Assembly (NCBI RefSeq): GCF_015097055.1
Contig: NZ_AP023366.1
Coordinates: forward strand, 1,736,001 to 1,800,000
Direction: 5' to 3'
From: Effusibacillus dendaii
GTDB lineage: Bacteria; Bacillota; Bacilli; Tumebacillales; Effusibacillaceae
Length of the DNA: 64,000 bases
The notes beneath the pieces are model-generated. The model ran no database searches, was not told the DNA's origin, and saw only the letters and a program-made list of their open reading frames with translations. Positions 1 to 64,000 of the stretch are shown here, one piece after another; positions within the stretch are counted from its first letter, which is position 1, and each line of letters starts with the position of its first letter. Both the position numbers and the translations under genes were made by a program.

Positions 1-2
1 AA

Positions 3-1244
3 TTGAAAACGGTTACCGCATACGTGATTATGACGGACAAACCGGAACTGCCCGCGACCAGCCTGTCACCCGTCTATTCTTATGAACAGTTGTTGGCACA
101 AAGCGACGATGGTTATCAATACCCCGATCTGGATGAACAAACACCAATGGGCATGTGTTATACATCTGCCACGACCGGTAATCCGAAAGGGGTTGTCTAC
201 ACCCACCGCAGTACTTACATGCACAGTATGACACTTGGCTTGGCCGATACCATGGCGCTTTCCGAATCGGATACAGTCATGCCGATTGTTCCCATGTTCC
301 ATGTCAATGCATGGGGTATGCCGTTTGCTTCCGTCTGGTTTGGCTCCAAACAGGTACTGCCCGGTCAGGCCCCCACACCTGACGTTTTGCTTGATTTGAT
401 TGAGCAGGAAAAAGTTACCATTACAGCAGGCGTCCCAACGGTTTGGCTGGGTGTTTTGCAACTGCTTGAAAAAGGGGATCGTACACGTAACGTTTCCAGC
501 CTGCGGGCCGTTGTTTGTGGCGGTTCTGCCGCTCCGCGCGGAATTATCCAAACATATGAGGAAAAATACGGAATTCCGTTCCTGCATGCGTACGGCATGA
601 CCGAATCGAGTCCCGTCGTAACCGTGTCCCGCCTGAAAAGCTATCAGCAGGATCTTCCCTACGAGCAAAAACTGGATATTCGGGCAAAACAAGGCCTTCT
701 GGTGCCCGGTTTGGAAGCTCGCGTGTACGGCCAAAACGGCGATGTGAAATGGGACGGCCAAGAAATGGGAGAACTGTGGCTGCGCGGCCCCTGGATTGCC
801 GATGAGTACTATAAAGACGAGCGAAGCAAAGAAACATTTGTTGATGGTTGGTATCATTCTGGCGATGTGGCGGTCATCGATTCGGAAGGCACAATAAAAT
901 TGGTCGACCGTACAAAAGACCTGGTGAAAAGCGGCGGCGAATGGATTTCTTCCGTTGATTTGGAGAACGCTTTGATGGCTCATCCAGCTGTCTTTGAAGC
1001 AAGCGTCATCGGCGTACCGCATCCGAAATGGGATGAACGCCCGCTGGCATTTGTGGTCTTGAAAGAAGCATACAAAGGAAAAGTGGAAAAAGAGGAATTT
1101 TTCAGCTACCTGCAAGAACGGTTCGCAAAATGGTGGGTACCGGACGATGTCGTGTTCATCGAGGAAATCCCCAAATCGTCTGTCGGCAAGTTTCTGAAAC
1201 GGACGCTGCGCGACCAATACGTCGACTATCTGACAAAATCCTAA
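3..1244 (+). CDS. Long-chain/medium-chain acyl-CoA synthetase, 5' end cut by the window edge
   Basis: An adenylate-forming enzyme that activates a fatty acid with ATP and CoA. The 413 visible residues are the C-terminal three quarters of a family that is usually about 540 long, so the reading frame certainly continues upstream of base 1; the TTG at base 3 is only the first possible start codon. Visible motifs in order are the AMP-binding P-loop (YTSATTGNPKG, about residue 53), the GMTE motif near 198, YHSGD near 284, the hinge region DRTKDLVKSGGEW near 302, and the C-terminal lysine in SVGKF near 395. All catalytic motifs are intact. The exact chain-length specificity cannot be read from the sequence. 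A shared hairpin terminator separates it from the converging transporter gene. Confidence 0.9.
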   Translation: MKTVTAYVIMTDKPELPATSLSPVYSYEQLLAQSDDGYQYPDLDEQTPMGMCYTSATTGNPKGVVYTHRSTYMHSMTLGLADTMALSESDTVMPIVPMFHVNAWGMPFASVWFGSKQVLPGQAPTPDVLLDLIEQEKVTITAGVPTVWLGVLQLLEKGDRTRNVSSLRAVVCGGSAAPRGIIQTYEEKYGIPFLHAYGMTESSPVVTVSRLKSYQQDLPYEQKLDIRAKQGLLVPGLEARVYGQNGDVKWDGQEMGELWLRGPWIADEYYKDERSKETFVDGWYHSGDVAVIDSEGTIKLVDRTKDLVKSGGEWISSVDLENALMAHPAVFEASVIGVPHPKWDERPLAFVVLKEAYKGKVEKEEFFSYLQERFAKWWVPDDVVFIEEIPKSSVGKFLKRTLRDQYVDYLTKS

Positions 1245-1282
1245 AAACCTGGCTTTCGGCCTAGCCTCGACCGCAAAACGAA

Positions 1283-1333
1283 AAGAACTGCCCGCAGCGT
1301 GCCCATACAGCGCCTCGTCGGCAGTTCTTTTTT
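1283..1333. terminator. Bidirectional terminator between acyl-CoA synthetase and MFS gene
   Basis: AAGAACTGCC and GGCAGTTCTT form a perfect 10-bp stem around a loop of about 27 bases, followed by a T run on the plus strand and preceded by an A-rich run. It can serve both converging genes. Confidence 0.75.
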
Positions 1334-1339
1334 CTTCAC

Positions 1340-2575
1340 TTATACTTCTCTCTGATATTCTGTTCTACCTACAGGGATGGGAGAGTGAGCCGGCGGACGC
1401 AATCTCATCGCGAATGGCACGGCGATCAGAAACATCAGTGCGGCAAACAAAAACGCACTGGGGAAACCGCCCACCCGATCAATCAAATAACCGGCGATTC
1501 CGGGTCCCAACAGCTGTCCTACCGCGAAAAACACGGTCACATATCCAAGTGACGCTCCCATAAAAACGGGACGCACCTGATCGGTTGAGGATGCCTGTAT
1601 CAGGGAAAGCATACCGCCAACAGTAAATCCGATAATAATTTGAGACGTCAAGAATCCTAAAAAACCGGGAGCCAGAACAGGGATTAACATCCCGACCGTC
1701 GTGATTGCCAAACCAACTACCAACGCCAGCCTCCTGCCAATTTTATCAGAAACATATCCCCATACTGGCCCGCTGGTAATCGAAATCAACCCTCCCAACG
1801 CGACGATTTGCCCTGCTGCTGCCGGGTCGATTTGCCGTTCAACCATAAATCCGAACAAAAATGTCATGCAAACCATATAGGGCAGCCCGTTAAAAAAGTA
1901 AATCACTGCAACGAGCAATACTTCCTTTTTCTTGTATACTTCACGAAAAGCATCCTGCCTGGTCACTCCTACCCTTTTCTGCAGCTCTGGCGGGTTGCGG
2001 AGAATCACTGCCGCCAGCAGAGTGATGCAGCAGGCAATCAGACCGAACAAGATCCATGGCACTCGCCATCCCCACCGTGGGAACGAATCGATCAAAAATG
2101 GAATCAGGTAGCCATTCAACAGACTTCCAATCCCCGCTCCGCTGCCTATAAATCCGATCACGACACCTCTTTTATTGGGAAACCACCCCACCAACAGCGC
2201 CACGAGAGGAGTAAAGATCATCGCCGTACCGACACCTGCCAGAAGCATCATCGTGAAGCTCCATGCATAGAAGGACAGCAGACCAAGCCCCAACAAACTG
2301 AGACTGACCAAAGTACTGCCCCATAAAACGACCCGCTTCGCCCCCCATTTTGCCGTCATTGCGCCAGCAAACATTACCATGCTGAGATAACCTGACGCTG
2401 TGGCAGTTCCTAACAACCCCGCCTGTCCGTAGGAAAGCCGCATATCGTTCATCATAAACGGCATGATGACCCCGTAAGCAAACCGCGCAAAACCTAATGC
2501 AGCCACATTCAGCAGTATCCCAACAATCACGAACCACCAACTGGCGGCCCTATTGTCTCCTGTCAAATTGCTCAT
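1340..2575 (-). CDS. MFS transporter, YbfB/YjiJ-like
   Basis: A 411-residue integral membrane protein with about twelve hydrophobic segments and a central cytoplasmic loop near residue 200 (NPPELQKRVGVTRQ). The loop 2-3 signature is degenerate (AKWGAKRVVLWG), and the repeat-2 equivalent is GYVSDKIGRRLA. The overall pattern, with ALGFARFAYGVIMPFM in helix 1, resembles the YbfB/YjiJ group of the major facilitator superfamily, whose substrates are mostly unknown. The start ATG is preceded by GGGAGGG at a good distance. It stands alone, converging on the acyl-CoA synthetase gene and divergent from the flavoenzyme gene. Substrate is not inferable. Confidence 0.85.
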   Translation of the reverse strand: MSNLTGDNRAASWWFVIVGILLNVAALGFARFAYGVIMPFMMNDMRLSYGQAGLLGTATASGYLSMVMFAGAMTAKWGAKRVVLWGSTLVSLSLLGLGLLSFYAWSFTMMLLAGVGTAMIFTPLVALLVGWFPNKRGVVIGFIGSGAGIGSLLNGYLIPFLIDSFPRWGWRVPWILFGLIACCITLLAAVILRNPPELQKRVGVTRQDAFREVYKKKEVLLVAVIYFFNGLPYMVCMTFLFGFMVERQIDPAAAGQIVALGGLISITSGPVWGYVSDKIGRRLALVVGLAITTVGMLIPVLAPGFLGFLTSQIIIGFTVGGMLSLIQASSTDQVRPVFMGASLGYVTVFFAVGQLLGPGIAGYLIDRVGGFPSAFLFAALMFLIAVPFAMRLRPPAHSPIPVGRTEYQREV

Positions 2576-2749
2576 CGTCTCCCTCCCGCCCGCGCTTCCA
2601 CTGCGTTCTGATCATCTGTAAAAAATGAATAAATGCTCATTTATTTTATGTTCCTGAATATTCGATCATGTTTTTTGAACTCCTCCCCGTTTTTTCAGAA
2701 AAGTTTGTGTTATGATCGAACTATCCGGATTGAGGAGGAGAACGGAAGA

Positions 2750-3721
2750 ATGCAGAACCGTGTTTGTGAACTGTTAAACATTCGTTACCCGGTAATTGAA
2801 GGCGGTCTCGCTTATGTGGGAAACGGAGCTCTTGCAGCAGCCGTATCCAACGGGGGCGGCTTCGGACAGGTCGGCGTGGCCGGTCGCTCCGTCGACAATT
2901 TTAAAGAAGAGGTACATATTGCGGCCGAATCAACCGACAAACCGTTCGGGGTCAATCTGCCGCTGAGTGAGCACTCTGACATCACGCGTTACGTAGAAGC
3001 CATCTTGGAAGTAAAGGATTCCATCAAGGCGGTCAGCATTTCAGCCGGCAACCCGAAGCCACTGGTTCCGCTTTTTAAACAAGCAGGCCTGAAAGTCATG
3101 ATCATGACCGCTTCCATAAAGCATTCGTTGAAAGCGCAAGAGTTGGGAGCTGACCTGATTGTTTGCGAGGGATTTGAGGCAGGTGGACATAACAGTCCGC
3201 TGGAAATGACCTTATTCACGATTCTGCCGCAAGTCACACGGGCTGTAACGGTGCCGGTTGTAGCTGCCGGAGCCATTTCAAACGGACAGGGCGTCGCCGC
3301 CGCTTTTGCATTGGGGGCAGAAGGTGTCCAACTGGGCACCCGATTCGTCGCGACAAAAGAATGCCAGGCGCATGACAATTACAAACAAATGCTGCTTGCT
3401 GCCAAAGATGACGCGACAGTCGTGCTGGAGCGAAGTATGGGACGTGTCTTGCGCGTATTGAAAAATCCGTTTGCTGAAAAAATCGTTGAATTTGAAAAAT
3501 CGAATCCGACCGTTGAAGAGCTGCTCCCTTATATTCGAGGCACAAACAACCGTGTGGCGGCCATTGAAGGGCGGGTCGAGGAAGGCTGGATGAACTGCGG
3601 ACAAGGTGTTGGCATGATCAACTCCATTGAAAGCGCGACAGACGTCGTGAAGAATCTGATGCAGGAAGCACAGGATGTGATTGCTTCTCTGCAACGGATC
3701 AACCCCTTGTTCCAACCCTAG
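2750..3721 (+). CDS. Nitronate monooxygenase / FabK-like FMN oxidoreductase
   Basis: A 323-residue TIM-barrel flavoprotein of the 2-nitropropane dioxygenase superfamily. The N-terminus (LLNIRYPVIEGGLAYVGNG) and the segment CEGFEAGGHNSP near residue 145, which holds the family's conserved glycine-histidine pair, are diagnostic; VVAAGAISNGQGVAAAFALGAEGVQLGTRF is the FMN phosphate-binding strand-loop. I chose the ATG at 2750 because GAGGAGG lies just upstream; the frame is open for 39 more codons but these look non-coding. The family includes nitronate monooxygenases and enoyl-ACP reductase II (FabK); sequence reading alone does not decide between them. It is monocistronic, ending in a UUCG-loop terminator. 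Confidence 0.85.
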   Translation: MQNRVCELLNIRYPVIEGGLAYVGNGALAAAVSNGGGFGQVGVAGRSVDNFKEEVHIAAESTDKPFGVNLPLSEHSDITRYVEAILEVKDSIKAVSISAGNPKPLVPLFKQAGLKVMIMTASIKHSLKAQELGADLIVCEGFEAGGHNSPLEMTLFTILPQVTRAVTVPVVAAGAISNGQGVAAAFALGAEGVQLGTRFVATKECQAHDNYKQMLLAAKDDATVVLERSMGRVLRVLKNPFAEKIVEFEKSNPTVEELLPYIRGTNNRVAAIEGRVEEGWMNCGQGVGMINSIESATDVVKNLMQEAQDVIASLQRINPLFQP

Positions 3722-3771
3722 CTCAACCTGCCCCGGCCGGCAAAGGGGTTCACCCTATCCTGACTGTGCAC

Positions 3772-3808
3772 AAAATGCTGGACTTCGGTCTAGCATTTTT
3801 CTTTTTTT
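3772..3808 (+). terminator. Rho-independent terminator with TTCG loop
   Basis: AAATGCTGGAC, TTCG loop, GTCTAGCATTT, then a long T-rich tail. It follows the flavoenzyme gene by about 50 bases. Confidence 0.85.
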
Positions 3809-3880
3809 TCGTTGCAAGGTTTATATTCTTCCAAATCGGTTAACTCTAGTGAATGTAATACCAATGTGGGAGGAGAAACC

Positions 3881-4558
3881 ATGAAAACGAAAAAAACGTA
3901 TTTACTTGCCTTGCTTGTGTTGATGGCCAGTCTGTTTCTGCCCTCGTCGATAACATTGACACAGGCAAAAGATGTGTGCGATTGCCATAAACAATCGCTG
4001 CAGTCCGCTCTTGCATCCCGTTCCGGTTTTTCAACTTGGCAAAACAAGGAGCCTTTTGTTTCGCATCAAATCAAGGCTGGGGATACCCTATCCGGCTTGG
4101 CCCAACTTTATGGCACAGATATCGCAACCCTGATCGCCATGAACAGTGTTACAGATCCTCGCGCTTTACAAATCGGTCAAACGCTGACAATCCCCAAATC
4201 GTTAAAACAACAGCAAATTCCGGCTGTGATGAGTACTGATAAAATTATGAATTTCAATTTGACTGCTTACACAGCGGGACCGGAGTCTACCGGCAAATAT
4301 CCGGGCCATCCGGGATACGGCATTACATCAACAGGCACACGAGCTACAGAAGGACGCACCATTGCCGTTGACCCACATGTCATTCCGTATGGCACAAAGG
4401 TCTATATTGAGGGCGTTGGCATCCGCACAGCAGAAGATACGGGCGGTGCAATCAACGGCAACCGAATTGACGTATATATGGAGGATCTCGGACAAGCCCT
4501 CCGATTCGGGGTCAAGAAAAATGTGCGCGTCTATGTACTTTCATCTCCGAATGGATAA
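3881..4558 (+). CDS. Secreted LysM and 3D-domain cell-wall protein (YocH/YabE-like)
   Basis: A 225-residue exported protein. Residues 1-27 are a clear signal peptide (MKTKKTYLLALLVLMASLFL then an Ala cleavage region). One LysM peptidoglycan-binding module follows at about 64-107 (IKAGDTLSGLAQLYGTDIATL and GQTLTIP). A C-terminal 3D domain covers about 125-223, with the three conserved aspartates in AVDP, AEDTGG and RIDVYM that give the domain its name and form the acid site of a lytic-transglycosylase-like fold. B. subtilis YocH and YabE have this architecture and act in wall turnover or resuscitation. The start is fixed by GGGAGGAGAAACC before ATG 3881. It is probably a single-gene unit. Confidence 0.88.
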   Translation: MKTKKTYLLALLVLMASLFLPSSITLTQAKDVCDCHKQSLQSALASRSGFSTWQNKEPFVSHQIKAGDTLSGLAQLYGTDIATLIAMNSVTDPRALQIGQTLTIPKSLKQQQIPAVMSTDKIMNFNLTAYTAGPESTGKYPGHPGYGITSTGTRATEGRTIAVDPHVIPYGTKVYIEGVGIRTAEDTGGAINGNRIDVYMEDLGQALRFGVKKNVRVYVLSSPNG

Positions 4559-4661
4559 AAGGTTTTAGCATGCTAGTTTTTGGACAATATGATAAATGCA
4601 GTTAATCGTCATATAGTAAAGATACACACTTCCATTTGACAACCAGAAAGGAGAAAACCGT

Positions 4662-5699
4662 ATGATCACAATTGAAAACGTGATCCGCTCGGAGCAGAAG
4701 GGGCGGATCATCTACCAGGGAAATTTGATGTCCCAGCATGCAGACGCCCTCTCGACGATCCCTTTGTATAACCACCCGGACGGAACCGGGTACCAAAGAC
4801 CGTTTGACAGCAACCGCGCGTTGGCGTACGCCCATTACCTGGAACAACCCAATGCCTGCTTAACACCCATTATCTTGAATGCGGACGGAAAATGGACATT
4901 CGAACCTTACGAGGGTTCGACCAATTTCGGACGGTTGGTCTGTCAAGGACCAGCACGAGTAATTGACGGCCAGCATCGGTTAGGGGGAATTGACAAGTTT
5001 CACCGTCAACTGCTGCACGAAACCTCTTTACCCGTTCCGTTTCTCGCGTTTCATGTACTGTATCCGGAAGAAGAAATGTCGATTTTTGATACCATTAATA
5101 CGAATCAAGTAGGTCTGACGAAATCTTTACTTGTTTACTTGAAAAGAGACCGCGAAGAATATGCACGGATCGCAATCGACCTTGCGGAACGCAGCGATTC
5201 CCCATTTTACAATCTGGTTGTCGTGGTCACCAAGAAAACGACCGACCGACCGTTTACGCTCGATCATTTAAAACGCGCTTGCGAAATGATTCTGACAGCC
5301 AGTCCGTTTGAACAGCTGAGCATCGAACAGAAGCGGCTTGCAATCACCATTTATTTTCGGGAAATCAGCCGCGTTTTTGAAGAAGCCTGGCATTCCAAAA
5401 CGGCGTTTAAACTGCGCAGTGTAATGGGATTGTTAAGCTGCGCCGCTGTCGGCCGCAATATTCTGGAAGCCGCTTGGAATTCGGAACAGGGCTGGTTTGA
5501 CGAAGGGGAAATTAAACGGCTGGTTTGGAAAATGCACACGTTCGACTGGTCCCGCACCGGCCAAATCCGCTATGCATCCGGTATCCCCGGTCAGCGGTAC
5601 GTATCGCAGGTACTCCATTATATGGTGTTTGAGACGCCTATTAAAGCGAAAGAACCCATGCCAGCACCGAAATTTAACATAGAAGAGCAAGTCGGTTAG
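4662..5699 (+). CDS. Orphan DGQHR-domain protein (DndB-like)
   Basis: A 345-residue soluble protein carrying DGQHR at residues 102-106, followed by a stretch typical of the DndB/DGQHR family (PVPFLAFHVL, MSIFDTINTNQVG). In DNA phosphorothioation systems DndB is a repressor of the dnd operon, and DGQHR proteins also occur in other defence-linked settings. Here no dndA, dndC, dndD, dndE or restriction gene is adjacent: the neighbours are a cell-wall protein and the nnr metabolic gene. AAGGAG precedes the start ATG at normal distance. A strong hairpin terminator follows, so it is transcribed alone. Its role outside a dnd operon is unknown; the family call rests on the motif and overall pattern. 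Confidence 0.75.
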   Translation: MITIENVIRSEQKGRIIYQGNLMSQHADALSTIPLYNHPDGTGYQRPFDSNRALAYAHYLEQPNACLTPIILNADGKWTFEPYEGSTNFGRLVCQGPARVIDGQHRLGGIDKFHRQLLHETSLPVPFLAFHVLYPEEEMSIFDTINTNQVGLTKSLLVYLKRDREEYARIAIDLAERSDSPFYNLVVVVTKKTTDRPFTLDHLKRACEMILTASPFEQLSIEQKRLAITIYFREISRVFEEAWHSKTAFKLRSVMGLLSCAAVGRNILEAAWNSEQGWFDEGEIKRLVWKMHTFDWSRTGQIRYASGIPGQRYVSQVLHYMVFETPIKAKEPMPAPKFNIEEQVG

Positions 5700-5706
5700 C
5701 ATTCAG

Positions 5707-5745
5707 ACCGGGTACCGCTTACGAAACGGCGCACCCGGTTTTTTA
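5707..5745. terminator. Bidirectional terminator after DndB-like gene and nnr
   Basis: ACCGGGT and ACCCGGT form the stem with a T run on the plus strand. The converging nnr gene ends inside the T tract. Confidence 0.75.
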
Positions 5746-7278
5746 TGTGAGAAAATGGATCAGATCCCCTGCCAAAAGGGCGTTTTGCCCGATTTTTTCT
5801 GCCGCCTGATCACCTGCCCGGCCATGCAGCCAGACACCCAAGCAGGCAGCCTGCTTTGCTTCATGTCCTTGTGCAAGTAACCCCGCGATCAGACCGGCCA
5901 ATACATCGCCCATACCGCCTGTGGCCATTCCAGGATTGCCTGTAGTATTCACAAAAGCGGTTCCGTCCGGAGTGGCAATGACTGTTTGCGCCCCTTTCAG
6001 CACTAACGTCACACCGAATTCCACTGCATATTGTGTGGCGGTCCCAATCCGGTCTGCTTGGATTTCCCGCACGGACAGATTCATAAGTCGGCTCATTTCT
6101 CCCGGATGCGGAGTCAGGACGGTCGCCGCCTGACGGCGCGGCCACTTTTGCAGATGATCGGCGAGCATGTTCAACCCATCCGCATCAATCACCAACGGAC
6201 AGGCAGCCCCCTCCCAGAGCGCCTTCATCCAGTCAAAGTCTTCTGAAAATCGGCCAATGCCAGGCCCGATCACCACCGCCTGTTTGCCTTCCATCAGTGC
6301 CAGAAGCTCATGCGGGGACACAGCCGACCAATCGCCTCTTTTCTCATCGGCAACCCCCGCCAGCATGGCTTCCGGTACATGCCCGATCAACGATTCCAGC
6401 AGATGGTCTGGCACAGCCCAAGTGACCAGCCCGCAGCCGGAGCGAAGTGCCGCTTTTGTACATAAGATGCCGGCTCCGCTCATGCGCCGCGATCCTGCCG
6501 CCACCAGCACATGTCCATACGTTCCTTTATGCGTATTTGGTTGGCGCGGTCTTGCGGGATCGACACCCAATCGTTCCCGCAGCGTGTGTTCATATAACAA
6601 AAACGTTTTGACACCGAGTTGATCCGCCAATCCGGCGGGAATTCCGATCGGAACCACGGTCAATTGTCCGGCCGCCCCGATTCCCGGTTGCTGCACCAGA
6701 CCCCTTTTTGGAAATGCAAACGTGATCGTATGTTCGGCCCGTATACAGGGAGCGTTCAGCGATCCATTGTCCGCGTCCAGTCCGCTTGGAATATCGACTG
6801 CCAAAATCGGCAGACCGCTCTTGTTCGCCTCCCGAATCAAAGCGGCATACGGCCCGCGCGGGGCTCCTTTGCTGCCAGTCCCAAGCAAGCCATCCAGCAC
6901 CGCATCAAAACGCTGCCATTCGATCGTATCCGGTTGATACAACTGGCAGGAAATCCCCAATCTGACAGCGATATCCCGCTGTACCGCCGCATCTCCCCGC
7001 AATGTTTCGGGCGGCTCCGCATAGACAACTTCGGCATGATGCCCCCACTCAGCCAGATGTCTGGCGGCCACCACTGCGTCCGCTCCATTGTTTCCCTTGC
7101 CGGCCAGAATCAGCCAACGCCCTTTCCGATCCGCTCCCGCCCGTTTGGCAAAATAGTCGGCTGCCACCCGGGCCGTTTCCCGCCCCGCATTTTCCATCAG
7201 GACAAGCGCCGGGATGCCGATTTTGTCAATCGTATGATGATCCAGTTGCCGCATCTCTTGTGAGGTTACTACGTGCAT
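5743..7278 (-). CDS. nnr: Bifunctional NAD(P)HX epimerase/dehydratase
   Basis: A 511-residue fusion that repairs hydrated NAD(P)H. The N-terminal YjeF_N domain (about 1-215) epimerises NAD(P)HX: MENAGR near residue 28 and GKGNNGADAVVAARHL near 59. The C-terminal ribokinase-like domain (about 235-510) is the ADP/ATP-dependent dehydratase: GPGIGR, LTPHPGEMSRL and the signature NTTGNPGMATGGMGDVLAG near 455. The epimerase loop is NNGAD rather than the usual NNGGDG, a mild variation. Start ATG 7278 has AAAGGAG in front and lies 12 bases downstream of the alpha/beta hydrolase stop, so the two form an operon. Length equals that of typical bacterial fusions. Confidence 0.95.
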   Translation of the reverse strand: MHVVTSQEMRQLDHHTIDKIGIPALVLMENAGRETARVAADYFAKRAGADRKGRWLILAGKGNNGADAVVAARHLAEWGHHAEVVYAEPPETLRGDAAVQRDIAVRLGISCQLYQPDTIEWQRFDAVLDGLLGTGSKGAPRGPYAALIREANKSGLPILAVDIPSGLDADNGSLNAPCIRAEHTITFAFPKRGLVQQPGIGAAGQLTVVPIGIPAGLADQLGVKTFLLYEHTLRERLGVDPARPRQPNTHKGTYGHVLVAAGSRRMSGAGILCTKAALRSGCGLVTWAVPDHLLESLIGHVPEAMLAGVADEKRGDWSAVSPHELLALMEGKQAVVIGPGIGRFSEDFDWMKALWEGAACPLVIDADGLNMLADHLQKWPRRQAATVLTPHPGEMSRLMNLSVREIQADRIGTATQYAVEFGVTLVLKGAQTVIATPDGTAFVNTTGNPGMATGGMGDVLAGLIAGLLAQGHEAKQAACLGVWLHGRAGDQAAEKIGQNALLAGDLIHFLT

Positions 7279-7290
7279 ATCTGTACTCCT

Positions 7291-8391
7291 TTATGAAAAT
7301 TCAGCCGGTACCTGATTGCTCCGCAAAATGATCCGCAGCGTAGAGTTTAGTGTGGCCGGGTCACGCGTAAAGGAACTGTGGTTCACCGCATGACTCACCA
7401 GTTCGATATGCTTCCCTCCATATGGAAAACGCTGCGTTTGCGGATTCTTCTCCGCCAGGATCCAGACGGCTTTGCCAGCAGACAGTAAATTTTGCAAAAC
7501 GGTGCTCGTTTTCGCGTGTTTTTGCATGCCGAGAATCGGGCAATCCCCGCTTTGCGCTTCAAATCCCGAACTGACCAAATACAAAATCGATTTGCGGTAG
7601 TAAGGAACTGTCGGATCTTCCCGTTCCAGTTCATCACTTAAAGTATACAGGAAAAATCGTCTCAACAGGTGGCGTTCGATCGCCCGCGCGTAGGATTCCT
7701 CAAACAGCTTAACCGTGCAGGCGGGCGCGTATAAACTGCAGGTTCCGATTTTCAGATGGAGGTAGAGGTTTATCTTTTTCTCCAACAATTGTTTCAAAAA
7801 CGAAGCCAGTACAATGGAACCGGCGCTGTGCCCTACCAAGTGCAGTTCCGCCTGCACGTTCATCTTGCGAAGCGCCTGCGTCAGCAACGTAAAAAACCGC
7901 CAACCGCCGCCATCAGCAAATACCTTTTCGGCGCGCCGTTTCATCATCTCCCACGGTTCAGGAAACAAACGGGCGACCTCTTCCAATATTTCATCGATCA
8001 ACGGTTCCCCGTCGGAAATCAACTCCAGTCGGTTGTTCTTCATCAGCGTCAAATGTTCACCGATTATCTCTTGCAGCGAAGACTGCCAAATGAAAAAAAC
8101 CGGATAAATTCCATTTGCCAAAAACATTTTATGGTGAGTTCTCGTCAGCTCCCCCGCCTCGTTTTCGGTCACCAAAGCGCCATGACAATAAAACAGCAGC
8201 CGATTGGGGCCCGGTGTACTGCGAAAATAAGCGAGTATCGAGCGTACAATCTGTTTCAACTGCGCTTCTGAGCTTTGGAAAATTCCCGTCCTGGAAAGCC
8301 GCCCGTCCTCTTCCGTATTGACCACAAATGAACTGAGATCGACAAAATCGGGCGACGGTTCGTTGCGTCTCCGTGCAGACCGTCGAATCAT
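7291..8391 (-). CDS. Alpha/beta-hydrolase-fold protein of unknown substrate
   Basis: A 366-residue protein with no signal peptide. It has the features of a serine hydrolase: FYCHGALV near residue 68 as an oxyanion-type segment, the nucleophile elbow GHSAG near 188, and a late histidine in VSHAVNHSSF near 340. The middle is charged and helical. It does not match any named esterase that I recognise. ATG 8391 follows GGTGAGCGC. It is the first gene of a two-gene operon with nnr, which suggests housekeeping rather than secreted function, but no substrate can be inferred. Confidence 0.7.
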   Translation of the reverse strand: MIRRSARRRNEPSPDFVDLSSFVVNTEEDGRLSRTGIFQSSEAQLKQIVRSILAYFRSTPGPNRLLFYCHGALVTENEAGELTRTHHKMFLANGIYPVFFIWQSSLQEIIGEHLTLMKNNRLELISDGEPLIDEILEEVARLFPEPWEMMKRRAEKVFADGGGWRFFTLLTQALRKMNVQAELHLVGHSAGSIVLASFLKQLLEKKINLYLHLKIGTCSLYAPACTVKLFEESYARAIERHLLRRFFLYTLSDELEREDPTVPYYRKSILYLVSSGFEAQSGDCPILGMQKHAKTSTVLQNLLSAGKAVWILAEKNPQTQRFPYGGKHIELVSHAVNHSSFTRDPATLNSTLRIILRSNQVPAEFS

Positions 8392-8564
8392 GCGCTCACC
8401 TCATATTACGGGTTTTATTGCATTCTATTCGTCTGCCGGAGGAAAAAGCCTCCTGGTTTCGCTTATTATGTCTATTCCGTTGTCAACTGGAAACATTTTT
8501 GCATTGTGGCAAAGCTGGAAAGTGAGTACGATCTTATTACCAAAATCTACTCCGGGTGATAACG

Positions 8565-9201
8565 ATGAAACGTACTGCAGCAGTTTTCGGCGGCCTGCTC
8601 GTAGCAGGCAATTTGATAACGACACCTGTCGCCCCGATGAAGCGGTCTCCCGCGCACAAGCTGCCGTTGTGATCAATCGCATTCTCCACCACATGCCGAA
8701 AACGGTAATGGGCTATACGGTGAATTTTTCTCCCTCTGATACGCTTTCCTACCACTCGGTGCAAACGTACGGTTCGAATTTGGCGCAAACTGCCATATTC
8801 GGCTACACGTATGACGCATCAGGCAATCTGATTCAACAAGGCAACCAGGATTCCACCCTCCAAGAGTCCCTGCAGCAAAAAATCATGCCTGAACTGTCGA
8901 TTAACAACCAGTACAATTCCACGCTGGCCGGCAATCTATTATCCAACCAAACGGCGCAAGAGAACTGATCCAAAATTAGCAAGCGGAGCTGCGCAATAAA
9001 AACTATGCTGCAGCAAAGGAAACCACATACACGTATACCGATTCACAAAACATATCCCACACGGTCTGGATGGAAGATCATCAAAGTCTGTATTACAAAC
9101 TGGATCTTGTTGCCCGTTACGACATTCGAGGCATCGGCATCTGGCGGCTCGGACTGGAAGACGCCCCGTTTCGGGACACGATTGCCAATTGGCAGAAGTA
9201 A
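8565..9201 (+). pseudogene. Decayed SLH/GH18 glycosidase gene
   Basis: Three pieces in three frames reconstruct one exported glycosidase. From ATG 8565 a signal peptide reads MKRTAAVFGGLLVAGNLITT and soon hits a stop. In a second frame (about 8630-8968) follow the tail of an S-layer homology repeat (EAVSRAQAAVVINRIL) and the start of a GH18 barrel (MGYTVNFSPSDTLSYHSV, FGYTYDASGNLIQQG). A further shift and an in-frame TAG (about 8965-8980) precede ELRNKNYA. Then about 180 residues of the barrel, including the DxxDxE-type active site, are missing, and the GH18 C-terminus resumes (HTVWMEDHQSL, GIGIWRLGLED) and stops at 9201. At least two frameshifts, one nonsense codon and one large deletion make it non-functional. 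Confidence 0.8.
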
Positions 9202-9225
9202 AAGACAGACATTGGGGAAGAACGT

Positions 9226-9275
9226 AAAAAGCTGTTCCCCCAGCAGATAAATTGCTGAGAGGAACAGCTTTTTTT
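9226..9275. terminator. Bidirectional hairpin terminator
   Basis: AAAAAGCTGTTCC and GGAACAGCTTTTT pair over 12-13 bases with A/T tracts at both ends. It serves the decayed glycosidase on plus and yugI on minus. Confidence 0.75.
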
Positions 9276-9280
9276 AGTGC

Positions 9281-9314
9281 ACCAAAGGCTTGGCGAAAGC
9301 CAAGTTTTCTTTAG
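9281..9314 (-). repeat. Half copy of a hairpin-forming intergenic repeat
   Basis: On the minus strand this reads AAAGAAAACTTGGCTTTCGCCAAG, the same left arm as the copies at 17663-17721 and 32034-32093. On the plus strand it makes CTTGGC-GAAA-GCCAAG followed by TTTTCTTT. Confidence 0.55.
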
Positions 9315-9319
9315 AAGGA

Positions 9320-9772
9320 TTAGCGATTATTTTTTTTGTTCAAAGTAGCCAAATTTTCTTCGCTATGCTTAAGCCATTTTTTCAATTGATCCTCAAACGT
9401 ATTGAAACGTTCGCGCGAATCGTTGCGATTGACGTTCGACCGTTCATTGCGGCCCCCACCAAAATTGCCCCCTTCACGGCGGCGATTTTCTCGCGGTTGG
9501 CGACGTTCTGTGGTTGTTTCCGGCTTTGGCATGGCTTCTTTAATAGAAAGAGAGACCTTGCCCGTTTCCGGATCGATCGACATCACTTTCACCTGTACCG
9601 TATCACCGACCGATAAATGGTCGCTCACTTCTTTTACAAAGCTGTGAGCAATCTGCGAAATATGAACAAGACCCTGTTGGGATTCGTTGATTGCCACGAA
9701 AGCGCCGAACGGTTTGATTGAGGTGACTTTCCCCTCAATAATGCTGCCTACTTCAACCGATGTTGTTGACAT
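9320..9772 (-). CDS. yugI: S1-domain RNA-binding protein, general stress protein 13 family
   Basis: A 150-residue cytoplasmic protein. Residues 6-78 are one S1 OB-fold (VGSIIEGKVTSIKPFGAFVAI, GLVHISQIAH, GDTVQVKVMSIDPETGKVSLSIKEA). The tail from about 80 to 125 is an Arg/Asn/Gly-rich disordered segment (RRQPRENRRREGGNFGGGRN), then a short helix (FEDQLKKWLKHSEENLATL). YugI of B. subtilis, a ribosome-associated stress protein, has this layout. The ATG at 9772 follows a purine-rich AAGGAG. Transcribed alone; terminated by the hairpins downstream. Confidence 0.9.
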   Translation of the reverse strand: MSTTSVEVGSIIEGKVTSIKPFGAFVAINESQQGLVHISQIAHSFVKEVSDHLSVGDTVQVKVMSIDPETGKVSLSIKEAMPKPETTTERRQPRENRRREGGNFGGGRNERSNVNRNDSRERFNTFEDQLKKWLKHSEENLATLNKKNNR

Positions 9773-9871
9773 TTAAACACTCCTTAAGATGGTAAATAGA
9801 TGGCCGTTTTGCATACTTGTATAGTATACCCTTTCCTGCCCGGGAAGGGAAGCCCAATTGTGTATGGTTTT

Positions 9872-10627
9872 TTAACCCCAGCCACCGGCAAATTTGATCA
9901 CTTCTCCGCAGAAGAAATCAGAATCGTCGGACGCCAGAAATACGGCCAGTTTCGCTGATTCTTCCCCCCTCGCCAAGCGGCCGAGGGGTATGTTTTTCGT
10001 GATTTTTTTCAGTATGTCCGGATTGCCAATCAATTCATTCGGAAAATAGGCCGGATTTTCCACATAGTTTTGTGCAATCGCGTTGACCTGAATATTGTAG
10101 CGGGCTACTTCCTTGCCAAGCGCTTTCGTAAATCCATTTGCGCCCGCCCTGGCAGCCGAATAGGGCGTATACTTGGGAAGACCGACAATTCCGGCGGCGG
10201 AAGTGACATTGACGATTTTCCCCTTCTGTTTGTCTATCATATATGGCAACGCTGCTTTTGTTGTATAAAACAGTTCCGTCATCAGCGCGTGAATCATCGA
10301 ATCCCATTCTTCATCCGATGTTTCACAAAGCATTGTCCCAGACCCGGGATTGTGAACGTTTACGTTGACCAGCACATCCAGCCGTCCCCGTTCTTCCACA
10401 AGTTTTGCGATATGCGTCGCGGCAACTCCCCTTGCTCCAAAATCGGCCTCTATCACCTGCACACCCTCCAGCTGCGCCCCATGACTGGCAAGCTGTTCTT
10501 TCGCCGCCGCAAACTGCCTGGACTGCAGAATCACGGTCGCCCCTTCTTTCTGAAACTCGGCCGTAATCGCGGGGCCCATATAATCTCCGCAGTTGGTGAT
10601 CAGGCAAATTTTATCTTTCAACTTCAT
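9872..10627 (-). CDS. Short-chain dehydrogenase/reductase
   Basis: A 251-residue classical SDR-fold protein. The N-terminal nucleotide site is unusual: ITNCGDYMGPAITAEF replaces TGxxxGIG. VNVNVHNPG stands where NNAG is expected. The catalytic segment is intact: VTSAAG then YTPYSAARAG, giving Ser-Tyr-Lys positions with Arg in the usual Lys slot (YSAAR). C-terminal AVFLASDDSDFFCGEVIKFAGGWG is typical of 3-oxoacyl-ACP-reductase-like SDRs. The start is ATG 10627, behind AAAGGGGGG. The non-canonical glycine motif and YxxxR suggest an atypical or non-NADP-using member; substrate unknown. Confidence 0.8.
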   Translation of the reverse strand: MKLKDKICLITNCGDYMGPAITAEFQKEGATVILQSRQFAAAKEQLASHGAQLEGVQVIEADFGARGVAATHIAKLVEERGRLDVLVNVNVHNPGSGTMLCETSDEEWDSMIHALMTELFYTTKAALPYMIDKQKGKIVNVTSAAGIVGLPKYTPYSAARAGANGFTKALGKEVARYNIQVNAIAQNYVENPAYFPNELIGNPDILKKITKNIPLGRLARGEESAKLAVFLASDDSDFFCGEVIKFAGGWG

Positions 10628-10696
10628 TTTGTTCCCCCCTTTCCCATCGTCCAAATAATCGCTCCCACAGTTGTGTATATACACTTTCTACAAAAT

Positions 10697-10757
10697 AAAA
10701 GAGAATCCTTTTGTCTTCCATACCGATCAGGTATTTCCGACAAGCGGATTCTCTCCA
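10697..10757 (-). terminator. Terminator of the FAD oxidoreductase gene
   Basis: On the minus strand AGAGAATCCGCTTGTC pairs with GACAAAAGGATTCTCT, followed by TTTTATTTTG. Confidence 0.65.
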
Positions 10758-10788
10758 CTCCCTATTTTATTCGTTATGCGATCACTCG

Positions 10789-12234
10789 CTAACGTATGCC
10801 AGTAATATAACGGGCCACATGTACACCGGCCGCTGATGCCTGCGCCAGTCCACGCGTAATTCCGGCGCCGTCACCGACCGTGAACAGTCCTTTGATATCC
10901 GTTTCAAACTTGTCGTTCATGCGGGGACGGGCGCTGTAAAATTTGGCTTCCACCCCGTAGAACAACGTATGCTCCGACGCGATGCCGGGCGTTACCCGGT
11001 CCAACGCTTCCATCATTTCGATCAGCGATTTCATCGAATTATACGGCAGTACCAGCCCCAGATCGCCGGGTACCGCTTCTTTTAGTGTCGGTTCGATAAA
11101 TCCTTCCCGAATCCGGTTTTCCGTTGACCGCCTGCCTTTTAAAATGTCGCCATACTTTTGAACGATCACCGAACCGCTCGACAGATCATTGGCGCGGCGG
11201 CTGATTTCTTTTGCATATTCGATCGGCTTGTCGAACGGTTCCGTAAATGTATGGGAAACCAGCAGCGCAAAATTCGTGTTCGGACTGCCGAGCGCCGGAT
11301 CTTTGTAAGAATGGCCGTTGGCTGTCATCACGCCCGAATGGTTCTCGACCACCACATGACCGCTCGGATTCGCGCAAAATGTGCGTACACGCGTTCCCAC
11401 CGATGTGTTGAAAATAAACTTTGCTTCATACAGATGCTCGTTTAATTCTTGCATGATCACGTTTGATGTTTCGACACGCACGCCGATATCGACCTGGTTA
11501 TTCGTCATCGTTACGCCACGCTTCTTCAATAACGATGCAAGCCATTCCGAACCGTCCCGGCCCGGTCCGATGATCACCTGATCGGCATGGAGCTCTTCGC
11601 CGTTTTTTAAACGAACGCCCGTGACACGGTATGATTTATGTTTTGTTGTACTGCCCGGCAATTCTTCCGTCAAGATATCGTCCACAAACGTTTTAAAACG
11701 CGTTTCAATTTTATTTTCCAGCGTGCCAAATATATTCTGCAGGATTTTCAAATTTTCTTCCGTTCCCAAATGGCGGACACGCGCTTTCAACAGTTTCAAG
11801 CCGGCTGCCGCTGCGCGCCGTTCAATGGAAGCCACCGCTGGCGTTGTCGGATCGGTAATAATCGTCGTTGCACCATGTTCGAGGTTGATCCGATCCACAT
11901 ACTCGATCAGTTCCAGCACCTTGGAAGGGGCCAGATAGTCCTGCATCCAGCCGCCAAACTCGGTCGTCAGATTAAATTTTCCGTCACTGTATGCGCCTGC
12001 CCCACCCCACCCGGCAGTAATCGAACAGGCGGGCAAGCACCCGGCATACTCTTTCATCTTGGTGGGCGGCGGGCACTTCGTTAATTTTCCTTCCAAAATC
12101 GGACAGTTCCGATTGAAAATGTTATGTCCCTTGTCAATCAGGATCACTTTCAGCTGCGGATTCAGCAAGGTAAGTTCATACGCGGCAAAAATACCGCTGG
12201 GACCGGCGCCGACAATGATTACATCGTATTTCAT
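10789..12234 (-). CDS. FAD-dependent dehydrogenase of the COG2509 type
   Basis: A 481-residue flavoprotein. The Rossmann motif VIIVGAGPSGIFAAYEL starts at residue 5 and IDKGHNIFNRNCPIL follows. GWGGAGAYSDGKFNLTTEFGGWM near 90 is characteristic of this FAD-dependent dehydrogenase group, and TVGDGAGITRGLAQASAAGVHVARYI closes the FAD site at the C-terminus. Cysteines near residues 45-70 (NCPIL, TKCPP, GCLPAC) might bind a metal or form a redox pair, but this is only a suggestion. ATG 12234 has GGGGA six bases upstream; the ATG two codons earlier abuts the ribosome-binding site. Monocistronic. Physiological substrate not known. Confidence 0.82.
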   Translation of the reverse strand: MKYDVIIVGAGPSGIFAAYELTLLNPQLKVILIDKGHNIFNRNCPILEGKLTKCPPPTKMKEYAGCLPACSITAGWGGAGAYSDGKFNLTTEFGGWMQDYLAPSKVLELIEYVDRINLEHGATTIITDPTTPAVASIERRAAAAGLKLLKARVRHLGTEENLKILQNIFGTLENKIETRFKTFVDDILTEELPGSTTKHKSYRVTGVRLKNGEELHADQVIIGPGRDGSEWLASLLKKRGVTMTNNQVDIGVRVETSNVIMQELNEHLYEAKFIFNTSVGTRVRTFCANPSGHVVVENHSGVMTANGHSYKDPALGSPNTNFALLVSHTFTEPFDKPIEYAKEISRRANDLSSGSVIVQKYGDILKGRRSTENRIREGFIEPTLKEAVPGDLGLVLPYNSMKSLIEMMEALDRVTPGIASEHTLFYGVEAKFYSARPRMNDKFETDIKGLFTVGDGAGITRGLAQASAAGVHVARYITGIR

Positions 12235-12539
12235 GCACATTCCCCTTTGATGTCGATTGTCTCCGATTGAACCTAAACGTTCATAGTTCGGATTTCGGGG
12301 GTTCAGAGTCCCTGTAACAATCTATCAAAAATTGATTCAAATATCAATTACGAACATTATCTATTTTGAAAAACAGGTTTGTCCGGGAACGAAAAAGCAC
12401 TTCATTTGACAGGAAGCGTAAGCGAGGAGCGTGGGAGTTGCGTAGAAGTTATTTTGTTGTCTATGAAATCATAAATTCAAGGATGGGTAAATATCACCCG
12501 TTCTTATTCAAGGGGAATCGTCTAAGACTATATACCTGA

Positions 12540-13325
12540 GTCCGCTGTCAATCCAAACAACTCCACACCTCGTGCCTGCGGCCCTGTCGATCCGTGTACC
12601 GAAAAAACGGGGACTGAACAACTGGGTCATACTGGATCTCCACATTATATTGAACAGCCCGTCGGATCGCTTCCTGCATACTGAATGTCTCCGCCTCCTG
12701 GCCCCGAACGTACGGAAGCAGCCAAATCTCTTGCGTATAACTGGAAGCCCATAAGTATTTTGTTGCGGGAGAATGACGGTCACTGCATAATCAAGGCCCC
12801 TCCTGATTTGGTTAAGCGGCGATATCGCCTGAGGAGGCCCTAACCGGTAGCCCCATTCATATGTCATGAGAACCACAAAAAATTAACAATCTGTCCATGT
12901 GCCGCACAATCGTGCGCCTCATAGAGCAATCCCCTTTGTTCCGCGCTTGTTTGGGGAGCCAATGCAGACGATACAAAAAATCCGTTTTCATGCAACCGCG
13001 CTACAGCCCGTCGAAGGAATTGATTGTACAGCTCACGATCTGCCGGGAACACATTTTCGAAATCGACATTTAAACCACGATACCCTTTGCTTCTCATCGT
13101 ATTGATAATATTGGTCAACAGCCTATCTTGCAATTCCGGACCGGCAAGAATGGCATGTGCAAGATGCGAACCAGGATCGGTTGGCGAAAAATTCGTAATC
13201 GACATCATAGGTACCACACGATTCGTTAAAGCGGCCTCAATAAGCGGCTGATCATTGAGAGGAGACAAGCTTCCATCTTGTTGTATTCGGTGAGCAATAA
13301 AAAGAACGGTGTCGGGATTAGCCAA
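12540..13325 (-). pseudogene. Decayed spore-type GH18 peptidoglycan hydrolase (SleL/YaaH-like)
   Basis: Minus-strand reading gives a GH18 barrel in several frames. 13325-12864 encodes MANPDTVLFIAHRIQQDG through the active-site strand GLNVDFENVFPADR (Asp-x-Glu retained) to GQIVNF. The frame then shifts near 12870 to VLMTYEWGYRLGPPQAISP. A second shift near 12750 gives LMGFQLYARD and a third near 12730 gives WLLPYVRGQEAETFSMQEAIRRAV through RQGRRHEVW, then a TGA near 12545. The LysM modules expected in front are absent, as is the last GH18 strand. At least three frameshifts and loss of both ends mark it as dead. SleL degrades spore cortex during germination. Confidence 0.8.
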
Positions 13326-13329
13326 TTTA

Positions 13330-13561
13330 ATAAAGATTCAGCGTCACGTTTCGATCCGGTCCAAAACAATCAGAAATGTCATTCCAAATGATCCGTGAAT
13401 CCTTTTGCTGGGAATTGAAATTTTTACTGAAATAAAAAGGACTCAATTGAATCCAACTCCCCCAAGTATAAGAATAAGTCCATGATTCTTACCACGCGCT
13501 ATTAAAAAATTTTTCATATGACGGTATGTCTCCTTGGATAATTGTGCTAATGTTTGGTGGT
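13330..13561. other. Gene-free stretch with a short unassigned open frame
   Basis: On the minus strand a 50-codon stretch ends at about 13330 (residues such as SWIQLSPFYFSKNFNSQQK and IIWNDISDCFGPDRN). It looks protein-like but has no start or Shine-Dalgarno and matches nothing I know. It may be another gene remnant next to the decayed GH18 gene. Confidence 0.3.
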
Positions 13562-13579
13562 CTGTACTATTGCAGGTTG

Positions 13580-13602
13580 TTGGCTAAAGTCAAGTTTTGT
13601 TA
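13580..13602 (-). repeat. Degenerate copy of the hairpin repeat arm
   Basis: Minus strand AACAAAACTTGACTTTAGCCAA matches the repeat arm AAAACTTGGCTTTCGCCAA with two or three mismatches. Confidence 0.35.
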
Positions 13603-13620
13603 GACTAATCTGCCCTTTAA

Positions 13621-14082
13621 ATGTTCTGTCCCTATTATGTCTCGCTTAATCATTACCTCCCTCCAGATTCCGATAAAATATTCTACAGAAGAGTGTCTGA
13701 GAGGAGAGATACGTATTCCAAACTACGAAACGTTTTGGATTTTATTGTGATCGTTTTGTATTCGCCATCTGTTTTCGTATGTGAATATATGGACTACCAC
13801 TTCCAATGGGCATACTTGTATATCTTTGTATTGATAACTCCGCCGCTGCTTCTAAGCTACCTGCCTCCGCTATTAGCGGCAAATGTTCTTGCAATATTGG
13901 TTTCCTATTTATTAGCCTTAAACTATTTGGGTCCTGAAACCTATTATTGTTTTAAGCCAGCAACCGCCTCCACTCTATCTATGATTGTCCCTCTGCTTTT
14001 CCTTTTGGTTCAAAGCGGGATCTTTCTTGTACTATCAACAATCAAAATTTTGACTGCAAAATTGAAAGACAGAAGTAAGTAA
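13621..14082 (+). CDS. Hypothetical membrane protein
   Basis: A 153-residue open frame with about four hydrophobic segments (around residues 35-52, 62-80, 84-104 and 120-145) and a basic C-terminus (KILTAKLKDRSK), so probably an inner-membrane protein. No family is recognised. The start is uncertain: ATG 13621 has no ribosome-binding site, and GTG 13693 or a codon near 13735, after GAGGAGAG, are alternatives. Base composition is visibly more AT-rich than in the flanking genes. It sits beside a decayed gene, so it may be recently acquired or itself a remnant. Confidence 0.5.
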   Translation: MFCPYYVSLNHYLPPDSDKIFYRRVSERRDTYSKLRNVLDFIVIVLYSPSVFVCEYMDYHFQWAYLYIFVLITPPLLLSYLPPLLAANVLAILVSYLLALNYLGPETYYCFKPATASTLSMIVPLLFLLVQSGIFLVLSTIKILTAKLKDRSK

Positions 14083-14122
14083 AGGCAGCCGGTTTTTTCC
14101 CTAGTTGCCTTATGGAAACAAA

Positions 14123-14150
14123 GAAAAAACTGACACGTTCTTGTGTCGGT
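14123..14150 (-). terminator. Terminator of the ABC ATPase gene
   Basis: Minus strand ACCGACACAAGAACGTGTCAGT followed by TTTTTTC: a short perfect stem with a T run just beyond the stop codon of the gene. Confidence 0.7.
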
Positions 14151-14178
14151 TATCCTTTAAAAGCTGACTTCGCGCCAA

Positions 14179-14958
14179 CTATCTGGAAATCCGAATCCAT
14201 GGACGCTCCTCTTCCCAGTTGACAGAGACCGAGAGATCAAACGTACGGCCTACGTTTTCTCCTGTCAGAATGTCTTGTTTGGGTCCTGCCGCGACAATCT
14301 GACCGTCTTTTAACAACAGCGCATGCGTGAAAACGGGCTGGATTTCTTCGATATGATGCGTTACATACAGCATCGTCGGAGCGGATGACAGGCTGCCCAT
14401 TTTTTGAATCTCGCCAAGCATTTGCTCTCTCGCTTTGATATCCAACCCGTAGCAGGGTTCGTCCAAAATCAGCAGCTTCGGTTCGGACAGCAGCGCCCTC
14501 GCGTAGAGCACCTTCTGTTTTTCCCCTTGCGAAAGAGTCCCGAAGCGTTTTTCCGCCAAATAGTCACAGCCGAGCTGCGAAAGCAAACCGTATGCTTTGT
14601 CTCGGACAGCCGGGTCGACTTTTTCCCATAATCCTATTGAAGCGTACTTGCCGCTGACTACCACGTTCACCGCCGTTTCTGTCCGATGCATCTCGTCGCG
14701 CAGCGCCGCGCTCAGCCAGCCAATCTGTTTGCGCACTTCGCGCAGTTCGCATTCCCCGTACTTGTTGCCGATCACTTCGATTTGCCCTTTGGTCGGCCAT
14801 TCGTACCCGGTGATCATTTTAAGCAGCGATGTTTTCCCGGAACCGTTCAGTCCAATGATGGCCCAATGCTCGCCCGCACGCACCTGCCAGTTAATATCCT
14901 GCAAAATTTGCTTGTCTTCTCTTACCCATGATAAGTTTTGTACATTGATGACCTGCAT
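14179..14958 (-). CDS. ABC transporter ATP-binding protein (YlmA/ModF-like)
   Basis: A 259-residue ATPase: Walker A GLNGSGKTS near residue 38, Q-loop IGWLSAAL, signature LSQGEKQKVLYARALL near 143, Walker B LLILDEPCYGLD near 163, and H-loop YVTHHIEEI near 200. No permease or binding-protein gene is adjacent, and the C-terminus is short. This matches the stand-alone YlmA-type ATPases rather than a standard importer. The start is ATG 14958, after GGGGAG. It begins 22 bases after the carboxypeptidase gene ends, so co-transcription is likely. Transport partner unknown. Confidence 0.85.
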   Translation of the reverse strand: MQVINVQNLSWVREDKQILQDINWQVRAGEHWAIIGLNGSGKTSLLKMITGYEWPTKGQIEVIGNKYGECELREVRKQIGWLSAALRDEMHRTETAVNVVVSGKYASIGLWEKVDPAVRDKAYGLLSQLGCDYLAEKRFGTLSQGEKQKVLYARALLSEPKLLILDEPCYGLDIKAREQMLGEIQKMGSLSSAPTMLYVTHHIEEIQPVFTHALLLKDGQIVAAGPKQDILTGENVGRTFDLSVSVNWEEERPWIRISR

Positions 14959-14980
14959 GATTTCTCCCCATCCTCTGTTG

Positions 14981-16498
14981 TTACAAATCGTATACCTCTG
15001 TGTATTTCGACTGTAAATAGTTGACCAGATACCGTGCGTCAATTGATTCCCCGGTGACGGACGCCAAAATATCCTTCGGTTCGAGCAGCCTGCCGTACTT
15101 ATGAATTTTATCGTTCAACCACGATTTTACAGCGGAAAACTCGCCCCGTTGAATCGCCTCTTTGTAATCGGGCATATCCCTCCGCAATGCGGCTTCAAAC
15201 TGGGCAGCATATATGTTTCCAAGCGAATACGACGGGAAGTAGCCGAATGCGCCAAACGACCAATGCACATCTTGCAGCACTCCGTCCGAATCTGTTTGCG
15301 GAACGACTCCCAAATACTCTTTCATTTTATCGTTCCAGGCGCCAGGCAGATCGGCAACCTGCAAATCGCCTCCGATTAGCGCTTTTTCCAATTCATAGCG
15401 GACCATAATATGCAGATTGTAAGTCAGTTCATCCGCCTCCGTCCGGATCAGAGAAGGCTCTACCTGATTGACGGCACGGTAGAATTGATCAATCGAAACA
15501 TCTGCAAACTGCGCCGGGAACATGTTGCGCAAATCGTCATAAAAATAGGTCCAGAATCCGAAACTGCGCCCAATCATATTTTCCATGAAACGGGATTGCG
15601 ATTCATGAATGCCCATCGAAGCCCCTTCCGACAGAATCGTCCCGACCAGTTCCTTTCCGATGTTCTGTTCATAAATGGCGTGTCCGCCCTCATGAATCGT
15701 ACTAAAAATGGCAAATCGGAAGTCGTCTTCCTGAAAACGGGTCGTAATTCGCACATCTCCCGGATTGAGTCCCGTGGCAAACGGATGTGCGCTTACGTCC
15801 AACCGGCCCGCTTCAAAATCATAGCCGATTTTTTTCAGTACGTGTTCGCTGAACCGCCGCTGGTCGTCGATCGGGAACCGTTGCCCGAAAAACGAAGTGT
15901 CCGTCTTCCTCCCTCTCTCCTGAATCGCCTGCAAAAGCGCCACCGACTGTGCACGCAGATCGGCAAATAAAGGGTCCAGGATGGCGACTGTAATACCCGG
16001 TTCATATTGATCAAGCAGGGTGTTGTAGGGGTGCTCCTGATATCCCCAGATTTCAATGAATCGCTTGGTGTAATCGACAATCTTTTCGAGATACGTTTGA
16101 AAATTGGCAAAATCGTTGTTATGACGGGCCTCTTCCCAAGCCGTTTCCGATTTTGAAGTGAGCACTACATATTCCTGATACAGGTCGGACGGAATCGAAT
16201 GGCTCCGTTCGTATTCTTTTTTACACTCCCTGACCAGAGCGCGCGTCACCTCATCCAGTTGCTCATAGGCGCCTGTTTCTGACAAGCTGTCGATAAATTC
16301 TTTCATTTCGGCCGATACGCCCATTTTAAACAACTCAGTTGACAAGCTGCCAATCACTTCCGACCGCTGCCCCTGTCCCTTTTTGGGTGCTCCCGTTCGC
16401 AAATCCCAGCCTAGCACTGCGATCGCTTCCGAATAATCTTTCATTCGCCTTGTATAACTGCGGAATTGTTGGACGACTGTCTGCAGGTCTTTTGCCAC
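14981..16498 (-). CDS. ypwA: Metallocarboxypeptidase, family M32
   Basis: A 505-residue cytoplasmic zinc carboxypeptidase that removes C-terminal residues from peptides. The metal motif HEGGHAIYEQ lies near residue 269, the third ligand region is HESQSRFMEN near 298, and GLNPGDVRITTRF, GTILSEGASMG and SFGAFGYFPSYSLGN are family signatures. Length fits the family (about 500). The start codon is GTG 16498, preceded by AGGGGGCGG. It is followed at 22 bases by the ABC ATPase gene. Confidence 0.93.
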   Translation of the reverse strand: MAKDLQTVVQQFRSYTRRMKDYSEAIAVLGWDLRTGAPKKGQGQRSEVIGSLSTELFKMGVSAEMKEFIDSLSETGAYEQLDEVTRALVRECKKEYERSHSIPSDLYQEYVVLTSKSETAWEEARHNNDFANFQTYLEKIVDYTKRFIEIWGYQEHPYNTLLDQYEPGITVAILDPLFADLRAQSVALLQAIQERGRKTDTSFFGQRFPIDDQRRFSEHVLKKIGYDFEAGRLDVSAHPFATGLNPGDVRITTRFQEDDFRFAIFSTIHEGGHAIYEQNIGKELVGTILSEGASMGIHESQSRFMENMIGRSFGFWTYFYDDLRNMFPAQFADVSIDQFYRAVNQVEPSLIRTEADELTYNLHIMVRYELEKALIGGDLQVADLPGAWNDKMKEYLGVVPQTDSDGVLQDVHWSFGAFGYFPSYSLGNIYAAQFEAALRRDMPDYKEAIQRGEFSAVKSWLNDKIHKYGRLLEPKDILASVTGESIDARYLVNYLQSKYTEVYDL

Positions 16499-16549
16499 GC
16501 TACCGCCCCCTTTTCAAAACGTTATTATTTTATCATATCCACAAAAAAA

Positions 16550-17068
16550 TCAATACTGGATCGTTTGCGCTTTGCCTTTCCGGTATTCTGTCATGTACCG
16601 GATCGCCGCTTGCGCCAGCATGTCCGCTTCTTGCTGCGTTTTCGGCGCTGGACTGGTGTGTCCGAACCAGGTAGTGGTCTGCAAAATGTTCACTACAAAC
16701 CAATCGCGGAATGTCTCCATTGCGGCATTCAGATCGGTGTACGGCAAATACCAGGTCTCACCTGTCAACTTGTTTCTCCACTGCGGCATGCCAAGCTGAA
16801 CATAAATGCCTTCCATCTGATCGGCCAACAGCGCGGTCTGCACAAAGAATTCGTATTCGGAGGGGGCTTGAATATCAACCGCCAATTTCAAATCCAAACA
16901 GGCTGTCATGCTCTGCCCTTTGTCCCAGATGGGGATCGCCTGTACACCACCGTAAAACGGATCTTGCAAAGCCAGTTTTTCCAACTGTTCAAAAGGTCTT
17001 ACAAATTCATAGGTGGCATGAAAACCGCGAACTCCCACCCAACCGACTGCCTGAATCACATCGACCAT
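16550..17068 (-). CDS. Hypothetical protein
   Basis: A 172-residue soluble protein without recognisable domain. It is rich in aromatic residues (YEFVRPFEQLEKL, DPFYGGVQAIPIWDKG, FRDWFVVNILQTTTWFG) and has no signal peptide or membrane segment. The ATG at 17068 lies behind GAGGAAGAG; the frame is open 13 codons further up without a better site. The M32 carboxypeptidase gene follows 50 bases downstream on the same strand, so the two may share a transcript. Confidence 0.6.
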   Translation of the reverse strand: MVDVIQAVGWVGVRGFHATYEFVRPFEQLEKLALQDPFYGGVQAIPIWDKGQSMTACLDLKLAVDIQAPSEYEFFVQTALLADQMEGIYVQLGMPQWRNKLTGETWYLPYTDLNAAMETFRDWFVVNILQTTTWFGHTSPAPKTQQEADMLAQAAIRYMTEYRKGKAQTIQY

Positions 17069-17204
17069 CGAACTCTTCCTCTCATGTGTGCATTTTTTCC
17101 AAAACAACCTGACAAACCAAATATCTTTATGGCTGTTTTTCGGTTATAATGATTCTATATCCTGTTCAAAATGGCAGGATTTTTTCATAAAGGAGGTGCC
17201 TGTT

Positions 17205-17657
17205 GTGAAGGATATTTCACTCGCCAGTCCTGTCGACCACCGCACTCTAATTTTGCAAAAAGCAGAACAGCTTGCGGCTCTTATTCAATCTACCGAAACT
17301 TTCAACCGCTATCAACAGGCGGAAACTAAAATAAATCGCCATGCCGATGCGCAGGCTCTTCTGTTTGTTGCCAGAGCCAAGCGCAACGCGTATTCCCAGA
17401 CATCGCTTCGCCTCGGTTACGATCACCCGGCATCGATCAAAGCAAAACAGGAGTATGACGAGGTGCTGCAAAAGATCGAACAGATTCCTTTGATTGGAGA
17501 ATATCAAAACAGTCAGGCGGATCTGAACGATCTTATGCAAGGCGTAGCGCGCACGATTATCAATACATTGTCATCCGACGTTTCTACCGAAATTTATGAA
17601 GCAGGACCGTCAGGTGCTGGCTGCAGCGGGAAATGCGGCAGCTGCAGAAGCCATTAA
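17205..17657 (+). CDS. YlbF/YmcA (RicF/RicA) family protein
   Basis: A 150-residue helical protein of the YlbF/YmcA family. In B. subtilis the YlbF-YmcA-YaaT complex binds iron-sulfur clusters and affects RNase Y-dependent RNA maturation, sporulation and competence. The helical core covers about 10-115 (ILQKAEQLAALIQSTETF, RYQQAETKINRHADAQALL, PLIGEYQNSQADLNDLMQGV). The C-terminus ends GAGCSGKCGSCRSH, a Cys-x3-Cys-x2-Cys cluster-ligand pattern. Start GTG 17205 is set by AAAGGAGGTG; the open frame further upstream is not coding. Whether it is ylbF or ymcA is not certain; the Cys tail and length favour ylbF. Confidence 0.82.
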   Translation: MKDISLASPVDHRTLILQKAEQLAALIQSTETFNRYQQAETKINRHADAQALLFVARAKRNAYSQTSLRLGYDHPASIKAKQEYDEVLQKIEQIPLIGEYQNSQADLNDLMQGVARTIINTLSSDVSTEIYEAGPSGAGCSGKCGSCRSH

Positions 17658-17662
17658 AGATT

Positions 17663-17721
17663 TAAAGAAAACTTGGCTTTCGCCAATCCCTTGGTGTAGG
17701 CGGAAGCCTAGTTGCCCTTAT
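17663..17721 (+). repeat. Hairpin-forming intergenic repeat, copy A
   Basis: AAAGAAAACTTGGCTTTCGCC at the left and GGCGGAAGCCTAGTTGCCCTTAT at the right are near-perfect inverted arms. It shares both arms with the copy at 32034-32093. It starts six bases after the YlbF-type stop codon. Confidence 0.65.
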
Positions 17722-17759
17722 GTCGATAGGACAAAATCATATAATCCTATCGACGAACG

Positions 17760-17791
17760 AAGGTTCCCCTCTAATGGGAACCTTTATTTTA
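17760..17791 (+). terminator. Terminator downstream of the ylbF-type gene
   Basis: AAGGTTCCC and GGGAACCTT pair over nine bases, followed by TATTTT. A second stem, TCGATAGGA/TCCTATCGA, lies just upstream. Confidence 0.65.
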
Positions 17792-17838
17792 CAATAAAAG
17801 CAGCATACCACACTAGGCATGAAAAAGGGGTTTTGACC

Positions 17839-18456
17839 TTGAATCGAAAATGGATAACCGTTTTGCTATGCATAGCCATTATAGCCGTGGGCTACTGGCA
17901 GAAAGATTTACTTATGTCAATGATTCGCGCTGGCGGGGCAATTGCGGTATTAGTTGCCATATTGCTTGTTGCAATCACCGTTTTTTTTCCGGTGGTTCCG
18001 TTTATCGTCATCGCGAGTGTAGTAGGAGACGTATTCGGTGCCTGGGCCGGCACGTTTATCACGTTAACAGGAGCGATGCTCGGTTCCCTCGTCATGTTTA
18101 CAATGGCCCGTTATGGATTTCGCCAATGGGCGCAAAATTCTCTTGCAAAATACCCCAAGATCAAAGAGTATGAGCAATACTTTGAAAACAATGCATTCGC
18201 CAGCATCCTGTTTGTCCGTTTAGTTCCGGTTATCCCCACCCAAGCGGTCAACATCCTTTCCGGCGTCAGCCTGGTTTCCTGGTGGACATTTTTTGCCGCT
18301 TCCCTTTTAGGCAAGCTTCCTTCCAACCTGGTCTTTAACCTTGCGGGAAGCAGTTTCGGCCACAACAAATGGATGTCATTTATTATCTATGGTGCCTACT
18401 TTCTTGCCATTACAATCGCCGCTTTTGTCTATTTGCGAAAACGCCAATTTCGTTAA
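17839..18456 (+). CDS. TVP38/TMEM64 (VTT/DedA-like) membrane protein
   Basis: A 205-residue protein with five to six membrane segments. The VTT domain is marked by VFFPVVPFIVIASVVGDVFGAWAGTF near residue 50, MLGSLVMFTMARYGFRQW, the conserved FVRLVPVIPTQAVNILSG near 130, and LLGKLPSNLVFNLAG. Relatives act in membrane-lipid handling or undecaprenyl-phosphate flux. The start is TTG 17839 with AAGGGG upstream; the open frame further upstream runs through the repeat and terminator and is not coding. It is a single-gene unit ending at a shared terminator. Confidence 0.85.
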   Translation: MNRKWITVLLCIAIIAVGYWQKDLLMSMIRAGGAIAVLVAILLVAITVFFPVVPFIVIASVVGDVFGAWAGTFITLTGAMLGSLVMFTMARYGFRQWAQNSLAKYPKIKEYEQYFENNAFASILFVRLVPVIPTQAVNILSGVSLVSWWTFFAASLLGKLPSNLVFNLAGSSFGHNKWMSFIIYGAYFLAITIAAFVYLRKRQFR

Positions 18457-18477
18457 AAGTAGTTTAAAGTGGAATTA

Positions 18478-18529
18478 AAAAATCGGCGCCCTTCCTCGCA
18501 TGCCGCGAGAAACAGGCCCGATTTTTTGG
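18478..18529. terminator. Terminator at the end of the ctaCDBE operon and the VTT gene
   Basis: AAAAAATCGGGC-type stem (AAAAATCGGCGCC against GGCCCGATTTTTT) with A and T runs at both ends, between converging transcription units. Confidence 0.6.
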
Positions 18530-18534
18530 GGATA

Positions 18535-18630
18535 TTACTTTTTGGTTGTCATTCGAGCCGAGAACCAGAAAGCCAAAAACAACAAACCGGTGAATGCAAA
18601 CATTCCTAACGCAAACAGGATCAAATACAT
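18535..18630 (-). CDS. 31-residue single-helix membrane peptide in the ctaCDBE operon
   Basis: ATG 18630 with GGAGGG eight bases upstream opens a 31-codon frame: MYLILFALGMFAFTGLLFLA, then FWFSARMTTKK and a TAA at 18535. It is one hydrophobic helix with a positively charged C-terminus. It begins 15 bases after ctaE and precedes the operon terminator. Position and form are those of small accessory subunits of terminal oxidases, but it is not the IIa-type subunit found with the second oxidase, and I cannot name it. Confidence 0.6.
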   Translation of the reverse strand: MYLILFALGMFAFTGLLFLAFWFSARMTTKK

Positions 18631-18645
18631 CGATTATCCCTCCTG

Positions 18646-19278
18646 TTACTTGACCAGCTGCTGCAGACGGGTTCCGCACCAATCTGCAAACTGACCAACC
18701 GATACCACATCGGTAATAATCAAAACAACGATGCCTGTAATAACCGCATACGTCCAAACAGCCATAGCGCCTGGAACCAATCGGCGAAGTGCTTTTCCAT
18801 TCTGCGAATCACCGTACCAACCTACCGCCGCAATAAATCCCAGACTGACAAGTGCCGTAATGATCTGGAAAATCGTAATCGTCGCATTTATAGTTGTGAT
18901 TGCCGCACCTGCTTGAAAGTATTTCACACACAGTTCAATCTGCAAAATCAGGTATGCCGTATAGAGAAGGGCACCAAACCCCATGGTTCCTAAAAACTTT
19001 TTATAGCTGCTGTTTCGGAACAAAATTCCGGCAATCATTAATACTACGGTAGTGACAATCAACACCAATGTGCTGATGTATGACAAATTTTTGATTTCAT
19101 CGGGAAGTTGTACCCCGAACACCTGCGGGTTCCATCCACGGAGATATACGTTCGCTGCAACAAACGTACCCATCATGAACGTAAAAGAAGTTAGTCCTAA
19201 CCACGCTGCGAGCTGTCCGTTATCTTTCGCACCAGGTCCCGGTTCCGGAAGCGGAATGGGATGATGATGAGTTGCCAA
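18646..19278 (-). CDS. ctaE: Cytochrome c oxidase subunit III
   Basis: A 210-residue membrane protein with about six helices and a histidine/proline-rich N-terminus (MATHHHPIPLPEPGPG). The pattern GLTSFTFMMGTFVAANVYLRGWNP and the helix LYTAYLILQIELCVKYFQ identify a heme-copper oxidase subunit III, though quite divergent: the canonical HxxxGL stretch is not evident. The start codon is TTG 19278, placed nine bases after AAAGGAG; the ATG between them is out of frame. It is the fourth gene of ctaC-ctaD-ctaB-ctaE, and this context supports the call. Confidence 0.82.
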   Translation of the reverse strand: MATHHHPIPLPEPGPGAKDNGQLAAWLGLTSFTFMMGTFVAANVYLRGWNPQVFGVQLPDEIKNLSYISTLVLIVTTVVLMIAGILFRNSSYKKFLGTMGFGALLYTAYLILQIELCVKYFQAGAAITTINATITIFQIITALVSLGFIAAVGWYGDSQNGKALRRLVPGAMAVWTYAVITGIVVLIITDVVSVGQFADWCGTRLQQLVK

Positions 19279-19308
19279 TGCATGTCACTCCTTTCAAATG
19301 GATCACTG

Positions 19309-20265
19309 TCAGTTTGCGCTCACAATCATCATGACAAACAGAGTTGTCAGATAAATCAACGAATATACAAAGCTTTGCCTTGCCCATTTAATGTCATCTT
19401 TGGCAAAGAACCCTTGAACCGAAATAAACAAGTAACCAACTCCGAGAATCATGGCAACAATCAGATAGCTGAGACCTACTGCTCCCAATCCGTAAAGCAG
19501 CAGGGAGACAGGTACCATCGCCGCCACATAGCGAAGCGAATGGCGCTTGGTTACCTCGAAACCGTACAGTACGGGCAGCAACGGGATGCCGCCAGCCCGA
19601 TAATCTTCGACTCGGCGAATTGCCAATGCCAAGAAGTGAGGCGGCTGCCACAGAAACATAAAGAAGAAAATCACCCAGGCGGTTGCGTCCAAACCGTTCG
19701 AAGCAGCCGCATATCCCATAAGCGGCGGAATAGCGCCGGAGATGCCCCCAATTACCGTACTGAGGGATGAAGTACGCTTTAACCACATCGTGTACACGAC
19801 TACATACACAAAGAGCCCAATCAAGCCCAGCAAGGCACTCAGTACATTGGCGAAAGCGACAAGGATTGCGGTTCCGATAATGGCTAAGAAGAACCCAAAC
19901 ACAAGAACTTTTTTAGGCGTAAGGATACCCGTTGCAGTTGGACGCTGCCGCGTCCGTTCCATCTGCTGGTCAAGATCGCGGTCAATGTAATTGTTCAAGC
20001 TGGTTCCCGCCATAATCACCAGAGCCGTTCCGATCAAGGTCATAACCATCTTCAAAACCTGAAACGTTTCATCTGGATTTGCATGCAGAAAGGCTCTCCA
20101 GCCCAACCAAAATCCGCCAACAACGGCAATCATATTCCCCATTGTAATGCCGAGCTTGGTAACTGTCACATAATCACGCCAGGTACCGGTTCGGTTCACT
20201 TCGGAGAAAGGTCCTGGTTCCATGGCATGATTGGTCGACGGAGCGATATACATTTGTTGTTCCAT
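19309..20265 (-). CDS. ctaB: Protoheme IX farnesyltransferase (heme O synthase)
   Basis: A 318-residue UbiA-type prenyltransferase with about nine membrane helices. It converts protoheme IX and farnesyl diphosphate to heme O for the oxidase. The first Asp motif is NNYIDRDLDQQMERTRQRPT near residue 108; the second is FLWQPPHFLALAIRRVEDYRAGGIPLLP near 215. The N-terminal 25 residues are a non-membrane extension. It lies between ctaD and ctaE, starting after a clear AGGAGG. Heme A synthase (ctaA) is not in the window. Confidence 0.95.
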   Translation of the reverse strand: MEQQMYIAPSTNHAMEPGPFSEVNRTGTWRDYVTVTKLGITMGNMIAVVGGFWLGWRAFLHANPDETFQVLKMVMTLIGTALVIMAGTSLNNYIDRDLDQQMERTRQRPTATGILTPKKVLVFGFFLAIIGTAILVAFANVLSALLGLIGLFVYVVVYTMWLKRTSSLSTVIGGISGAIPPLMGYAAASNGLDATAWVIFFFMFLWQPPHFLALAIRRVEDYRAGGIPLLPVLYGFEVTKRHSLRYVAAMVPVSLLLYGLGAVGLSYLIVAMILGVGYLFISVQGFFAKDDIKWARQSFVYSLIYLTTLFVMMIVSAN

Positions 20266-20342
20266 TCGCTTTCCCTCCTGTTTTATTTGTCAGAACCGTC
20301 CGGTCCTGCGGGATAAGGTACTAAGGTAAGCATGACGTCACT

Positions 20343-21989
20343 TTATACGTTTACAGCGTTCTCATCATTCATTGCTTTCCACTCTTTTTTCGATACGCCG
20401 AACTCGTAAGGAATCGATGTTACCACCGGCAATTCAAGGAAGTTATGTTCCGGCGGCGGAGACGAAACGGTCCACTCCAGAGTTTGAGCTCCCCATGGAT
20501 TGGCAGGTGCTTTTGCTCCTTTCCAAAGAGACACGGCCAAGTTGTAGAAAACAAGAATTGTGGCAAAACCAACCATAAAGGACCCCAATGTTTCCAACTG
20601 GTTCAATCCCAGCAGACTGGGCGTGTGGTTGTATGCGTACACACGGCGCTGCATACCGAGGTATCCGACAATGTGCATGGGGAAGAACGTCAGGTTCGTT
20701 CCGATAAAGTACAGCCAGAACGTCCATTTGCCCAATTTTTCATTGTACATGCGACCTGTTGCTTTCGGGTACCAATAGAACAAACCGGCAATAATAGCCA
20801 TCATCGATCCGCCGAACAGAACGTAGTGGAAGTGTCCAACAACCCAGTACGTGTCATGCAAATGCAGGTCAATCGGCACCAACGCCAGAATCAAACCGGT
20901 CATACCGCCGATCGTAAACAGGAAAATGAATCCAAGCGATACAAACAGCATAGGGGTAGTGAACTCGATCGAACCCCGCCACATGGTAGAAACCCAGTTA
21001 AAGATTTTAATCGCCGTTGGAACTGCAATAATAAGCGATGTAACCATGAACGGAACCCCTTCAGATACCTGCATTCCGGCAGCAAACATATGGTGAGCCC
21101 ACACAAGGAATCCCAACAGTCCAATTGCCAGCGAAGAATAAGCAATTGCATGATATCCGAACACCGGTTTGCGAGAAAACACCGGGATGATCTCCGAAAC
21201 GATCCCCATTGCCGGGATGATCATTACATAAACGGCAGGGTGCGAATAGAACCAGAACAAGTGCTGGTAAAGCATCGGGTCGCCACCGGCAGCCACGTTG
21301 TAAAATATGGTTCCCATGTGACGGTCAAACAGCAACGTCGTCACTGCGCCTGCCAGCGCGGGCGTACCAAACAACTGAATGAACGAAGTAGCCAAAGACG
21401 CCCATACGAACAACGGCATACGGTTAAATGTCATACCGGGAGCCCGCATGTTAAAAATCGTAACAATAAAGTTGATAGCAGCCAGAATCGATGAGATTCC
21501 TAAAATATGCACAGCTGAGACCCAAAGATCCAGCCCGGCCCCTTTCGTCTCGATACTATAAGGAGGATAGGCGGTCCAGCCCACATCCGGCATGTTTCCC
21601 AACAGCGGGCTGACCATCAATACAAGGCCGCCCAACAGATAGAGCCAGTAGCTCAGTGCGTTCATGCGCGGGAAGGCCATATCGGCCGCACCGATCATGA
21701 TCGGCACCAAATAGTTACCGAACGCCCCCGTTAATACCGGGATGACAAACAGGAAGATCATGATCGTGCCATGCATGGTGAAGAATTGGTTGAACGAATC
21801 AGGTTTCAATATCGCATCGTTTGGCATTGCCAATTGAGTACGAATCGCGAGAGCGGCCAGTCCGCCGAAAATCAAGAAGAACAAACCGGTAACCGCATAC
21901 ATGATGCCAATTTTTTTATGGTCGACTGTCAAGATCCAATCACGGTAAAAAGACCGGCGCCGCGGTGTTTCAACTGCAGCAGTAGACAT
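20343..21989 (-). CDS. ctaD: Cytochrome c oxidase subunit I, A2-type
   Basis: A 548-residue catalytic subunit with about twelve helices, holding heme a, heme a3 and CuB. Visible ligands are MHGTIMIFLFVIP (low-spin heme His), FWFYSHPAVYVMIIPAMG near 237 (CuB His and the cross-linked Tyr), FLVWAHHMFAAGM (CuB His pair) and HDTYWVVGHFHYVL (heme a3 and a His). The helix VI motif is YSHPAVY rather than GHPEVY, so the D-channel glutamate is absent and replaced by the Tyr-Ser pair that defines A2 oxidases. ATG 21989 (MSTAAVETPRRR) is preferred over the upstream codon. Second gene of the operon. Confidence 0.95.
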   Translation of the reverse strand: MSTAAVETPRRRSFYRDWILTVDHKKIGIMYAVTGLFFLIFGGLAALAIRTQLAMPNDAILKPDSFNQFFTMHGTIMIFLFVIPVLTGAFGNYLVPIMIGAADMAFPRMNALSYWLYLLGGLVLMVSPLLGNMPDVGWTAYPPYSIETKGAGLDLWVSAVHILGISSILAAINFIVTIFNMRAPGMTFNRMPLFVWASLATSFIQLFGTPALAGAVTTLLFDRHMGTIFYNVAAGGDPMLYQHLFWFYSHPAVYVMIIPAMGIVSEIIPVFSRKPVFGYHAIAYSSLAIGLLGFLVWAHHMFAAGMQVSEGVPFMVTSLIIAVPTAIKIFNWVSTMWRGSIEFTTPMLFVSLGFIFLFTIGGMTGLILALVPIDLHLHDTYWVVGHFHYVLFGGSMMAIIAGLFYWYPKATGRMYNEKLGKWTFWLYFIGTNLTFFPMHIVGYLGMQRRVYAYNHTPSLLGLNQLETLGSFMVGFATILVFYNLAVSLWKGAKAPANPWGAQTLEWTVSSPPPEHNFLELPVVTSIPYEFGVSKKEWKAMNDENAVNV

Positions 21990-22018
21990 GAGCTTTCTCA
22001 CTCCTCTCAAGCGAATAA

Positions 22019-22957
22019 TTATTTCAGGGTTTTCATGTACTCAATGATCGATTTCATCTGTTTATCATCCAGTTTGCCTGCGAAAGGCGGCATGGTCGGC
22101 TGGAATCCTTCAGGAACGGCTGAAGACGGATTGTTAATAACCTGTTCAATAAACTTATCATCCACTTTTACAGTAGAACCGTTCGTAAGTTTTTGGTCTT
22201 TGCCGTATAACCCTTTCCAAGACGGACCCACTTTGGTCGAACCGTCGATTGCGTGACATCCCAAACAGCCAAACTGTGTGGCCAACTTCTGCCCCGCTTG
22301 CGGTCCTTCTTCAGACGCTTTCTTCGCATCCGCCAGGAACTTTTCAAAATCGGCAGGCGTATCGCTTTGCAACTTGGCCAACATGTTGGTATGGTCCGCT
22401 CCGCAATATTCCGCGCAGATCACACGATACGTTTTGCCCGGTTCGAGCTGTGTATTCGTTAAATGGATTTCGGTCAAACGTCCCGGCACCGCATCCTGCT
22501 TAATACGCGCATCTGGAAGCCAGAAACTATGGATGACATCGGCAGATGTGATTTTCAGGACAACGTTTTTACCTTGCGGCACATGCAGTTCATTGATCGT
22601 GGAAGCACCGTTCGGATATGTAAACTCCCAAGACCATTTGCGTCCAGTGACTTGAATTTCATATGCATCGTTCGCAGATGCCGTTTGGATGTTATAAGTC
22701 AATTGGGTACTATAAATCCCAAATCCCACCAAGATTATCGCAGGAACCAATGTCCAGATAATCTCCAACCGAGTATTGCCGTGTACAGCCAGACCTTGCT
22801 GGTTCTTTTTCGTTCTTCTGTACTTCAGCAAGAAAAAGATTAGCAAAAACTCCACCAGAACAAATGCAACAACTGTCGTGGCGAGCATTACTAAGAAAAG
22901 AGAGTCCGTTTGTTTTGCTAATTGGGTAATGGACTCCGGCATCCAGTTCGTAGGCAC
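22019..22957 (-). CDS. ctaC: Cytochrome c oxidase subunit II with fused cytochrome c (caa3 type)
   Basis: A 312-residue subunit. Two N-terminal helices (about 20-45 and 65-85) anchor a CuA cupredoxin domain whose ligands are in VIHSFWLPD and CAEYCGADHTNML (near 185). A linker leads to a cytochrome c domain with GCLGCHAIDG (heme CxxCH near 235) and the distal Met in TMPPFAGKL. This makes it caa3-type, able to carry its own electron donor. No cleavable or lipoprotein signal is seen. The start is GTG 22957 after GGAGGGAGATTC. First gene of the operon; 29 bases before ctaD. Confidence 0.95.
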   Translation of the reverse strand: MPTNWMPESITQLAKQTDSLFLVMLATTVVAFVLVEFLLIFFLLKYRRTKKNQQGLAVHGNTRLEIIWTLVPAIILVGFGIYSTQLTYNIQTASANDAYEIQVTGRKWSWEFTYPNGASTINELHVPQGKNVVLKITSADVIHSFWLPDARIKQDAVPGRLTEIHLTNTQLEPGKTYRVICAEYCGADHTNMLAKLQSDTPADFEKFLADAKKASEEGPQAGQKLATQFGCLGCHAIDGSTKVGPSWKGLYGKDQKLTNGSTVKVDDKFIEQVINNPSSAVPEGFQPTMPPFAGKLDDKQMKSIIEYMKTLK

Positions 22958-23180
22958 GAATCTCCCTCCTGTTTGGAAATTGATTTTTTACTCACATTGC
23001 AGATTTGACCCTTCCTTGTAAAACTTTCTCTCCCCTCCATGATTTTGTCAGACTACCTTTATTCTACGACAACAAAAGTAGTTTTTCATCACTAATTGTA
23101 GAAATTATGGCAACCAGTTTGTACCAGTTTTCACCGTTTCGTCACATTTTCAGGTGGCGCAGTCATAAATTCCTAACAAT

Positions 23181-23209
23181 TTGTGGGTTTTTGTCGTTTT
23201 GGTTACAAT
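23181..23209 (+). promoter_or_regulatory. Possible sigma-A promoter of the RNA methyltransferase gene
   Basis: TTGTGG and TACAAT are separated by 17 bases, 35 bases before the ATG. The -35 box is imperfect. Confidence 0.4.
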
Positions 23210-23243
23210 AGTCGGTATAAAATCCGTAGAAGAGGATGAACAA

Positions 23244-24413
23244 ATGAAACCATTCAAACTGACCGCAACCACCCCAATGGGACTGGAATCCGTAGTTTCC
23301 CGGGAGGTCAAATCGTTGGGCTGCGAACAAATTACGGTTGAAAACGGAAAAATCTCATTTGAAGGAGACCTTCCCTCGATTGCCAGAGCGAATTTATGGT
23401 TGCGCTCCGCCGATCGCGTATTGATTCAAATGGGCGAATTTCCGGCTGCCACCTTTGATGAACTGTTTGAAGGCACAAAAGCGCTGCCGTGGTCCGATTG
23501 GCTTCCAAAAGATGCGGCGTTCCCGGTGGAAGGACGTTCCGTCAAATCAAAACTGTCAAGTGTTCCGGCCTGCCAGTCGATAGTCAAGAAAGCAATCGTG
23601 GAACGGATGAAGCAAACATACGGCATTGAGCAGTTTCCCGAAACAGGCCCTGTCTACCCGATTGAGGTCGCGCTGCGAAATGATCGGGCCACTCTAACAA
23701 TCGATACGAGCGGTGAGGGGTTGCATAAACGCGGCTACCGGACACTCTCCGTCGAAGCTCCTATTAAAGAGACTTTGGCTGCCGGCATCATTCAGTTAAG
23801 CCGTTGGCGGTCGGGCCGCGTTTTGGCAGATCCCTGTTGCGGTTCCGGCACGATCCCGATTGAAGCCGCCATGATCGGGCGAAATATTGCGCCGGGGCTT
23901 CGCCGCTCTTTTGCCGCTGAAAAATGGCCTGTGATCCCGGCATCCATCTGGCAGGAAGCAAGGGCGGAAGCAAACGACCTTGCCCGCTGGCAGGAACCGT
24001 TAGAGATATATGGATCCGACATCGACCAAAATGCGGTTTCCGCCGCGCGTTTTCATGCTGGGGAAGCAGGATTGCGCGACGCCATCCGCTTTGAGAAAAA
24101 GCCCGCCGAGCAATTTCAAATTGATCAGCCTTACGGATGTCTGGTAACCAACCCACCCTATGGGGAGCGAATCGGCAATAGGCGGGAAGTCGAGGATTTG
24201 TACGGGGATCTGGGATATGTTGCCAGTTTGCATGAGACATGGTCGTTTTTTATCCTGACTTCTTATCCGGGTTTTGAACGCTTTTTTGAAAAAAGGGCGG
24301 ATAAGAAACGAAAATTGTACAATGGCCGCATCGAGTGTCATCTCTATCAATATTTGGGCCCGCTCCCGCCATTCCGCCAGACAGAAGCGTCTGACGGCAT
24401 CGCCTCTCCCTAA
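23244..24413 (+). CDS. ypsC: 23S rRNA (guanine-N2)-methyltransferase family protein, RlmL/YpsC-like
   Basis: A 389-residue class I SAM-dependent RNA methyltransferase. An N-terminal THUMP-like domain (about 1-155) precedes the catalytic domain: LADPCCGSGTIPIEAAMIGRNIAPG near residue 195 is the SAM site, YGSDIDQNAV follows, and the catalytic loop is VTNPPYGERIG near 305. B. subtilis YpsC and the N-terminal half of E. coli RlmL share this layout. The start is ATG 23244; the reading frame upstream overlaps the promoter. Monocistronic. Confidence 0.9.
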   Translation: MKPFKLTATTPMGLESVVSREVKSLGCEQITVENGKISFEGDLPSIARANLWLRSADRVLIQMGEFPAATFDELFEGTKALPWSDWLPKDAAFPVEGRSVKSKLSSVPACQSIVKKAIVERMKQTYGIEQFPETGPVYPIEVALRNDRATLTIDTSGEGLHKRGYRTLSVEAPIKETLAAGIIQLSRWRSGRVLADPCCGSGTIPIEAAMIGRNIAPGLRRSFAAEKWPVIPASIWQEARAEANDLARWQEPLEIYGSDIDQNAVSAARFHAGEAGLRDAIRFEKKPAEQFQIDQPYGCLVTNPPYGERIGNRREVEDLYGDLGYVASLHETWSFFILTSYPGFERFFEKRADKKRKLYNGRIECHLYQYLGPLPPFRQTEASDGIASP

Positions 24414-24448
24414 CAAGAGCAGCTTTTCACAGTCTTGTCGCCATAATG

Positions 24449-24497
24449 ACCCCCGTTCCTGAGGCTGTCCTATTTCGGCGTCTGCGGGACGGGGGTA
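24449..24497. terminator. Bidirectional terminator
   Basis: ACCCCCGTTCC and GGGACGGGGGT-type arms flank a 20-base loop between the converging methyltransferase and phosphoesterase genes; a short T run follows. Confidence 0.5.
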
Positions 24498-24500
24498 TTT

Positions 24501-25235
24501 TCATCCGGCAAACGGACTGATCGCCTGCCGAATCACCTTTTCCATTGTAGTCAGGTTCGGATAATCGCCTTTCCGATACTGTTCCACCACCTGCCCGGTA
24601 TCGTAGGCAACCCGTTCAATCGTCACCGAAAACCGGTCTTTGTCCGCCTCGACAATTGCGTAAGAGGCGCACGGCAGCCCGTCAAACGGCAGACCTACAC
24701 TGCCAATGTTTACGAGACATTTGCCGCCGATGTAGCGAACATATGGCAGGTGGATGTGCGCGTAGACATACAAATCGGTCTCTGGCAGCCGCATCAGTTT
24801 TTCCTGCAGTACATGTGTCGGTTCGTCCGGCCGCACCACGTCGAACAAACTGTCAGGAGTTGCATGAAACGCATGCACACGAACGGAATCGGTCAGATTA
24901 AAAACCAATTCCTGCGGCAACCCACTCAAATACTCCAAATCTTCCCGGTCCAGCCGGGAGACAATCCAGTCACGCTCCCGGTTCATCATCTCCCGCATAC
25001 GTTCCGGCACTTCTCCCGCCTGAATCCCGCGAACCGTCCATTCATCCGCATTTCCTTTAATGACATCCGCGTTCAAACCACGCACCAATTCAATCGACCG
25101 TTTCGGCTCCGGTCCCCGGTACGCAATATCGCCAAGTACCGCAACCCGATCCGCCTGTTTCGCTTGTATATCCTGCAGCACGGCATCGAGAGCCACCGCG
25201 TTGCCATGAATGTCAGACAGAAATGCAAGCCTCAT
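24501..25235 (-). CDS. Calcineurin-like metallophosphoesterase
   Basis: A 244-residue cytoplasmic phosphoesterase of the YfcE/MJ0936-like group. Metal-binding motifs in order: LSDIHGNAVAL near residue 6, VLGDIAYRGP near 33, GNADEW near 60, HAFHATPD near 114 and YAHIHLPY near 158. Such enzymes are phosphodiesterases of broad or unknown specificity. ATG 25235 follows GGGAGGGG. It lies 19 bases downstream of the HAD hydrolase gene, so both are co-transcribed. Confidence 0.88.
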   Translation of the reverse strand: MRLAFLSDIHGNAVALDAVLQDIQAKQADRVAVLGDIAYRGPEPKRSIELVRGLNADVIKGNADEWTVRGIQAGEVPERMREMMNRERDWIVSRLDREDLEYLSGLPQELVFNLTDSVRVHAFHATPDSLFDVVRPDEPTHVLQEKLMRLPETDLYVYAHIHLPYVRYIGGKCLVNIGSVGLPFDGLPCASYAIVEADKDRFSVTIERVAYDTGQVVEQYRKGDYPNLTTMEKVIRQAISPFAG

Positions 25236-25254
25236 GGCGCCCCCCTCCCCATCA

Positions 25255-26328
25255 TTACTCGAATAAAGAAGCTACTTCCCGTACATCTTTCAAAATATGA
25301 TCCGCGCCGTGCGCCTCAAACATACTTCTTGCCCGCTCCCCTTCATGTCCGGTCAACGTAGCCGCAAAGGAAACACCTAGCGCACGGGCGGCCAACAGAT
25401 CGGCCAACGAATCCCCTACCACCAGCACATCCGGCCGTTCTAAAGGCAGCTTCTCTTGCAACAGTTCCGCATGCGAAGGACCTGCACCGCGCAATGCACG
25501 CAAATACGAGAACGGATGCGGTTTAGCCAGCGGCGCGGCAGCAGGTACCTCCTCCTCCGCCTCCAGGACGGTGGAAGCGGTCGCAATCCGTTCCTTCGAT
25601 ATGTAGTTCAATACGCCAAGCGCGCCCAAAGGGATCAATGTTTCGGTGGTCGGCCGCCCCGTTCCGATGCCGAGCACAACCCCTTTTTCCGCTAACCATT
25701 TCAGCAGAGCCTGCAATTCTTCCCCTGGCACGATCGGTTCCTCCCGATCCAGGTAGCCCGGTTTCTGTTTGCCATCCCCCAAATAAAACTCCTGAAAAAT
25801 CTGCCGGGTTTCCTCCCACAATTGACTGCTTCTGCCAAAATATTGGGTGTCCGCACCCACCCATTCTTTTGCAAACTGGTTCAAATATTGCAGAAACTGG
25901 TGTTTTTCCAAGCCCGCCGGAAAGTCTGCCGTAAAATATTCAAACGAAGGCGTAATCGCAACGTTTCGTTTAATCTCGGCAAAATCAGCCAGCGTAACCC
26001 CACGTCTGCACAACTCCCGCGCCCATTCTTTATCTGTCGCCTCTTTTAAGTTTCTCAGCAGGGTGTGTACTGTCAACAAATAGACCATATCCCAGTTGCT
26101 GTTCACGCCCCGGCCTTTCAGAAAATCGAGCACTTCATCCCGATCCCCCAACACGTGGCGGCGGATTTCAGCCACTCTTTGCTTGTCCGGATTTGGCTCG
26201 CTCGGGGATTGTCCAAGAAAGCGCTCCGTTACAATCAATTCATGAACAGTTTGCGATGTCGCGTTAAAATACGTATCCTCTCCCAACATTACACCATCTA
26301 CATCGAACAATACGGTTGTGTACTTCAT
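25255..26328 (-). CDS. HAD-superfamily hydrolase
   Basis: A 357-residue protein. Motif I LFDVDGVMLGED is at residue 6, motif II is in GIGTGRPTTE near 222, and motifs III-IV lie in KPHPFSYLRAL and VVGDSLADLLAARALG near 300. A large helical insert between motif I and II (about 30-200) is the cap and makes the protein longer than typical phosphoglycolate phosphatases. The start is ATG 26328 after GGAGTGGAG. First gene of a two-gene operon with the phosphoesterase. Substrate not evident. Confidence 0.85.
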   Translation of the reverse strand: MKYTTVLFDVDGVMLGEDTYFNATSQTVHELIVTERFLGQSPSEPNPDKQRVAEIRRHVLGDRDEVLDFLKGRGVNSNWDMVYLLTVHTLLRNLKEATDKEWARELCRRGVTLADFAEIKRNVAITPSFEYFTADFPAGLEKHQFLQYLNQFAKEWVGADTQYFGRSSQLWEETRQIFQEFYLGDGKQKPGYLDREEPIVPGEELQALLKWLAEKGVVLGIGTGRPTTETLIPLGALGVLNYISKERIATASTVLEAEEEVPAAAPLAKPHPFSYLRALRGAGPSHAELLQEKLPLERPDVLVVGDSLADLLAARALGVSFAATLTGHEGERARSMFEAHGADHILKDVREVASLFE

Positions 26329-26500
26329 CTGTTCTCCACTCCAACAAATTGTTTTTTTCATCATACCTGTTTTCGTTCACGAGAGAAATTGTTTTTTTGG
26401 TTTCTGGTATGTAAGCCGGAATACAGAAGGCTCTCTGCTTCATATAGTATATTAAAATCATTAATCTTATTCATTTTTTATTAAAAAGAGGAGGCTCCAT

Positions 26501-26863
26501 ATGCAAGCAGGTCTCTTGATTATTCGTTTGGTGGTAGGTCTGTTGTTCGCAGCGCACGGAACGCAAAAACTGTTTGGGTGGTTTGGCGGATATGGCATTA
26601 AAGGAACTGCCGGCTGGATGGAATCGATCGGCATTAAACCAGGTGTGCCGATGGTTGTCTTGGCCGGATTAGGAGAACTGATCGGCGGTCTCTTGTTTGC
26701 CGCAGGCTACTGGTTGCCAATTGCCGCTGTTCTGCTGATCGTACCCATGCTGGTGGCCATTGTGAAAGTGCATGGTCAAAACGGTCTGTGGGCCACAAGT
26801 AACGGTTTCGAATATAACCTGGTGCTGATTGCCGTCGTGTTGGGCGTCACATTGATCGGGTAA
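26501..26863 (+). CDS. DoxX family membrane protein
   Basis: A 120-residue protein with four membrane helices. Diagnostic features are [28 protein letters not shown] at the N-terminus and [25 protein letters not shown] in the middle. DoxX/YfiD-like proteins have been linked to redox stress and thiosulfate:quinone oxidoreductase; here the role is not defined. AGAGGAGG precedes ATG 26501. Single-gene unit. Confidence 0.88.
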
Positions 26864-26877
26864 AGAAAACAGGAGCA

Positions 26878-26906
26878 GGGGAGCGGTATAGAACCGTTCC
26901 CCTTCA
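26878..26906 (+). terminator. Terminator of the doxX gene
   Basis: GGGGAGCGGT and ACCGTTCCCC pair around a short loop, followed by a mixed T-rich tail. Confidence 0.55.
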
Positions 26907-26961
26907 ATTTACTTCGGACGTTTCATCTTCTGACCTTGCATCCTCTGGCGTTTCACTGTGT

Positions 26962-27303
26962 TTATCGATGAACCCACTGCCCGTTCACCAACTGAGGAAT
27001 TACTGGCAAAATCCCTTTTTGCGACGCAAACACAGTCGACTCCCCCATTCCCTCTCTGGCGATGAAATGGCCGACCCGAGTGGCACGCAGAACGTCCGAT
27101 GCCTGGGCCGGATGGTTTCCCAACACAAACGTTTCTTCTCCCGGCTGCCTCAACAGACGATCCGCCACCGCTTTGCCGTTTAACAGCGACGCTGTATAAA
27201 CCGCGCGCGCCCCGGCCGATTTTCGAATCGCGACCGCTGTGCAGCGGCTGATTTTTTGTTCATCGATTTCTTCTTTTCGAAGCACTACATGGATCTTCCG
27301 CAT
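26962..27303 (-). CDS. Conserved-looking hypothetical protein
   Basis: A 113-residue small protein without signal or membrane segment. It starts MRKIHVVLRKEEIDEQKISR and ends GILPVIPQLVNGQWVHR. No family is recognised. GCAGGAG precedes the ATG, and it lies nine bases after the kinase-like gene, so it is translated from the same message and probably acts with it. Confidence 0.6.
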   Translation of the reverse strand: MRKIHVVLRKEEIDEQKISRCTAVAIRKSAGARAVYTASLLNGKAVADRLLRQPGEETFVLGNHPAQASDVLRATRVGHFIAREGMGESTVFASQKGILPVIPQLVNGQWVHR

Positions 27304-27312
27304 ATCTCCTGC

Positions 27313-28383
27313 CTAGAAACCTTTTGTCGCAATTTCATAAGCGTGATGCATCAGATTCGTCGCTGTCCGGCCGAGCCGCTCAAAACGCTGGTCTTTCGTC
27401 TGGCCGTTCTTCCAGCGGAAATAAATCTGTTGGCAGATGACCGCCACCTTAAAGTACGCATACGTCAGATAAAAATCGATCCGGCTAAGGTCACGTCCGC
27501 TTTTTCTGGCATACATTTCAACAAACTCTTCACGGGAAATAAAGCCGGGCAATGCGGTCACCGATGCAAACCCGCTGCGCAGGTTCTCCGAATCTTCCGC
27601 TTGGTCCCAATAACTGACTGTAATCGCCACATCGGACAAAGGATCGCCGATAGTGGTCATCTCCCAGTCCAGCACCGCCACCACTTTGGCGGGATCGTCC
27701 GCAGCAAATATCATATTGTTCATTTTAAAATCGTTATGGACAATGGTGGCAGCCGGAGACACGGGTATATGATCCAACATCCATTTCGCTGTTGATTCCA
27801 CCACCGCAATTTCATCCGTTTTCGCCCGTTCGTAACGTCCGATCCAGCCGCGAACCTGCCGCTCCATAAATCCTTCCGGATGTCCAAGCGATTCAAGTCC
27901 TGCCTCATTATAATCAATCGCATGCAAATCGACTAGCGTATCGACGACCGATTCCGAAATCTGTCGGCACAACTCCGGTGTATGTTCAACCCCTGCCGGC
28001 CATTCGCGGTCCAACACAAGCCCTTTTCTCCGCTCCATTACAAAAAACGGCGCTCCCAGTATTGACGTATCGTCTGTGAACACGTACGGTTTCGGAGCCA
28101 ACGGAAACACAGGGTGAACCATTGATAAAATGCGGCTTTCCCGCTCCATGTCATGCGCTTTTGGAGCCACCGGTCCAAACGGCGGACGGCGCAGCACCGC
28201 TTCCCAATCGCCGCATTTGATCAGATAAGTCAAATTCGAGTGACCGGACGGAAACTGTTCGACTGTAATCGGACCTTCCGGCATCTCGGGAATCCGCTCA
28301 CGCAAAAAGGGTTCTACCGCCGCTATATTCAATTCTTCCCCCGGACGCACTGCAATCGTATCTTTAAATGGTTTCTGAGTCAT
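27313..28383 (-). CDS. Aminoglycoside phosphotransferase-like kinase (ACAD10 type)
   Basis: A 356-residue protein kinase-like fold enzyme of the APH family. N-terminal lobe: FPSGHSNLTYLIKCGDWEAVLRRPP near residue 45; catalytic loop HNDFKMNNMIFA near 205; metal motif VLDWEMTTIGDPLSD near 225. This is the variety related to the kinase domain of human ACAD10, often found with acyl-CoA dehydrogenases and thought to phosphorylate 4-hydroxy acids. ATG 28383 sits behind GGGGGAG. The adjacent acyl-CoA dehydrogenase seen in other genomes is absent here. Small hypothetical gene follows. Confidence 0.85.
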   Translation of the reverse strand: MTQKPFKDTIAVRPGEELNIAAVEPFLRERIPEMPEGPITVEQFPSGHSNLTYLIKCGDWEAVLRRPPFGPVAPKAHDMERESRILSMVHPVFPLAPKPYVFTDDTSILGAPFFVMERRKGLVLDREWPAGVEHTPELCRQISESVVDTLVDLHAIDYNEAGLESLGHPEGFMERQVRGWIGRYERAKTDEIAVVESTAKWMLDHIPVSPAATIVHNDFKMNNMIFAADDPAKVVAVLDWEMTTIGDPLSDVAITVSYWDQAEDSENLRSGFASVTALPGFISREEFVEMYARKSGRDLSRIDFYLTYAYFKVAVICQQIYFRWKNGQTKDQRFERLGRTATNLMHHAYEIATKGF

Positions 28384-28476
28384 TTGTTTCACTCCCCCAG
28401 CGCGGAAACTGTCCGTCATATGCAAATATTCGGAAATCAATCCGGACGGTATGACATGGCTCTATTGTACCAAAAC

Positions 28477-28512
28477 AAACAAAAAAAACCAGACCTTGAC
28501 GGTCCGGTTTCG
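28477..28512 (-). terminator. Terminator of metH
   Basis: Minus strand ACCGGACCGTCAAGGTCTGGT followed by a run of T; it lies 25 bases after the metH stop. Confidence 0.75.
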
Positions 28513-28534
28513 AAACGTACCACAATTTGCTTTC

Positions 28535-31500
28535 CTAGACGTTAAAATAACGGGCTTCCGGATGGGCAAATACCATGGCTGACACTGAGGCTTCCGGGTC
28601 CATCATGAACCCGTCCGTTAATTGTACTCCAATATCCTCCGGTTTCATCAAACGGAACAATTGCGCCTGGTCATCCAGATTGGGGCAAGCAGGATACCCA
28701 AACGATACACGGATACCTTGATACCTCGCACCAAATCGTTCCTGCATCGTCATTTCGGCCGGATCGGGGAATCCCCAAACATCCCGCATGATGTGGTGAA
28801 TCCGTTCGGCAAACGCCTCCGCGAGTTCAAGCGCCAGTGCCTGAATCGCATGCGACCGCAAATAATCCCCCGCTTCTTTCCACTTATTTGCAATTTCACG
28901 CACACCACGACCGGCAGTCACCACCAGGAACCCTACATAATCCATTACACCGCTTTCCACCGGCCTCAGAAAATCGGCCAGGCACAGGTAGGGCGCCTGC
29001 TGCTGGCGAGGAAACGCGAATGTCTCGATAATTTTCGAATGGTCCTGCGGATCGTAAATCAGGACGTCGTTGCCTGACGACTGCGCCGGGAAAAACCGGT
29101 ACATTCCGTTCGTCTGGATGATTCCTGATTCTTTCGCTTCCTTCAAAAGCTGCTCTATGACCGCCATCAATTCGGTCGTTTTCGGATCGGACTCCGCCAA
29201 CAGTTTCTCTACATTCCCTTTCACACCCAGGTGTTTTCCCAACAACATCCGCAGATTCAGGTACGGCTGCAGGAAGGAAACCGGATACTCCCGCAGCACA
29301 TGCCGTTCCAAATCGGGCGGCAGAAAGACGGGAGCATTGCGATCCACAGTCGAACGACCCGCTTCTGCCGATACTTCCGGCTGGACGGTCGTTCCCGTCG
29401 CAGCACCCTGCTCCGCCGCATACGACTCTCTGATTAGAGTCAATTCCTCCATAAGCTTTGGCCGCAGTCGTTCGTCACTCAACCGGTTTGCCAGATCAAG
29501 CCCGTCCATGGCATCTTTCGCGTAGACGACTGGCCCCTCATATTCCGGTGCAATCCGCGTATGGGTAAATTTACGGGTCAAAGCGGCACCTCCCACCAAC
29601 ATGGGCACATCAATCCCGGACGCGCGCAAGTCCTGAGCGGTCACTACCATCTGCTGCGCCGATTTTACCAAAAGACCGGACAACCCAATCATATCCGGTT
29701 TTTGTTCACGGCAGGCAGTAATCAACTGTTCCGGTGGAACTTTAATGCCCAGATTCACGACCTGATACCCGTTGTTGGACATGATGATTTCGACCAGATT
29801 TTTACCGATGTCGTGCACGTCCCCTTTAACCGTGGCCAGCAGAATCTTGCCTTTGACGGCTGACTCCGTTTTTTCCATAAACGGTTCCAAATAAGCGACG
29901 GCCGCTTTCATGACTTCAGCGCTCTGCAGCACCTCGGCCACGATCAGTTCGTTGTCATTAAACAGGCGGCCAACTTCTTCCATTCCGTTCATCAGCGGAC
30001 CATTAATAATATCGAGCGGCGGGTATTTTGCCAGCGCCTGTTCCAGATCTGGAATCAGACCTTCTTTGCTGCCCTCCACCACATAGTTCGCCAGCCGTTC
30101 TTCCAAGGTCAGATTGGACGTCTGCTTCACCTTTGTCGTCTTCTTTTCCCGATAAAATGCGGTAAAATCGGCCAGCGTCTGATCGTTCGTCTGAAACAGC
30201 AGCTCTTCCGCCATGCGCCGCTCCGTTTCTGGAATCGAGGCGAACCGCTCCAGTTTCTCCGTATTTACGATTGCGTAGTCAAGGCCTGCTTTTGTGCAGT
30301 GGTAGAGAAATACCGCATTTAATACTTCCCGGCCCGCCGGCGGCAACCCGAATGACACATTGGAAATACCGAGAATCGTGGCACACTGTGGCAGCGCCTC
30401 TTTAATCAGGCGAATCCCCTCTACGGTTTCAAGCGCCGATCCGATATACTGCTCATCGCCTGTTCCTACCGGGAAGACCAGCGGATCAAAAATAATATCT
30501 TGCGGATTCACACCATACTGATTGACGAGCAAATCGTAAGATCGTTTCGCCACTTCCAGTTTCCGCTGTCGGGTGACCGCCATGCCGGTTTCGTCAATTG
30601 TGCCTACCACCACGGCAGCCCCATATTGAGTGATCAGCGGGGCGACTTCCGCAAACCGCTTTTCCCCATCCTCCAAATTGATCGAGTTAATGATTGCTTT
30701 TCCTTGTGAATATTTCAGGCCGAGCTCAATCACCTTTGCATCGGTCGAGTCGATCATCAACGGAACTTTAACCTTTTTAGTAACAAAATGAAGAAATTTC
30801 TCCATGTCACCGTATTCATCGCGATCCGGATCGGCCAGACAGATGTCGATTATATGTGCGCCTCCCTTTACCTGCGCTCGCGCCACCTCGGAGGCGTCTT
30901 CATATAACCCGTCGGAAATCAAGGTGCGAAATTTCTTGGATCCGATCACGTTTGTTCGCTCTCCGACCATCAGCGGACGATTGTCCGCTTCCAAATAAAC
31001 CGTCTCGATTCCCGATACAGCCGGCAAATGCCGTTTGGCTGACTGCCGCGGCTTGATGTCCTTCAACGCTTCGGCCAGGGCTCGGATATGCTCCGGGGTC
31101 GTACCGCAGCATCCGCCTGCTACGTTTAACCAGCCCTGCTCCGCGAAACCGGCCATTTTTTGGGCCAACCCTTGCGGTGATTCGTGATAGTGGCCGTTTT
31201 CGTCCGGCAGTCCCGCATTCGGATAACAACTGACCCCGCATAGCGCCAATTCGGACAGCGTTCGCAGATGATCGCGCATAAATTCCGGGCCTGTTGCGCA
31301 GTTCAAGCCAATCGTAATCGGCTTCAGATGTTCCAACGAAATATAAAACGATTCGATATTCTGACCCGCTAACGTGGTGCCCATCGGCTCAATCGTGCCG
31401 GACAACATGATCGGCAGTTGTTTGCCAAGTTCGGCAAACACTTTTTTAACGCCAATACTGGCCGCTTTTACATTCAACGTATCCTGGATCGTCTCCAGTA

Positions 31501-32017
31501 GCAGCAGATCAACGCCTGCCTCAATCAACGCTTTTGACTGCCGGTAATAATTTTCGACCAACTCGTCGAATGTCGTACCGCCTGTGACAGACAGCGTTTT
31601 CGTCGTCGGCCCCATTGCCCCCGCCACAAAACGGGGCCATTCGGGAGTCGAATATTTTTTTGCCGCTTCCTTCGCCAACTTGACAGCCGCGTGGTTGATT
31701 TCGTCCGCCAGATGCTGCAAATTGTATTCAGCAAGCACCAGTGGCGTGGAACCAAACGTATTCGTTTCGATAATATCCGATCCTGCCTGCAAATACTGCT
31801 CATGGATCGATTGAATCACATCCGGCCGCGTCAAGTTCAAATATTCGTTGCAGCCCTCGTATTCTTCGCCGCCAAAGTCTTCGGCCGTTAAATCGGCCTG
31901 TTGAATCATCGTTCCCATCGCGCCATCAAGTATTAGAATCTTCTTTTGCAGTTGATCAAAAATCGGAAGGCCGCTCAAATGCCCGCCTGCATCCGTTGCC
32001 GAAAAGTTTGCGCTCAT
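28535..32017 (-). CDS. metH: Cobalamin-dependent methionine synthase
   Basis: A 1160-residue modular enzyme that makes methionine from homocysteine and methyl-tetrahydrofolate. The homocysteine domain (about 15-325) carries LDGAMGTMIQ and the zinc cysteines in GGCCGTTPEHI near 300, with another in GLNCATGPE. The pterin domain covers about 355-610 (GERTNVIGS, IDICLADPDRDEY). The cobalamin domain covers about 640-860, with the axial histidine in GDVHDIGKNL near 732. The C-terminal activation domain that uses SAM is complete (RYFPAQSSGND-type region, GYPACPNLDDQAQLFRLM). ATG 32017 follows AGGGGG. A SAM-I riboswitch lies 115-270 bases upstream. Confidence 0.96.
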   Translation of the reverse strand: MSANFSATDAGGHLSGLPIFDQLQKKILILDGAMGTMIQQADLTAEDFGGEEYEGCNEYLNLTRPDVIQSIHEQYLQAGSDIIETNTFGSTPLVLAEYNLQHLADEINHAAVKLAKEAAKKYSTPEWPRFVAGAMGPTTKTLSVTGGTTFDELVENYYRQSKALIEAGVDLLLLETIQDTLNVKAASIGVKKVFAELGKQLPIMLSGTIEPMGTTLAGQNIESFYISLEHLKPITIGLNCATGPEFMRDHLRTLSELALCGVSCYPNAGLPDENGHYHESPQGLAQKMAGFAEQGWLNVAGGCCGTTPEHIRALAEALKDIKPRQSAKRHLPAVSGIETVYLEADNRPLMVGERTNVIGSKKFRTLISDGLYEDASEVARAQVKGGAHIIDICLADPDRDEYGDMEKFLHFVTKKVKVPLMIDSTDAKVIELGLKYSQGKAIINSINLEDGEKRFAEVAPLITQYGAAVVVGTIDETGMAVTRQRKLEVAKRSYDLLVNQYGVNPQDIIFDPLVFPVGTGDEQYIGSALETVEGIRLIKEALPQCATILGISNVSFGLPPAGREVLNAVFLYHCTKAGLDYAIVNTEKLERFASIPETERRMAEELLFQTNDQTLADFTAFYREKKTTKVKQTSNLTLEERLANYVVEGSKEGLIPDLEQALAKYPPLDIINGPLMNGMEEVGRLFNDNELIVAEVLQSAEVMKAAVAYLEPFMEKTESAVKGKILLATVKGDVHDIGKNLVEIIMSNNGYQVVNLGIKVPPEQLITACREQKPDMIGLSGLLVKSAQQMVVTAQDLRASGIDVPMLVGGAALTRKFTHTRIAPEYEGPVVYAKDAMDGLDLANRLSDERLRPKLMEELTLIRESYAAEQGAATGTTVQPEVSAEAGRSTVDRNAPVFLPPDLERHVLREYPVSFLQPYLNLRMLLGKHLGVKGNVEKLLAESDPKTTELMAVIEQLLKEAKESGIIQTNGMYRFFPAQSSGNDVLIYDPQDHSKIIETFAFPRQQQAPYLCLADFLRPVESGVMDYVGFLVVTAGRGVREIANKWKEAGDYLRSHAIQALALELAEAFAERIHHIMRDVWGFPDPAEMTMQERFGARYQGIRVSFGYPACPNLDDQAQLFRLMKPEDIGVQLTDGFMMDPEASVSAMVFAHPEARYFNV

Positions 32018-32033
32018 GCTGATCCCCCTAAAG

Positions 32034-32093
32034 TAAAGAAAACTTGGCTTTCACCAAGCCAAAGGCTTGAGCGGAAGCCGTAGTTGCCCTTAT
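32034..32093 (+). repeat. Hairpin-forming intergenic repeat, copy B
   Basis: Reads AAAGAAAACTTGGCTTTCACC at the left and GCGGAAGCCGTAGTTGCCCTTAT at the right. It shares both arms with the copy at 17663. It is inserted between the riboswitch terminator and the metH start, so it lies in the metH leader; a CTGTCG/CGACAG stem follows. Confidence 0.65.
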
Positions 32094-32129
32094 ACTGTCG
32101 CACTCTCCAGGTTATACTTCCCGACAGTG

Positions 32130-32288
32130 TGAAAAAAGCCCGCTCATAACGAGAGGGCTTACCGTTTAGTTTCCGCTCTCCTATCTTCCAGAAACTTGTC
32201 CTGCTGGATTTAGCACCGTGTGTTGAAACACCGGTTGCTGTGGTTTCGCCGGGCCAGATCCCTCCACCACTCTGGATAGAAGCAATAT
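32130..32288 (-). ncRNA. SAM-I (S-box) riboswitch with intrinsic terminator
   Basis: Minus-strand reading shows all S-box conserved blocks: AGAGTGGTGGAGGGATCTGG, CCGGCGAAACCACAGCAACC, GTGCTAAATCCAGCAGGAC and GAAGATAGGAGAG. The expression platform is the terminator AAGCCCTCTCGTTATGAGCGGGCTTTTTT at 32132-32161. High SAM should therefore stop transcription before metH. The aptamer spans about 32172-32285. The match to the consensus is close enough for a firm call. Confidence 0.95.
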
Positions 32289-32391
32289 GTTATTTTAATA
32301 ACTTTAGTCCAGTTTGCATGAAACCGGCTTAACTGTCAAGCAATTTGTGATTTTGTGTTGTGATTTGTGATTTTGGCAGGAATCGCCTGCC

Positions 32392-32769
32392 CTAGACATT
32401 TCTCCGTTTGTTTATCGAAACGAACAGGAAACGCCAACCGAACAGAAAGATAAAATTCACAATCATGGCGACGACCAAAAACGGCGGTTTAAATTCAGTA
32501 TGTTGGAAAAGAATCCGCAGCAGCATGCCAAACGGAATTCCGAGCACCCAAACAATTAAGGTACGCTTCAACATGGCCGAGTAACTTCGGTAATGCTTTG
32601 CTTGATACAGCCCCGCTGCCACTCCAACGGCCAACCAACCAGCCAAAAACGGCCATGCGGTAATAAAAACACCCGCCACACCCGAAAAAGTTCGATGTTC
32701 TCCCTGGCCAAGCAGCGCAAACAGCAATATGAGCAAAATATCGCCAACCATCAAAATTCCTGTATTCAC
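32392..32769 (-). CDS. DUF3054 family membrane protein
   Basis: A 125-residue protein with four membrane helices. The pattern VGDILLILLFALLGQGEHR near the N-terminus, then AWPFLAGWLAVG and RTLIVWVLGIPFGMLLRILF, fits DUF3054, a family of unknown function. The start is best placed at GTG 32769, eight bases after GGAGGG; the TTG two codons earlier is too close to that site. It follows the ba3 oxidase genes on the same strand but beyond a terminator, so it is likely its own unit. Confidence 0.75.
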   Translation of the reverse strand: MNTGILMVGDILLILLFALLGQGEHRTFSGVAGVFITAWPFLAGWLAVGVAAGLYQAKHYRSYSAMLKRTLIVWVLGIPFGMLLRILFQHTEFKPPFLVVAMIVNFIFLFGWRFLFVSINKRRNV

Positions 32770-32852
32770 TGACAAATCCCTCCGCTTTCCCGCTACGCCT
32801 ACATTTCAGAACGTTCCTTTTTTCCATCAAGCTTGCCAACCATTGTATCACA

Positions 32853-32889
32853 AAAAAAGAGCCGCTCAGTAATTCGAGTCGGCTCTTTA
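32853..32889 (-). terminator. Terminator of the ba3 oxidase operon
   Basis: AAGAGCCG and CGGCTCTT pair around a 13-base loop; on the minus strand the stem is followed by TTTTTTTG. Confidence 0.75.
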
Positions 32890-32925
32890 TCAAATCTTTT
32901 GTGAAAATGGCAGATGCGTCAAGCG

Positions 32926-34575
32926 TTACCAGGTACGGATGCCTTCCACTCCGGGCGGCGGATTTTGAATCATGTCCGTAATCGGAATTCCATAACCGAT
33001 TAGAATCAGGACAACCGCCAGTGTTACCCATATCTTCCAACGTTCCAGGATTCGCGGCGTTTCCTGTGCTTCTTCCGCCACTTCACCGACAGGGAACTCT
33101 TCTTCCCCTTTCGGCGCCTTAAATGCCAGGTAGAACACGAGAGATACTTGAATCACCGCTGCAATGAACAGGATAATTCCACCAATCATTGTCAGCTTAT
33201 GCAGCGGCATCCAACTTAACGCTGTGGGATCGTCCCCGTAAGTGGTGCCTGCTGTCCGGCGCGGTCCGCCCAAAAGCCCTAGTATATGCATCGAACCGGA
33301 CATGAATATCATTCCGATCGACCATAAAACTCCTTGCAGTTTACCAATATCATTGGCTGTTTTCGTCAGCTTGCGTCCCGTCAGATGGGGAATCAGCCAA
33401 TAACTGATTGCAAAAAACGTCATCGCTACTGCCGTTCCCACCGTTAAGTGAAAGTGTCCGGTTACCCAAACGGTGTTATGCACAACGGCGTTCAACTGGT
33501 TGCTTGCATTGATGATGCCCCCTATTCCGGCCGGAATAAACCACAGCATCGCCAGAAACAGCGAGAAGAAACGCGCGTCTCCCCAAGGCAACTTTTTGAA
33601 CCAGCCGAACAGTCCGCTTGCCCCTTTCGCCCGCCCGACACTTTCAAACGTAGCGAACAGCATGAAGGCGGTGATCATCGATGGGAGTGCAATTGCCATG
33701 GTGAGCCCCACATGGAGAAATTTCCACTTTTCCGAAATACCCGGTTCCATCAATTGATGGTGAAAACCGATCGGCGTAGAGATCAAAACAAACAAGACAA
33801 ATACCATACGGGTGATCGCGTCACTGAATACTTTGCCGCCGACAATCTTCGGCATAATGGTGTACCAGCATATATACGCAGGTAACAACCAGAAGTACAC
33901 GAGCGGATGGCCAAAGAACCAGAACAGGGTACGACTGAGCACGACATTTATTTTATCCACCCAACCGAACGACCAGGGAATCAACTGCAGCAAAGCTTCA
34001 GCCGCTACACCGAGTGTAGCCAATTGCCAAAGCACCATCGTAGCGACCGCCGTGAAGGCAATCAGCGGGGTGCGCTGACCCGGATTATTTTTACGCCATG
34101 TCTGAAAACAATGGAACATTCCCCAGCCGGCTACCCAACTGCCGACAATGAGCAAGGTGGCCCCGATATAAAAATATGGTGACGCTTTCATCGGCGCGTA
34201 AAACGTATACAAGACCGTTGCGTTGTTGGTCAAAATGGTAACGACATCCATTGCCGTTCCTATCACCATCAACCAGTATCCAATCCACCCCATGCGGGCT
34301 CCGGCTGGAGTCAAGGAACCGCCAGTTGTTCTTGCAATTCCGGCAAATAGAAAACCGACAATAAAGAAAGTAGTAAAAACCAAGCCCATCAAAACACCGT
34401 GTGCCGTCAAAATTTGATAATAGCCTAGCCACGTCGGCATTGTAACCGCTCCACCGCGATCCATCCCCTGCAACACGCCGCAAATCGCCGCCAAACCAAA
34501 AGCCGTAAAGGCGACCAGGATGTACGCGAGACTCAGTTTGGATGTCTTGCGGTCCACTCTTGTTTCAGTTGCCAT
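32926..34575 (-). CDS. cbaA: Heme-copper oxidase subunit I, B-type (ba3)
   Basis: A 549-residue catalytic subunit with about thirteen membrane helices. The low-spin heme ligand is in ILTAHGVLMGLVFT near residue 59; helix VI is FWFFGHPLVYFWLLPAY near 237, where the B-family has no glutamate; CuB ligands continue in TPIGFHHQLMEPG; heme ligands are in VTGHFHLTVGTAVAMTF near 393. This matches the ba3/B family typical of low-oxygen, high-affinity enzymes. The start is ATG 34575. It follows subunit II directly (18 bases). Confidence 0.93.
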   Translation of the reverse strand: MATETRVDRKTSKLSLAYILVAFTAFGLAAICGVLQGMDRGGAVTMPTWLGYYQILTAHGVLMGLVFTTFFIVGFLFAGIARTTGGSLTPAGARMGWIGYWLMVIGTAMDVVTILTNNATVLYTFYAPMKASPYFYIGATLLIVGSWVAGWGMFHCFQTWRKNNPGQRTPLIAFTAVATMVLWQLATLGVAAEALLQLIPWSFGWVDKINVVLSRTLFWFFGHPLVYFWLLPAYICWYTIMPKIVGGKVFSDAITRMVFVLFVLISTPIGFHHQLMEPGISEKWKFLHVGLTMAIALPSMITAFMLFATFESVGRAKGASGLFGWFKKLPWGDARFFSLFLAMLWFIPAGIGGIINASNQLNAVVHNTVWVTGHFHLTVGTAVAMTFFAISYWLIPHLTGRKLTKTANDIGKLQGVLWSIGMIFMSGSMHILGLLGGPRRTAGTTYGDDPTALSWMPLHKLTMIGGIILFIAAVIQVSLVFYLAFKAPKGEEEFPVGEVAEEAQETPRILERWKIWVTLAVVLILIGYGIPITDMIQNPPPGVEGIRTW

Positions 34576-34593
34576 GTAACGCGTCCCTCCCGC

Positions 34594-35061
34594 CTATTTT
34601 ACAATCAGCTTGGCAGACATCAATTGATGTCCCGCGCCGCAGTATTCATTGCACAAAATCAGATATTCTCCCGGTTTGTTGAATGTTTGGGTTGCCTCGT
34701 TGACAAGTCCGGGAACGGCCATCAAGTTAACGTCAGTTCCGGGGATTTCAAAACCATGCACCACATCTTTGCTCGTAACGCGGAAAGTAACCGTCGAACC
34801 GGCCGGAACTTCCATCTGTGCAGGTCCATAACCGAAAACAAAGGCGGTCATATCCGCTTCGTACCGTTTATCGCCAATCTGTTTCAGACCCGGTTTATCA
34901 AAAGGCGGAGTTTGATCCACCACCTTCGGATCGATCGTTTCCCTAATGCTGGGAGGTTGCATCCCCATGGCAAACGTGCTGATGAACAATGATACAATAA
35001 ATATCACTACTATTGCTCCGCCAATTATTAACCAAATCTTTTCAAAACGATGAATATGCAT
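34594..35061 (-). CDS. cbaB: Heme-copper oxidase subunit II, ba3 type
   Basis: A 155-residue subunit with one N-terminal membrane helix (about 8-32) and a CuA cupredoxin domain. Ligands are in DVVHGFEIPGT near 100 and CNEYCGAGHQLM near 137. It has no fused cytochrome c, unlike the CtaC of this window. AAAGGAGG precedes ATG 35061. Middle gene of the three-gene ba3 operon. Confidence 0.92.
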   Translation of the reverse strand: MHIHRFEKIWLIIGGAIVVIFIVSLFISTFAMGMQPPSIRETIDPKVVDQTPPFDKPGLKQIGDKRYEADMTAFVFGYGPAQMEVPAGSTVTFRVTSKDVVHGFEIPGTDVNLMAVPGLVNEATQTFNKPGEYLILCNEYCGAGHQLMSAKLIVK

Positions 35062-35093
35062 GTACTGCTATACCTCCTTTCTGCTGACTCCTA

Positions 35094-35258
35094 TCAAAGT
35101 CTGCTTACGTACAGTCCAAAAACCCCTACCCAACTGGCCACAATCAAGAACCCCAGGATTAACACCAAAACTAATGTTCCCGTCAGTACCGGTTCCTCTT
35201 CTTTCTTTTTGTGGGCAACGGTTTCTGAATCCGTTACGTGCGGATTTGGATTTGCCAA
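35094..35258 (-). CDS. Oxidase subunit IIa (small ba3 subunit), TTG start
   Basis: A 54-residue protein: a charged, hydrophilic start (ANPNPHVTDSETVAHKKKEE) followed by one membrane helix (VLTGTLVLVLILGFLIVASW, VGVFGLYVSRL). This form, directly upstream of a ba3 subunit II, is that of the cytochrome c oxidase subunit 2A family (Thermus ba3 IIa). The initiator is TTG 35258 behind GGGAGG, so automated gene finders may miss it. It ends 32 bases before cbaB. Confidence 0.85.
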   Translation of the reverse strand: MANPNPHVTDSETVAHKKKEEEPVLTGTLVLVLILGFLIVASWVGVFGLYVSRL

Positions 35259-35332
35259 TCGATTCGCCTCCCTTCCGCTGTCTTATAAAACCTTCTACCA
35301 CAAAGTATAGATTTCTAGATTTTACCCGGGTA

Positions 35333-35371
35333 TCAGGGAGTTCCCTTAACATGGAAAGAGAATTCCCTGAA
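35333..35371 (-). terminator. Possible terminator of the chemoreceptor gene
   Basis: Minus strand CAGGGAATTCTCT and AGGGAACTCCCTG are inverted arms just after the stop codon; there is only a weak T tract. Confidence 0.4.
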
Positions 35372-35372
35372 A

Positions 35373-36665
35373 TTAGATTTCAAAAGAGGTAAGAATTCTT
35401 TCCAGATCCGATGCCGATTGCCGCAATACGTTGGCTGACGAGGCGGTCTCCTCTAAAAAAGCGGTCTGTTCCTGAACGGAAGCCAATACCGATTGCGAGC
35501 CCGTTGCGGTTTTGCGAGCGATCGATGAAACGTGCTTTGCTTCCTCCATGACCGATTGCAGTGCACGGACCTGTTGGTTCATCAATCTGTCAATTTGATC
35601 TACCGAATCAACGACCTGATGCACGGAATTCGTCATCTCCCGGATCGCTCCGGTCGTTTCTTCCCCTTTGGCCGCTTCGTCAGCAACCAGGTGATTTTGT
35701 TGCGAAATCCGGGCCACCACTTCCTGAACCTCATTTTGCATCGAGCGAATCAGCAGTCCAATCTGTTCGACTGCCTCTCCCGTTTGATCTGACAACTTGC
35801 GCACTTCCTCTGCGACAACAGTAAATCCCCGTCCATGTTCGCCTGCCCGGGCCGCCTCAATCGACGCATTCAAGGCCAATAAGTTGGTTTGCACGGAAAT
35901 ATCTCCTACCACGCCAATGATGTTTCCGATTTCCTTCGCATTGTTCTCCAAACGAACGACCAATTCGGTCGATTCCCGGTTAAATTGCGCCACGTTTTGC
36001 AGACCCTTTACCAGATCGCCAATAATCTGCGCGCCTTGATTCAATGTGTTTTCCAAATCCGCACAGAGAACTTTCGATTGCCGGACTTGATCGCTCACCT
36101 GCTCCGACAAACGGCCGGCCTGTTGCGTCAATTCTGCCGTTTTGTCTGTCAACTCGAACTGTTTTTCGGCACCGGTCGCAATCTCCTCCATTGTCAGGGC
36201 AATCATTTCCACGTTTTTTGCGGCATGTTCCGACGCTCCTGACAATTCGTTCACATAATCATGCGTCTGTTTAAAATTCAGATCTACGTTAGAGACCATC
36301 TTCCGCAAACTGTCCAGCATCGAATTAAATGCGATCCCCAAAGAACGCAGTTCATCATCAGAGGAGGAAACCTGTATCGTATGCCGAAGATCCCCTCTGG
36401 CAGCCAGGCGCGCGGCGCCCTCCAAAGAAATTAACGGTTTGGTAATCCATTTCGCAGCAAAATACCCTAAAATTCCCGACCAAATAATACCAAGCAAGAG
36501 CGTGCCTGATACGTACAACCAATCCGGGACGCTTGGCGCAATCCAATCTTTCAAGACAAAAATAAAAAAAGCGGAAGTAACATATGTCACAAAAGCCAAC
36601 GCAACAATACCAAGCACAATTTTTTTGACCAAACTGAATTTTGGCGACTGATATTCTGTGTTCAT
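35373..36665 (-). CDS. Methyl-accepting chemotaxis protein without a sensory ectodomain
   Basis: A 430-residue receptor. Two membrane helices (about 12-33 and 45-68) are separated by a loop of only some 12 residues ([11 protein letters not shown]), so there is no extracellular ligand domain. A HAMP domain ([20 protein letters not shown], about 69-122) and a coiled-coil signalling domain follow. The hairpin tip is [44 protein letters not shown] near 240-285, complete for CheA/CheW contact. It starts 35 bases after the GAF protein gene, which may supply the input. ATG 36665 has GGAGGCAGGCAGG upstream. Confidence 0.9.
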
Positions 36666-36700
36666 CCTGCCTGCCTCCCTGCATCAACCGTTGCCATTCA

Positions 36701-37156
36701 TTATGTTGGTGCATGATCGATACTGTACTGAATCATCGCCCCCATCTGTTCCGCAAAATCTATGACCAGTTCTATTGATTGTTCATCAAACGTGCGCAAA
36801 TGCCTGCACCCCACCAGCAATACCCCTTTTACACGTTCATTGATGGTGAGCGGAACGATGATGGCCGATTTTAAATTTTCTGCCAGCAAAATGGAATAGT
36901 CTTGCGGATCGTCGCCGCTTTTTGGAGTAAAGGATTTCAGTATCAGCGGCCGACCGGAGCGAATGACGCTGCCGGCGACCCCTTTATTTGGGCGCATCAC
37001 GATCCGCTTGAACCGGTCGTTTCGGTTTCCTGACGCATGACGCCAGTGAACTGTCTGGTTTTTCTCATCCGTCCATGCAAGGGCAGCAAAATCAGTGTCC
37101 GTCAGACGTCTGATCGTACTAAGACTTGCCTCCACATCCCCTTGTTGGCTCCCCAT
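36701..37156 (-). CDS. Single GAF-domain protein
   Basis: A 151-residue soluble protein consisting of one GAF domain (about 10-145): FAALAWTDEKNQTVHWRHASGN, MRPNKGVAGSVIRSGRPL, IIVPLTINERVKGVLLVGCR and FDEQSIELVIDFAEQMG. Stand-alone GAF proteins such as staphylococcal NreA bind small ligands and feed a partner sensor. I prefer ATG 37156; the ATG five codons up is inside its Shine-Dalgarno sequence (ATGGAGG). It shares a transcript with the chemoreceptor lacking an ectodomain. Ligand unknown. Confidence 0.8.
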   Translation of the reverse strand: MGSQQGDVEASLSTIRRLTDTDFAALAWTDEKNQTVHWRHASGNRNDRFKRIVMRPNKGVAGSVIRSGRPLILKSFTPKSGDDPQDYSILLAENLKSAIIVPLTINERVKGVLLVGCRHLRTFDEQSIELVIDFAEQMGAMIQYSIDHAPT

Positions 37157-37279
37157 CGTCGACGCCTCCATATATTACAAAATCATTGTTGCGACAGTTT
37201 GTTGCATTTATTCTACAAAGGAACAGCCAAAAAATGAGTCGGGGAAAACCCTGATTTCTCATTTAAAAAACCCTGAAAA

Positions 37280-37309
37280 CAAAAAGACCCTTCAGTTTGA
37301 AAGGTCTTC
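37280..37309 (-). terminator. Terminator of the hemEHY operon
   Basis: Minus strand AGACCTTTCAAACTGAAGGGTCT followed by TTTTTG, about 50 bases after the hemY stop. Confidence 0.7.
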
Positions 37310-37356
37310 CGGTTGATCTTCTGAGGTTTTCCACTCTGTGTGATGGATCTGCTTTA

Positions 37357-38955
37357 TCAATCCTGCAAAAATCGACTCGCGTTCTCCGCCGCCTGTTTGC
37401 CTTGCTGGATACAGTCAGGCAGGCCCAGCCCCGTAAAACCCGCACCCGCGAACAACAAGCCGGGAAATTGTTTGCCCGCCTGTTTCTCGAATTCCTCAAT
37501 CCGTTCCAAATGCCCTACTGTATACTGCGGCATCGACTTCCGCCAGCGGGTGATTCTTGTAAAGATAGGTTCAGCAGATATCCCCATCGTGTCCCGCAAA
37601 TCTTTCCGGACTTTTTGCACGATCAACTCATCCGGTTCCTCCACAATCGCTTCTTCTCCGGCACGACCCACGTAGCAGCGAATCAACACTTTATCTGCCG
37701 GTGCCGTATGCAGCCACTTCGAAGAAACCCAAGTGCAGGCCGTAATATCCCGTCCTTCCTTTTTCGGAACAACAAAACCGGTGCCGTCCAACGGAAATGA
37801 AATCTGCTCCTTGTGATAAGTCAGGACCACGGTTGCAACTGTGGAGTAAGGGATTTTTTCAAGGATTTTTGCTGCCGAAAAAGAAGCAGACAGCAATTTT
37901 GCACTCGTATATGCGGGAGTCGTCACAATCACTGTATGCGCTTCATAAACGGCGCCATCCTGCATCACGACCTGATACCGCGGCGACTCCGCGTCCCCTT
38001 CTTGCCCCACCAACGGCGCCACAGATCGTACCGCCGCGTTTGTCAGAATCGATTCCTTTCCGACAGCATCCGCCAGGGTTTCGATCAACTGGGATAAACC
38101 ACCCCGGAGGGAAAGAAAAACCGTATTCGGGATCGCCTTTTTCACAGCGGTTGCGCTTGTAACCTGTCCGCTTGCGGCAGCAGGAGCGCTTCCCGTTTCC
38201 GACCGGGCAACCGCCCCGCCAGCAGTTGCCCCTCCAGTTACGTCGGATGGTTCGTTTCCTGCCGCATGTTGAGGCTCCGTTCTTGCCGCCGACTGCGCTT
38301 TCGCCTGTTTCGCTTGGGCCAACATGCCTCGGATCAAACTGCCGTGTTGTTTTTCAAGCGACTCGAACTGAGGGAATGTCGCCCGTAAACTTAACTGGCG
38401 GGAATCTCCCGCATAAATACCGGCCAACAGAGGTTCCGCCATTGAATCCACCACTTCATTGCCCAACCGGCGAGCCAAAAAACCGCCCAGCGACTGATCG
38501 CCCTCCTGCTCCGAACGAGGCATGAACAGATCCATGGCAGCACGGATTTTGGCGCTAACCGATAACAACCCGGTTGTGGCAAAGGGAACAAACTGGGTAG
38601 GAATTCCGATATTCAATCCGGCCGGAATGCGGTGCAATTTGCCGTTTTTCAAAATATACGTTTTTCTCGCCGCCGGATTGGTGCCAACCAGCTCGCTCTG
38701 CAGTCCCAACTCCAGACACAGGTTTAAAGCGGCCGGTTTGCGGGCCAGGAAGGAATCAGGCCCCTTCTCCATCACAAAACCGTCAAACAAATCGGTCTGT
38801 ACCTTGCCTCCCAATTGACTTTCGCTTTCTACGACCAAAACACGCAGCGGCAGATTTTTCTCGCACGCTTCCTTTTTCAAATAGTAGGCTGCGCTTAAAC
38901 CGGTGATCCCTCCGCCAATCACAATCGCCAATTTTTCAGCGGATGACTCCGTCAT
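37357..38955 (-). CDS. hemY: Coproporphyrinogen III oxidase / protoporphyrinogen oxidase, FAD-dependent
   Basis: A 532-residue flavoenzyme that oxidises the porphyrinogen in the coproporphyrin-dependent heme route. The FAD motif is VIGGGITGLSAAYYLKKE at residue 11; EKGPDSFLARKP follows near 70, and GLLFAGAGFTGLGLPDCIQQGKQAAE closes the FAD site. Residues of about 225-275 form an Ala/Gly/Ser/Thr-rich insertion (for example SETGSAPAAASGQVTS) between the substrate-domain halves that Gram-positive HemY normally lacks. The start ATG overlaps the hemH stop by two bases of ATGA. Third gene of hemE-hemH-hemY. Confidence 0.93.
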   Translation of the reverse strand: MTESSAEKLAIVIGGGITGLSAAYYLKKEACEKNLPLRVLVVESESQLGGKVQTDLFDGFVMEKGPDSFLARKPAALNLCLELGLQSELVGTNPAARKTYILKNGKLHRIPAGLNIGIPTQFVPFATTGLLSVSAKIRAAMDLFMPRSEQEGDQSLGGFLARRLGNEVVDSMAEPLLAGIYAGDSRQLSLRATFPQFESLEKQHGSLIRGMLAQAKQAKAQSAARTEPQHAAGNEPSDVTGGATAGGAVARSETGSAPAAASGQVTSATAVKKAIPNTVFLSLRGGLSQLIETLADAVGKESILTNAAVRSVAPLVGQEGDAESPRYQVVMQDGAVYEAHTVIVTTPAYTSAKLLSASFSAAKILEKIPYSTVATVVLTYHKEQISFPLDGTGFVVPKKEGRDITACTWVSSKWLHTAPADKVLIRCYVGRAGEEAIVEEPDELIVQKVRKDLRDTMGISAEPIFTRITRWRKSMPQYTVGHLERIEEFEKQAGKQFPGLLFAGAGFTGLGLPDCIQQGKQAAENASRFLQD

Positions 38956-39890
38956 AACAATCCTTCTTTCTTTGCTTGCTCCCTGACAACAGATGCCAAT
39001 GTCTGCAGAAAATCCGCATCCGCATTAAACATCGCCGTGCGCAGCAGTTTGATCCCCAGCTCTTTGGCAAGCCCTTGACATTCAATGTCAATATCGTACA
39101 GAACCTCCAAGTGATCGGCGACAAAACCAATTGCCGAAATGATCACATTGCGTACGCCTTGCTCCTTCAGTTCCCGCAAAACATCGAGCACATCGGGACC
39201 TAACCACGGATCTGCCGTCCGTCCCGCACTCTGCCAGGCAAAACTCCACCGTTTCTGCTCAATCCGCTCCGCCAGCGCAGATGCTGTGGCTGTCAATTGG
39301 TTTGGATACGGATCGTTTAGCTGTAAAATCCGCTCTGGCAGACTATGAGCCGTAAACAGAACATGCAGGTTTTCCCTTTCCGCATCGGAAAACTGTTTTA
39401 ACGCCGCTAACAGCCGTTTTTCCAAACCGTTCAGGAACAGCGGATGCAGGTGCCATTCCCGGACAAACGTAAAGGCGGGCGTCCCATGTTCCGCTGCTCC
39501 TTTTTCAGCAGCCGAAATGTAAGTTCCCACGCTCATCGACGAATAATGCGGCGCCAGCACGATGCCAACCGCTTTCTGAATTCCGTCATCCGCCATTTGT
39601 TTTACCGTATCTTCAATAAACGGATTGTTGTGCTTCATGCCGGTATAAACGCGGTACGTGACACCGTCTCTCGACTCGTTGAGCAGCCGCTCCAAACCTT
39701 CTGTTTGCTTTTTTGTAATTTCGTTCAACGGCGATACCCCGCCGATTCGCCTGTATCGTTCCGTCAGGTCGTTCAGCAGCTCCGGAGTAGGCTTATGACC
39801 GCGCCGGATATGGGTGTAATAGGCTTCCACCTGCTCCAAACTTTCAGGAGTCCCATAAGCCATGGCAAGGACTCCAATCTGGTTGCTCAT
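38952..39890 (-). CDS. hemH: Coproporphyrin III ferrochelatase
   Basis: A 312-residue ferrochelatase that inserts iron into the porphyrin. Signatures: VLAMAYGTPESLEQVEAYYTHIRRG at the N-terminus, GMKHNNPFIEDTV near 82 and the catalytic histidine region FTAHSLPERI near 183, with the acidic FVADHLEVLYDIDIE near 255. In hemQ-containing Gram-positives the substrate is coproporphyrin III. I choose ATG 39890 after GAGGAGG. Translationally coupled to hemY. Confidence 0.94.
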   Translation of the reverse strand: MSNQIGVLAMAYGTPESLEQVEAYYTHIRRGHKPTPELLNDLTERYRRIGGVSPLNEITKKQTEGLERLLNESRDGVTYRVYTGMKHNNPFIEDTVKQMADDGIQKAVGIVLAPHYSSMSVGTYISAAEKGAAEHGTPAFTFVREWHLHPLFLNGLEKRLLAALKQFSDAERENLHVLFTAHSLPERILQLNDPYPNQLTATASALAERIEQKRWSFAWQSAGRTADPWLGPDVLDVLRELKEQGVRNVIISAIGFVADHLEVLYDIDIECQGLAKELGIKLLRTAMFNADADFLQTLASVVREQAKKEGLL

Positions 39891-39924
39891 TTCCAATCCT
39901 CCTCAAACCAATCGGTCCGGATGT

Positions 39925-40989
39925 TTACCGAACCGATGAACTGTAACTGTGCACGAATTCTGTCAATCGCTGCAGCGTCTCCACTTTCACTTCCGGGAAC
40001 ACCCCGTGCCCCAGATTAAAAATATAGCCCGCCTGCTGCATGCCCAAATCGAGAACTTCTTTCGCTTTCTGTTCCACTACCTGCTGCGGAGCCATCAAAA
40101 CGGCAGGATCCAGATTTCCCTGCAGGGCAAAATCGAACCCTACCCGATTTCTTGCCGCATCAAGCGGCACCCGCCAGTCGACACCGATCACGTCAATCGG
40201 CAGTTCCTTCCATACGGACAACAGTTCACCCGTATTGATTCCGAAATAGATAACCGGTGCGCCAATTCCCCGCAGTTCCTCAAAAATCCGCCGCATCGTC
40301 GGCCATACATACTGCCTGTAATCGATCGGCGACAAGCTTCCGATCCAGCTGTCGAACACCTGGATCGCTTGGGCGCCGGCCGCCACTTGTCCTTTCATAT
40401 ATGTAACAATCATCCGCCCCAACTTGTCCATCAGTGCGTTCCATACGTCAGGCGCCGCATACATCATCTGTTTTGTTTTGTGGTAATTTTTTGAGGGACC
40501 GCCCTCAATCATATAGCTTGCCAGCGTGAAAGGTGCTCCCGCAAAGCCGATTAACGGCACATTCAACTCACGGCGAAGGATGCGGATCGTTTCCAACGTC
40601 TTCGGCAGATCCCCCTCCGGGTCAATGTCGCGCAGCTTCTCTACATCTGATGTGTGTTGAATCGGGTTGGCAATGACAGGCCCATAACCGCCTTTTATAT
40701 CCACATCAACACCCATCGCTTTGACAGGGATCATAATGTCAGAAAAAAGAATGGCCGCATCCACGTTCAACTGTTGAATCGGCAAAAGCGTCACTTCCGC
40801 ACAGACTTCCGGAATTTCACAAATCTCCATCAAACTGTACTTCTCCCGGATTTTGCGGTATTCCGGTTGATAGCGCCCCGCTTGCCGCATGTACCATACC
40901 GGCGTATAATCGACCGGCTGGCGTCGGCAAGCCCGTAAAAATGTATCATTAAATGCCATTCTGTTCACCACTTCGTCATTTTTAGACAT
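39925..40989 (-). CDS. hemE: Uroporphyrinogen decarboxylase
   Basis: A 354-residue TIM-barrel enzyme that makes coproporphyrinogen III. Signature [16 protein letters not shown] near residue 30, [14 protein letters not shown] near 80, and [17 protein letters not shown] near 145 are intact. The start is either ATG 40989 (AAGGAAG upstream; the N-terminus MSKNDEVV resembles B. subtilis HemE) or ATG 40956 (MAFNDTF). First gene of the operon; divergent from hemQ. Confidence 0.95.
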
Positions 40990-41067
40990 ATTATAACTTA
41001 CTTCCTTTATACCTTAAGCAAGCTGCCAGAGGCAAATGAACATCCTGTGAATGACCTCCTGTCCTCC

Positions 41068-41095
41068 TTGAAGCCTGTTTTCCGTATGCTATACT
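41068..41095 (+). promoter_or_regulatory. Sigma-A promoter of hemQ
   Basis: TTGAAG and TATACT are separated by 16 bases, 32 bases before the hemQ start codon. Confidence 0.6.
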
Positions 41096-41126
41096 TGTTT
41101 CTATATGGAACAAGGAGTGGATACAT

Positions 41127-41876
41127 ATGAGTCAAGTATTGCACGCATTAGACGGTTGGTATATGCTGCACGATTTCCGTACAATTGATTGGAGCTCCTG
41201 GCGGGCACGTTCAAAAGAGGAACGGCAGGCGGCCCTCGATGAACTGTCCAGTCTGCTGGCGGAATGGAAGCAAATCGAAGACCAAAACGAAGGCAGCACC
41301 GCCCTTTATACAATCGTCGGCCACAAGGCAGACCTGTTGTTTCTCAATCTTCGGCCTGCGTTAGAGGATCTTGGAAAAGTCGAAACAGCGCTCAACAAAA
41401 CAAAAATTGCCGAATCCATGTTTTCCGGCTATTCCTACCTGTCGGTCGTGGAGCTTGGCAACTATCTGCCGCGCGAAGGGTTCGATCCGTACCAGGATCC
41501 CGCTATTCGGAACCGACTTTACCCCAAACTTCCCCAAACGAACAACATCTGTTTCTATCCCATGAACAAAAAGCGGGAAGGAAACGACAACTGGTATTCA
41601 CTGCCGCTTGAACAGCGCCGCGAGTTGATGCGGGCGCACGGCTTAACCGGTCGCCAATACGCGGGGAAAGTCACCCAAATCGTATCCGGTTCGACAGGTC
41701 TGGATGATTGGGAATGGGGAGTTACGTTGTTCTCCGACGACCCGATTCAATTTAAACGAATCGTTTATGAGATGCGCTTTGATGAAGTCAGCGCCCGTTA
41801 CGGTGAATTCGGTGAATTCCTGGTGGGCAGCCGGTTGACATCCGAACAGGTAAGCCCCTACTTTGAAGTTAAATAG
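41127..41876 (+). CDS. hemQ: Coproheme decarboxylase (HemQ/ChdC)
   Basis: A 249-residue chlorite-dismutase-fold enzyme that converts coproheme to heme b with peroxide. The proximal heme ligand is His171 in MRAHGLTGRQYAGKV; the catalytic tyrosine region is MFSGYSYLSVVELGNYLP near 105-120. The active-site pattern (no distal Arg, Tyr present) is that of ChdC rather than chlorite dismutase. AAGGAG precedes the ATG. It is divergent from hemEHY, completing the Gram-positive heme branch, and runs toward the PII gene with a 45-base gap and no obvious terminator. Confidence 0.94.
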   Translation: MSQVLHALDGWYMLHDFRTIDWSSWRARSKEERQAALDELSSLLAEWKQIEDQNEGSTALYTIVGHKADLLFLNLRPALEDLGKVETALNKTKIAESMFSGYSYLSVVELGNYLPREGFDPYQDPAIRNRLYPKLPQTNNICFYPMNKKREGNDNWYSLPLEQRRELMRAHGLTGRQYAGKVTQIVSGSTGLDDWEWGVTLFSDDPIQFKRIVYEMRFDEVSARYGEFGEFLVGSRLTSEQVSPYFEVK

Positions 41877-41921
41877 GAGCAGCATCCTTACATTTGTTGC
41901 TTGAAACCGGAGGAATCGCCC

Positions 41922-42272
41922 ATGAAAAAAATCGAAGCCATCATTCGTCCTGAAAAATTGCAAGAGGTCATTGCGGGACTGCGCGAAGTCGGCATCACCG
42001 CATTTACCGTTTTGCAAGCACAGGGACGGGGTCAGCAAAAAAACACCAGCGGCGTCTACCGCGGTCACGCCTATTCGATCACTCTCCACCCGAAACTAAA
42101 GATGGAAATGGTGGTTTCAAACGAAAACGTCAAACCGGCGGTCGAAGCTATTATCAAAGCAGCCCAGACAGGCGAAATGGGAGACGGTAAAATTTTCGTC
42201 TATCCCGTTGAAGAAGCCTACAATATTCGGACCGGAAGCATGGACGAAACGATTGACGAATTAAATCGCTGA
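41922..42272 (+). CDS. glnK: PII-type nitrogen regulatory protein
   Basis: A 116-residue trimeric PII signal protein. KKIEAIIRPEKLQEVIAGL is the family start and GDGKIFVYPVEEAYNIRTGSMDE is the ATP/2-oxoglutarate C-motif. The T-loop (residues 38-55, QGRGQQKNTSGVYRGHAYS) keeps the tyrosine before RG but lacks the usual ExYRGxEY pattern, so uridylylation is unlikely. ATG 41922 lies behind GGAGG; a start seven codons earlier lacks one. Its neighbour amtB is the typical binding partner. It ends at its own terminator, so amtB has a separate promoter. Confidence 0.9.
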   Translation: MKKIEAIIRPEKLQEVIAGLREVGITAFTVLQAQGRGQQKNTSGVYRGHAYSITLHPKLKMEMVVSNENVKPAVEAIIKAAQTGEMGDGKIFVYPVEEAYNIRTGSMDETIDELNR

Positions 42273-42280
42273 CCGATTCG

Positions 42281-42320
42281 ATTACGGACACTGCCCTTCG
42301 GGAGACATTGTCCGTAATTT
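42281..42320 (+). terminator. Terminator between the PII gene and amtB
   Basis: ATTACGGACA and TGTCCGTAAT form a perfect ten-base stem, followed by TTTTGT. Confidence 0.75.
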
Positions 42321-42333
42321 TGTCAACTTTATA

Positions 42334-42350
42334 TGTAATGTTTTCTAACA
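42334..42350 (+). promoter_or_regulatory. TnrA/GlnR-type operator
   Basis: TGTAATGTTTTCTAACA fits the published TnrA/GlnR consensus TGTNAN7TNACA at every fixed position. It is centred about 50 bases upstream of the inferred amtB transcription start, the place from which TnrA activates in B. subtilis. Confidence 0.8.
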
Positions 42351-42357
42351 TAAAAGG

Positions 42358-42385
42358 TTGACAATAGTGACGCAACCAGTATACT
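42358..42385 (+). promoter_or_regulatory. Sigma-A promoter of amtB
   Basis: TTGACA and TATACT, 16 bases apart, directly downstream of the TnrA/GlnR box and 42 bases ahead of the amtB start codon. Confidence 0.75.
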
Positions 42386-42426
42386 TAACGGAAGAGAGGG
42401 AAATCAACAATAGGGGTGGAACATCA

Positions 42427-43728
42427 ATGGACAACGTCGTCATTGGTTTAAATACGGTATGGGTTGTATTGGCTGCCGCGATGATCGTGTTTATGGAAGG
42501 TGGCTTCAGTCTTTTAGAAGCCGGACTTGTTCGCACCAAAAACGCCGTCAACGTAACAATGAAAATTTTCGTCGATCTGACATTTGGCGCATTAGCTTTT
42601 TATCTGGTCGGGTTTGCGTTCATGTTCGGCGGAGATTGGTCTGGTGTGCTGGGAATTGATTTCAGCGCCACCAGCACGGGAGTCACCCCCAACCAGCTTC
42701 CCATCTCCGCTTTCGTTCTGTTCCAAATTGCATTCGCTATGGCGGTTGCTTCCATCATATCGGGTGCCGTAGCAGAGCGGATGAAATTTTCCGCCTATAT
42801 TGTAACCGTTATGGTGGTCTGCGGAATTCTCTATCCGATCTCCGGCCACTGGATCTGGGGCGGCGGTTGGCTGCAGCAGCTTGGCATGAAAGATTTTGCA
42901 GGTTCGGCAGCGATTCACGCGATGGGAGGATTCGCCGCTTTCGCGCTGGCCATGGTACTCGGTCCGCGCAAGAACCGTTTTAACAAAGATGGCAGCGTAA
43001 ACGTGTTTGCCCCCAGCAACATTCCGCTTGCATCGGCTGGCGCTTTCATCCTCTGGTTCGGCTGGTTCGGATTTAATGCAGGAAGTACATTAAACGCGCT
43101 GGACAGCAATCTGTCCCACATTGCGCTGAACACATTTTTGGCAGCGGCATCAGGTGGTGCGTCTGCCGTATTATACACGATGGCTCGCTTTAAAGTGGCA
43201 GATCCGAGCATGGCCATCAACGGTTCGTTGGCTGGTCTGGTTGCGATTACTGCCGGTTGCGCCTATGTCGGTCCAAAATCAGCCATTTTAATCGGTTTCA
43301 TCGCAGGTGTACTGGTGATTCTGGCAACTGGCTGGGTTGATAAAATGAAAGTGGACGATCCGGTTGGCGCGGTCGCAGTACACGGTTTCAACGGCGCCTT
43401 CGGAACGATTGCGGTTGGGCTGTTCGATACGCAGCAAGGCTTGTTTTTTACAGGCAGCAGCAAACTTCTCATGGTTCAAATAGCAGGGGTTTTGGTCGCC
43501 TGCGTCTGGGGATTCGTGACCGCTTACGGATTGGGCATCCTCATCAAGAAGTCGATCGGCATCCGTGTCACCGCCTCGCAGGAAGAAGAAGGACTCGATG
43601 TGATTGCACATGGCATTCCGGCGTACAACGAACTGGAACGTTTCAGTGACACCGGCGCAGTCGAATATTTCGCGGCATCTCTCGAACCAACTCAGCAAAA
43701 ACCGATACTGCAGATGCAAAACAAGTAA
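42427..43728 (+). CDS. amtB: Ammonium transporter
   Basis: A 433-residue channel protein with eleven membrane helices. Visible family features: FMEGGFSLLEAGLVRTKNAVN near residue 17, ISGHWIWGGGWLQQLGMKDFAGSAAIHAMGGFAAF near 140-175 (phenylalanine gate and first pore histidine in IHAMGG), WFGWFGFNAGS near 215 and GAVAVHGFNGAFGTIAVGLF near 320 (second pore histidine). Cytoplasmic tail after 385 (EEEGLDVIAHGIPAYNELERF) is extended. The start is ATG 42427 after GGGGTGG; the longer frame covers the promoter itself. Expression is expected under nitrogen limitation, given the box upstream. Confidence 0.94.
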   Translation: MDNVVIGLNTVWVVLAAAMIVFMEGGFSLLEAGLVRTKNAVNVTMKIFVDLTFGALAFYLVGFAFMFGGDWSGVLGIDFSATSTGVTPNQLPISAFVLFQIAFAMAVASIISGAVAERMKFSAYIVTVMVVCGILYPISGHWIWGGGWLQQLGMKDFAGSAAIHAMGGFAAFALAMVLGPRKNRFNKDGSVNVFAPSNIPLASAGAFILWFGWFGFNAGSTLNALDSNLSHIALNTFLAAASGGASAVLYTMARFKVADPSMAINGSLAGLVAITAGCAYVGPKSAILIGFIAGVLVILATGWVDKMKVDDPVGAVAVHGFNGAFGTIAVGLFDTQQGLFFTGSSKLLMVQIAGVLVACVWGFVTAYGLGILIKKSIGIRVTASQEEEGLDVIAHGIPAYNELERFSDTGAVEYFAASLEPTQQKPILQMQNK

Positions 43729-43762
43729 GCAGATCAAGATATATAGATTCCTATCGACGAAA

Positions 43763-43790
43763 AAAACCGCCCACTTCGGCGGTTTTCTCT
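43763..43790. terminator. Bidirectional terminator between amtB and the ThDP enzyme gene
   Basis: AAAACCGCC, loop, GGCGGTTTT with A and T runs on both sides. Confidence 0.75.
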
Positions 43791-43811
43791 GTTTTAGAAC
43801 AGATCAGTCGA

Positions 43812-45476
43812 TCAATAAGTAGCCCCCTGCAAAAATTTCACCCGTTCTCCCATTGGCGGGATTTCATTTCCTTCTACTATCACTTCCACTACTACCGGCC
43901 CTTCCGCCGCTAGCCATTCTTCCAGATGTTGCGGTTGCAAATCAGCCAGTGAATGGACCTTCACTGTTCGTACACCAAGCGCTTCCATTGCATCGGCAAT
44001 CGAGACGCGCTCTTGCGAAAAACGGTCTGGACAGCGTTTGTACTGCAGGTTGTGACCGTGGTACACCATGCCCAAGCGAGCATTGTTAATAATCACAAAT
44101 ACGATCGGCAGTTTGTATTCTTTTGCTGTCATGATTTCCATGCCATGCATAAAGAAACAGCCGTCACCGCTGATGCAAACGGTCGGACGGGCAGGATCGG
44201 CCAACTTTGCTCCTATTACGCCGGAAATTCCTGAGCCCATTCCGCCAAGACTAATATCCAAATCAAATTGTTGATCGTCCACGATCTTTAAGTACTGGAT
44301 GGAGTATGTCATCATCTCGCCAATATCCACATAAAACCTGGTATCGCCGGGGGCGCAGGCACTGAGCTGGCGAATCGCAAGTTCCGTATTCCAACCTGCG
44401 TGATCTTCGTCAAACGGTTTTTCATAGCGAAGATTCTCCGGCAGACCATACATCATGGATTGATTTTCTTTTGACCCTGTTTCGTTTTCAATTTCACGCA
44501 ACAGTTGTTCGATTACGATTTCGGCGTCTCCATGAACAGCCAAATCAGGTTCAAAGTTTTTGCCAAATTCTTTTTTATCAATATCCACATGAACCAGCCT
44601 TTTACCTGCAACCAGTTTGGGTTCCCAATTGGCAGTCTCTGATTCCCCCAAACTCGAACCGATCACCATCAGCAGATCATGTTTCGTGTCATTTAAGAAT
44701 TCAATCGCCTCCGCATTTCCCGACATCCCGTAAACACCAAGCGACAGAGGGTGATTTTCCGGGAAAGCCCCCTTTCCGCGCGGCGTTGTGGCAACCTTCC
44801 AGCCAGTCGTTTCAGCCAAACGGACAATCAGACTACTCGCAGATTTTGCGCCATGCCCCAACAACAAGGCGCCTTGGCTTCCCGTTTCTGTAACGATCTG
44901 CAGCAGTTGTTCCATTGCCTCCGGCTCTGGCTTTATCCGCACAGGCTTCGTAACGGTTGGCAAAATCGGTTCCCCGATATCCGTCATTTGTACATCGATC
45001 GGAATTGCCAGATGGACCGGTCCTGGCACCCCGCTAATCGCTGTCTCATAAGCTTGTGCCAGTATATCCGGTAATTTTTGGGGATCGAATACGATCGTGC
45101 TCATTTTCGTAATCGAAGCGAAAATCGGCTCGGCAACCAGTTCCTGCCCGGCACCTTTACCGATTTTTTTAGTCGGCACGGAACCGGTTATAAACAACAC
45201 AGGCAGCTTTTCCTTCCAGGCATTGGCGGCTGCCGTTACGAGATTGGTGGCACCGGGACCACTTGATCCCACACAGACCGAAGGTGCTCCGGTAACTCGC
45301 GTATAAGCGCATGCCATATACCCGGCCCCTGTTTCATGTTTTGCGATAATCGGCTCCATTTCCGGTATATCGATCAACGCATCATAAAGTGCATTAATGG
45401 AACCCGCCGGAATTCCAAACACATACCGCAAACCGTTTTGTGCCAGAAATCGCAATCCTGCTTCAATCGATCTCAT
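43812..45476 (-). CDS. Thiamine-diphosphate enzyme, acetolactate-synthase-like
   Basis: A 554-residue enzyme with the three-domain ThDP layout. The catalytic glutamate is in IIAKHETGAGYMACAYTR near residue 50, the middle domain is at about 190-330, and the ThDP-Mg site is GDGCFFMHGMEIMTAKEYKLPIVFVIINNA near 425-455. No ilvN-type small subunit follows and ilv genes are absent, so a catabolic or specialised decarboxylase/carboligase is more likely than branched-chain synthesis. The ATG at 45476, after GGAGGAC, lies within the last codons of the histidine kinase gene (14-base overlap), so it is translationally coupled to a two-component system. Confidence 0.82.
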   Translation of the reverse strand: MRSIEAGLRFLAQNGLRYVFGIPAGSINALYDALIDIPEMEPIIAKHETGAGYMACAYTRVTGAPSVCVGSSGPGATNLVTAAANAWKEKLPVLFITGSVPTKKIGKGAGQELVAEPIFASITKMSTIVFDPQKLPDILAQAYETAISGVPGPVHLAIPIDVQMTDIGEPILPTVTKPVRIKPEPEAMEQLLQIVTETGSQGALLLGHGAKSASSLIVRLAETTGWKVATTPRGKGAFPENHPLSLGVYGMSGNAEAIEFLNDTKHDLLMVIGSSLGESETANWEPKLVAGKRLVHVDIDKKEFGKNFEPDLAVHGDAEIVIEQLLREIENETGSKENQSMMYGLPENLRYEKPFDEDHAGWNTELAIRQLSACAPGDTRFYVDIGEMMTYSIQYLKIVDDQQFDLDISLGGMGSGISGVIGAKLADPARPTVCISGDGCFFMHGMEIMTAKEYKLPIVFVIINNARLGMVYHGHNLQYKRCPDRFSQERVSIADAMEALGVRTVKVHSLADLQPQHLEEWLAAEGPVVVEVIVEGNEIPPMGERVKFLQGATY

Positions 45477-47289
45477 TTTCCAGTCCTCCGTCGGTTGGTA
45501 TTTGAATGATAAACACTGTTCCTTTTCCTGGCTCGCTTTCAAATCGAATGGTTCCCCCGTGCAGTTCCACCAGTTGTTTTGTGATTGACAACCCGAGACC
45601 CGTGCCCGGCACGACATTATTCACCTGATAAAACTTGGTAAATATATGTTTCTGTTTGTCTTTGGGTATCCCGATGCCTGTATCCTTGATCTCGATAAAC
45701 AATTGATCTCGTTCGATGTAGCTTTTGATCAAGATTTCTCCGTCAGGCGGCGTAAATTTGCTTGCATTTGACAGCAAGTTAATCAGCACTTGCTGCATCC
45801 GTTGTTTATCCACGCACACTTCGATATCAGAATCGAATTGCGTGAAAAGCTTTTGATTTTTTTTCTTCGTCAACGGTTCAATCAGTTGTACAGAATCGTT
45901 TATAATTTCGATAAAATTGGCTTTTTCCAAACCCAGTTCAAAAGTGCCATTTTCTATCTTGGAGAAGTCCAGCAGTTCAGTAACTTGTCCAAGCAATCTT
46001 TCCAGTGCTTTGTCGGCCATTTCCGTCAATTCCATTTGCTGTTCATTTAACTCGCCAAAAATTCCCCGATTGAGAATATCAATAGCCCCTTTTATCGCCG
46101 TAAATGGTGTACGCAGTTCATGTGACAAAGACGAAATAAAGTCGCTTTTTAAGCGGTCAAGATGCTGCAGCTCCTTTACATACTCTTCCAACTTCAGGTT
46201 GGCCTGCTGCAATTCTGCCGTTTGTTCCTTAACTAATTGGTCCAACCCTTCTGCATACATCGCGTTAGACAGCGCCGTTCCCGTCATGTCACAAAGGGAT
46301 TGACACAGTTCAATCTCGTCTTCCTGATAGGAACGTTTGTGAAAAGAGGGCGCCGCGATCGCACCAAACACTTTCCCCTTTGCTACTAACGGAATAATCA
46401 GTAAACTTTTGATCCCAAACAATTCACACGCTTGATGATTCGGTCGGGGGTCGGAGAAAACATCATCAATCGAGATTGCTTTTTTTGTAATGGCGATTTC
46501 CCGAAACAAAAGATCATCATCCACGTGAATACTGACACTGGTCCGGTGCTTTTCTCTCCATTCATCTTCCGTAACATTTCCGTTTTTCGCTATGTGGTAA
46601 GGTTTAAACGTGCCGTTTTTCTCGTTGAACAGATGGATCGCAATATCGTTGGAGCGAAGAGCCTGTCCAACATAACGGGTACACGCATGCAGCACATCAT
46701 TGATCGAAAGCGACTTTGACATCGCATTTGACGCTTCCAGCAGAAGCTGCTGTTTGCTCAGAAGGGATTGGGTTCTTTCAAACATCAAAATATTGCGAAT
46801 CGCAACACTGGACATGTTAACAAACGCTTCTACGATATCAATCTGTTCCTGTGTTAAATTCATTTTCTTTCCGAAATCATGAACGAACACCAGACCATAA
46901 ACTTTATCATCTACAATCACAGGCAACCCCAGGATAGACTTAATCTGCATAATTTCGATTTTTCTTTGATCCGGCCGACGGTCCACGGTGGTATCCGGAA
47001 TATAGCTGAGCCTCTGCTCCCTGATTATATCCCGAACAAACTCATCCTTTTCAGGATCTATGTACAGTTCTTGTATGTTAACTTTTGCCGAATTTCCAAT
47101 CGTACCATAGAATACCCCATCTTCTTCTTTCTTGAAAAAGCCCACCAGATCAGCGCCCGCAATCTCACTGGCTATCGCATCCACCAGCACCTGCAGAATT
47201 TCATTCAGATCAAATACAGAATTGATAATGCGTGTCATGGTAAACACTCTTTTGATGCTTCTTTGGCTATGGACGGTTTGATTCCGCAT
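45463..47289 (-). CDS. GAF-GAF sensor histidine kinase
   Basis: A 608-residue cytoplasmic kinase without membrane segments. Two GAF domains (about 20-165 and 185-330) are followed by a coiled coil (VKEQTAELQQANLKLEEYVKEL), a HisKA box (SSLSHELRTPFTAIKGAIDIL near 375) and an HATPase with N box NLLSNASKFTPP, G1 DTGIGIP and G2 GTGLGLSITKQLVELHGG. I choose ATG 47289 because AAAGGTG lies eight bases before it; the GTG four codons upstream falls in the ribosome-binding site. It is downstream of a single-domain response regulator and overlaps the ThDP enzyme gene. Confidence 0.92.
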   Translation of the reverse strand: MRNQTVHSQRSIKRVFTMTRIINSVFDLNEILQVLVDAIASEIAGADLVGFFKKEEDGVFYGTIGNSAKVNIQELYIDPEKDEFVRDIIREQRLSYIPDTTVDRRPDQRKIEIMQIKSILGLPVIVDDKVYGLVFVHDFGKKMNLTQEQIDIVEAFVNMSSVAIRNILMFERTQSLLSKQQLLLEASNAMSKSLSINDVLHACTRYVGQALRSNDIAIHLFNEKNGTFKPYHIAKNGNVTEDEWREKHRTSVSIHVDDDLLFREIAITKKAISIDDVFSDPRPNHQACELFGIKSLLIIPLVAKGKVFGAIAAPSFHKRSYQEDEIELCQSLCDMTGTALSNAMYAEGLDQLVKEQTAELQQANLKLEEYVKELQHLDRLKSDFISSLSHELRTPFTAIKGAIDILNRGIFGELNEQQMELTEMADKALERLLGQVTELLDFSKIENGTFELGLEKANFIEIINDSVQLIEPLTKKKNQKLFTQFDSDIEVCVDKQRMQQVLINLLSNASKFTPPDGEILIKSYIERDQLFIEIKDTGIGIPKDKQKHIFTKFYQVNNVVPGTGLGLSITKQLVELHGGTIRFESEPGKGTVFIIQIPTDGGLENEID

Positions 47290-47308
47290 ATTTTCGATCA
47301 CCTTTTAA

Positions 47309-47677
47309 CTAAATTTTTTTGAGATAAAAATTGATTGTCTTATGAAGAAGATCTAAATCGATGGGTTTAGTGAGGTACTCAACGGCGCCGGCCTTTAGCC
47401 CAATTTGAATATCTTCCTGTTGGACTCTGGCTGACAAGAAAATGATAGGTGCAGTGAAACCGGGGCGGTTACTCAACATTTGACACAGTTCAATACCTGA
47501 GATCCCAGGCATCATCACATCGATCAAAATTAAATCAGGGGTATGGGATTGAACGATCCGCAGCGCTTCCTTTCCCGAAACCGCTTCAAATATCTCAAAG
47601 GATAGTGAGGAGAGAAACATATTCAAAATCTTCAGGTTATAAGGTTCATCATCCACGATGAGAATCTTCTTCCCCAT
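47309..47677 (-). CDS. Single-domain response regulator
   Basis: A 122-residue CheY-like receiver domain: acidic pair DD at residues 9-10, phospho-acceptor Asp53 in LILIDVMMPG, Thr/Ser in IIFLSAR, and Lys in YLTKPID near 102. There is no output domain, so it must signal through protein contacts, for example with the kinase encoded 19 bases downstream. GAAGGAGG precedes ATG 47677. First gene of the three-gene operon with the histidine kinase and the ThDP enzyme. Confidence 0.92.
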   Translation of the reverse strand: MGKKILIVDDEPYNLKILNMFLSSLSFEIFEAVSGKEALRIVQSHTPDLILIDVMMPGISGIELCQMLSNRPGFTAPIIFLSARVQQEDIQIGLKAGAVEYLTKPIDLDLLHKTINFYLKKI

Positions 47678-47828
47678 CAGGACGCCTCCTTCACAATCCT
47701 ACTACCAACAAAATCGTTAAGTTTAAAGATTTTATAATCATTTAACTAAATACTACCAAAATCTTACGACGTTAGCAAATTACGCCGAAAGATGTCGAAC
47801 TTTGACAACGGGACGTCCTGCCCTCATC

Positions 47829-48137
47829 TCATGAATCCAACAATTGGAACCGTACAATCTGCTCCCACAAATTCTCTTTCTTCAAAATCATAAGCTGCCT
47901 CTCCCCCAACAGATCAAAGTGCGGGTACCCCGATCGGTTATCGATCCACTCCCGCTTAAGTCCGTATTGAGTACCCCATTCCACCAACCGCTCCACATCC
48001 AAGCACCCTGCTTTGGTAATCGTTTTGCAATTGGGGAAACGGGGATCAAGCCAATAATGCGTCAGAAAAGCAATTTCTCCCTGCTTCACTCTCCGTTTCC
48101 ATTCGTTCAGTTCCTGTCTGTTGATTCCAAATGCCAT
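47829..48137 (-). CDS. yneQ: YneQ-like conserved protein
   Basis: A 102-residue soluble protein. The N-terminus MAFGINRQELNEWKRRV, GEIAFLTHYWLDPRFP, and GCLDVERLVEWGTQYGLKREWI match what I remember of B. subtilis YneQ, a conserved Firmicutes protein of unknown function. No domain is recognised beyond that. It stands 20 bases after the MFS transporter gene on the same strand, so the two may form an operon. Confidence 0.75.
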   Translation of the reverse strand: MAFGINRQELNEWKRRVKQGEIAFLTHYWLDPRFPNCKTITKAGCLDVERLVEWGTQYGLKREWIDNRSGYPHFDLLGERQLMILKKENLWEQIVRFQLLDS

Positions 48138-48157
48138 ATTGACAATGACCTTCTCTC

Positions 48158-49399
48158 CTACTCGATGTCACCGCGATTCGCCGCCTGCGGCACAATGCGC
48201 TCCATGCCGATGGCAACAATCGCGCACAGACCGCAAATCATTGCCAACAGAAGAAACAACCGACTGCCGGAACCATATTGGAGAGAGAGGCCCGCCAAGG
48301 CGGGGCCTGCAATCATCCCTACTTGCCACGACAGGTTAAACGTCGCGTTGTAACGACCGCGCAAAGATTCCGGCGCAAGATCGTTTACCATCGGCGCCAG
48401 GCTGGGAGACAGAAATGTCTCTCCAATTCCAAAAACTGTAAGGGCTGTGATAAATAAAACCGCCGACCACGGACCCTGTTGAAGTCCGGCCACTGCCGTT
48501 AACCCCCAACAAATCATAAATCCGATTGCTGCCATAGCGGCTGACCGGGTTCGCCGCCAATTCGCCGTCAAACGAAGGACGGGCACCTGAACGAGCGCGA
48601 TTCCCACACAATTTGCAAGAAACGCAAAACCGGTGATATCCGCACCCGCCCCCGATTGATCGGCCACCCAAGCAGAAAAGGATGAGTTCAATTGACTAAA
48701 GCCAAAAATTACGAGCAGCATGTTAAGCGCGGTCGCTGCCAGAAGGGCTCGATCCTTAAGGATCTCACGATATCCACGCGCCTCTTCCTGACGAATGGAG
48801 CCCGCCTCTTGATTCGCCGTTCTGCCTGATGCCCCTCTTGCCATCAATAAAATGGGTATAAACGCTAGATATGTCAACGCATCAATGAGAAACAACCGGA
48901 TGAACGATGAAGGATCATCCGTATGTACAATCAACCCGGCAAGACCCGATCCGATCCCCAGACCAAGATTTTGCACCGCATAGGCGATGCCAAAAAATCG
49001 GGAGCGATTCATTTTACCCGTAATAGTTCCCAACTGCGCTGACAGCGCATTCCACATGGATGACCCGCCGATGCCGGAAAGAATCGCGGAGACTAGCGCC
49101 GACCAAAAATTATAGACAAGCATATAGGAAATTGTCCCAACCGTGACTATACCGAGCGAGAACAACAATATACGAAACGAGCCGAGCCGGTCTACCGCCC
49201 AACCTGCCAATGGTGCTGCAAGAAGGCCGACAGCACTGGAAATACTCAGCATACTGCCGGCCGCAGCAAGCGAGAGATTCCGAATCTCATGCAGGTACAC
49301 AATCAGAAACGGCATCGTCATGCCGGTACCAAAATAATTGACAGCATATCCTATAAACAGCAAAAGAACGGGTCGCGATAATGTAGATGTTCGTGTCAT
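48158..49399 (-). CDS. MFS transporter, multidrug-resistance type
   Basis: A 413-residue permease with about twelve helices. The loop 2-3 motif is GWAVDRLGSFRILLFS and the helix 5 motif GLGIGSGLAGLIVH resembles the antiporter motif of drug exporters; the middle loop near 190 is MARGASGRTANQEAGSIRQEEARGY. The C-terminal half carries GETFLSPSLAPMVNDLAPESLRGRYNATFNLSW, typical of the MDR/MFS group. Substrate cannot be given. It is upstream of yneQ. Its promoter region contains a long hairpin at 49454-49503. Confidence 0.83.
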   Translation of the reverse strand: MTRTSTLSRPVLLLFIGYAVNYFGTGMTMPFLIVYLHEIRNLSLAAAGSMLSISSAVGLLAAPLAGWAVDRLGSFRILLFSLGIVTVGTISYMLVYNFWSALVSAILSGIGGSSMWNALSAQLGTITGKMNRSRFFGIAYAVQNLGLGIGSGLAGLIVHTDDPSSFIRLFLIDALTYLAFIPILLMARGASGRTANQEAGSIRQEEARGYREILKDRALLAATALNMLLVIFGFSQLNSSFSAWVADQSGAGADITGFAFLANCVGIALVQVPVLRLTANWRRTRSAAMAAIGFMICWGLTAVAGLQQGPWSAVLFITALTVFGIGETFLSPSLAPMVNDLAPESLRGRYNATFNLSWQVGMIAGPALAGLSLQYGSGSRLFLLLAMICGLCAIVAIGMERIVPQAANRGDIE

Positions 49400-49453
49400 T
49401 CTTCTATTATATCAAGATGTATACAACCCGAACAGGATACAACATGAAGACGC

Positions 49454-49505
49454 AATAAATTCCCCTTCTTGGTGATTTAAGTTTCACCAAGAAGGGGAAT
49501 TCTTT
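49454..49505. terminator. Long hairpin upstream of the MFS gene
   Basis: AATTCCCCTTCTTGGTGA and TCACCAAGAAGGGGAATT pair over 18 bases without mismatch around a short loop, flanked by weak T runs. It probably ends transcription from the Gfo/Idh remnant side. Confidence 0.65.
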
Positions 49506-49605
49506 GTGTCTACTCTTCTTCCCAAAATTGCCGCTACACAGCATCCGGCATCCCATTCATCGTACGCTTTTATCTCGGTTTCAACTCTCGTCCTAACAGA
49601 ACCTT

Positions 49606-49782
49606 TTACCCTTCATAATACCTTTGAACGTGCAACCGGTTTGAAACACTTTGTATTTTTTCCTTACTTCCAGCGATAGCGTACAATTCCGCATTGGGTG
49701 AACAACCAAAAAAGGATAGTTGTTCTTCACTGACGCTATTGTCCGTACGCAGTACACCCCATTTGACTTTTTTCGGAATCAT
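49606..49782 (-). pseudogene. N-terminal remnant of a Gfo/Idh/MocA oxidoreductase
   Basis: ATG 49782 with AAGGAGAAAGGC upstream opens 58 codons. VKWGVLRTDNSVSEEQLSFF followed by SPNAELYAIAGSKEKIQSVS and LHVQRYYEG reproduces the N-terminal Rossmann fold of Gfo/Idh/MocA dehydrogenases (KVRWGVLSTANI..., SPNAELVAIAGR). The nucleotide glycine motif is damaged and everything after about residue 58 is missing. No C-terminal domain is found in the following 150 bases. It may still be translated, since its ribosome-binding site is good, but cannot be an enzyme. Confidence 0.6.
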
Positions 49783-49803
49783 AGCCTTTCTCCTTAATAA
49801 ATT

Positions 49804-51747
49804 TTAAGATTGGAGATTACGACCGAGTTTTCGATAAATCGTGCTCCGATGAATACCCAACTTACGTGCCGTCTCTGATACGTTTCCATTTAATTCATTG
49901 AGCACCGCAAGGATGAGTTGTGTTTCCTGGTTCCTGAATGCAGTCCTTGTGGTCAAGAAATTCTGTCTCACTTCAATCCGATTCCTCCTGCCCCCATGTA
50001 TTTCTTCCGGCAAATCGACCGCACGCACGAGATTTCCTGTCAATTTGGCGGCTATTCGATAGGCAATATTCCGCAGTTCCCGAACGTTGCCCGGCCACGG
50101 GTAATCTTCCAAAACCCTCAATGCTTCCTCATCCACCTGAATCGGTGATCGCCCCATCTCATGGCATACTTTTTGCAAGAAATGTTTCAACAGAAGAGGA
50201 ATATCTCCCTGTCTTTCCCGTAGAGGGGGAACCCGCAGCGATAGTATATTTAATCGGTAGTACAGGTCCCGGCGAAACTTACCATTTTCAATATCAGCGA
50301 AAAGGTCCCGATTCGTGGCGGCAATAATTCGTACGTTTACCCGGATTGGCTTTTTCCCGCCCAAGCGGACAACTTCCTTCTCCTCAAGAACCCGCAGCAT
50401 AAGAGTCTGTAAATCAAGCGGCAATTCACCTATTTCATCGAGGAATATAGTTCCTCCGTCAGCCAGTTCGAATTTGCCTTCTCTTCCATCTTTTCTTGCT
50501 CCCGTAAACGTGCCACCCTCATAACCAAAAAATTCACTGGCAGCAAGTTCCTTTGGTATAGCACCACAATTTACTGCCACAAAAGGTCCTGTCTCCCGGC
50601 AACTTGCAGCGTGAATTGACTGAGCCAATAATTCTTTTCCCGTTCCACTCTCTCCCTCAATCAAAACCGGCAACTCACTTCTGGCAGCCGATCGTGCTTC
50701 CGACAGTGCGGCCAAAAATTTCGATGAACGGCCGATCATATTGCCAAATGAATACTTGGTTGAGAGCTCTGCGTAAGACCGACTGCCGCTATTGGGCGGA
50801 ACGGCTTGGACAATAGCGCCAATAGGATGATCTTCATGGAAACAGGTACGGAGTACAAAGTCCCACTTTCCGTTCTTTCCTTCGACTTCCCAATTCATTT
50901 CTGCCATTGTTGATGAAACACCAGGACAGCCTACCAGGCGATTGTTTGAATCGATCCAGCCATATTCATACATTTTAGGAACCGCTTTGATCACTGTACC
51001 CCCACGATCCAGTGCAACCATAAGTGTATTTGGACTGCGAGAAATTCCACTCAAATAATATTCCAGAACTTTTGTCCGTTCGACCTCTAATGTGTGGCGA
51101 AGCCGTTCTTCTATCGCCCTCACAGCCGACACGACCACGGAGAGAGTGTGTGGATGGGCGGTCTGCCACGGTCCCGTAAGATCGAGAACCCCTAAAATTT
51201 GCTGAGTGGCCGGGTCTCGAATCGGAGATGCCGAACAGGTCCAACTATGGACCTCTTGGCAAAAGTGCTCGGCTGCAAAAACCTGCACGGGCGAACGGTT
51301 TACAAGTGAAATACCTATACCGTTGGTACCCGCATTACTCTCAGCCCAGGATGCTCCAATAACGAAATCCATATTCTCTGCTTTTCTTCTTAAGGAAATA
51401 TCTCCGTCAATTGTTAAAATAGTGCCGTTTTCATCGGTTAATACCACCAAATGACCGGAATCATTTGCCAGGTCTTTCAGTTCGCGTACTATAGGATTCA
51501 GATCAAAGAACAGCCGGTTATCTGACAAATAGTCTTGAATATATTCTTCGGAGAAAAGAATTGGCGGCTTTGACTGGAGAGGATGAATCCCCAGTGAATG
51601 ACAACGTTGCCATGATTCAACCACCAAAGGTCGGACATCAAGGTCCAGACGCTGTCTGATTATAAAACTTTCCCAGGCTGACTCCAATTTCGATCTTACA
51701 GAATGAGGAGAAGACCATGCATCTAAAGCAAGAAACGGATTCTTCAT
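49804..51747 (-). CDS. Sigma-54-dependent transcriptional activator (AcoR-like)
   Basis: A 647-residue enhancer-binding protein. An N-terminal GAF-type sensory region (about 70-220, with GTNGIGISLVNRSPVQVF and EHFCQEVHSWTCSASPIRD) precedes a PAS-like segment (about 235-325). The AAA+ domain holds Walker A GESGTGKELLAQSIH near 365, the sigma-54 loop GGTFTGARKDGREGKF near 415 (GTFTGA instead of GAFTGA), and Walker B GGTIFLDEIGELP. The Fis-type HTH is SETARKLGIHRSTIYRKLGRN at the end. AcoR, MimR and BmoR are named relatives. It most likely activates the neighbouring -24/-12 promoter at 54973-54990. Confidence 0.92.
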   Translation of the reverse strand: MKNPFLALDAWSSPHSVRSKLESAWESFIIRQRLDLDVRPLVVESWQRCHSLGIHPLQSKPPILFSEEYIQDYLSDNRLFFDLNPIVRELKDLANDSGHLVVLTDENGTILTIDGDISLRRKAENMDFVIGASWAESNAGTNGIGISLVNRSPVQVFAAEHFCQEVHSWTCSASPIRDPATQQILGVLDLTGPWQTAHPHTLSVVVSAVRAIEERLRHTLEVERTKVLEYYLSGISRSPNTLMVALDRGGTVIKAVPKMYEYGWIDSNNRLVGCPGVSSTMAEMNWEVEGKNGKWDFVLRTCFHEDHPIGAIVQAVPPNSGSRSYAELSTKYSFGNMIGRSSKFLAALSEARSAARSELPVLIEGESGTGKELLAQSIHAASCRETGPFVAVNCGAIPKELAASEFFGYEGGTFTGARKDGREGKFELADGGTIFLDEIGELPLDLQTLMLRVLEEKEVVRLGGKKPIRVNVRIIAATNRDLFADIENGKFRRDLYYRLNILSLRVPPLRERQGDIPLLLKHFLQKVCHEMGRSPIQVDEEALRVLEDYPWPGNVRELRNIAYRIAAKLTGNLVRAVDLPEEIHGGRRNRIEVRQNFLTTRTAFRNQETQLILAVLNELNGNVSETARKLGIHRSTIYRKLGRNLQS

Positions 51748-51983
51748 ATTTTACAGAGCCACCTCCCGGAAATTACCCCGTAAATACTTTTTAGACTTCG
51801 GTTTGCTAACACATGAATCGTTTCAAGATGCGGCCAACCCACAATCAGCTTTTATTTTTAAAGTTTCTTCCGAATAAATGATTTTTCGGCAGGCAAAAAT
51901 AACAGAAAATTATACGTATTCCGATTATATAATATTTTTTATCTTAAAATCAATATCAATAATATTGCACTCTTTATATACGA

Positions 51984-52018
51984 AAAAGAAGCGCCGAGAT
52001 ATCCCCCGGCGCTCTTCC
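51984..52018 (-). terminator. Terminator of the amidohydrolase-DUF59-ADH operon
   Basis: Minus strand AGCGCCGGGGGATATCTCGGCGCTT then CTTTTTC. It lies 13 bases after the alcohol dehydrogenase stop. Confidence 0.75.
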
Positions 52019-52030
52019 TGCAGGTATATT

Positions 52031-53056
52031 TCAGGGAACCAAAACTGCCCTTCCGTTGATCTTCCCATCATGAAGCAACTTCAGTATATCATTTGCCTCG
52101 TCCAGTGCATACTTGGCTGAGTGGAGTATTACCTTGCCGCGAGCATGGAGTTCCATTAACTGATACAGATCATTGTAGTTTCCAACTAAACTGCCGACAA
52201 TGCTTATTTCATTGTTAATAAGGTTAAGTGAAGGAACTTTCACGGTCCCCCCATAACCAACCACGAAATAGGTCCCCCCTTTTCGCAACATTTGCAGACT
52301 CTCCGCATGAGTCTGGTCAGTACCCACGAAGTCAATGATAATATCCGCTCCCTGCTCAGCTGTAAGACTCAGTACTTGCGAAACAGCCCTATCGTTCGCT
52401 TCCACTGCATGAACTGCCCCAAGATCCAATGCCATATTTAGGCGATCCTTATTCCTGTCAAAGGCAATAATATCCGAATTCCCCAGTTCTCGCATGACCT
52501 GAACGCCAATATGCCCAAGCCCCCCCATCCCAATCATGAGAACTTTGGTGCCCGGCTTGGCTAAAGGGGCAGCTCTCCGTACAGCTCTGTACGCAGTGAT
52601 TCCAGCGTCGGCAAATGGTGCCACATCAGCGGGATTCACATCATTTGGCAATGGAATCAAAGCTCGTTCAGAGGTCTTTAAATACTCGGCATATCCGCCA
52701 TCAACGGTCAGACCGGGAAATTTAAGATTCGGGCAGTGCATATCCTCTCCGGCACGACAGTTCAAACATTTTCCACAACTCATCACAGGGTGCACAATGA
52801 CAGGGTCGCCCACCTTAAAATTAGTGACGGCAGAACCTACTGCATGGACCCAACCGGCGTTTTCGTGACCGATGATGTAGGGAAGTTCTGTACCAAGGGT
52901 TTCCGCCCAAACCCCTTCGATCAGATGCAGGTCGGTATGACAAACTCCAGCCCCCCCAATTTTTACAATAACATCGCTTGAGTCGGTAATAACAGGATCC
53001 GGAACTTGTTCAATGCGTAAAGGTTCATTATATTTATGCAAACGTGCGGCCTTCAT
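52031..53056 (-). CDS. Zinc-dependent alcohol dehydrogenase
   Basis: A 341-residue medium-chain dehydrogenase. The catalytic zinc ligands are Cys39 in GVCHTDLHLIEG and His in IIGHENAGWVHAVG near 65; the structural zinc site is CGKCLNCRAGEDMHC near 94-108. The Rossmann motif is GMGGLGHIGVQVM near 177, followed by Asp in IIAFDRN, indicating NAD. In propane-oxidation clusters the corresponding ADH oxidises 2-propanol or a similar product; this substrate is inferred from context only. Its ATG overlaps the DUF59 stop by one base (TAATG). Last gene of the operon. Confidence 0.9.
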   Translation of the reverse strand: MKAARLHKYNEPLRIEQVPDPVITDSSDVIVKIGGAGVCHTDLHLIEGVWAETLGTELPYIIGHENAGWVHAVGSAVTNFKVGDPVIVHPVMSCGKCLNCRAGEDMHCPNLKFPGLTVDGGYAEYLKTSERALIPLPNDVNPADVAPFADAGITAYRAVRRAAPLAKPGTKVLMIGMGGLGHIGVQVMRELGNSDIIAFDRNKDRLNMALDLGAVHAVEANDRAVSQVLSLTAEQGADIIIDFVGTDQTHAESLQMLRKGGTYFVVGYGGTVKVPSLNLINNEISIVGSLVGNYNDLYQLMELHARGKVILHSAKYALDEANDILKLLHDGKINGRAVLVP

Positions 53057-53778
53057 TATTTACATACCTCCAATTCGGATAGTGGTTCCATGCTATACCG
53101 CGTTTCAAACAACCCTCGGCAATAATGCCCATTAAATTCCATACTTAAACGGGTTCGCCGAATATTTGCCAAGTACCCAGGAAAACTTTCCAGATCCAGC
53201 TTTTTGCCATCAGACTGAATAAAAGCAATCTTCTTTGGTTCGTTGTCATACCCCAGTGCTTGGCGAATGGATAAGTATTGCTTTGTCAGCATGATTCCCT
53301 CCGATTCGAGATTTGGAAGCTCCAACAAATCTCGAATAGTCAAATCCAGGATTGACGAATGAGTGAATCCTAAGCGGATAAGATGTCGCAATAACCTTTC
53401 TTGACGGGATACGAATGCCTTGACACGAAATGTTTTTCGCAGCTCATCCAGTTGCCCGGATGACATATCAGGGAATGTTTCAACGAACGTTTTGCCGTTG
53501 GAAACCCCCTCATTGATTTCGGCCGAAGCACAATGATCTTCCAGACAAACCGCCACCTTTTTGACCCATGGAAGTTCCGATATTCGATCACGAATATCCT
53601 CTGCCATGATGAAAGCAAAGTTTGGAGAACACCAATATGTGGGAAGACGAAATGACACCGTGACGTCCGAACCGTTAATTGCCACTTGGTTAATAAAACC
53701 CAACTCTGTAAGCGATTGATCCAGTTCTGGATCATAAACTTCGGCTAATTTTGCAAATACTTCTTCCCGTTGTTGCAT
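53056..53778 (-). CDS. DUF59/MIP18 (SufT-like) domain protein
   Basis: A 240-residue protein. The N-terminal DUF59 domain (about 1-95) reads AKLAEVYDPELDQSLTELGFINQVAINGSDVTVSFRLPTYWCSPNFA, with the conserved cysteine of SufT/MIP18 metal-sulfur assembly factors in TYWCSP. The C-terminal half (about 100-240) is a separate region with FPDMSSGQLDELRKTF and LTKQYLSIRQALGYDNEPK. Proteins of this composition follow the propane monooxygenase genes in actinobacteria and are thought to help maturation. ATG 53778 after GGGAGG is preferred over a start six codons further up. It is translationally coupled to the ADH gene. Confidence 0.8.
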   Translation of the reverse strand: MQQREEVFAKLAEVYDPELDQSLTELGFINQVAINGSDVTVSFRLPTYWCSPNFAFIMAEDIRDRISELPWVKKVAVCLEDHCASAEINEGVSNGKTFVETFPDMSSGQLDELRKTFRVKAFVSRQERLLRHLIRLGFTHSSILDLTIRDLLELPNLESEGIMLTKQYLSIRQALGYDNEPKKIAFIQSDGKKLDLESFPGYLANIRRTRLSMEFNGHYCRGLFETRYSMEPLSELEVCK

Positions 53779-53801
53779 CTCCGACCCTCCCATCAACCCG
53801 A

Positions 53802-54821
53802 TTATCCACGTATTGCGACCTTGTCACTCCGTATTTTGGCCTTCTGGGCTTCAATATCGATACCATATAAACGGGCGGCATTCTCGCCCAAAATTTTCCT
53901 TTTTACAGAAAGGGTTAAATTAGCCCCTGTTTCTTGTTGGATATCTTCCGGCAGTTCAAATGCCATAAATTTCTCAATCAGCCATTTCGGTTCCCAAAGT
54001 GCATAGTCACTCCCGAACAAGATTCGGTCCTCACCAACCCAGTACAACAGTTCACTGATGATTTCTGCGAAATAACGAGGACGGGTATGAATGAATGGGA
54101 TTGCTACGGCCAAGCCAGCATACACATTGGATTCTTGCGTGGCGATCCAACAGAAATCCTCTAACCGGGGCAGACCGCAATGTTCCACGATAAAATTCAG
54201 ACCCGGGAAGCTGCTGGCCGCATCATCAATATCAGCAACATCAAAAGCATCCCGATTCAGCGGAGTAATGGTGGGACCCTTATGCACATGAATATTAACA
54301 ATTCCCAGTTGTTCGCACTTTTCAAGGTACCGCTGCGCCCAAGGATCCGTGAGTTTATAGCCTTTCGAAGAACCCCTCCATTCGGCTGTATATAATTTCA
54401 CCCCCTTAACACCGTGGTTTACTGCCAAATATTCAAGATACTCAAGCCCCCGCTCCCCGTCACGCGGATCAAAAGTCCCGTTGCCAATAAATCTTCCCGG
54501 GTATTTTTTCGCAAGTTCGGCGTTCTTTTCAATATCACCGAAACCATTTTTATAAAAATCTGTCAGGAAGACAGGCTGAAAAATCGCCATGTCTACATAG
54601 CCCTTCACGAATAGGTCATTTACTAGAGTATCCGCATCGTATTTTTCAAACTTATCCTTTGGCCACAGATTTTCAGCTGGACTAAGGTTCTTATGATAGT
54701 CATAGAAACAATTGATAAATTGGGCGCCATGGATGTTCAACTGATTTTCCGGGCTTCCGTCCCATAGCGCAATATGACCGTCTATTACGAAAATCTCTTC
54801 TCCGTCGGCTGTTTTGAACAT
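53802..54821 (-). CDS. Amidohydrolase family protein
   Basis: A 339-residue TIM-barrel hydrolase (amidohydrolase 2 group). Motifs in order are IDGHIALWDG near 11 (HxxxW where HxH is usual), KLYTAEWRGSS near 142, VNIHVHKGPT near 175, FIVEHCGLPRLED near 212 and ILFGSDYALWEP near 270. In the propane-monooxygenase clusters of Rhodococcus (prm) and Mycobacterium (mim) an amidohydrolase of this kind is encoded just after the monooxygenase. First gene of the operon; ATG 54821 has AGGAGG six bases upstream. A sigma-54 promoter lies 150 bases upstream. Confidence 0.85.
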   Translation of the reverse strand: MFKTADGEEIFVIDGHIALWDGSPENQLNIHGAQFINCFYDYHKNLSPAENLWPKDKFEKYDADTLVNDLFVKGYVDMAIFQPVFLTDFYKNGFGDIEKNAELAKKYPGRFIGNGTFDPRDGERGLEYLEYLAVNHGVKGVKLYTAEWRGSSKGYKLTDPWAQRYLEKCEQLGIVNIHVHKGPTITPLNRDAFDVADIDDAASSFPGLNFIVEHCGLPRLEDFCWIATQESNVYAGLAVAIPFIHTRPRYFAEIISELLYWVGEDRILFGSDYALWEPKWLIEKFMAFELPEDIQQETGANLTLSVKRKILGENAARLYGIDIEAQKAKIRSDKVAIRG

Positions 54822-54972
54822 GCCCATTCCTCCTATTGTTTTTCATTTTTTGAAGAATAGGATCAAATAACCCAATTTCAATCCAAGTTCAAGAATTGAA
54901 CAACCGTTATGTAACCGCTCTCATTCAGAAGTCCCCCTTTCTTAAATTCAGCTGTCGCTGCCCTTTTTTATA

Positions 54973-54990
54973 AGCAAAACTCGTGCCAAC
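54973..54990 (-). promoter_or_regulatory. Sigma-54 (-24/-12) promoter
   Basis: On the minus strand GTTGGCACGAGTTTTGCTTA fits the sigma-54 consensus YTGGCACGN4TTGCW exactly, with GG and GC ten bases apart. It points at the amidohydrolase-DUF59-ADH operon, leaving a leader of about 140 bases. Confidence 0.9.
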
Positions 54991-55053
54991 ATGCATTTCT
55001 AGTATAATTTTCAGTTCATAACCTTATGAAGAAACGCTAAAGGAGGGATGTCC

Positions 55054-55071
55054 TGTCGCAAACTGTCGCAA
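55054..55071. promoter_or_regulatory. Possible upstream activator sequences
   Basis: Two TGTCGCAA half-sites are spaced ten bases apart at 55054 and 55064; an inverted half-site TTGCGACA is at 55180-55187. They lie about 100 and 220 bases upstream of the inferred sigma-54 start, the usual distance for enhancer-binding proteins. Confidence 0.45.
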
Positions 55072-55142
55072 AAAAGCTACACCGTCGTAGAAGTGAAACA
55101 ATTTTTCCTACGGCGGATGATCAAGGAAAATATGGGGCTAAA

Positions 55143-55171
55143 AAGAAAAAGGCACCCTTTCGGACGCCTTC
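55143..55171 (-). terminator. Terminator of the aldo/keto reductase gene
   Basis: Minus strand AGGCGTCC-GAAA-GGGTGCCT followed by TTTTCTTTTT, about 20 bases after the stop codon. Confidence 0.7.
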
Positions 55172-55192
55172 CAGAGATATTGCGACAATCTA

Positions 55193-56167
55193 TCACGACA
55201 ACCTATACACGGCAAACGGTTCTCCATAACGGAACGGCATACTGATGCGATCCAGCTCCTGTATGGTTTGATCGGCAAGTTTTACAGAGGTGCTGCGCAG
55301 GTTATCTTCTAACTGCTCCACACGGGTTGCGCCTACGATGATGGTGGATACGACGGGCTGCTCCATCAGCCAGGCGAGCGAAAGAGCGGAAGGAGATACA
55401 TCAAGCTCCCGGGCGATTTTTGAAACCTGCTCTCCCAATTGGATTCGCTCCGCATCAAGCCGTTTTGCAAAATTGGGATCTTTGTCGGCGCGCGAACCGG
55501 CTGGTGAAGCGCTGCCAGCTGCGTACTTCCCGGTCAGGATGCCTCCCGCAAGCGGAAAATAAGGAATCACGCCGATCCCCTGGTCAAGACACAAAGGAAC
55601 CAATTCCTGTTCGATCGTTCGATCAGCCAGCGAGTAACAGGGCTGGATTGAAACATAGCGGGACAGGTTCAACCGATCGCTCGTCGCGAGCGCCTTCATC
55701 AACTCCCATGCTGCGTAATTGGACGCGCCGATATAGCGAACCTTTCCCGACCGAACAAGATCATCCAGTGTCCGCAACGTCTCTTCCAACAGGGTATTCG
55801 GATCAAAGGAATGAATTTGGTACAAGTCGATATAATCGGTTTTCAACCGTTTCAGACTTCCTTCAATTTCCTGCATGATGTGATAACGGGAAGACCCCTT
55901 CCCGTTGGGGCCATCGTTCTGAACCAACCCCGCTTTTGTCGCAAGCACGACCTCATGCCTCCGACCTGTCAAGGCCTCTCCAATAATTCGTTCAGACTCA
56001 GATCCACTGTAAATGTTCGCTGTATCGATAAAGTTAACTCCCTGATCCAGCGCCTGATGGATAATGCGAATCGAGGTTTCCTTATCTGCGCGCGATCCAA
56101 ACGCGTTTGTACCCAGTCCCAGAATCGACACTTGCAAACCGCTATTCCCCAGCCGACGATATTCCAA
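55193..56167 (-). CDS. Aldo/keto reductase
   Basis: A 324-residue TIM-barrel NADPH oxidoreductase of the YhdN/Kvbeta-like group. The catalytic tetrad is visible: Asp and Tyr in NFIDTANIYSGSE near residue 48, Lys in VVLATKAG near 76 and the His-containing DLYQIHSFDP near 115. NADPH-binding segments are SIQPCYSLADRTIEQELVPLC and IIVGATRVEQLEDN. I place the start at TTG 56167 (MEYRRLGNSG), nine bases after GGGGG, since homologues begin there; the frame permits two upstream TTG codons. Single gene; role not known. Confidence 0.87.
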   Translation of the reverse strand: MEYRRLGNSGLQVSILGLGTNAFGSRADKETSIRIIHQALDQGVNFIDTANIYSGSESERIIGEALTGRRHEVVLATKAGLVQNDGPNGKGSSRYHIMQEIEGSLKRLKTDYIDLYQIHSFDPNTLLEETLRTLDDLVRSGKVRYIGASNYAAWELMKALATSDRLNLSRYVSIQPCYSLADRTIEQELVPLCLDQGIGVIPYFPLAGGILTGKYAAGSASPAGSRADKDPNFAKRLDAERIQLGEQVSKIARELDVSPSALSLAWLMEQPVVSTIIVGATRVEQLEDNLRSTSVKLADQTIQELDRISMPFRYGEPFAVYRLS

Positions 56168-56262
56168 ATTCAACAACCCCCTTCAGAAAAGTACTATGTG
56201 CACCCTTCCATTTCCATTCCTCAATTTCCTGCTGAATGTTTGACGAAAGAAACCAACTTCCC

Positions 56263-56967
56263 TCATTGAAAAGTTGGCTTCCGGACCCAAGCGATAGTTT
56301 GGAAATTTACGTTGTCAGGATCGTATTCAAAACTTCTCTTGTTTTGGTTCCGCGCATCGATCTGTTGCATCTCTTCCTGGGTCAGCGAAAAATCGAAAAC
56401 GTCCGCATTCTCCCGGATACGGGCTGCACGCACCGATTTGGGAATGGTTACGACCCCATGCTGCAAATTCCAGCGAATCGCAATCTGCGCCGGCGTTTTA
56501 CCGTATTTCTGGCCCAGTTCCACTAAGACCGGATTGCCAAGCAGTTCTCCCTTGCGCATCAGCGGTGACCACGCTTCCATTTGAATGTCCTGCTGCTTGC
56601 AAAAATCAAGAATTTCCTTTTGCGTTAACAGGGGATGCCGCTACACCTGGTTGACCATTGGCTTTATTTCAAAATGATCCAGGATATCCTGCAAATGATG
56701 CACTTGAAAGTTACTCACCCCGATTGCCCGTACATACCCATCCCGCTAGAGCTTCTCCAATGCTCGCCATGTCTCTTTGTACTTGTCCGGCACGGCCCAG
56801 TGGATCAAATAGAGTTTGTAGACAGTAGCCGTATCAATGCTGCGATACCCTACTTCAATCGCTGTACGAACCGCGTTCTCCACTTCCTCACCATCCTCGG
56901 CCATCCACACACCAAGTCCCAGCCAGGGCATTTTCACACCGTTATGTAATGTTGTGCAATCAGACAA
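56263..56967 (-). pseudogene. Decayed aldo/keto reductase gene (2,5-diketogluconate reductase type)
   Basis: One minus-strand frame carries the whole remnant: [21 protein letters not shown] to SIDTATVY, then a jump to [22 protein letters not shown]. About 45 residues, including the catalytic lysine, are deleted between the two. TAG codons follow at 56746-56748 and 56641-56643, separated by [20 protein letters not shown], and the C-terminal part runs QKEILDFCKQQDIQMEAWSP to KRSFEYDPDNVNF and the stop at 56263. Two nonsense codons plus the deletion make it inactive. It lies on the same strand, just upstream of the intact but differently typed aldo/keto reductase. Confidence 0.85.
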
Positions 56968-57097
56968 ACATTCATCGGTCGTTTCTCCTCCCGGTTAATG
57001 TCTGGCAACGTACCCCTATTGTACAAAATCGGGAGAACTCTGTCCGCTTTCCGCTCAACATTAGGTGAAGCATTCCCACCGACGACTGATTCCACCA

Positions 57098-57571
57098 TCA
57101 GTCGCCCAGATGCTCATTGACATAATCCAATACTTCATCCACATGGTTCTTCACCCGAACGTTCCGCCACTCACGAACCAGATTTCCTTTCCTGTCAATC
57201 ACAAACGTTGATCTTTCAATTCCCATATACTCTTTCCCATAGTTCTTCTTAAGCTTCCATACCCCATATATTTCTGCAACCGTATGATTCTCGTCCGACA
57301 GCAGGATAAATGGCAGCTCATATTTTTCGATAAACTTTTGATGGCGAGTGACAGGATCAGGGCTTATCCCGAGCACAACCGTATCCGCCTCAGCAAAGCT
57401 TTTATAATGATCGCGAAAATCACACGCTTCTGTTGTACAACCGGGTGTCATATCTTTCGGATAGAAATAAATCACTACGTTTTTCCCTTTAAATTGGGAC
57501 AACTTGACTGTCTGTCCATCGCTGGCTGTCAGTTCAAAGTCGGGCGCTGCTTGTCCAATGTTTACGGTCAT
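57098..57571 (-). CDS. bcp: Thiol peroxidase, bacterioferritin comigratory protein type
   Basis: A 157-residue peroxiredoxin of the PrxQ/BCP class that reduces hydroperoxides with thioredoxin. Peroxidatic Cys45 and resolving Cys50 are in MTPGCTTEACDFRD; the supporting Arg is in IERSTFVIDRKGNL near 120. YFYPKD precedes the active site as in all members. Length equals the family norm. Start ATG 57571. Monocistronic; the promoter region is the 300-base stretch before the IS element. Confidence 0.94.
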   Translation of the reverse strand: MTVNIGQAAPDFELTASDGQTVKLSQFKGKNVVIYFYPKDMTPGCTTEACDFRDHYKSFAEADTVVLGISPDPVTRHQKFIEKYELPFILLSDENHTVAEIYGVWKLKKNYGKEYMGIERSTFVIDRKGNLVREWRNVRVKNHVDEVLDYVNEHLGD

Positions 57572-57890
57572 CTTCCCTCAACCTCCAAAGGTGGTTTATC
57601 ACAACCCCCCCAGTTTCTACAGGTTTTCTACACCTTCTTCCTTTTATTATATACCAGCTTAGGTCGGGGCAAAAATTGACCCTGTCTTGACTTGCTTCAA
57701 TCCGCAAAACGTGTACTCTAGCATGTGGTTAAATGGGCGAATTTCATATTGCATGATCTAATGAACTTGATCTGGATGATTCTATACGAGGAGATTAAAA
57801 AGTGCACAATGCTTCCCGGGATACGGAAAAGCACTGTGCAACCTGTTTTGGGGAAAGTTTTTAATCCTTTTTCATTGTAAGATGTTAAAT
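57572..57890. other. Gene-free stretch between bcp and the IS element
   Basis: No open frame with coding character is seen on either strand. It holds a hairpin at about 57801-57842 (GTGCACAATGCTT with AAGCACTGTGCA). The missing C-terminal part of the small AtuA-like protein that the IS interrupts was looked for here and not found. Confidence 0.5.
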
Positions 57891-59407
57891 ACTCAACTTT
57901 CGCAGCTAAGTTTTGCGAATAAACCCTTGATATAATTGGGCAAACCTGAAATCCATTGCTGTACTTGACTCAAAACGGTAGACTGTTCCCGTTTCCGTTT
58001 AGCCCCTATGAGATCAAGAAAGAAGGCAATCAATTGTTGTAAAGCCGTCTTGAGATCCAGCTTTCGGATTTCATCGGAATAGAGAAAAAACAGACCGCCT
58101 AAGGAACGTGCATCGTTTTGTTGGCGACGCTCCCATTCCAAGACCAAATAGCGTGTAAATACGATGGTTGTATGGCTAATCAGCATCTCAAACGAACGGC
58201 CCTGGAACTCTGTTCCCAGCTTCAGATGCGACTTGGTAAATTTGAAGAAAGTTTCAATACTTCAGCGCATTCCATAAATGCGAACAATCTCGGATTCGTC
58301 CAACTCCAAGTCCGTACTGAGAATTACGAGCCACTCCCGACGTCGGTTCCGGTTTTGCACAAACACCAACTTGATCGGCAGACCGCAAGCCGTTTGAACA
58401 ATCACCGAGCCGAGAATTTCCGATTTTTTGGATTTAGCCAGGGTGGCATACAATTCCTTTAATGTCAATTGTTTGCCGTCCAGCACGTATCTTTGCTTCA
58501 TGTCCTTAATCATCCCAATAACATGCAATCCTTTGGACATGAGTTCACGGAGCAACGGGGCTTGGGTAAACCAACTGTCCATAAGGACAAAATCGGCTGT
58601 GAATCCAGCTTTTAAAGCCCGCCTCAACAAGTCCACTACAGCATCTGGTTTCCGGGAGAACGCTTCCAAACGTCGCTTATAGCCATGCGAACGCTTGATC
58701 AAACGATCTTTCATTTCACAGAAACGGTTGGTCAATTTGGCGGAGCTAAGCATTGTGAAATCGATGGGTGCAAAGCTAAACCCATCAGACCACCCGAGTG
58801 TCAGCATGTTGTAACCACGCACAAAGCGTCCCGTCGTATGGTCATGAACCCGTGCCAGCAGTTCTGCTTTCTTGCTGCGGTCACGGCGTAGGATGGAGTC
58901 GTCAATGATGAATACACGAACCCGAGAGGCAGAAATAAGCGATTCGAAGTGTTGGACAATTTTCAGACTTAGGCTTTGTAAAAACTTCCGCCATGCAAAG
59001 CGAGAATGATTCAAAAAGCGATAGACAACATCCTTGCCCGGCAAGGAGGAACGGTGATCGCTGTCGAGTAAACGAAACCAATTACGCCCCTGGAATACGA
59101 GAGTGAAAATGAGTTGAAATACGTCTAAAGCTGACATTCCGAAAGATTTACGAATACCGGCCTTACGAAGTAAATGGCCGATTTGTAAAGTTACGAAAAT
59201 CGCCGAAAAACGTTCTTCATGCTTTTCGGACAGAGAGTTGTGGTGTACCATAAAGTTACACACCTTTCTGTTTGGAATGGTAAGCTGGACACTTCCATTG
59301 TACCAAACGGGAAGGGTGTTTTTTTGCTGTCAAGCAGGCAAATATTAAGTTGGAGATCCCTGTAACGTAAAGGGTGAATCGAGTTTTTTAAGCTGCGAAA
59401 GTTGAGT
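57891..59407 (-). mobile_element. IS4-family insertion sequence
   Basis: A 1517-bp element bounded by perfect 17-bp inverted repeats: ACTCAACTTTCGCAGCT at 57891-57907 and its complement at 59391-59407. It carries one transposase gene on the minus strand. No direct target repeat is visible: the flanks AAGATGTTAAAT and TATCTATTTCAT differ, which suggests a later deletion or recombination next to the element. It interrupts the small AtuA-like gene at 59400. Confidence 0.9.
57893..59251 (-). pseudogene. IS4 transposase with an in-frame stop in the YREK signature
   Basis: A DDE transposase of about 452 codons from ATG 59251. First Asp in VFIIDDSILRRDRSK near 105, second in FVLMDSWFTQAP near 220. 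The C-terminal motif should be Y-x2-R-x3-E-x6-K: the sequence reads IYGMR, then TGA at 58262-58264, then SIETFFKFTKSHLKL in the same frame. The TGA stands where TGG (Trp) is expected, so one base change cuts the protein just before the catalytic Glu. The rest to 57893 is open, ending inside the inverted repeat. The copy is therefore probably immobile by itself. Confidence 0.9.
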
Positions 59408-59594
59408 TATCTATTTCATATCGAATGACTTCTCCAGTTAAAATCTTTTCATATTTTTGTTTGACCACTGATGCGGTGACTTGTTCTTTAATTACGGGGT
59501 AATACTCCGGCTTATAAGCGATAACTGAAATATTTGCCACATTCCCCTTATCGCCTGTACGGGAATGTGCCAATTTTCGAAGAGGTACCTGCAA
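59388..59594 (-). pseudogene. AtuA-like small protein truncated by the IS element
   Basis: Starts at TTG 59594 after GGGAGGTG, four bases after the AtuA-type gene stops. MQVPLRKLAHSRTGDKGNVA is the same start as the intact 102-residue paralogue at 60999-61307. After RYEIDN the reading frame enters the IS inverted repeat, adding STFAA and a stop, so about 43 residues are lost (the part with the conserved LNFVLFDALGGGVT in the paralogue). It is likely inactive. Confidence 0.85.
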
Positions 59595-59597
59595 TTT

Positions 59598-60953
59598 TTA
59601 CACCTCCCGGATGTGAATAACAGGTTGGATTTCCGTTCTGGGTATTAATGTCGACCAGATTCCTATTACTTCACGAACCCGATCGTGGTGCGGCACTCGT
59701 TTCCCTGTTGACGCCAAACCGCATACGGCCATACTATCAACTTCCAGTCCTACTTTGAGCGCTTCTTCTTTGGTTTTTGTTCTGGCTGCAACGCGAACCG
59801 CAACCTCGTATGGTTCATGCTCGGGTTCAGGAGATAAAGGCCCATGAATGGCATTCACTCCCAAAAAATCGATCCGTAGCTCTTCCGCCTTAAGCTGCAC
59901 TCTTTCAAATCTTCGCAATAAGATTTCCTTTGCCAGTTTGGCCTTATTCAAACACCCGGGACCTGCAAAGAAGAACATATCCTCACCAATAAACCCTTCT
60001 GCACAACCGATTGATACTTTATAAAACGGAGTTCGGGGCTTACCGGAAATATTCGTAATCATAACGTGATCTTTTTTAATCTCTTGCAATGAAACTGTTG
60101 TAAAATCAACCACGACATCGGGAGTGATATAGTTTTCGGGATCATGTACCTCATACAGAAGTTGTTCTTTGCATGTCCTCAAGCTCACTTCTCCGCCGGT
60201 CCCATCCACTTTGGACAGGATGGCTGTACCATCTTCGCTGATTTCGACAATCGGGAAGGCTAGATTCCAAATCTCCTCAACATCTTTGTAACCTGGGTCC
60301 GCAAAATACCCTCCAGTTACTTGAGCGCCACATTCCATCAGATGTCCAATCCCTGTCCCCATTCCCAGTGTCGCCCAATCGTCATACTTCCAATTAAATT
60401 CATATATCATGGGCGCCAGAAATAAAGATGGGTCGGCTACCCGCGATGTAATCACTATATCCGCTCCGGACTGCAATGCTTTTACAATCGGTTCGGCGCC
60501 CAGATAAGCTTCGGCTGAAACAATTGGATCGGAAATCGAACTTACAGGCTTTCCGCTCTCCAAAATCGTATTTCCAATATCCAGAATCCGATCTGTCACA
60601 ATTCCGCCTTCAATTGCAGCAACTTTCAGATTGGATAATCCCATTTCTTTTGCCAATTGGATTACCCGTTGGCAAGCGGCAACCGGATTTACCCACCCCT
60701 GGTTGCTTATGATTTTGATTCCTTTCTCTTTACAAGTTGGCAAGACCGCCCTGAACCGGGCATCCAAGTTTGTATCGTATCCCAAATAAGAAGGGTCCCG
60801 TCGAAGTCTTACTTGGGCGGCGGAAACGGTTGCCTCCGCCATCGTCTCAAATACTAAATAGTTGATATTCCCCCTCTCCACGTTCCAAACCGCCGGTTCG
60901 ATTCGATCCCCCCACCATGCCGAACCGGATCCAATACGAATTGTTTTTGACAA
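59598..60953 (-). CDS. AtuA (DUF1446) family protein, second copy
   Basis: A 451-residue acyclic-terpene-utilisation AtuA-type protein. N-terminal IRIGSGSAWWGDRIEPAVWN, DIVITSRVADPSLFLAPMI near 160, GHLMECGAQVTGGYFADPGYKDV near 203 and the C-terminal region IDFLGVNAIHGPLSPEPEHEPYEV are family hallmarks. AtuA belongs to citronellol/geraniol catabolism in Pseudomonas, biochemical function unclear; Bacilli carry relatives with unknown substrates. Start TTG 60953 with GGGGG six bases ahead. It is fourth in the minus-strand run after an earlier pair of the same kind. Confidence 0.87.
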   Translation of the reverse strand: MSKTIRIGSGSAWWGDRIEPAVWNVERGNINYLVFETMAEATVSAAQVRLRRDPSYLGYDTNLDARFRAVLPTCKEKGIKIISNQGWVNPVAACQRVIQLAKEMGLSNLKVAAIEGGIVTDRILDIGNTILESGKPVSSISDPIVSAEAYLGAEPIVKALQSGADIVITSRVADPSLFLAPMIYEFNWKYDDWATLGMGTGIGHLMECGAQVTGGYFADPGYKDVEEIWNLAFPIVEISEDGTAILSKVDGTGGEVSLRTCKEQLLYEVHDPENYITPDVVVDFTTVSLQEIKKDHVMITNISGKPRTPFYKVSIGCAEGFIGEDMFFFAGPGCLNKAKLAKEILLRRFERVQLKAEELRIDFLGVNAIHGPLSPEPEHEPYEVAVRVAARTKTKEEALKVGLEVDSMAVCGLASTGKRVPHHDRVREVIGIWSTLIPRTEIQPVIHIREV

Positions 60954-60998
60954 TGAAATCCCCCCTAAGCAAAAAGTCCCCGCAATATCCGCCTGTCT

Positions 60999-61307
60999 TC
61001 ATCGATCGACCAAATCAATGTTAAGCATTATGGAACTTAAGCTTTTTCCGTGGATATCCAGGTTTAACGCAGTAGTAACACCTCCCCCAAGCGCGTCAAA
61101 CAGAACAAAATTGAGTGCGGATATTTTGGGTAACTCATAGCGTTCCACCTTCCCCTGGATAATGTCACCGTATGCCTTCCTTACCACATCCACGTCTAAA
61201 TGCTCTTTAAGAAAGTCGTAGTCTTCCTCTTTGTAAGCTATCACCGACACATTGGATATATTTCCTTTGTCCCCTGCACGACAGTGAGCGATTTCCCGGA
61301 CTTTCAT
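60999..61307 (-). CDS. AtuA-like ferredoxin-fold small protein
   Basis: A 102-residue protein: KVREIAHCRAGDKGNISNVSVIAY at the start, DVDVVRKAYGDIIQGKVERYELP and the C-terminal LNFVLFDALGGGVTTALNLDIHGKSLSSIML. This is the small AtuA-like domain that in many bacteria is fused to the C-terminus of AtuA and here is a separate gene. It overlaps the stop codon of the upstream AtuA gene (ATGA), so the two are made in equal amounts. A second, truncated copy lies at 59388. Confidence 0.85.
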   Translation of the reverse strand: MKVREIAHCRAGDKGNISNVSVIAYKEEDYDFLKEHLDVDVVRKAYGDIIQGKVERYELPKISALNFVLFDALGGGVTTALNLDIHGKSLSSIMLNIDLVDR

Positions 61308-62653
61308 GCTGTGATCATCTCCTTCACAACAATACTCGTTTTAACTAGCTCACGTGGCAAAAGGATAGATAGAACCCCTATAATTTCCCGAACGTTTTTA
61401 AAATCTCCGGCTCCCCCGTACGGACCATTCGTAAGTAATGTTTCGACTTCGGCGCCAATCAGTTTCGCATCTTCAACGCTATCCGTTAGACCGGCTACTC
61501 GCAGGCGCACCTCATAAGGCTCTATAAACGGATTACTTGACTCACCATGCAAAGACTGTACACCAATAAAGTCTACCCGGAGATCCTTATAAGCAACGTT
61601 CCTGATTTTAAGCCTATCTACAACCACCTGTGCCGCTAACTTTGCCCGTTCAAGCGCACCTGGTCCCGCATAGCTCATCTGTCCTTCGCCTATATAACCA
61701 TTCTTGTAACCTACGCTTACCTTGTAGGTAGAAGTCCTGGGTTTGCCTTTACCACCAATGACTTGAATACGATCTTTTTCGACTTCGATAAACTCAACAT
61801 CCGTAAAATCGACGATACAATCCGGTGTTATATAACTCGAGGGGTCGTGAATCTCGTATAACATTTGTTCTTTACAAGTTGCCGGGGTAATACATCCACC
61901 TGATCCTGCTACCTTTGTGATAAATGCGGAGCCGTCTTCAAACACTTCACAGATAGGGAATCCCAATTTCTCCAAATTCGGTACATCCTTATATCCGGGA
62001 TCAGCAAAATAGCCACCGGTAATTTGTCCCGCACATTCCATTAAATGACCAATTACAGATCCTTGACCGATTAATTGGTAATCATTATAATTCCAGTCCA
62101 AAGCATGAATCATCGCCCCTAGAAACAATGAAGGGTCTGCTGTTCTACCCGTAATCACCACATCAGCCCCCGTGGACAAGGCATTGGATATTACCTCTGC
62201 ACCCAGGTACGCGTTAGCGGATATAATCTTATCTTGGATAGTAGAGAGCTTTTGACCGGTTTCGATAATATCGGCATCTTCAAAATCGCTTACGATATCG
62301 GATACATTGTCCCCAATCACGACTGCTATTCGTAAGTTGTTTATGTTCAATTCTTCAGCGATTTCCGCAACTACTTTCGCTGCAGATTCCGGGTTCGCGG
62401 CTCCCATATTCGTGATGATTTTTACACCCTTTTGCTTCGCAATCGGTAAAACTGAACGCATTCGTGCTTCCAACCAAGGATTGTACCCTTTGTCAGGATT
62501 GCTTAACCGGTCGAGATGCTCTCTCGCGATGGTCCTTTCTGCTAGCGCTTCAAAAACCAAGTATTGTATATCTCCTTTTTCCACCAACTCAATTGCCGGT
62601 TCCCAACGGTCCCCCGCATATCCTGATCCCGCCCCAATTCTTACCTTTTTCAC
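61304..62653 (-). CDS. AtuA (DUF1446) family protein, first copy
   Basis: A 449-residue paralogue of the protein at 59598 (VRIGAGSGYAGDRWEPAIEL at the start, DVVITGRTADPSLFLGAMIHA, GHLMECAGQITGGYFADPGYKDV, VDFIGVQSLHGESS). The two share motifs throughout but differ at many positions, so the duplication is old. The start is GTG 62653 with AAGGAGATGAG some 13 bases upstream. It is the first gene of the four-gene run and follows the regulator gene by about 215 bases. Confidence 0.87.
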   Translation of the reverse strand: MKKVRIGAGSGYAGDRWEPAIELVEKGDIQYLVFEALAERTIAREHLDRLSNPDKGYNPWLEARMRSVLPIAKQKGVKIITNMGAANPESAAKVVAEIAEELNINNLRIAVVIGDNVSDIVSDFEDADIIETGQKLSTIQDKIISANAYLGAEVISNALSTGADVVITGRTADPSLFLGAMIHALDWNYNDYQLIGQGSVIGHLMECAGQITGGYFADPGYKDVPNLEKLGFPICEVFEDGSAFITKVAGSGGCITPATCKEQMLYEIHDPSSYITPDCIVDFTDVEFIEVEKDRIQVIGGKGKPRTSTYKVSVGYKNGYIGEGQMSYAGPGALERAKLAAQVVVDRLKIRNVAYKDLRVDFIGVQSLHGESSNPFIEPYEVRLRVAGLTDSVEDAKLIGAEVETLLTNGPYGGAGDFKNVREIIGVLSILLPRELVKTSIVVKEMITA

Positions 62654-62869
62654 TTGTAAATCTCATCTCCTTTTTGATAATTCAGACATCTTGTTTGTTA
62701 TGCATACTTAATTTTCTTGAATTTCAAAGATAAAAAATACGATAGAATCGAAGTTAACAAGGTAAGCGTTTTATGACTCTAAGAAGGGTTTCGAAGGAGT
62801 TACTGGATGTGCTTTCTGCGAAACTATCACTGAGGAGTAAATTTGACATTTGGTTCAAAAGTGCCCAAT

Positions 62870-63424
62870 TTAATTGGAAACAATAATAACCAGAACTTTT
62901 GATTCCTGATTATTTCTAGATAGAAACATATGAGGTTTATCACCAAAATAATAGGCGCTGTCCCCTTCTTCCAAGGGATACAGTTTCCCGTCATAATACA
63001 AATCAATGGCTCCCTCTACCACAAAGGCGAATTCTTCTTCCTGGTGAGAGAAGGGTTGCTTTCCCTCCGTTACTTCTGGAACGATAACCATAAACGTTTC
63101 TATTTTAGCCAATGATTTACGATTGGCTAATCCATAATAAAAGTAACCAAACTCGGTTACGTTCGACACGATAGGAGTTCGTTCTTCTTTTTTGGTTATA
63201 ATGAGTTCCGAATCTTCGCCTTCTTCCTCAAAAAACCAGGACAATTTAACATTTAAAGCGTTGGCGATTTTTGACAACGTTGCGATTGGCAGCGAGATAC
63301 GTCCGTTTTCAATCTTTGATATCATACCTTTTGTATATCCGCATTTATCCGCTAAATCTTGTTGGGTAAGTTTCAAGTGAGTTCTTAATAGCCTGATTCT
63401 TTCCGATATTTTTTTCTCATCCAT
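62870..63424 (-). CDS. XRE-family regulator with cupin sensor domain
   Basis: A 184-residue transcription factor. The helix-turn-helix (about 5-58) includes KLTQQDLADKCGYTKGMISKIENGRISLPIATLSKIANAL; a cupin domain (about 80-180) carries QPFSHQEEEFAFVVEGAIDLYYDGKLYPLEEGDSAYYFGDKPHMF with His/Glu residues of a metal or ligand site. This architecture senses small catabolic substrates. ATG 63424 is chosen; a TTG four codons earlier is too close to AGGAGAG. It lies upstream of the AtuA run on the same strand and is its probable local regulator. Confidence 0.88.
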   Translation of the reverse strand: MDEKKISERIRLLRTHLKLTQQDLADKCGYTKGMISKIENGRISLPIATLSKIANALNVKLSWFFEEEGEDSELIITKKEERTPIVSNVTEFGYFYYGLANRKSLAKIETFMVIVPEVTEGKQPFSHQEEEFAFVVEGAIDLYYDGKLYPLEEGDSAYYFGDKPHMFLSRNNQESKVLVIIVSN

Positions 63425-63540
63425 ACCTATGCTCAACTCTCCTAGACAGGTTTTTCAACTAAAGTTTCCTAATATTCAACTTAAGTATACTCATAATAAC
63501 CAGAAATTTCAGTTTAGTCAATACAACTGAATCCGGGATT

Positions 63541-63568
63541 TTGACCTATCGTGATGCTGTGTTATCTT
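63541..63568 (+). promoter_or_regulatory. Possible sigma-A promoter for the edge hydrolase gene
   Basis: TTGACC and TATCTT are 16 bases apart, about 35 bases before ATG 63603. Confidence 0.45.
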
Positions 63569-63602
63569 TTTCTTAAAACTTCTTAGCCGGAAGAAGGATT
63601 GT

Positions 63603-64000
63603 ATGATTTATCATGTGACATACCTGTCCAACGGATTGAAGGTGAAAGGGTACCTAAGTCTGCCGAATGGGTTTGAGCTCCCTGCCTCAGTATTAAAAAA
63701 TTGGATCGGGCAGTTTTATGGTTACCCGGATCTTCCTATAACGGAAATCGCGACTTCCATCAATCGAGAAAAAAAAGATATTCGATCGTTCAAGCTGCCT
63801 GCTCTCATTTACTGTCGGGGAGGCATTGGAAAGTTCGGAAGTGTTAAGATTCATTGGATACAACAATTCGCCAATTTTGGACATGTTATCTTTGCTCCCT
63901 CCTACCGGGGAAATGAAGGGGGGAAAGGACGCGATGAATTTGGCGGGGACGATAAGGAAGATGTTCTTGCCGCTTATCGGCTCCTGCAAAGTCTTCCCTT
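63603..64000 (+). CDS. Prolyl-oligopeptidase-like alpha/beta hydrolase, 3' end cut by the window edge
   Basis: From ATG 63603 (AAGAAGGATTGT upstream) the frame is open to the edge: 132 codons. After a short N-terminal beta region (MIYHVTYLSNGLKVKGYLSLP) follow a linker and FKLPALIYCRGGIGKFGSV near 72, then FANFGHVIFAPSYRGNEGGKGRDEFGG near 92-118 and DVLAAYRLLQSLP. RGNEGG-x-DEFGG is a signature of S9-type dipeptidyl/acyl-peptidase hydrolase domains. The nucleophile serine is expected just beyond the edge. It diverges from the XRE-cupin gene. Confidence 0.8.
   Translation, partial: MIYHVTYLSNGLKVKGYLSLPNGFELPASVLKNWIGQFYGYPDLPITEIATSINREKKDIRSFKLPALIYCRGGIGKFGSVKIHWIQQFANFGHVIFAPSYRGNEGGKGRDEFGGDDKEDVLAAYRLLQSLP

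Follow-up and report, generated by a model that had tools for sequence, protein, structure and literature searches.

Results

The window analysed here, a 64-kb stretch of a host genome that is a single contig of 3.45 Mb, carries on its minus strand the genes AtuA-1, small-1, AtuA-2 and small-2, in that order, which by their open reading frames and domains form a probable operon. The two large subunits, AtuA-1 (61304 to 62653; GTG start; 449 residues) and AtuA-2 (59598 to 60953; TTG start; 451 residues), match the Pfam family PF07287 along their full length, with scores of 507 and 485 bits, respectively, against a curated cut-off of 22.8 bits. The intact small subunit, small-1 (60999 to 61307; ATG start; 102 residues), matches positions 1 to 111 of the 113 positions of PF23544 (AtuA_ferredoxin), also above the curated cut-off. 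Small-2 (TTG start) is truncated: its native part spans 59409 to 59594, its open frame runs on to 59388 to give 68 residues, and it covers PF23544 positions 1 to 52 only. An ATGA overlap joins the stop of AtuA-1 to the start of small-1, and an AAGGAG resembling a ribosome-binding site lies within the 3′ end of AtuA-1, ahead of small-1. Similarly, three bases separate the stop of AtuA-2 from the TTG start of small-2, and GGAGGTG lies within the 3′ end of AtuA-2. Both large/small junctions would fit coupled translation, and the gene spacing, with a gap of 45 nt between small-1 and AtuA-2, suggests a probable co-transcription of all four genes.

A gene for a protein with an XRE-type helix-turn-helix and a cupin domain (62870 to 63436; Pfam HTH_3 and Cupin_2) lies on the same minus strand, 217 nt upstream of AtuA-1, a position that makes its product a candidate regulator of the operon. 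Its architecture is PuuR-like, and its match to the NCBIfam PuuR model is far under the cut-off. A domain search of the neighbouring genes found no transporter, CitMHS, AtoDA or thiolase gene in the operon and no acyl-CoA gene, carboxylase and hydratase included, beside it; the genes of geranyl-CoA carboxylase and isohexenylglutaconyl-CoA hydratase (atuCF, atuE) are likewise absent among its neighbours. A preliminary description of this DNA had read a large-small-large-small order with the last gene cut by an insertion sequence (IS), as the open reading frames, Pfam matches and junction sequence bear out; it had also remarked on the lack of acyl-CoA genes of terpene catabolism, which holds for carboxylase and hydratase near the operon. 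Elsewhere on the minus strand of the window, a pseudogene-like aldo/keto reductase gene (56263 to 56967) consists of an N-terminal piece (56746 to 56967) without the middle and an isolated C-terminal piece (56263 to 56580). The region 49804 to 54827 encodes a sigma-54 activator, a zinc alcohol dehydrogenase, a 246-residue FeS_assembly_P (MIP18/DUF59) protein and an Amidohydro_2 protein, again on the minus strand.

The IS4-type element that takes the place of the 3′ part of small-2 (57891 to 59407, minus strand; 1517 bp) ends in 17-bp terminal inverted repeats, read from the sequence as ACTCAACTTTCGCAGCT. Its IS4-family transposase gene, matched in two pieces by the NCBIfam model transpos_IS4_4, is interrupted by an in-frame stop, and a copy of the element with 73% identity lies in opposite orientation at genome position 1813877 to 1815260. 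Small-2 retains 62 native codons of about 100, the last six codons of its open frame (NSTFAA) being terminal inverted repeat sequence, and five of the twelve family-invariant positions (F67, G75, G76, D84 and K88) are missing. No target-site duplication was found at the element, and the lost 3′ part of small-2 was found neither beyond it nor elsewhere in the host genome, where the only complete small gene besides small-1 belongs to a third pair. A simple insertion into small-2 was therefore rejected, since the missing duplication makes a later deletion or rearrangement likelier. Because the lost part is found nowhere in the genome, such an event probably removed the downstream end of small-2, possibly with further genes; loss of a downstream part at the IS may bear on the absence of CitMHS and AtoDA-thiolase genes from the operon. 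Judged from its sequence, pair 2, whose small subunit lacks its C-terminal third, probably has no activity unless both large subunits share small-1.

The two large subunits are 48% identical, and in the alignment both retain the invariant residues of their clade. In the tree, AtuA-2 has a long branch and a basal position in the clade, and AtuA-1, which is not its sister, groups with proteobacterial sequences (L063, L131, L101 and L138; support 99/99). These positions indicate that the pairs are old relatives and not a fresh duplication. A recent tandem duplication was thus rejected on the identity and the tree. The third AtuA and small pair of the host genome falls in a separate clade (100/100), and its locus (L021; genome 1044000 to 1063500) is an acyl-CoA operon with genes for an enoyl-CoA hydratase, two acyl-CoA dehydrogenases, a MaoC dehydratase, an SSF symporter and AMP-ligases; one AMP-ligase gene (L021:6180-6557) seems reduced to its C-terminal domain. 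No viral contig had a relative of AtuA-1, and the Pectobacterium pair had no match at the DNA level in E. coli genomes.

The relatives found by the searches suggest that the host is a member of the Bacillota. Relatives were compared in the best 80 of 596 loci from a species-level genome collection. Each of the 80 has a single large gene and, apart from it, a single small gene, 3 to 113 nt away, and none has a large-small fusion; no fusion occurs among the sampled Bacillota either, where all small genes lie on short open frames. Split subunits are the rule in the AtuA-1/AtuA-2 branch, and the double pair is the exception: only the host genome among the sampled Bacillota has more than one small gene, and the tandem double pair is confined to it among these and the best 80 of 596 relatives. 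Fused AtuA proteins of about 593 to 596 residues form a different group, adjoining acyl-CoA carboxylase and enoyl-CoA hydratase genes. The preliminary description was thus right that fused proteins exist elsewhere, but the split arrangement is not special, as the pair is neither fused nor dispersed in the orthologous operons of this sample. The same loci bear on whether both pairs build one hetero-complex, or supply two specificities used jointly, as a single large-small-large-small machine. While one probable transcript and the conserved residues kept by both large subunits would suit such a machine, the single pair in every one of the 80 loci, the restriction of additional small genes to the host genome among the samples and the truncation of small-2 in that genome render it very improbable.

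In 55 of these best 80 of 596 loci the gene immediately upstream of the pair encodes a CitMHS citrate:proton symporter, and in 9 of the 80 a gene for the tricarboxylate-binding protein TctC is adjacent. Among Bacillota, CitMHS stands beside the pair at 13 of the 17 loci of the clade, whereas none of the 10 loci from the acyl-CoA-type clade has it there. AtoD, AtoA and CitMHS genes accompany the pair at 11 loci, from Snodgrassella (four), Azospirillum, Rhizobium, Pectobacterium, Rubrivivax, Entomohabitans, a soil MAG and one Bacillota genome; ten of them also hold a thiolase of the acetyl-CoA acetyltransferase type. The order in Rhizobium wenxiniae is CitMHS, AtuA, small, AtoD, AtoA, thiolase, acetate kinase (AckA) and phosphate acetyltransferase (Pta), the last two being added in this ato-type locus only. 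The nearest group of AtuA-1 (the four sequences named above) has TctC, amidase, UbiD or M19 dipeptidase genes as neighbours and not CitMHS or Ato genes. UbiD-type decarboxylase genes lie by AtuA and small pairs at two distant loci (L063:2471-3949 and L025:3787-5529), where a link to a decarboxylation step is possible. A whole-genome search of the host found several CitMHS-family genes but none beside the AtuA operon, and some 70 kb separate its AtoD, AtoA and thiolase genes from that operon.

These neighbourhoods speak to the possibility that the pair works as a terpene-type AtuA, with a CoA thioester (3-hydroxy-3-alkylglutaryl-CoA) as its substrate. Membership of the same Pfam family, the company that fused AtuA proteins keep with carboxylase and hydratase genes, and the setting of the third paralogue of the host among acyl-CoA dehydrogenases and an enoyl-CoA hydratase would all agree with it, as would the ADP in the CmlAB structure discussed below, which could mark a CoA-like site. 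However, no acyl-CoA genes adjoin the window operon, free-acid transporters stand beside most relatives (among the best 80 of 596 and in Bacillota), and the third paralogue belongs to that separate, fully supported clade. We therefore regard a CoA thioester as an improbable substrate.

AlphaFold models of the single chains (pLDDT 94 for AtuA-1 and 86.9 for small-1) point instead to citramalate lyase CmlAB. The AtuA-1 model aligned with 9evf_A (CmlA) over 419 residues with a Z of 32.4 (next best 9.1), and the small-1 model with 9evf_B (CmlB) over 92 residues with a Z of 10.7 (next best 7.6); the corresponding Foldseek E values were 4.7e-26 and 4.2e-4. For each model, the 9evf chain was the only strong structural match in the PDB. 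RNA-polymerase domains resembled small-1 less closely (Z up to 7.6), and the likeness was set aside as a common arrangement. By profile, too, CmlA was the only strong PDB relative of the large subunit (E 3.3e-6; probability 96.8%), with the motifs GRxxDP, EC and LYExxDP in common. Identity between AtuA-1 and CmlA is 15%, so the substrate of CmlAB is not transferable. Profile comparison detected no sequence similarity between small-1 and CmlB (probability 1.2%), and in Pfam small-1 matched PF23544 only and not DUF4387 (PF14330). Matching folds without sequence similarity suggest that PF23544 and DUF4387 are variants of a single subunit. AtuA-1 and small-1 are thus adjacent large and small genes whose modelled folds match chains A and B, and since both models do so, a CmlAB-like lyase of two subunits is the most likely identity of the pair. 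The two-component complex proposed from the gene order gains support from these models, which suggest that such a complex would form.

The PDB title of 9evf names citramalate lyase with ADP, and this ADP may mark a nucleotide or CoA-like site. The E. coli O157 proteins ECs_0760/ECs_0759 match the CmlA/CmlB chains, and their genes adjoin those of glutamate mutase, methylaspartate ammonia-lyase and the mesaconase FumD, a route that ends in citramalate. The fate of citramalate from this glutamate-mesaconate cluster was open in 2015 (PMC4682846). In the Sakai record (L163/L164), CmlB (ECs_0759) is labelled 'acyl-CoA synthetase' and CmlA (ECs_0760) '3-methylaspartate ammonia-lyase', at odds with the PDB names. 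In the literature collection searched, no paper on 9ERQ/9EVF, DUF4387 or an AtuA-type citramalate lyase was found.

Discussion

We propose that AtuA-1 and small-1 together make up a two-subunit lyase with the architecture of CmlAB. Most of the active site would lie in the large subunit, and the small one, a ferredoxin-like protein, would supply the rest. Such an enzyme would act on a carboxylate bearing a C3 hydroxyl (HO-C(R)(R')-CH2-COO-) and split it by retro-aldol cleavage into free acetate and a keto acid, in analogy to the cleavage of citramalate into pyruvate and acetate by CmlAB. Substrates of the AtuA-1/AtuA-2 branch would most likely be citrate-like 3-hydroxy acids imported as free acids. 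The suggestion in the preliminary description that the substrate differs from citronellol fits with this proposal, as no carboxylase or hydratase gene is nearby and relatives carry citrate-type symporters. Taken as a whole, the evidence is best explained by a CmlAB-like lyase of two subunits with a 3-hydroxy acid as substrate and acetate as one product, with a probability of roughly three in four; its catalysis and substrate are deduced from models and gene context. The functional label should most likely move from terpene utilisation to such an acetate-releasing lyase.

AtoDA, thiolase, AckA and Pta serve to activate acetoacetate and acetate. Their genes beside the pair in relatives thus suggest that acetoacetate and acetate are the products, and hence that 3-hydroxy-3-methylglutarate would be the best-fitting substrate of the CitMHS operons with ato genes. 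3-Hydroxy-3-methylglutarate is citrate with a methyl in place of the middle carboxyl, and as a methyl analogue it would be a plausible cargo for a citrate-type symporter. This argument is strong for the CitMHS operons with ato genes and weaker for AtuA-1, since the nearest relatives of the latter have TctC, amidase or UbiD neighbours and its own operon has no transporter.

A lyase specific for citrate (giving oxaloacetate and acetate) or citramalate (giving pyruvate and acetate) would be another acetate-releasing enzyme of this kind, working without the acyl-carrier protein that classical citrate lyase uses. The annotation of the CitMHS symporters for citrate, the title of CmlAB in the PDB and the lack of ato genes at most CitMHS loci are all in keeping with it. 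On the other hand, thiolase and AtoDA genes accompany the pair in ten loci and would be unneeded for oxaloacetate or pyruvate, and the annotated neighbourhoods that were examined showed neither mesaconase nor glutamate mutase genes. We thus consider citrate or citramalate specificity rather unlikely.

More broadly, the clade might represent a widespread, unrecognised CoA-independent 3-hydroxy-3-methylglutarate lyase fed by citrate-type symporters, with PF23544 and DUF4387 as the same subunit; this extension is tentative, and we rate it somewhat below even odds. A literature search found nothing that links the breakdown of 3-hydroxy-3-methylglutarate to the AtuA family. Under the labels 'hypothetical protein' or 'acyclic terpene utilization', the pair occurs in hundreds of genomes. 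If the proposal is true, the terpene label is wrong for the entire clade, a single enzyme subunit underlies two small-domain families, and bacteria could degrade free 3-hydroxy-3-methylglutarate or citrate-like acids directly, without CoA activation or an acyl-carrier-protein lyase. It also offers a concrete and specific substrate prediction.

Terpene AtuA resembles the window proteins in having the PF07287 large domain and a PF23544-like C-terminal part, and the same type of acetate-releasing reaction is assigned to it, on 3-hydroxy-3-isohexenylglutaryl-CoA. Its lyase role has been described as characterised or as tentatively identified. LiuE is reported to perform this assigned step. In Thauera, terpene AtuA is one fused chain of 615 residues (PMC4847356). 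In contrast to such chains of about 600 residues, found by carboxylase and hydratase genes, the window proteins are split (449 and 102 residues) and have no such genes nearby.

The CitMHS-AtuA-small operons of Pseudomonadota and Bacillota, some with AtoDA and thiolase, belong to the clade of AtuA-1/AtuA-2, with 46 to 59% identity to AtuA-1, and their pair is arranged like that of the window and annotated 'acyclic terpene utilization AtuA family protein'. Where they have a single pair, their own symporter and a LysR or sigma-54 regulator, the window operon lacks a symporter, contains two pairs and is accompanied by an XRE/cupin regulator. CmlAB (PDB 9erq and 9evf; E. coli O157:H7 ECs_0760/ECs_0759) differs in its gene neighbourhood, in an identity of about 15% and in a small subunit of DUF4387 (PF14330) in place of AtuA_ferredoxin (PF23544). 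Like the window pair, however, it has overlapping large and small genes, a nearly full-length fold match in both subunits, and the same three motifs in the large one.
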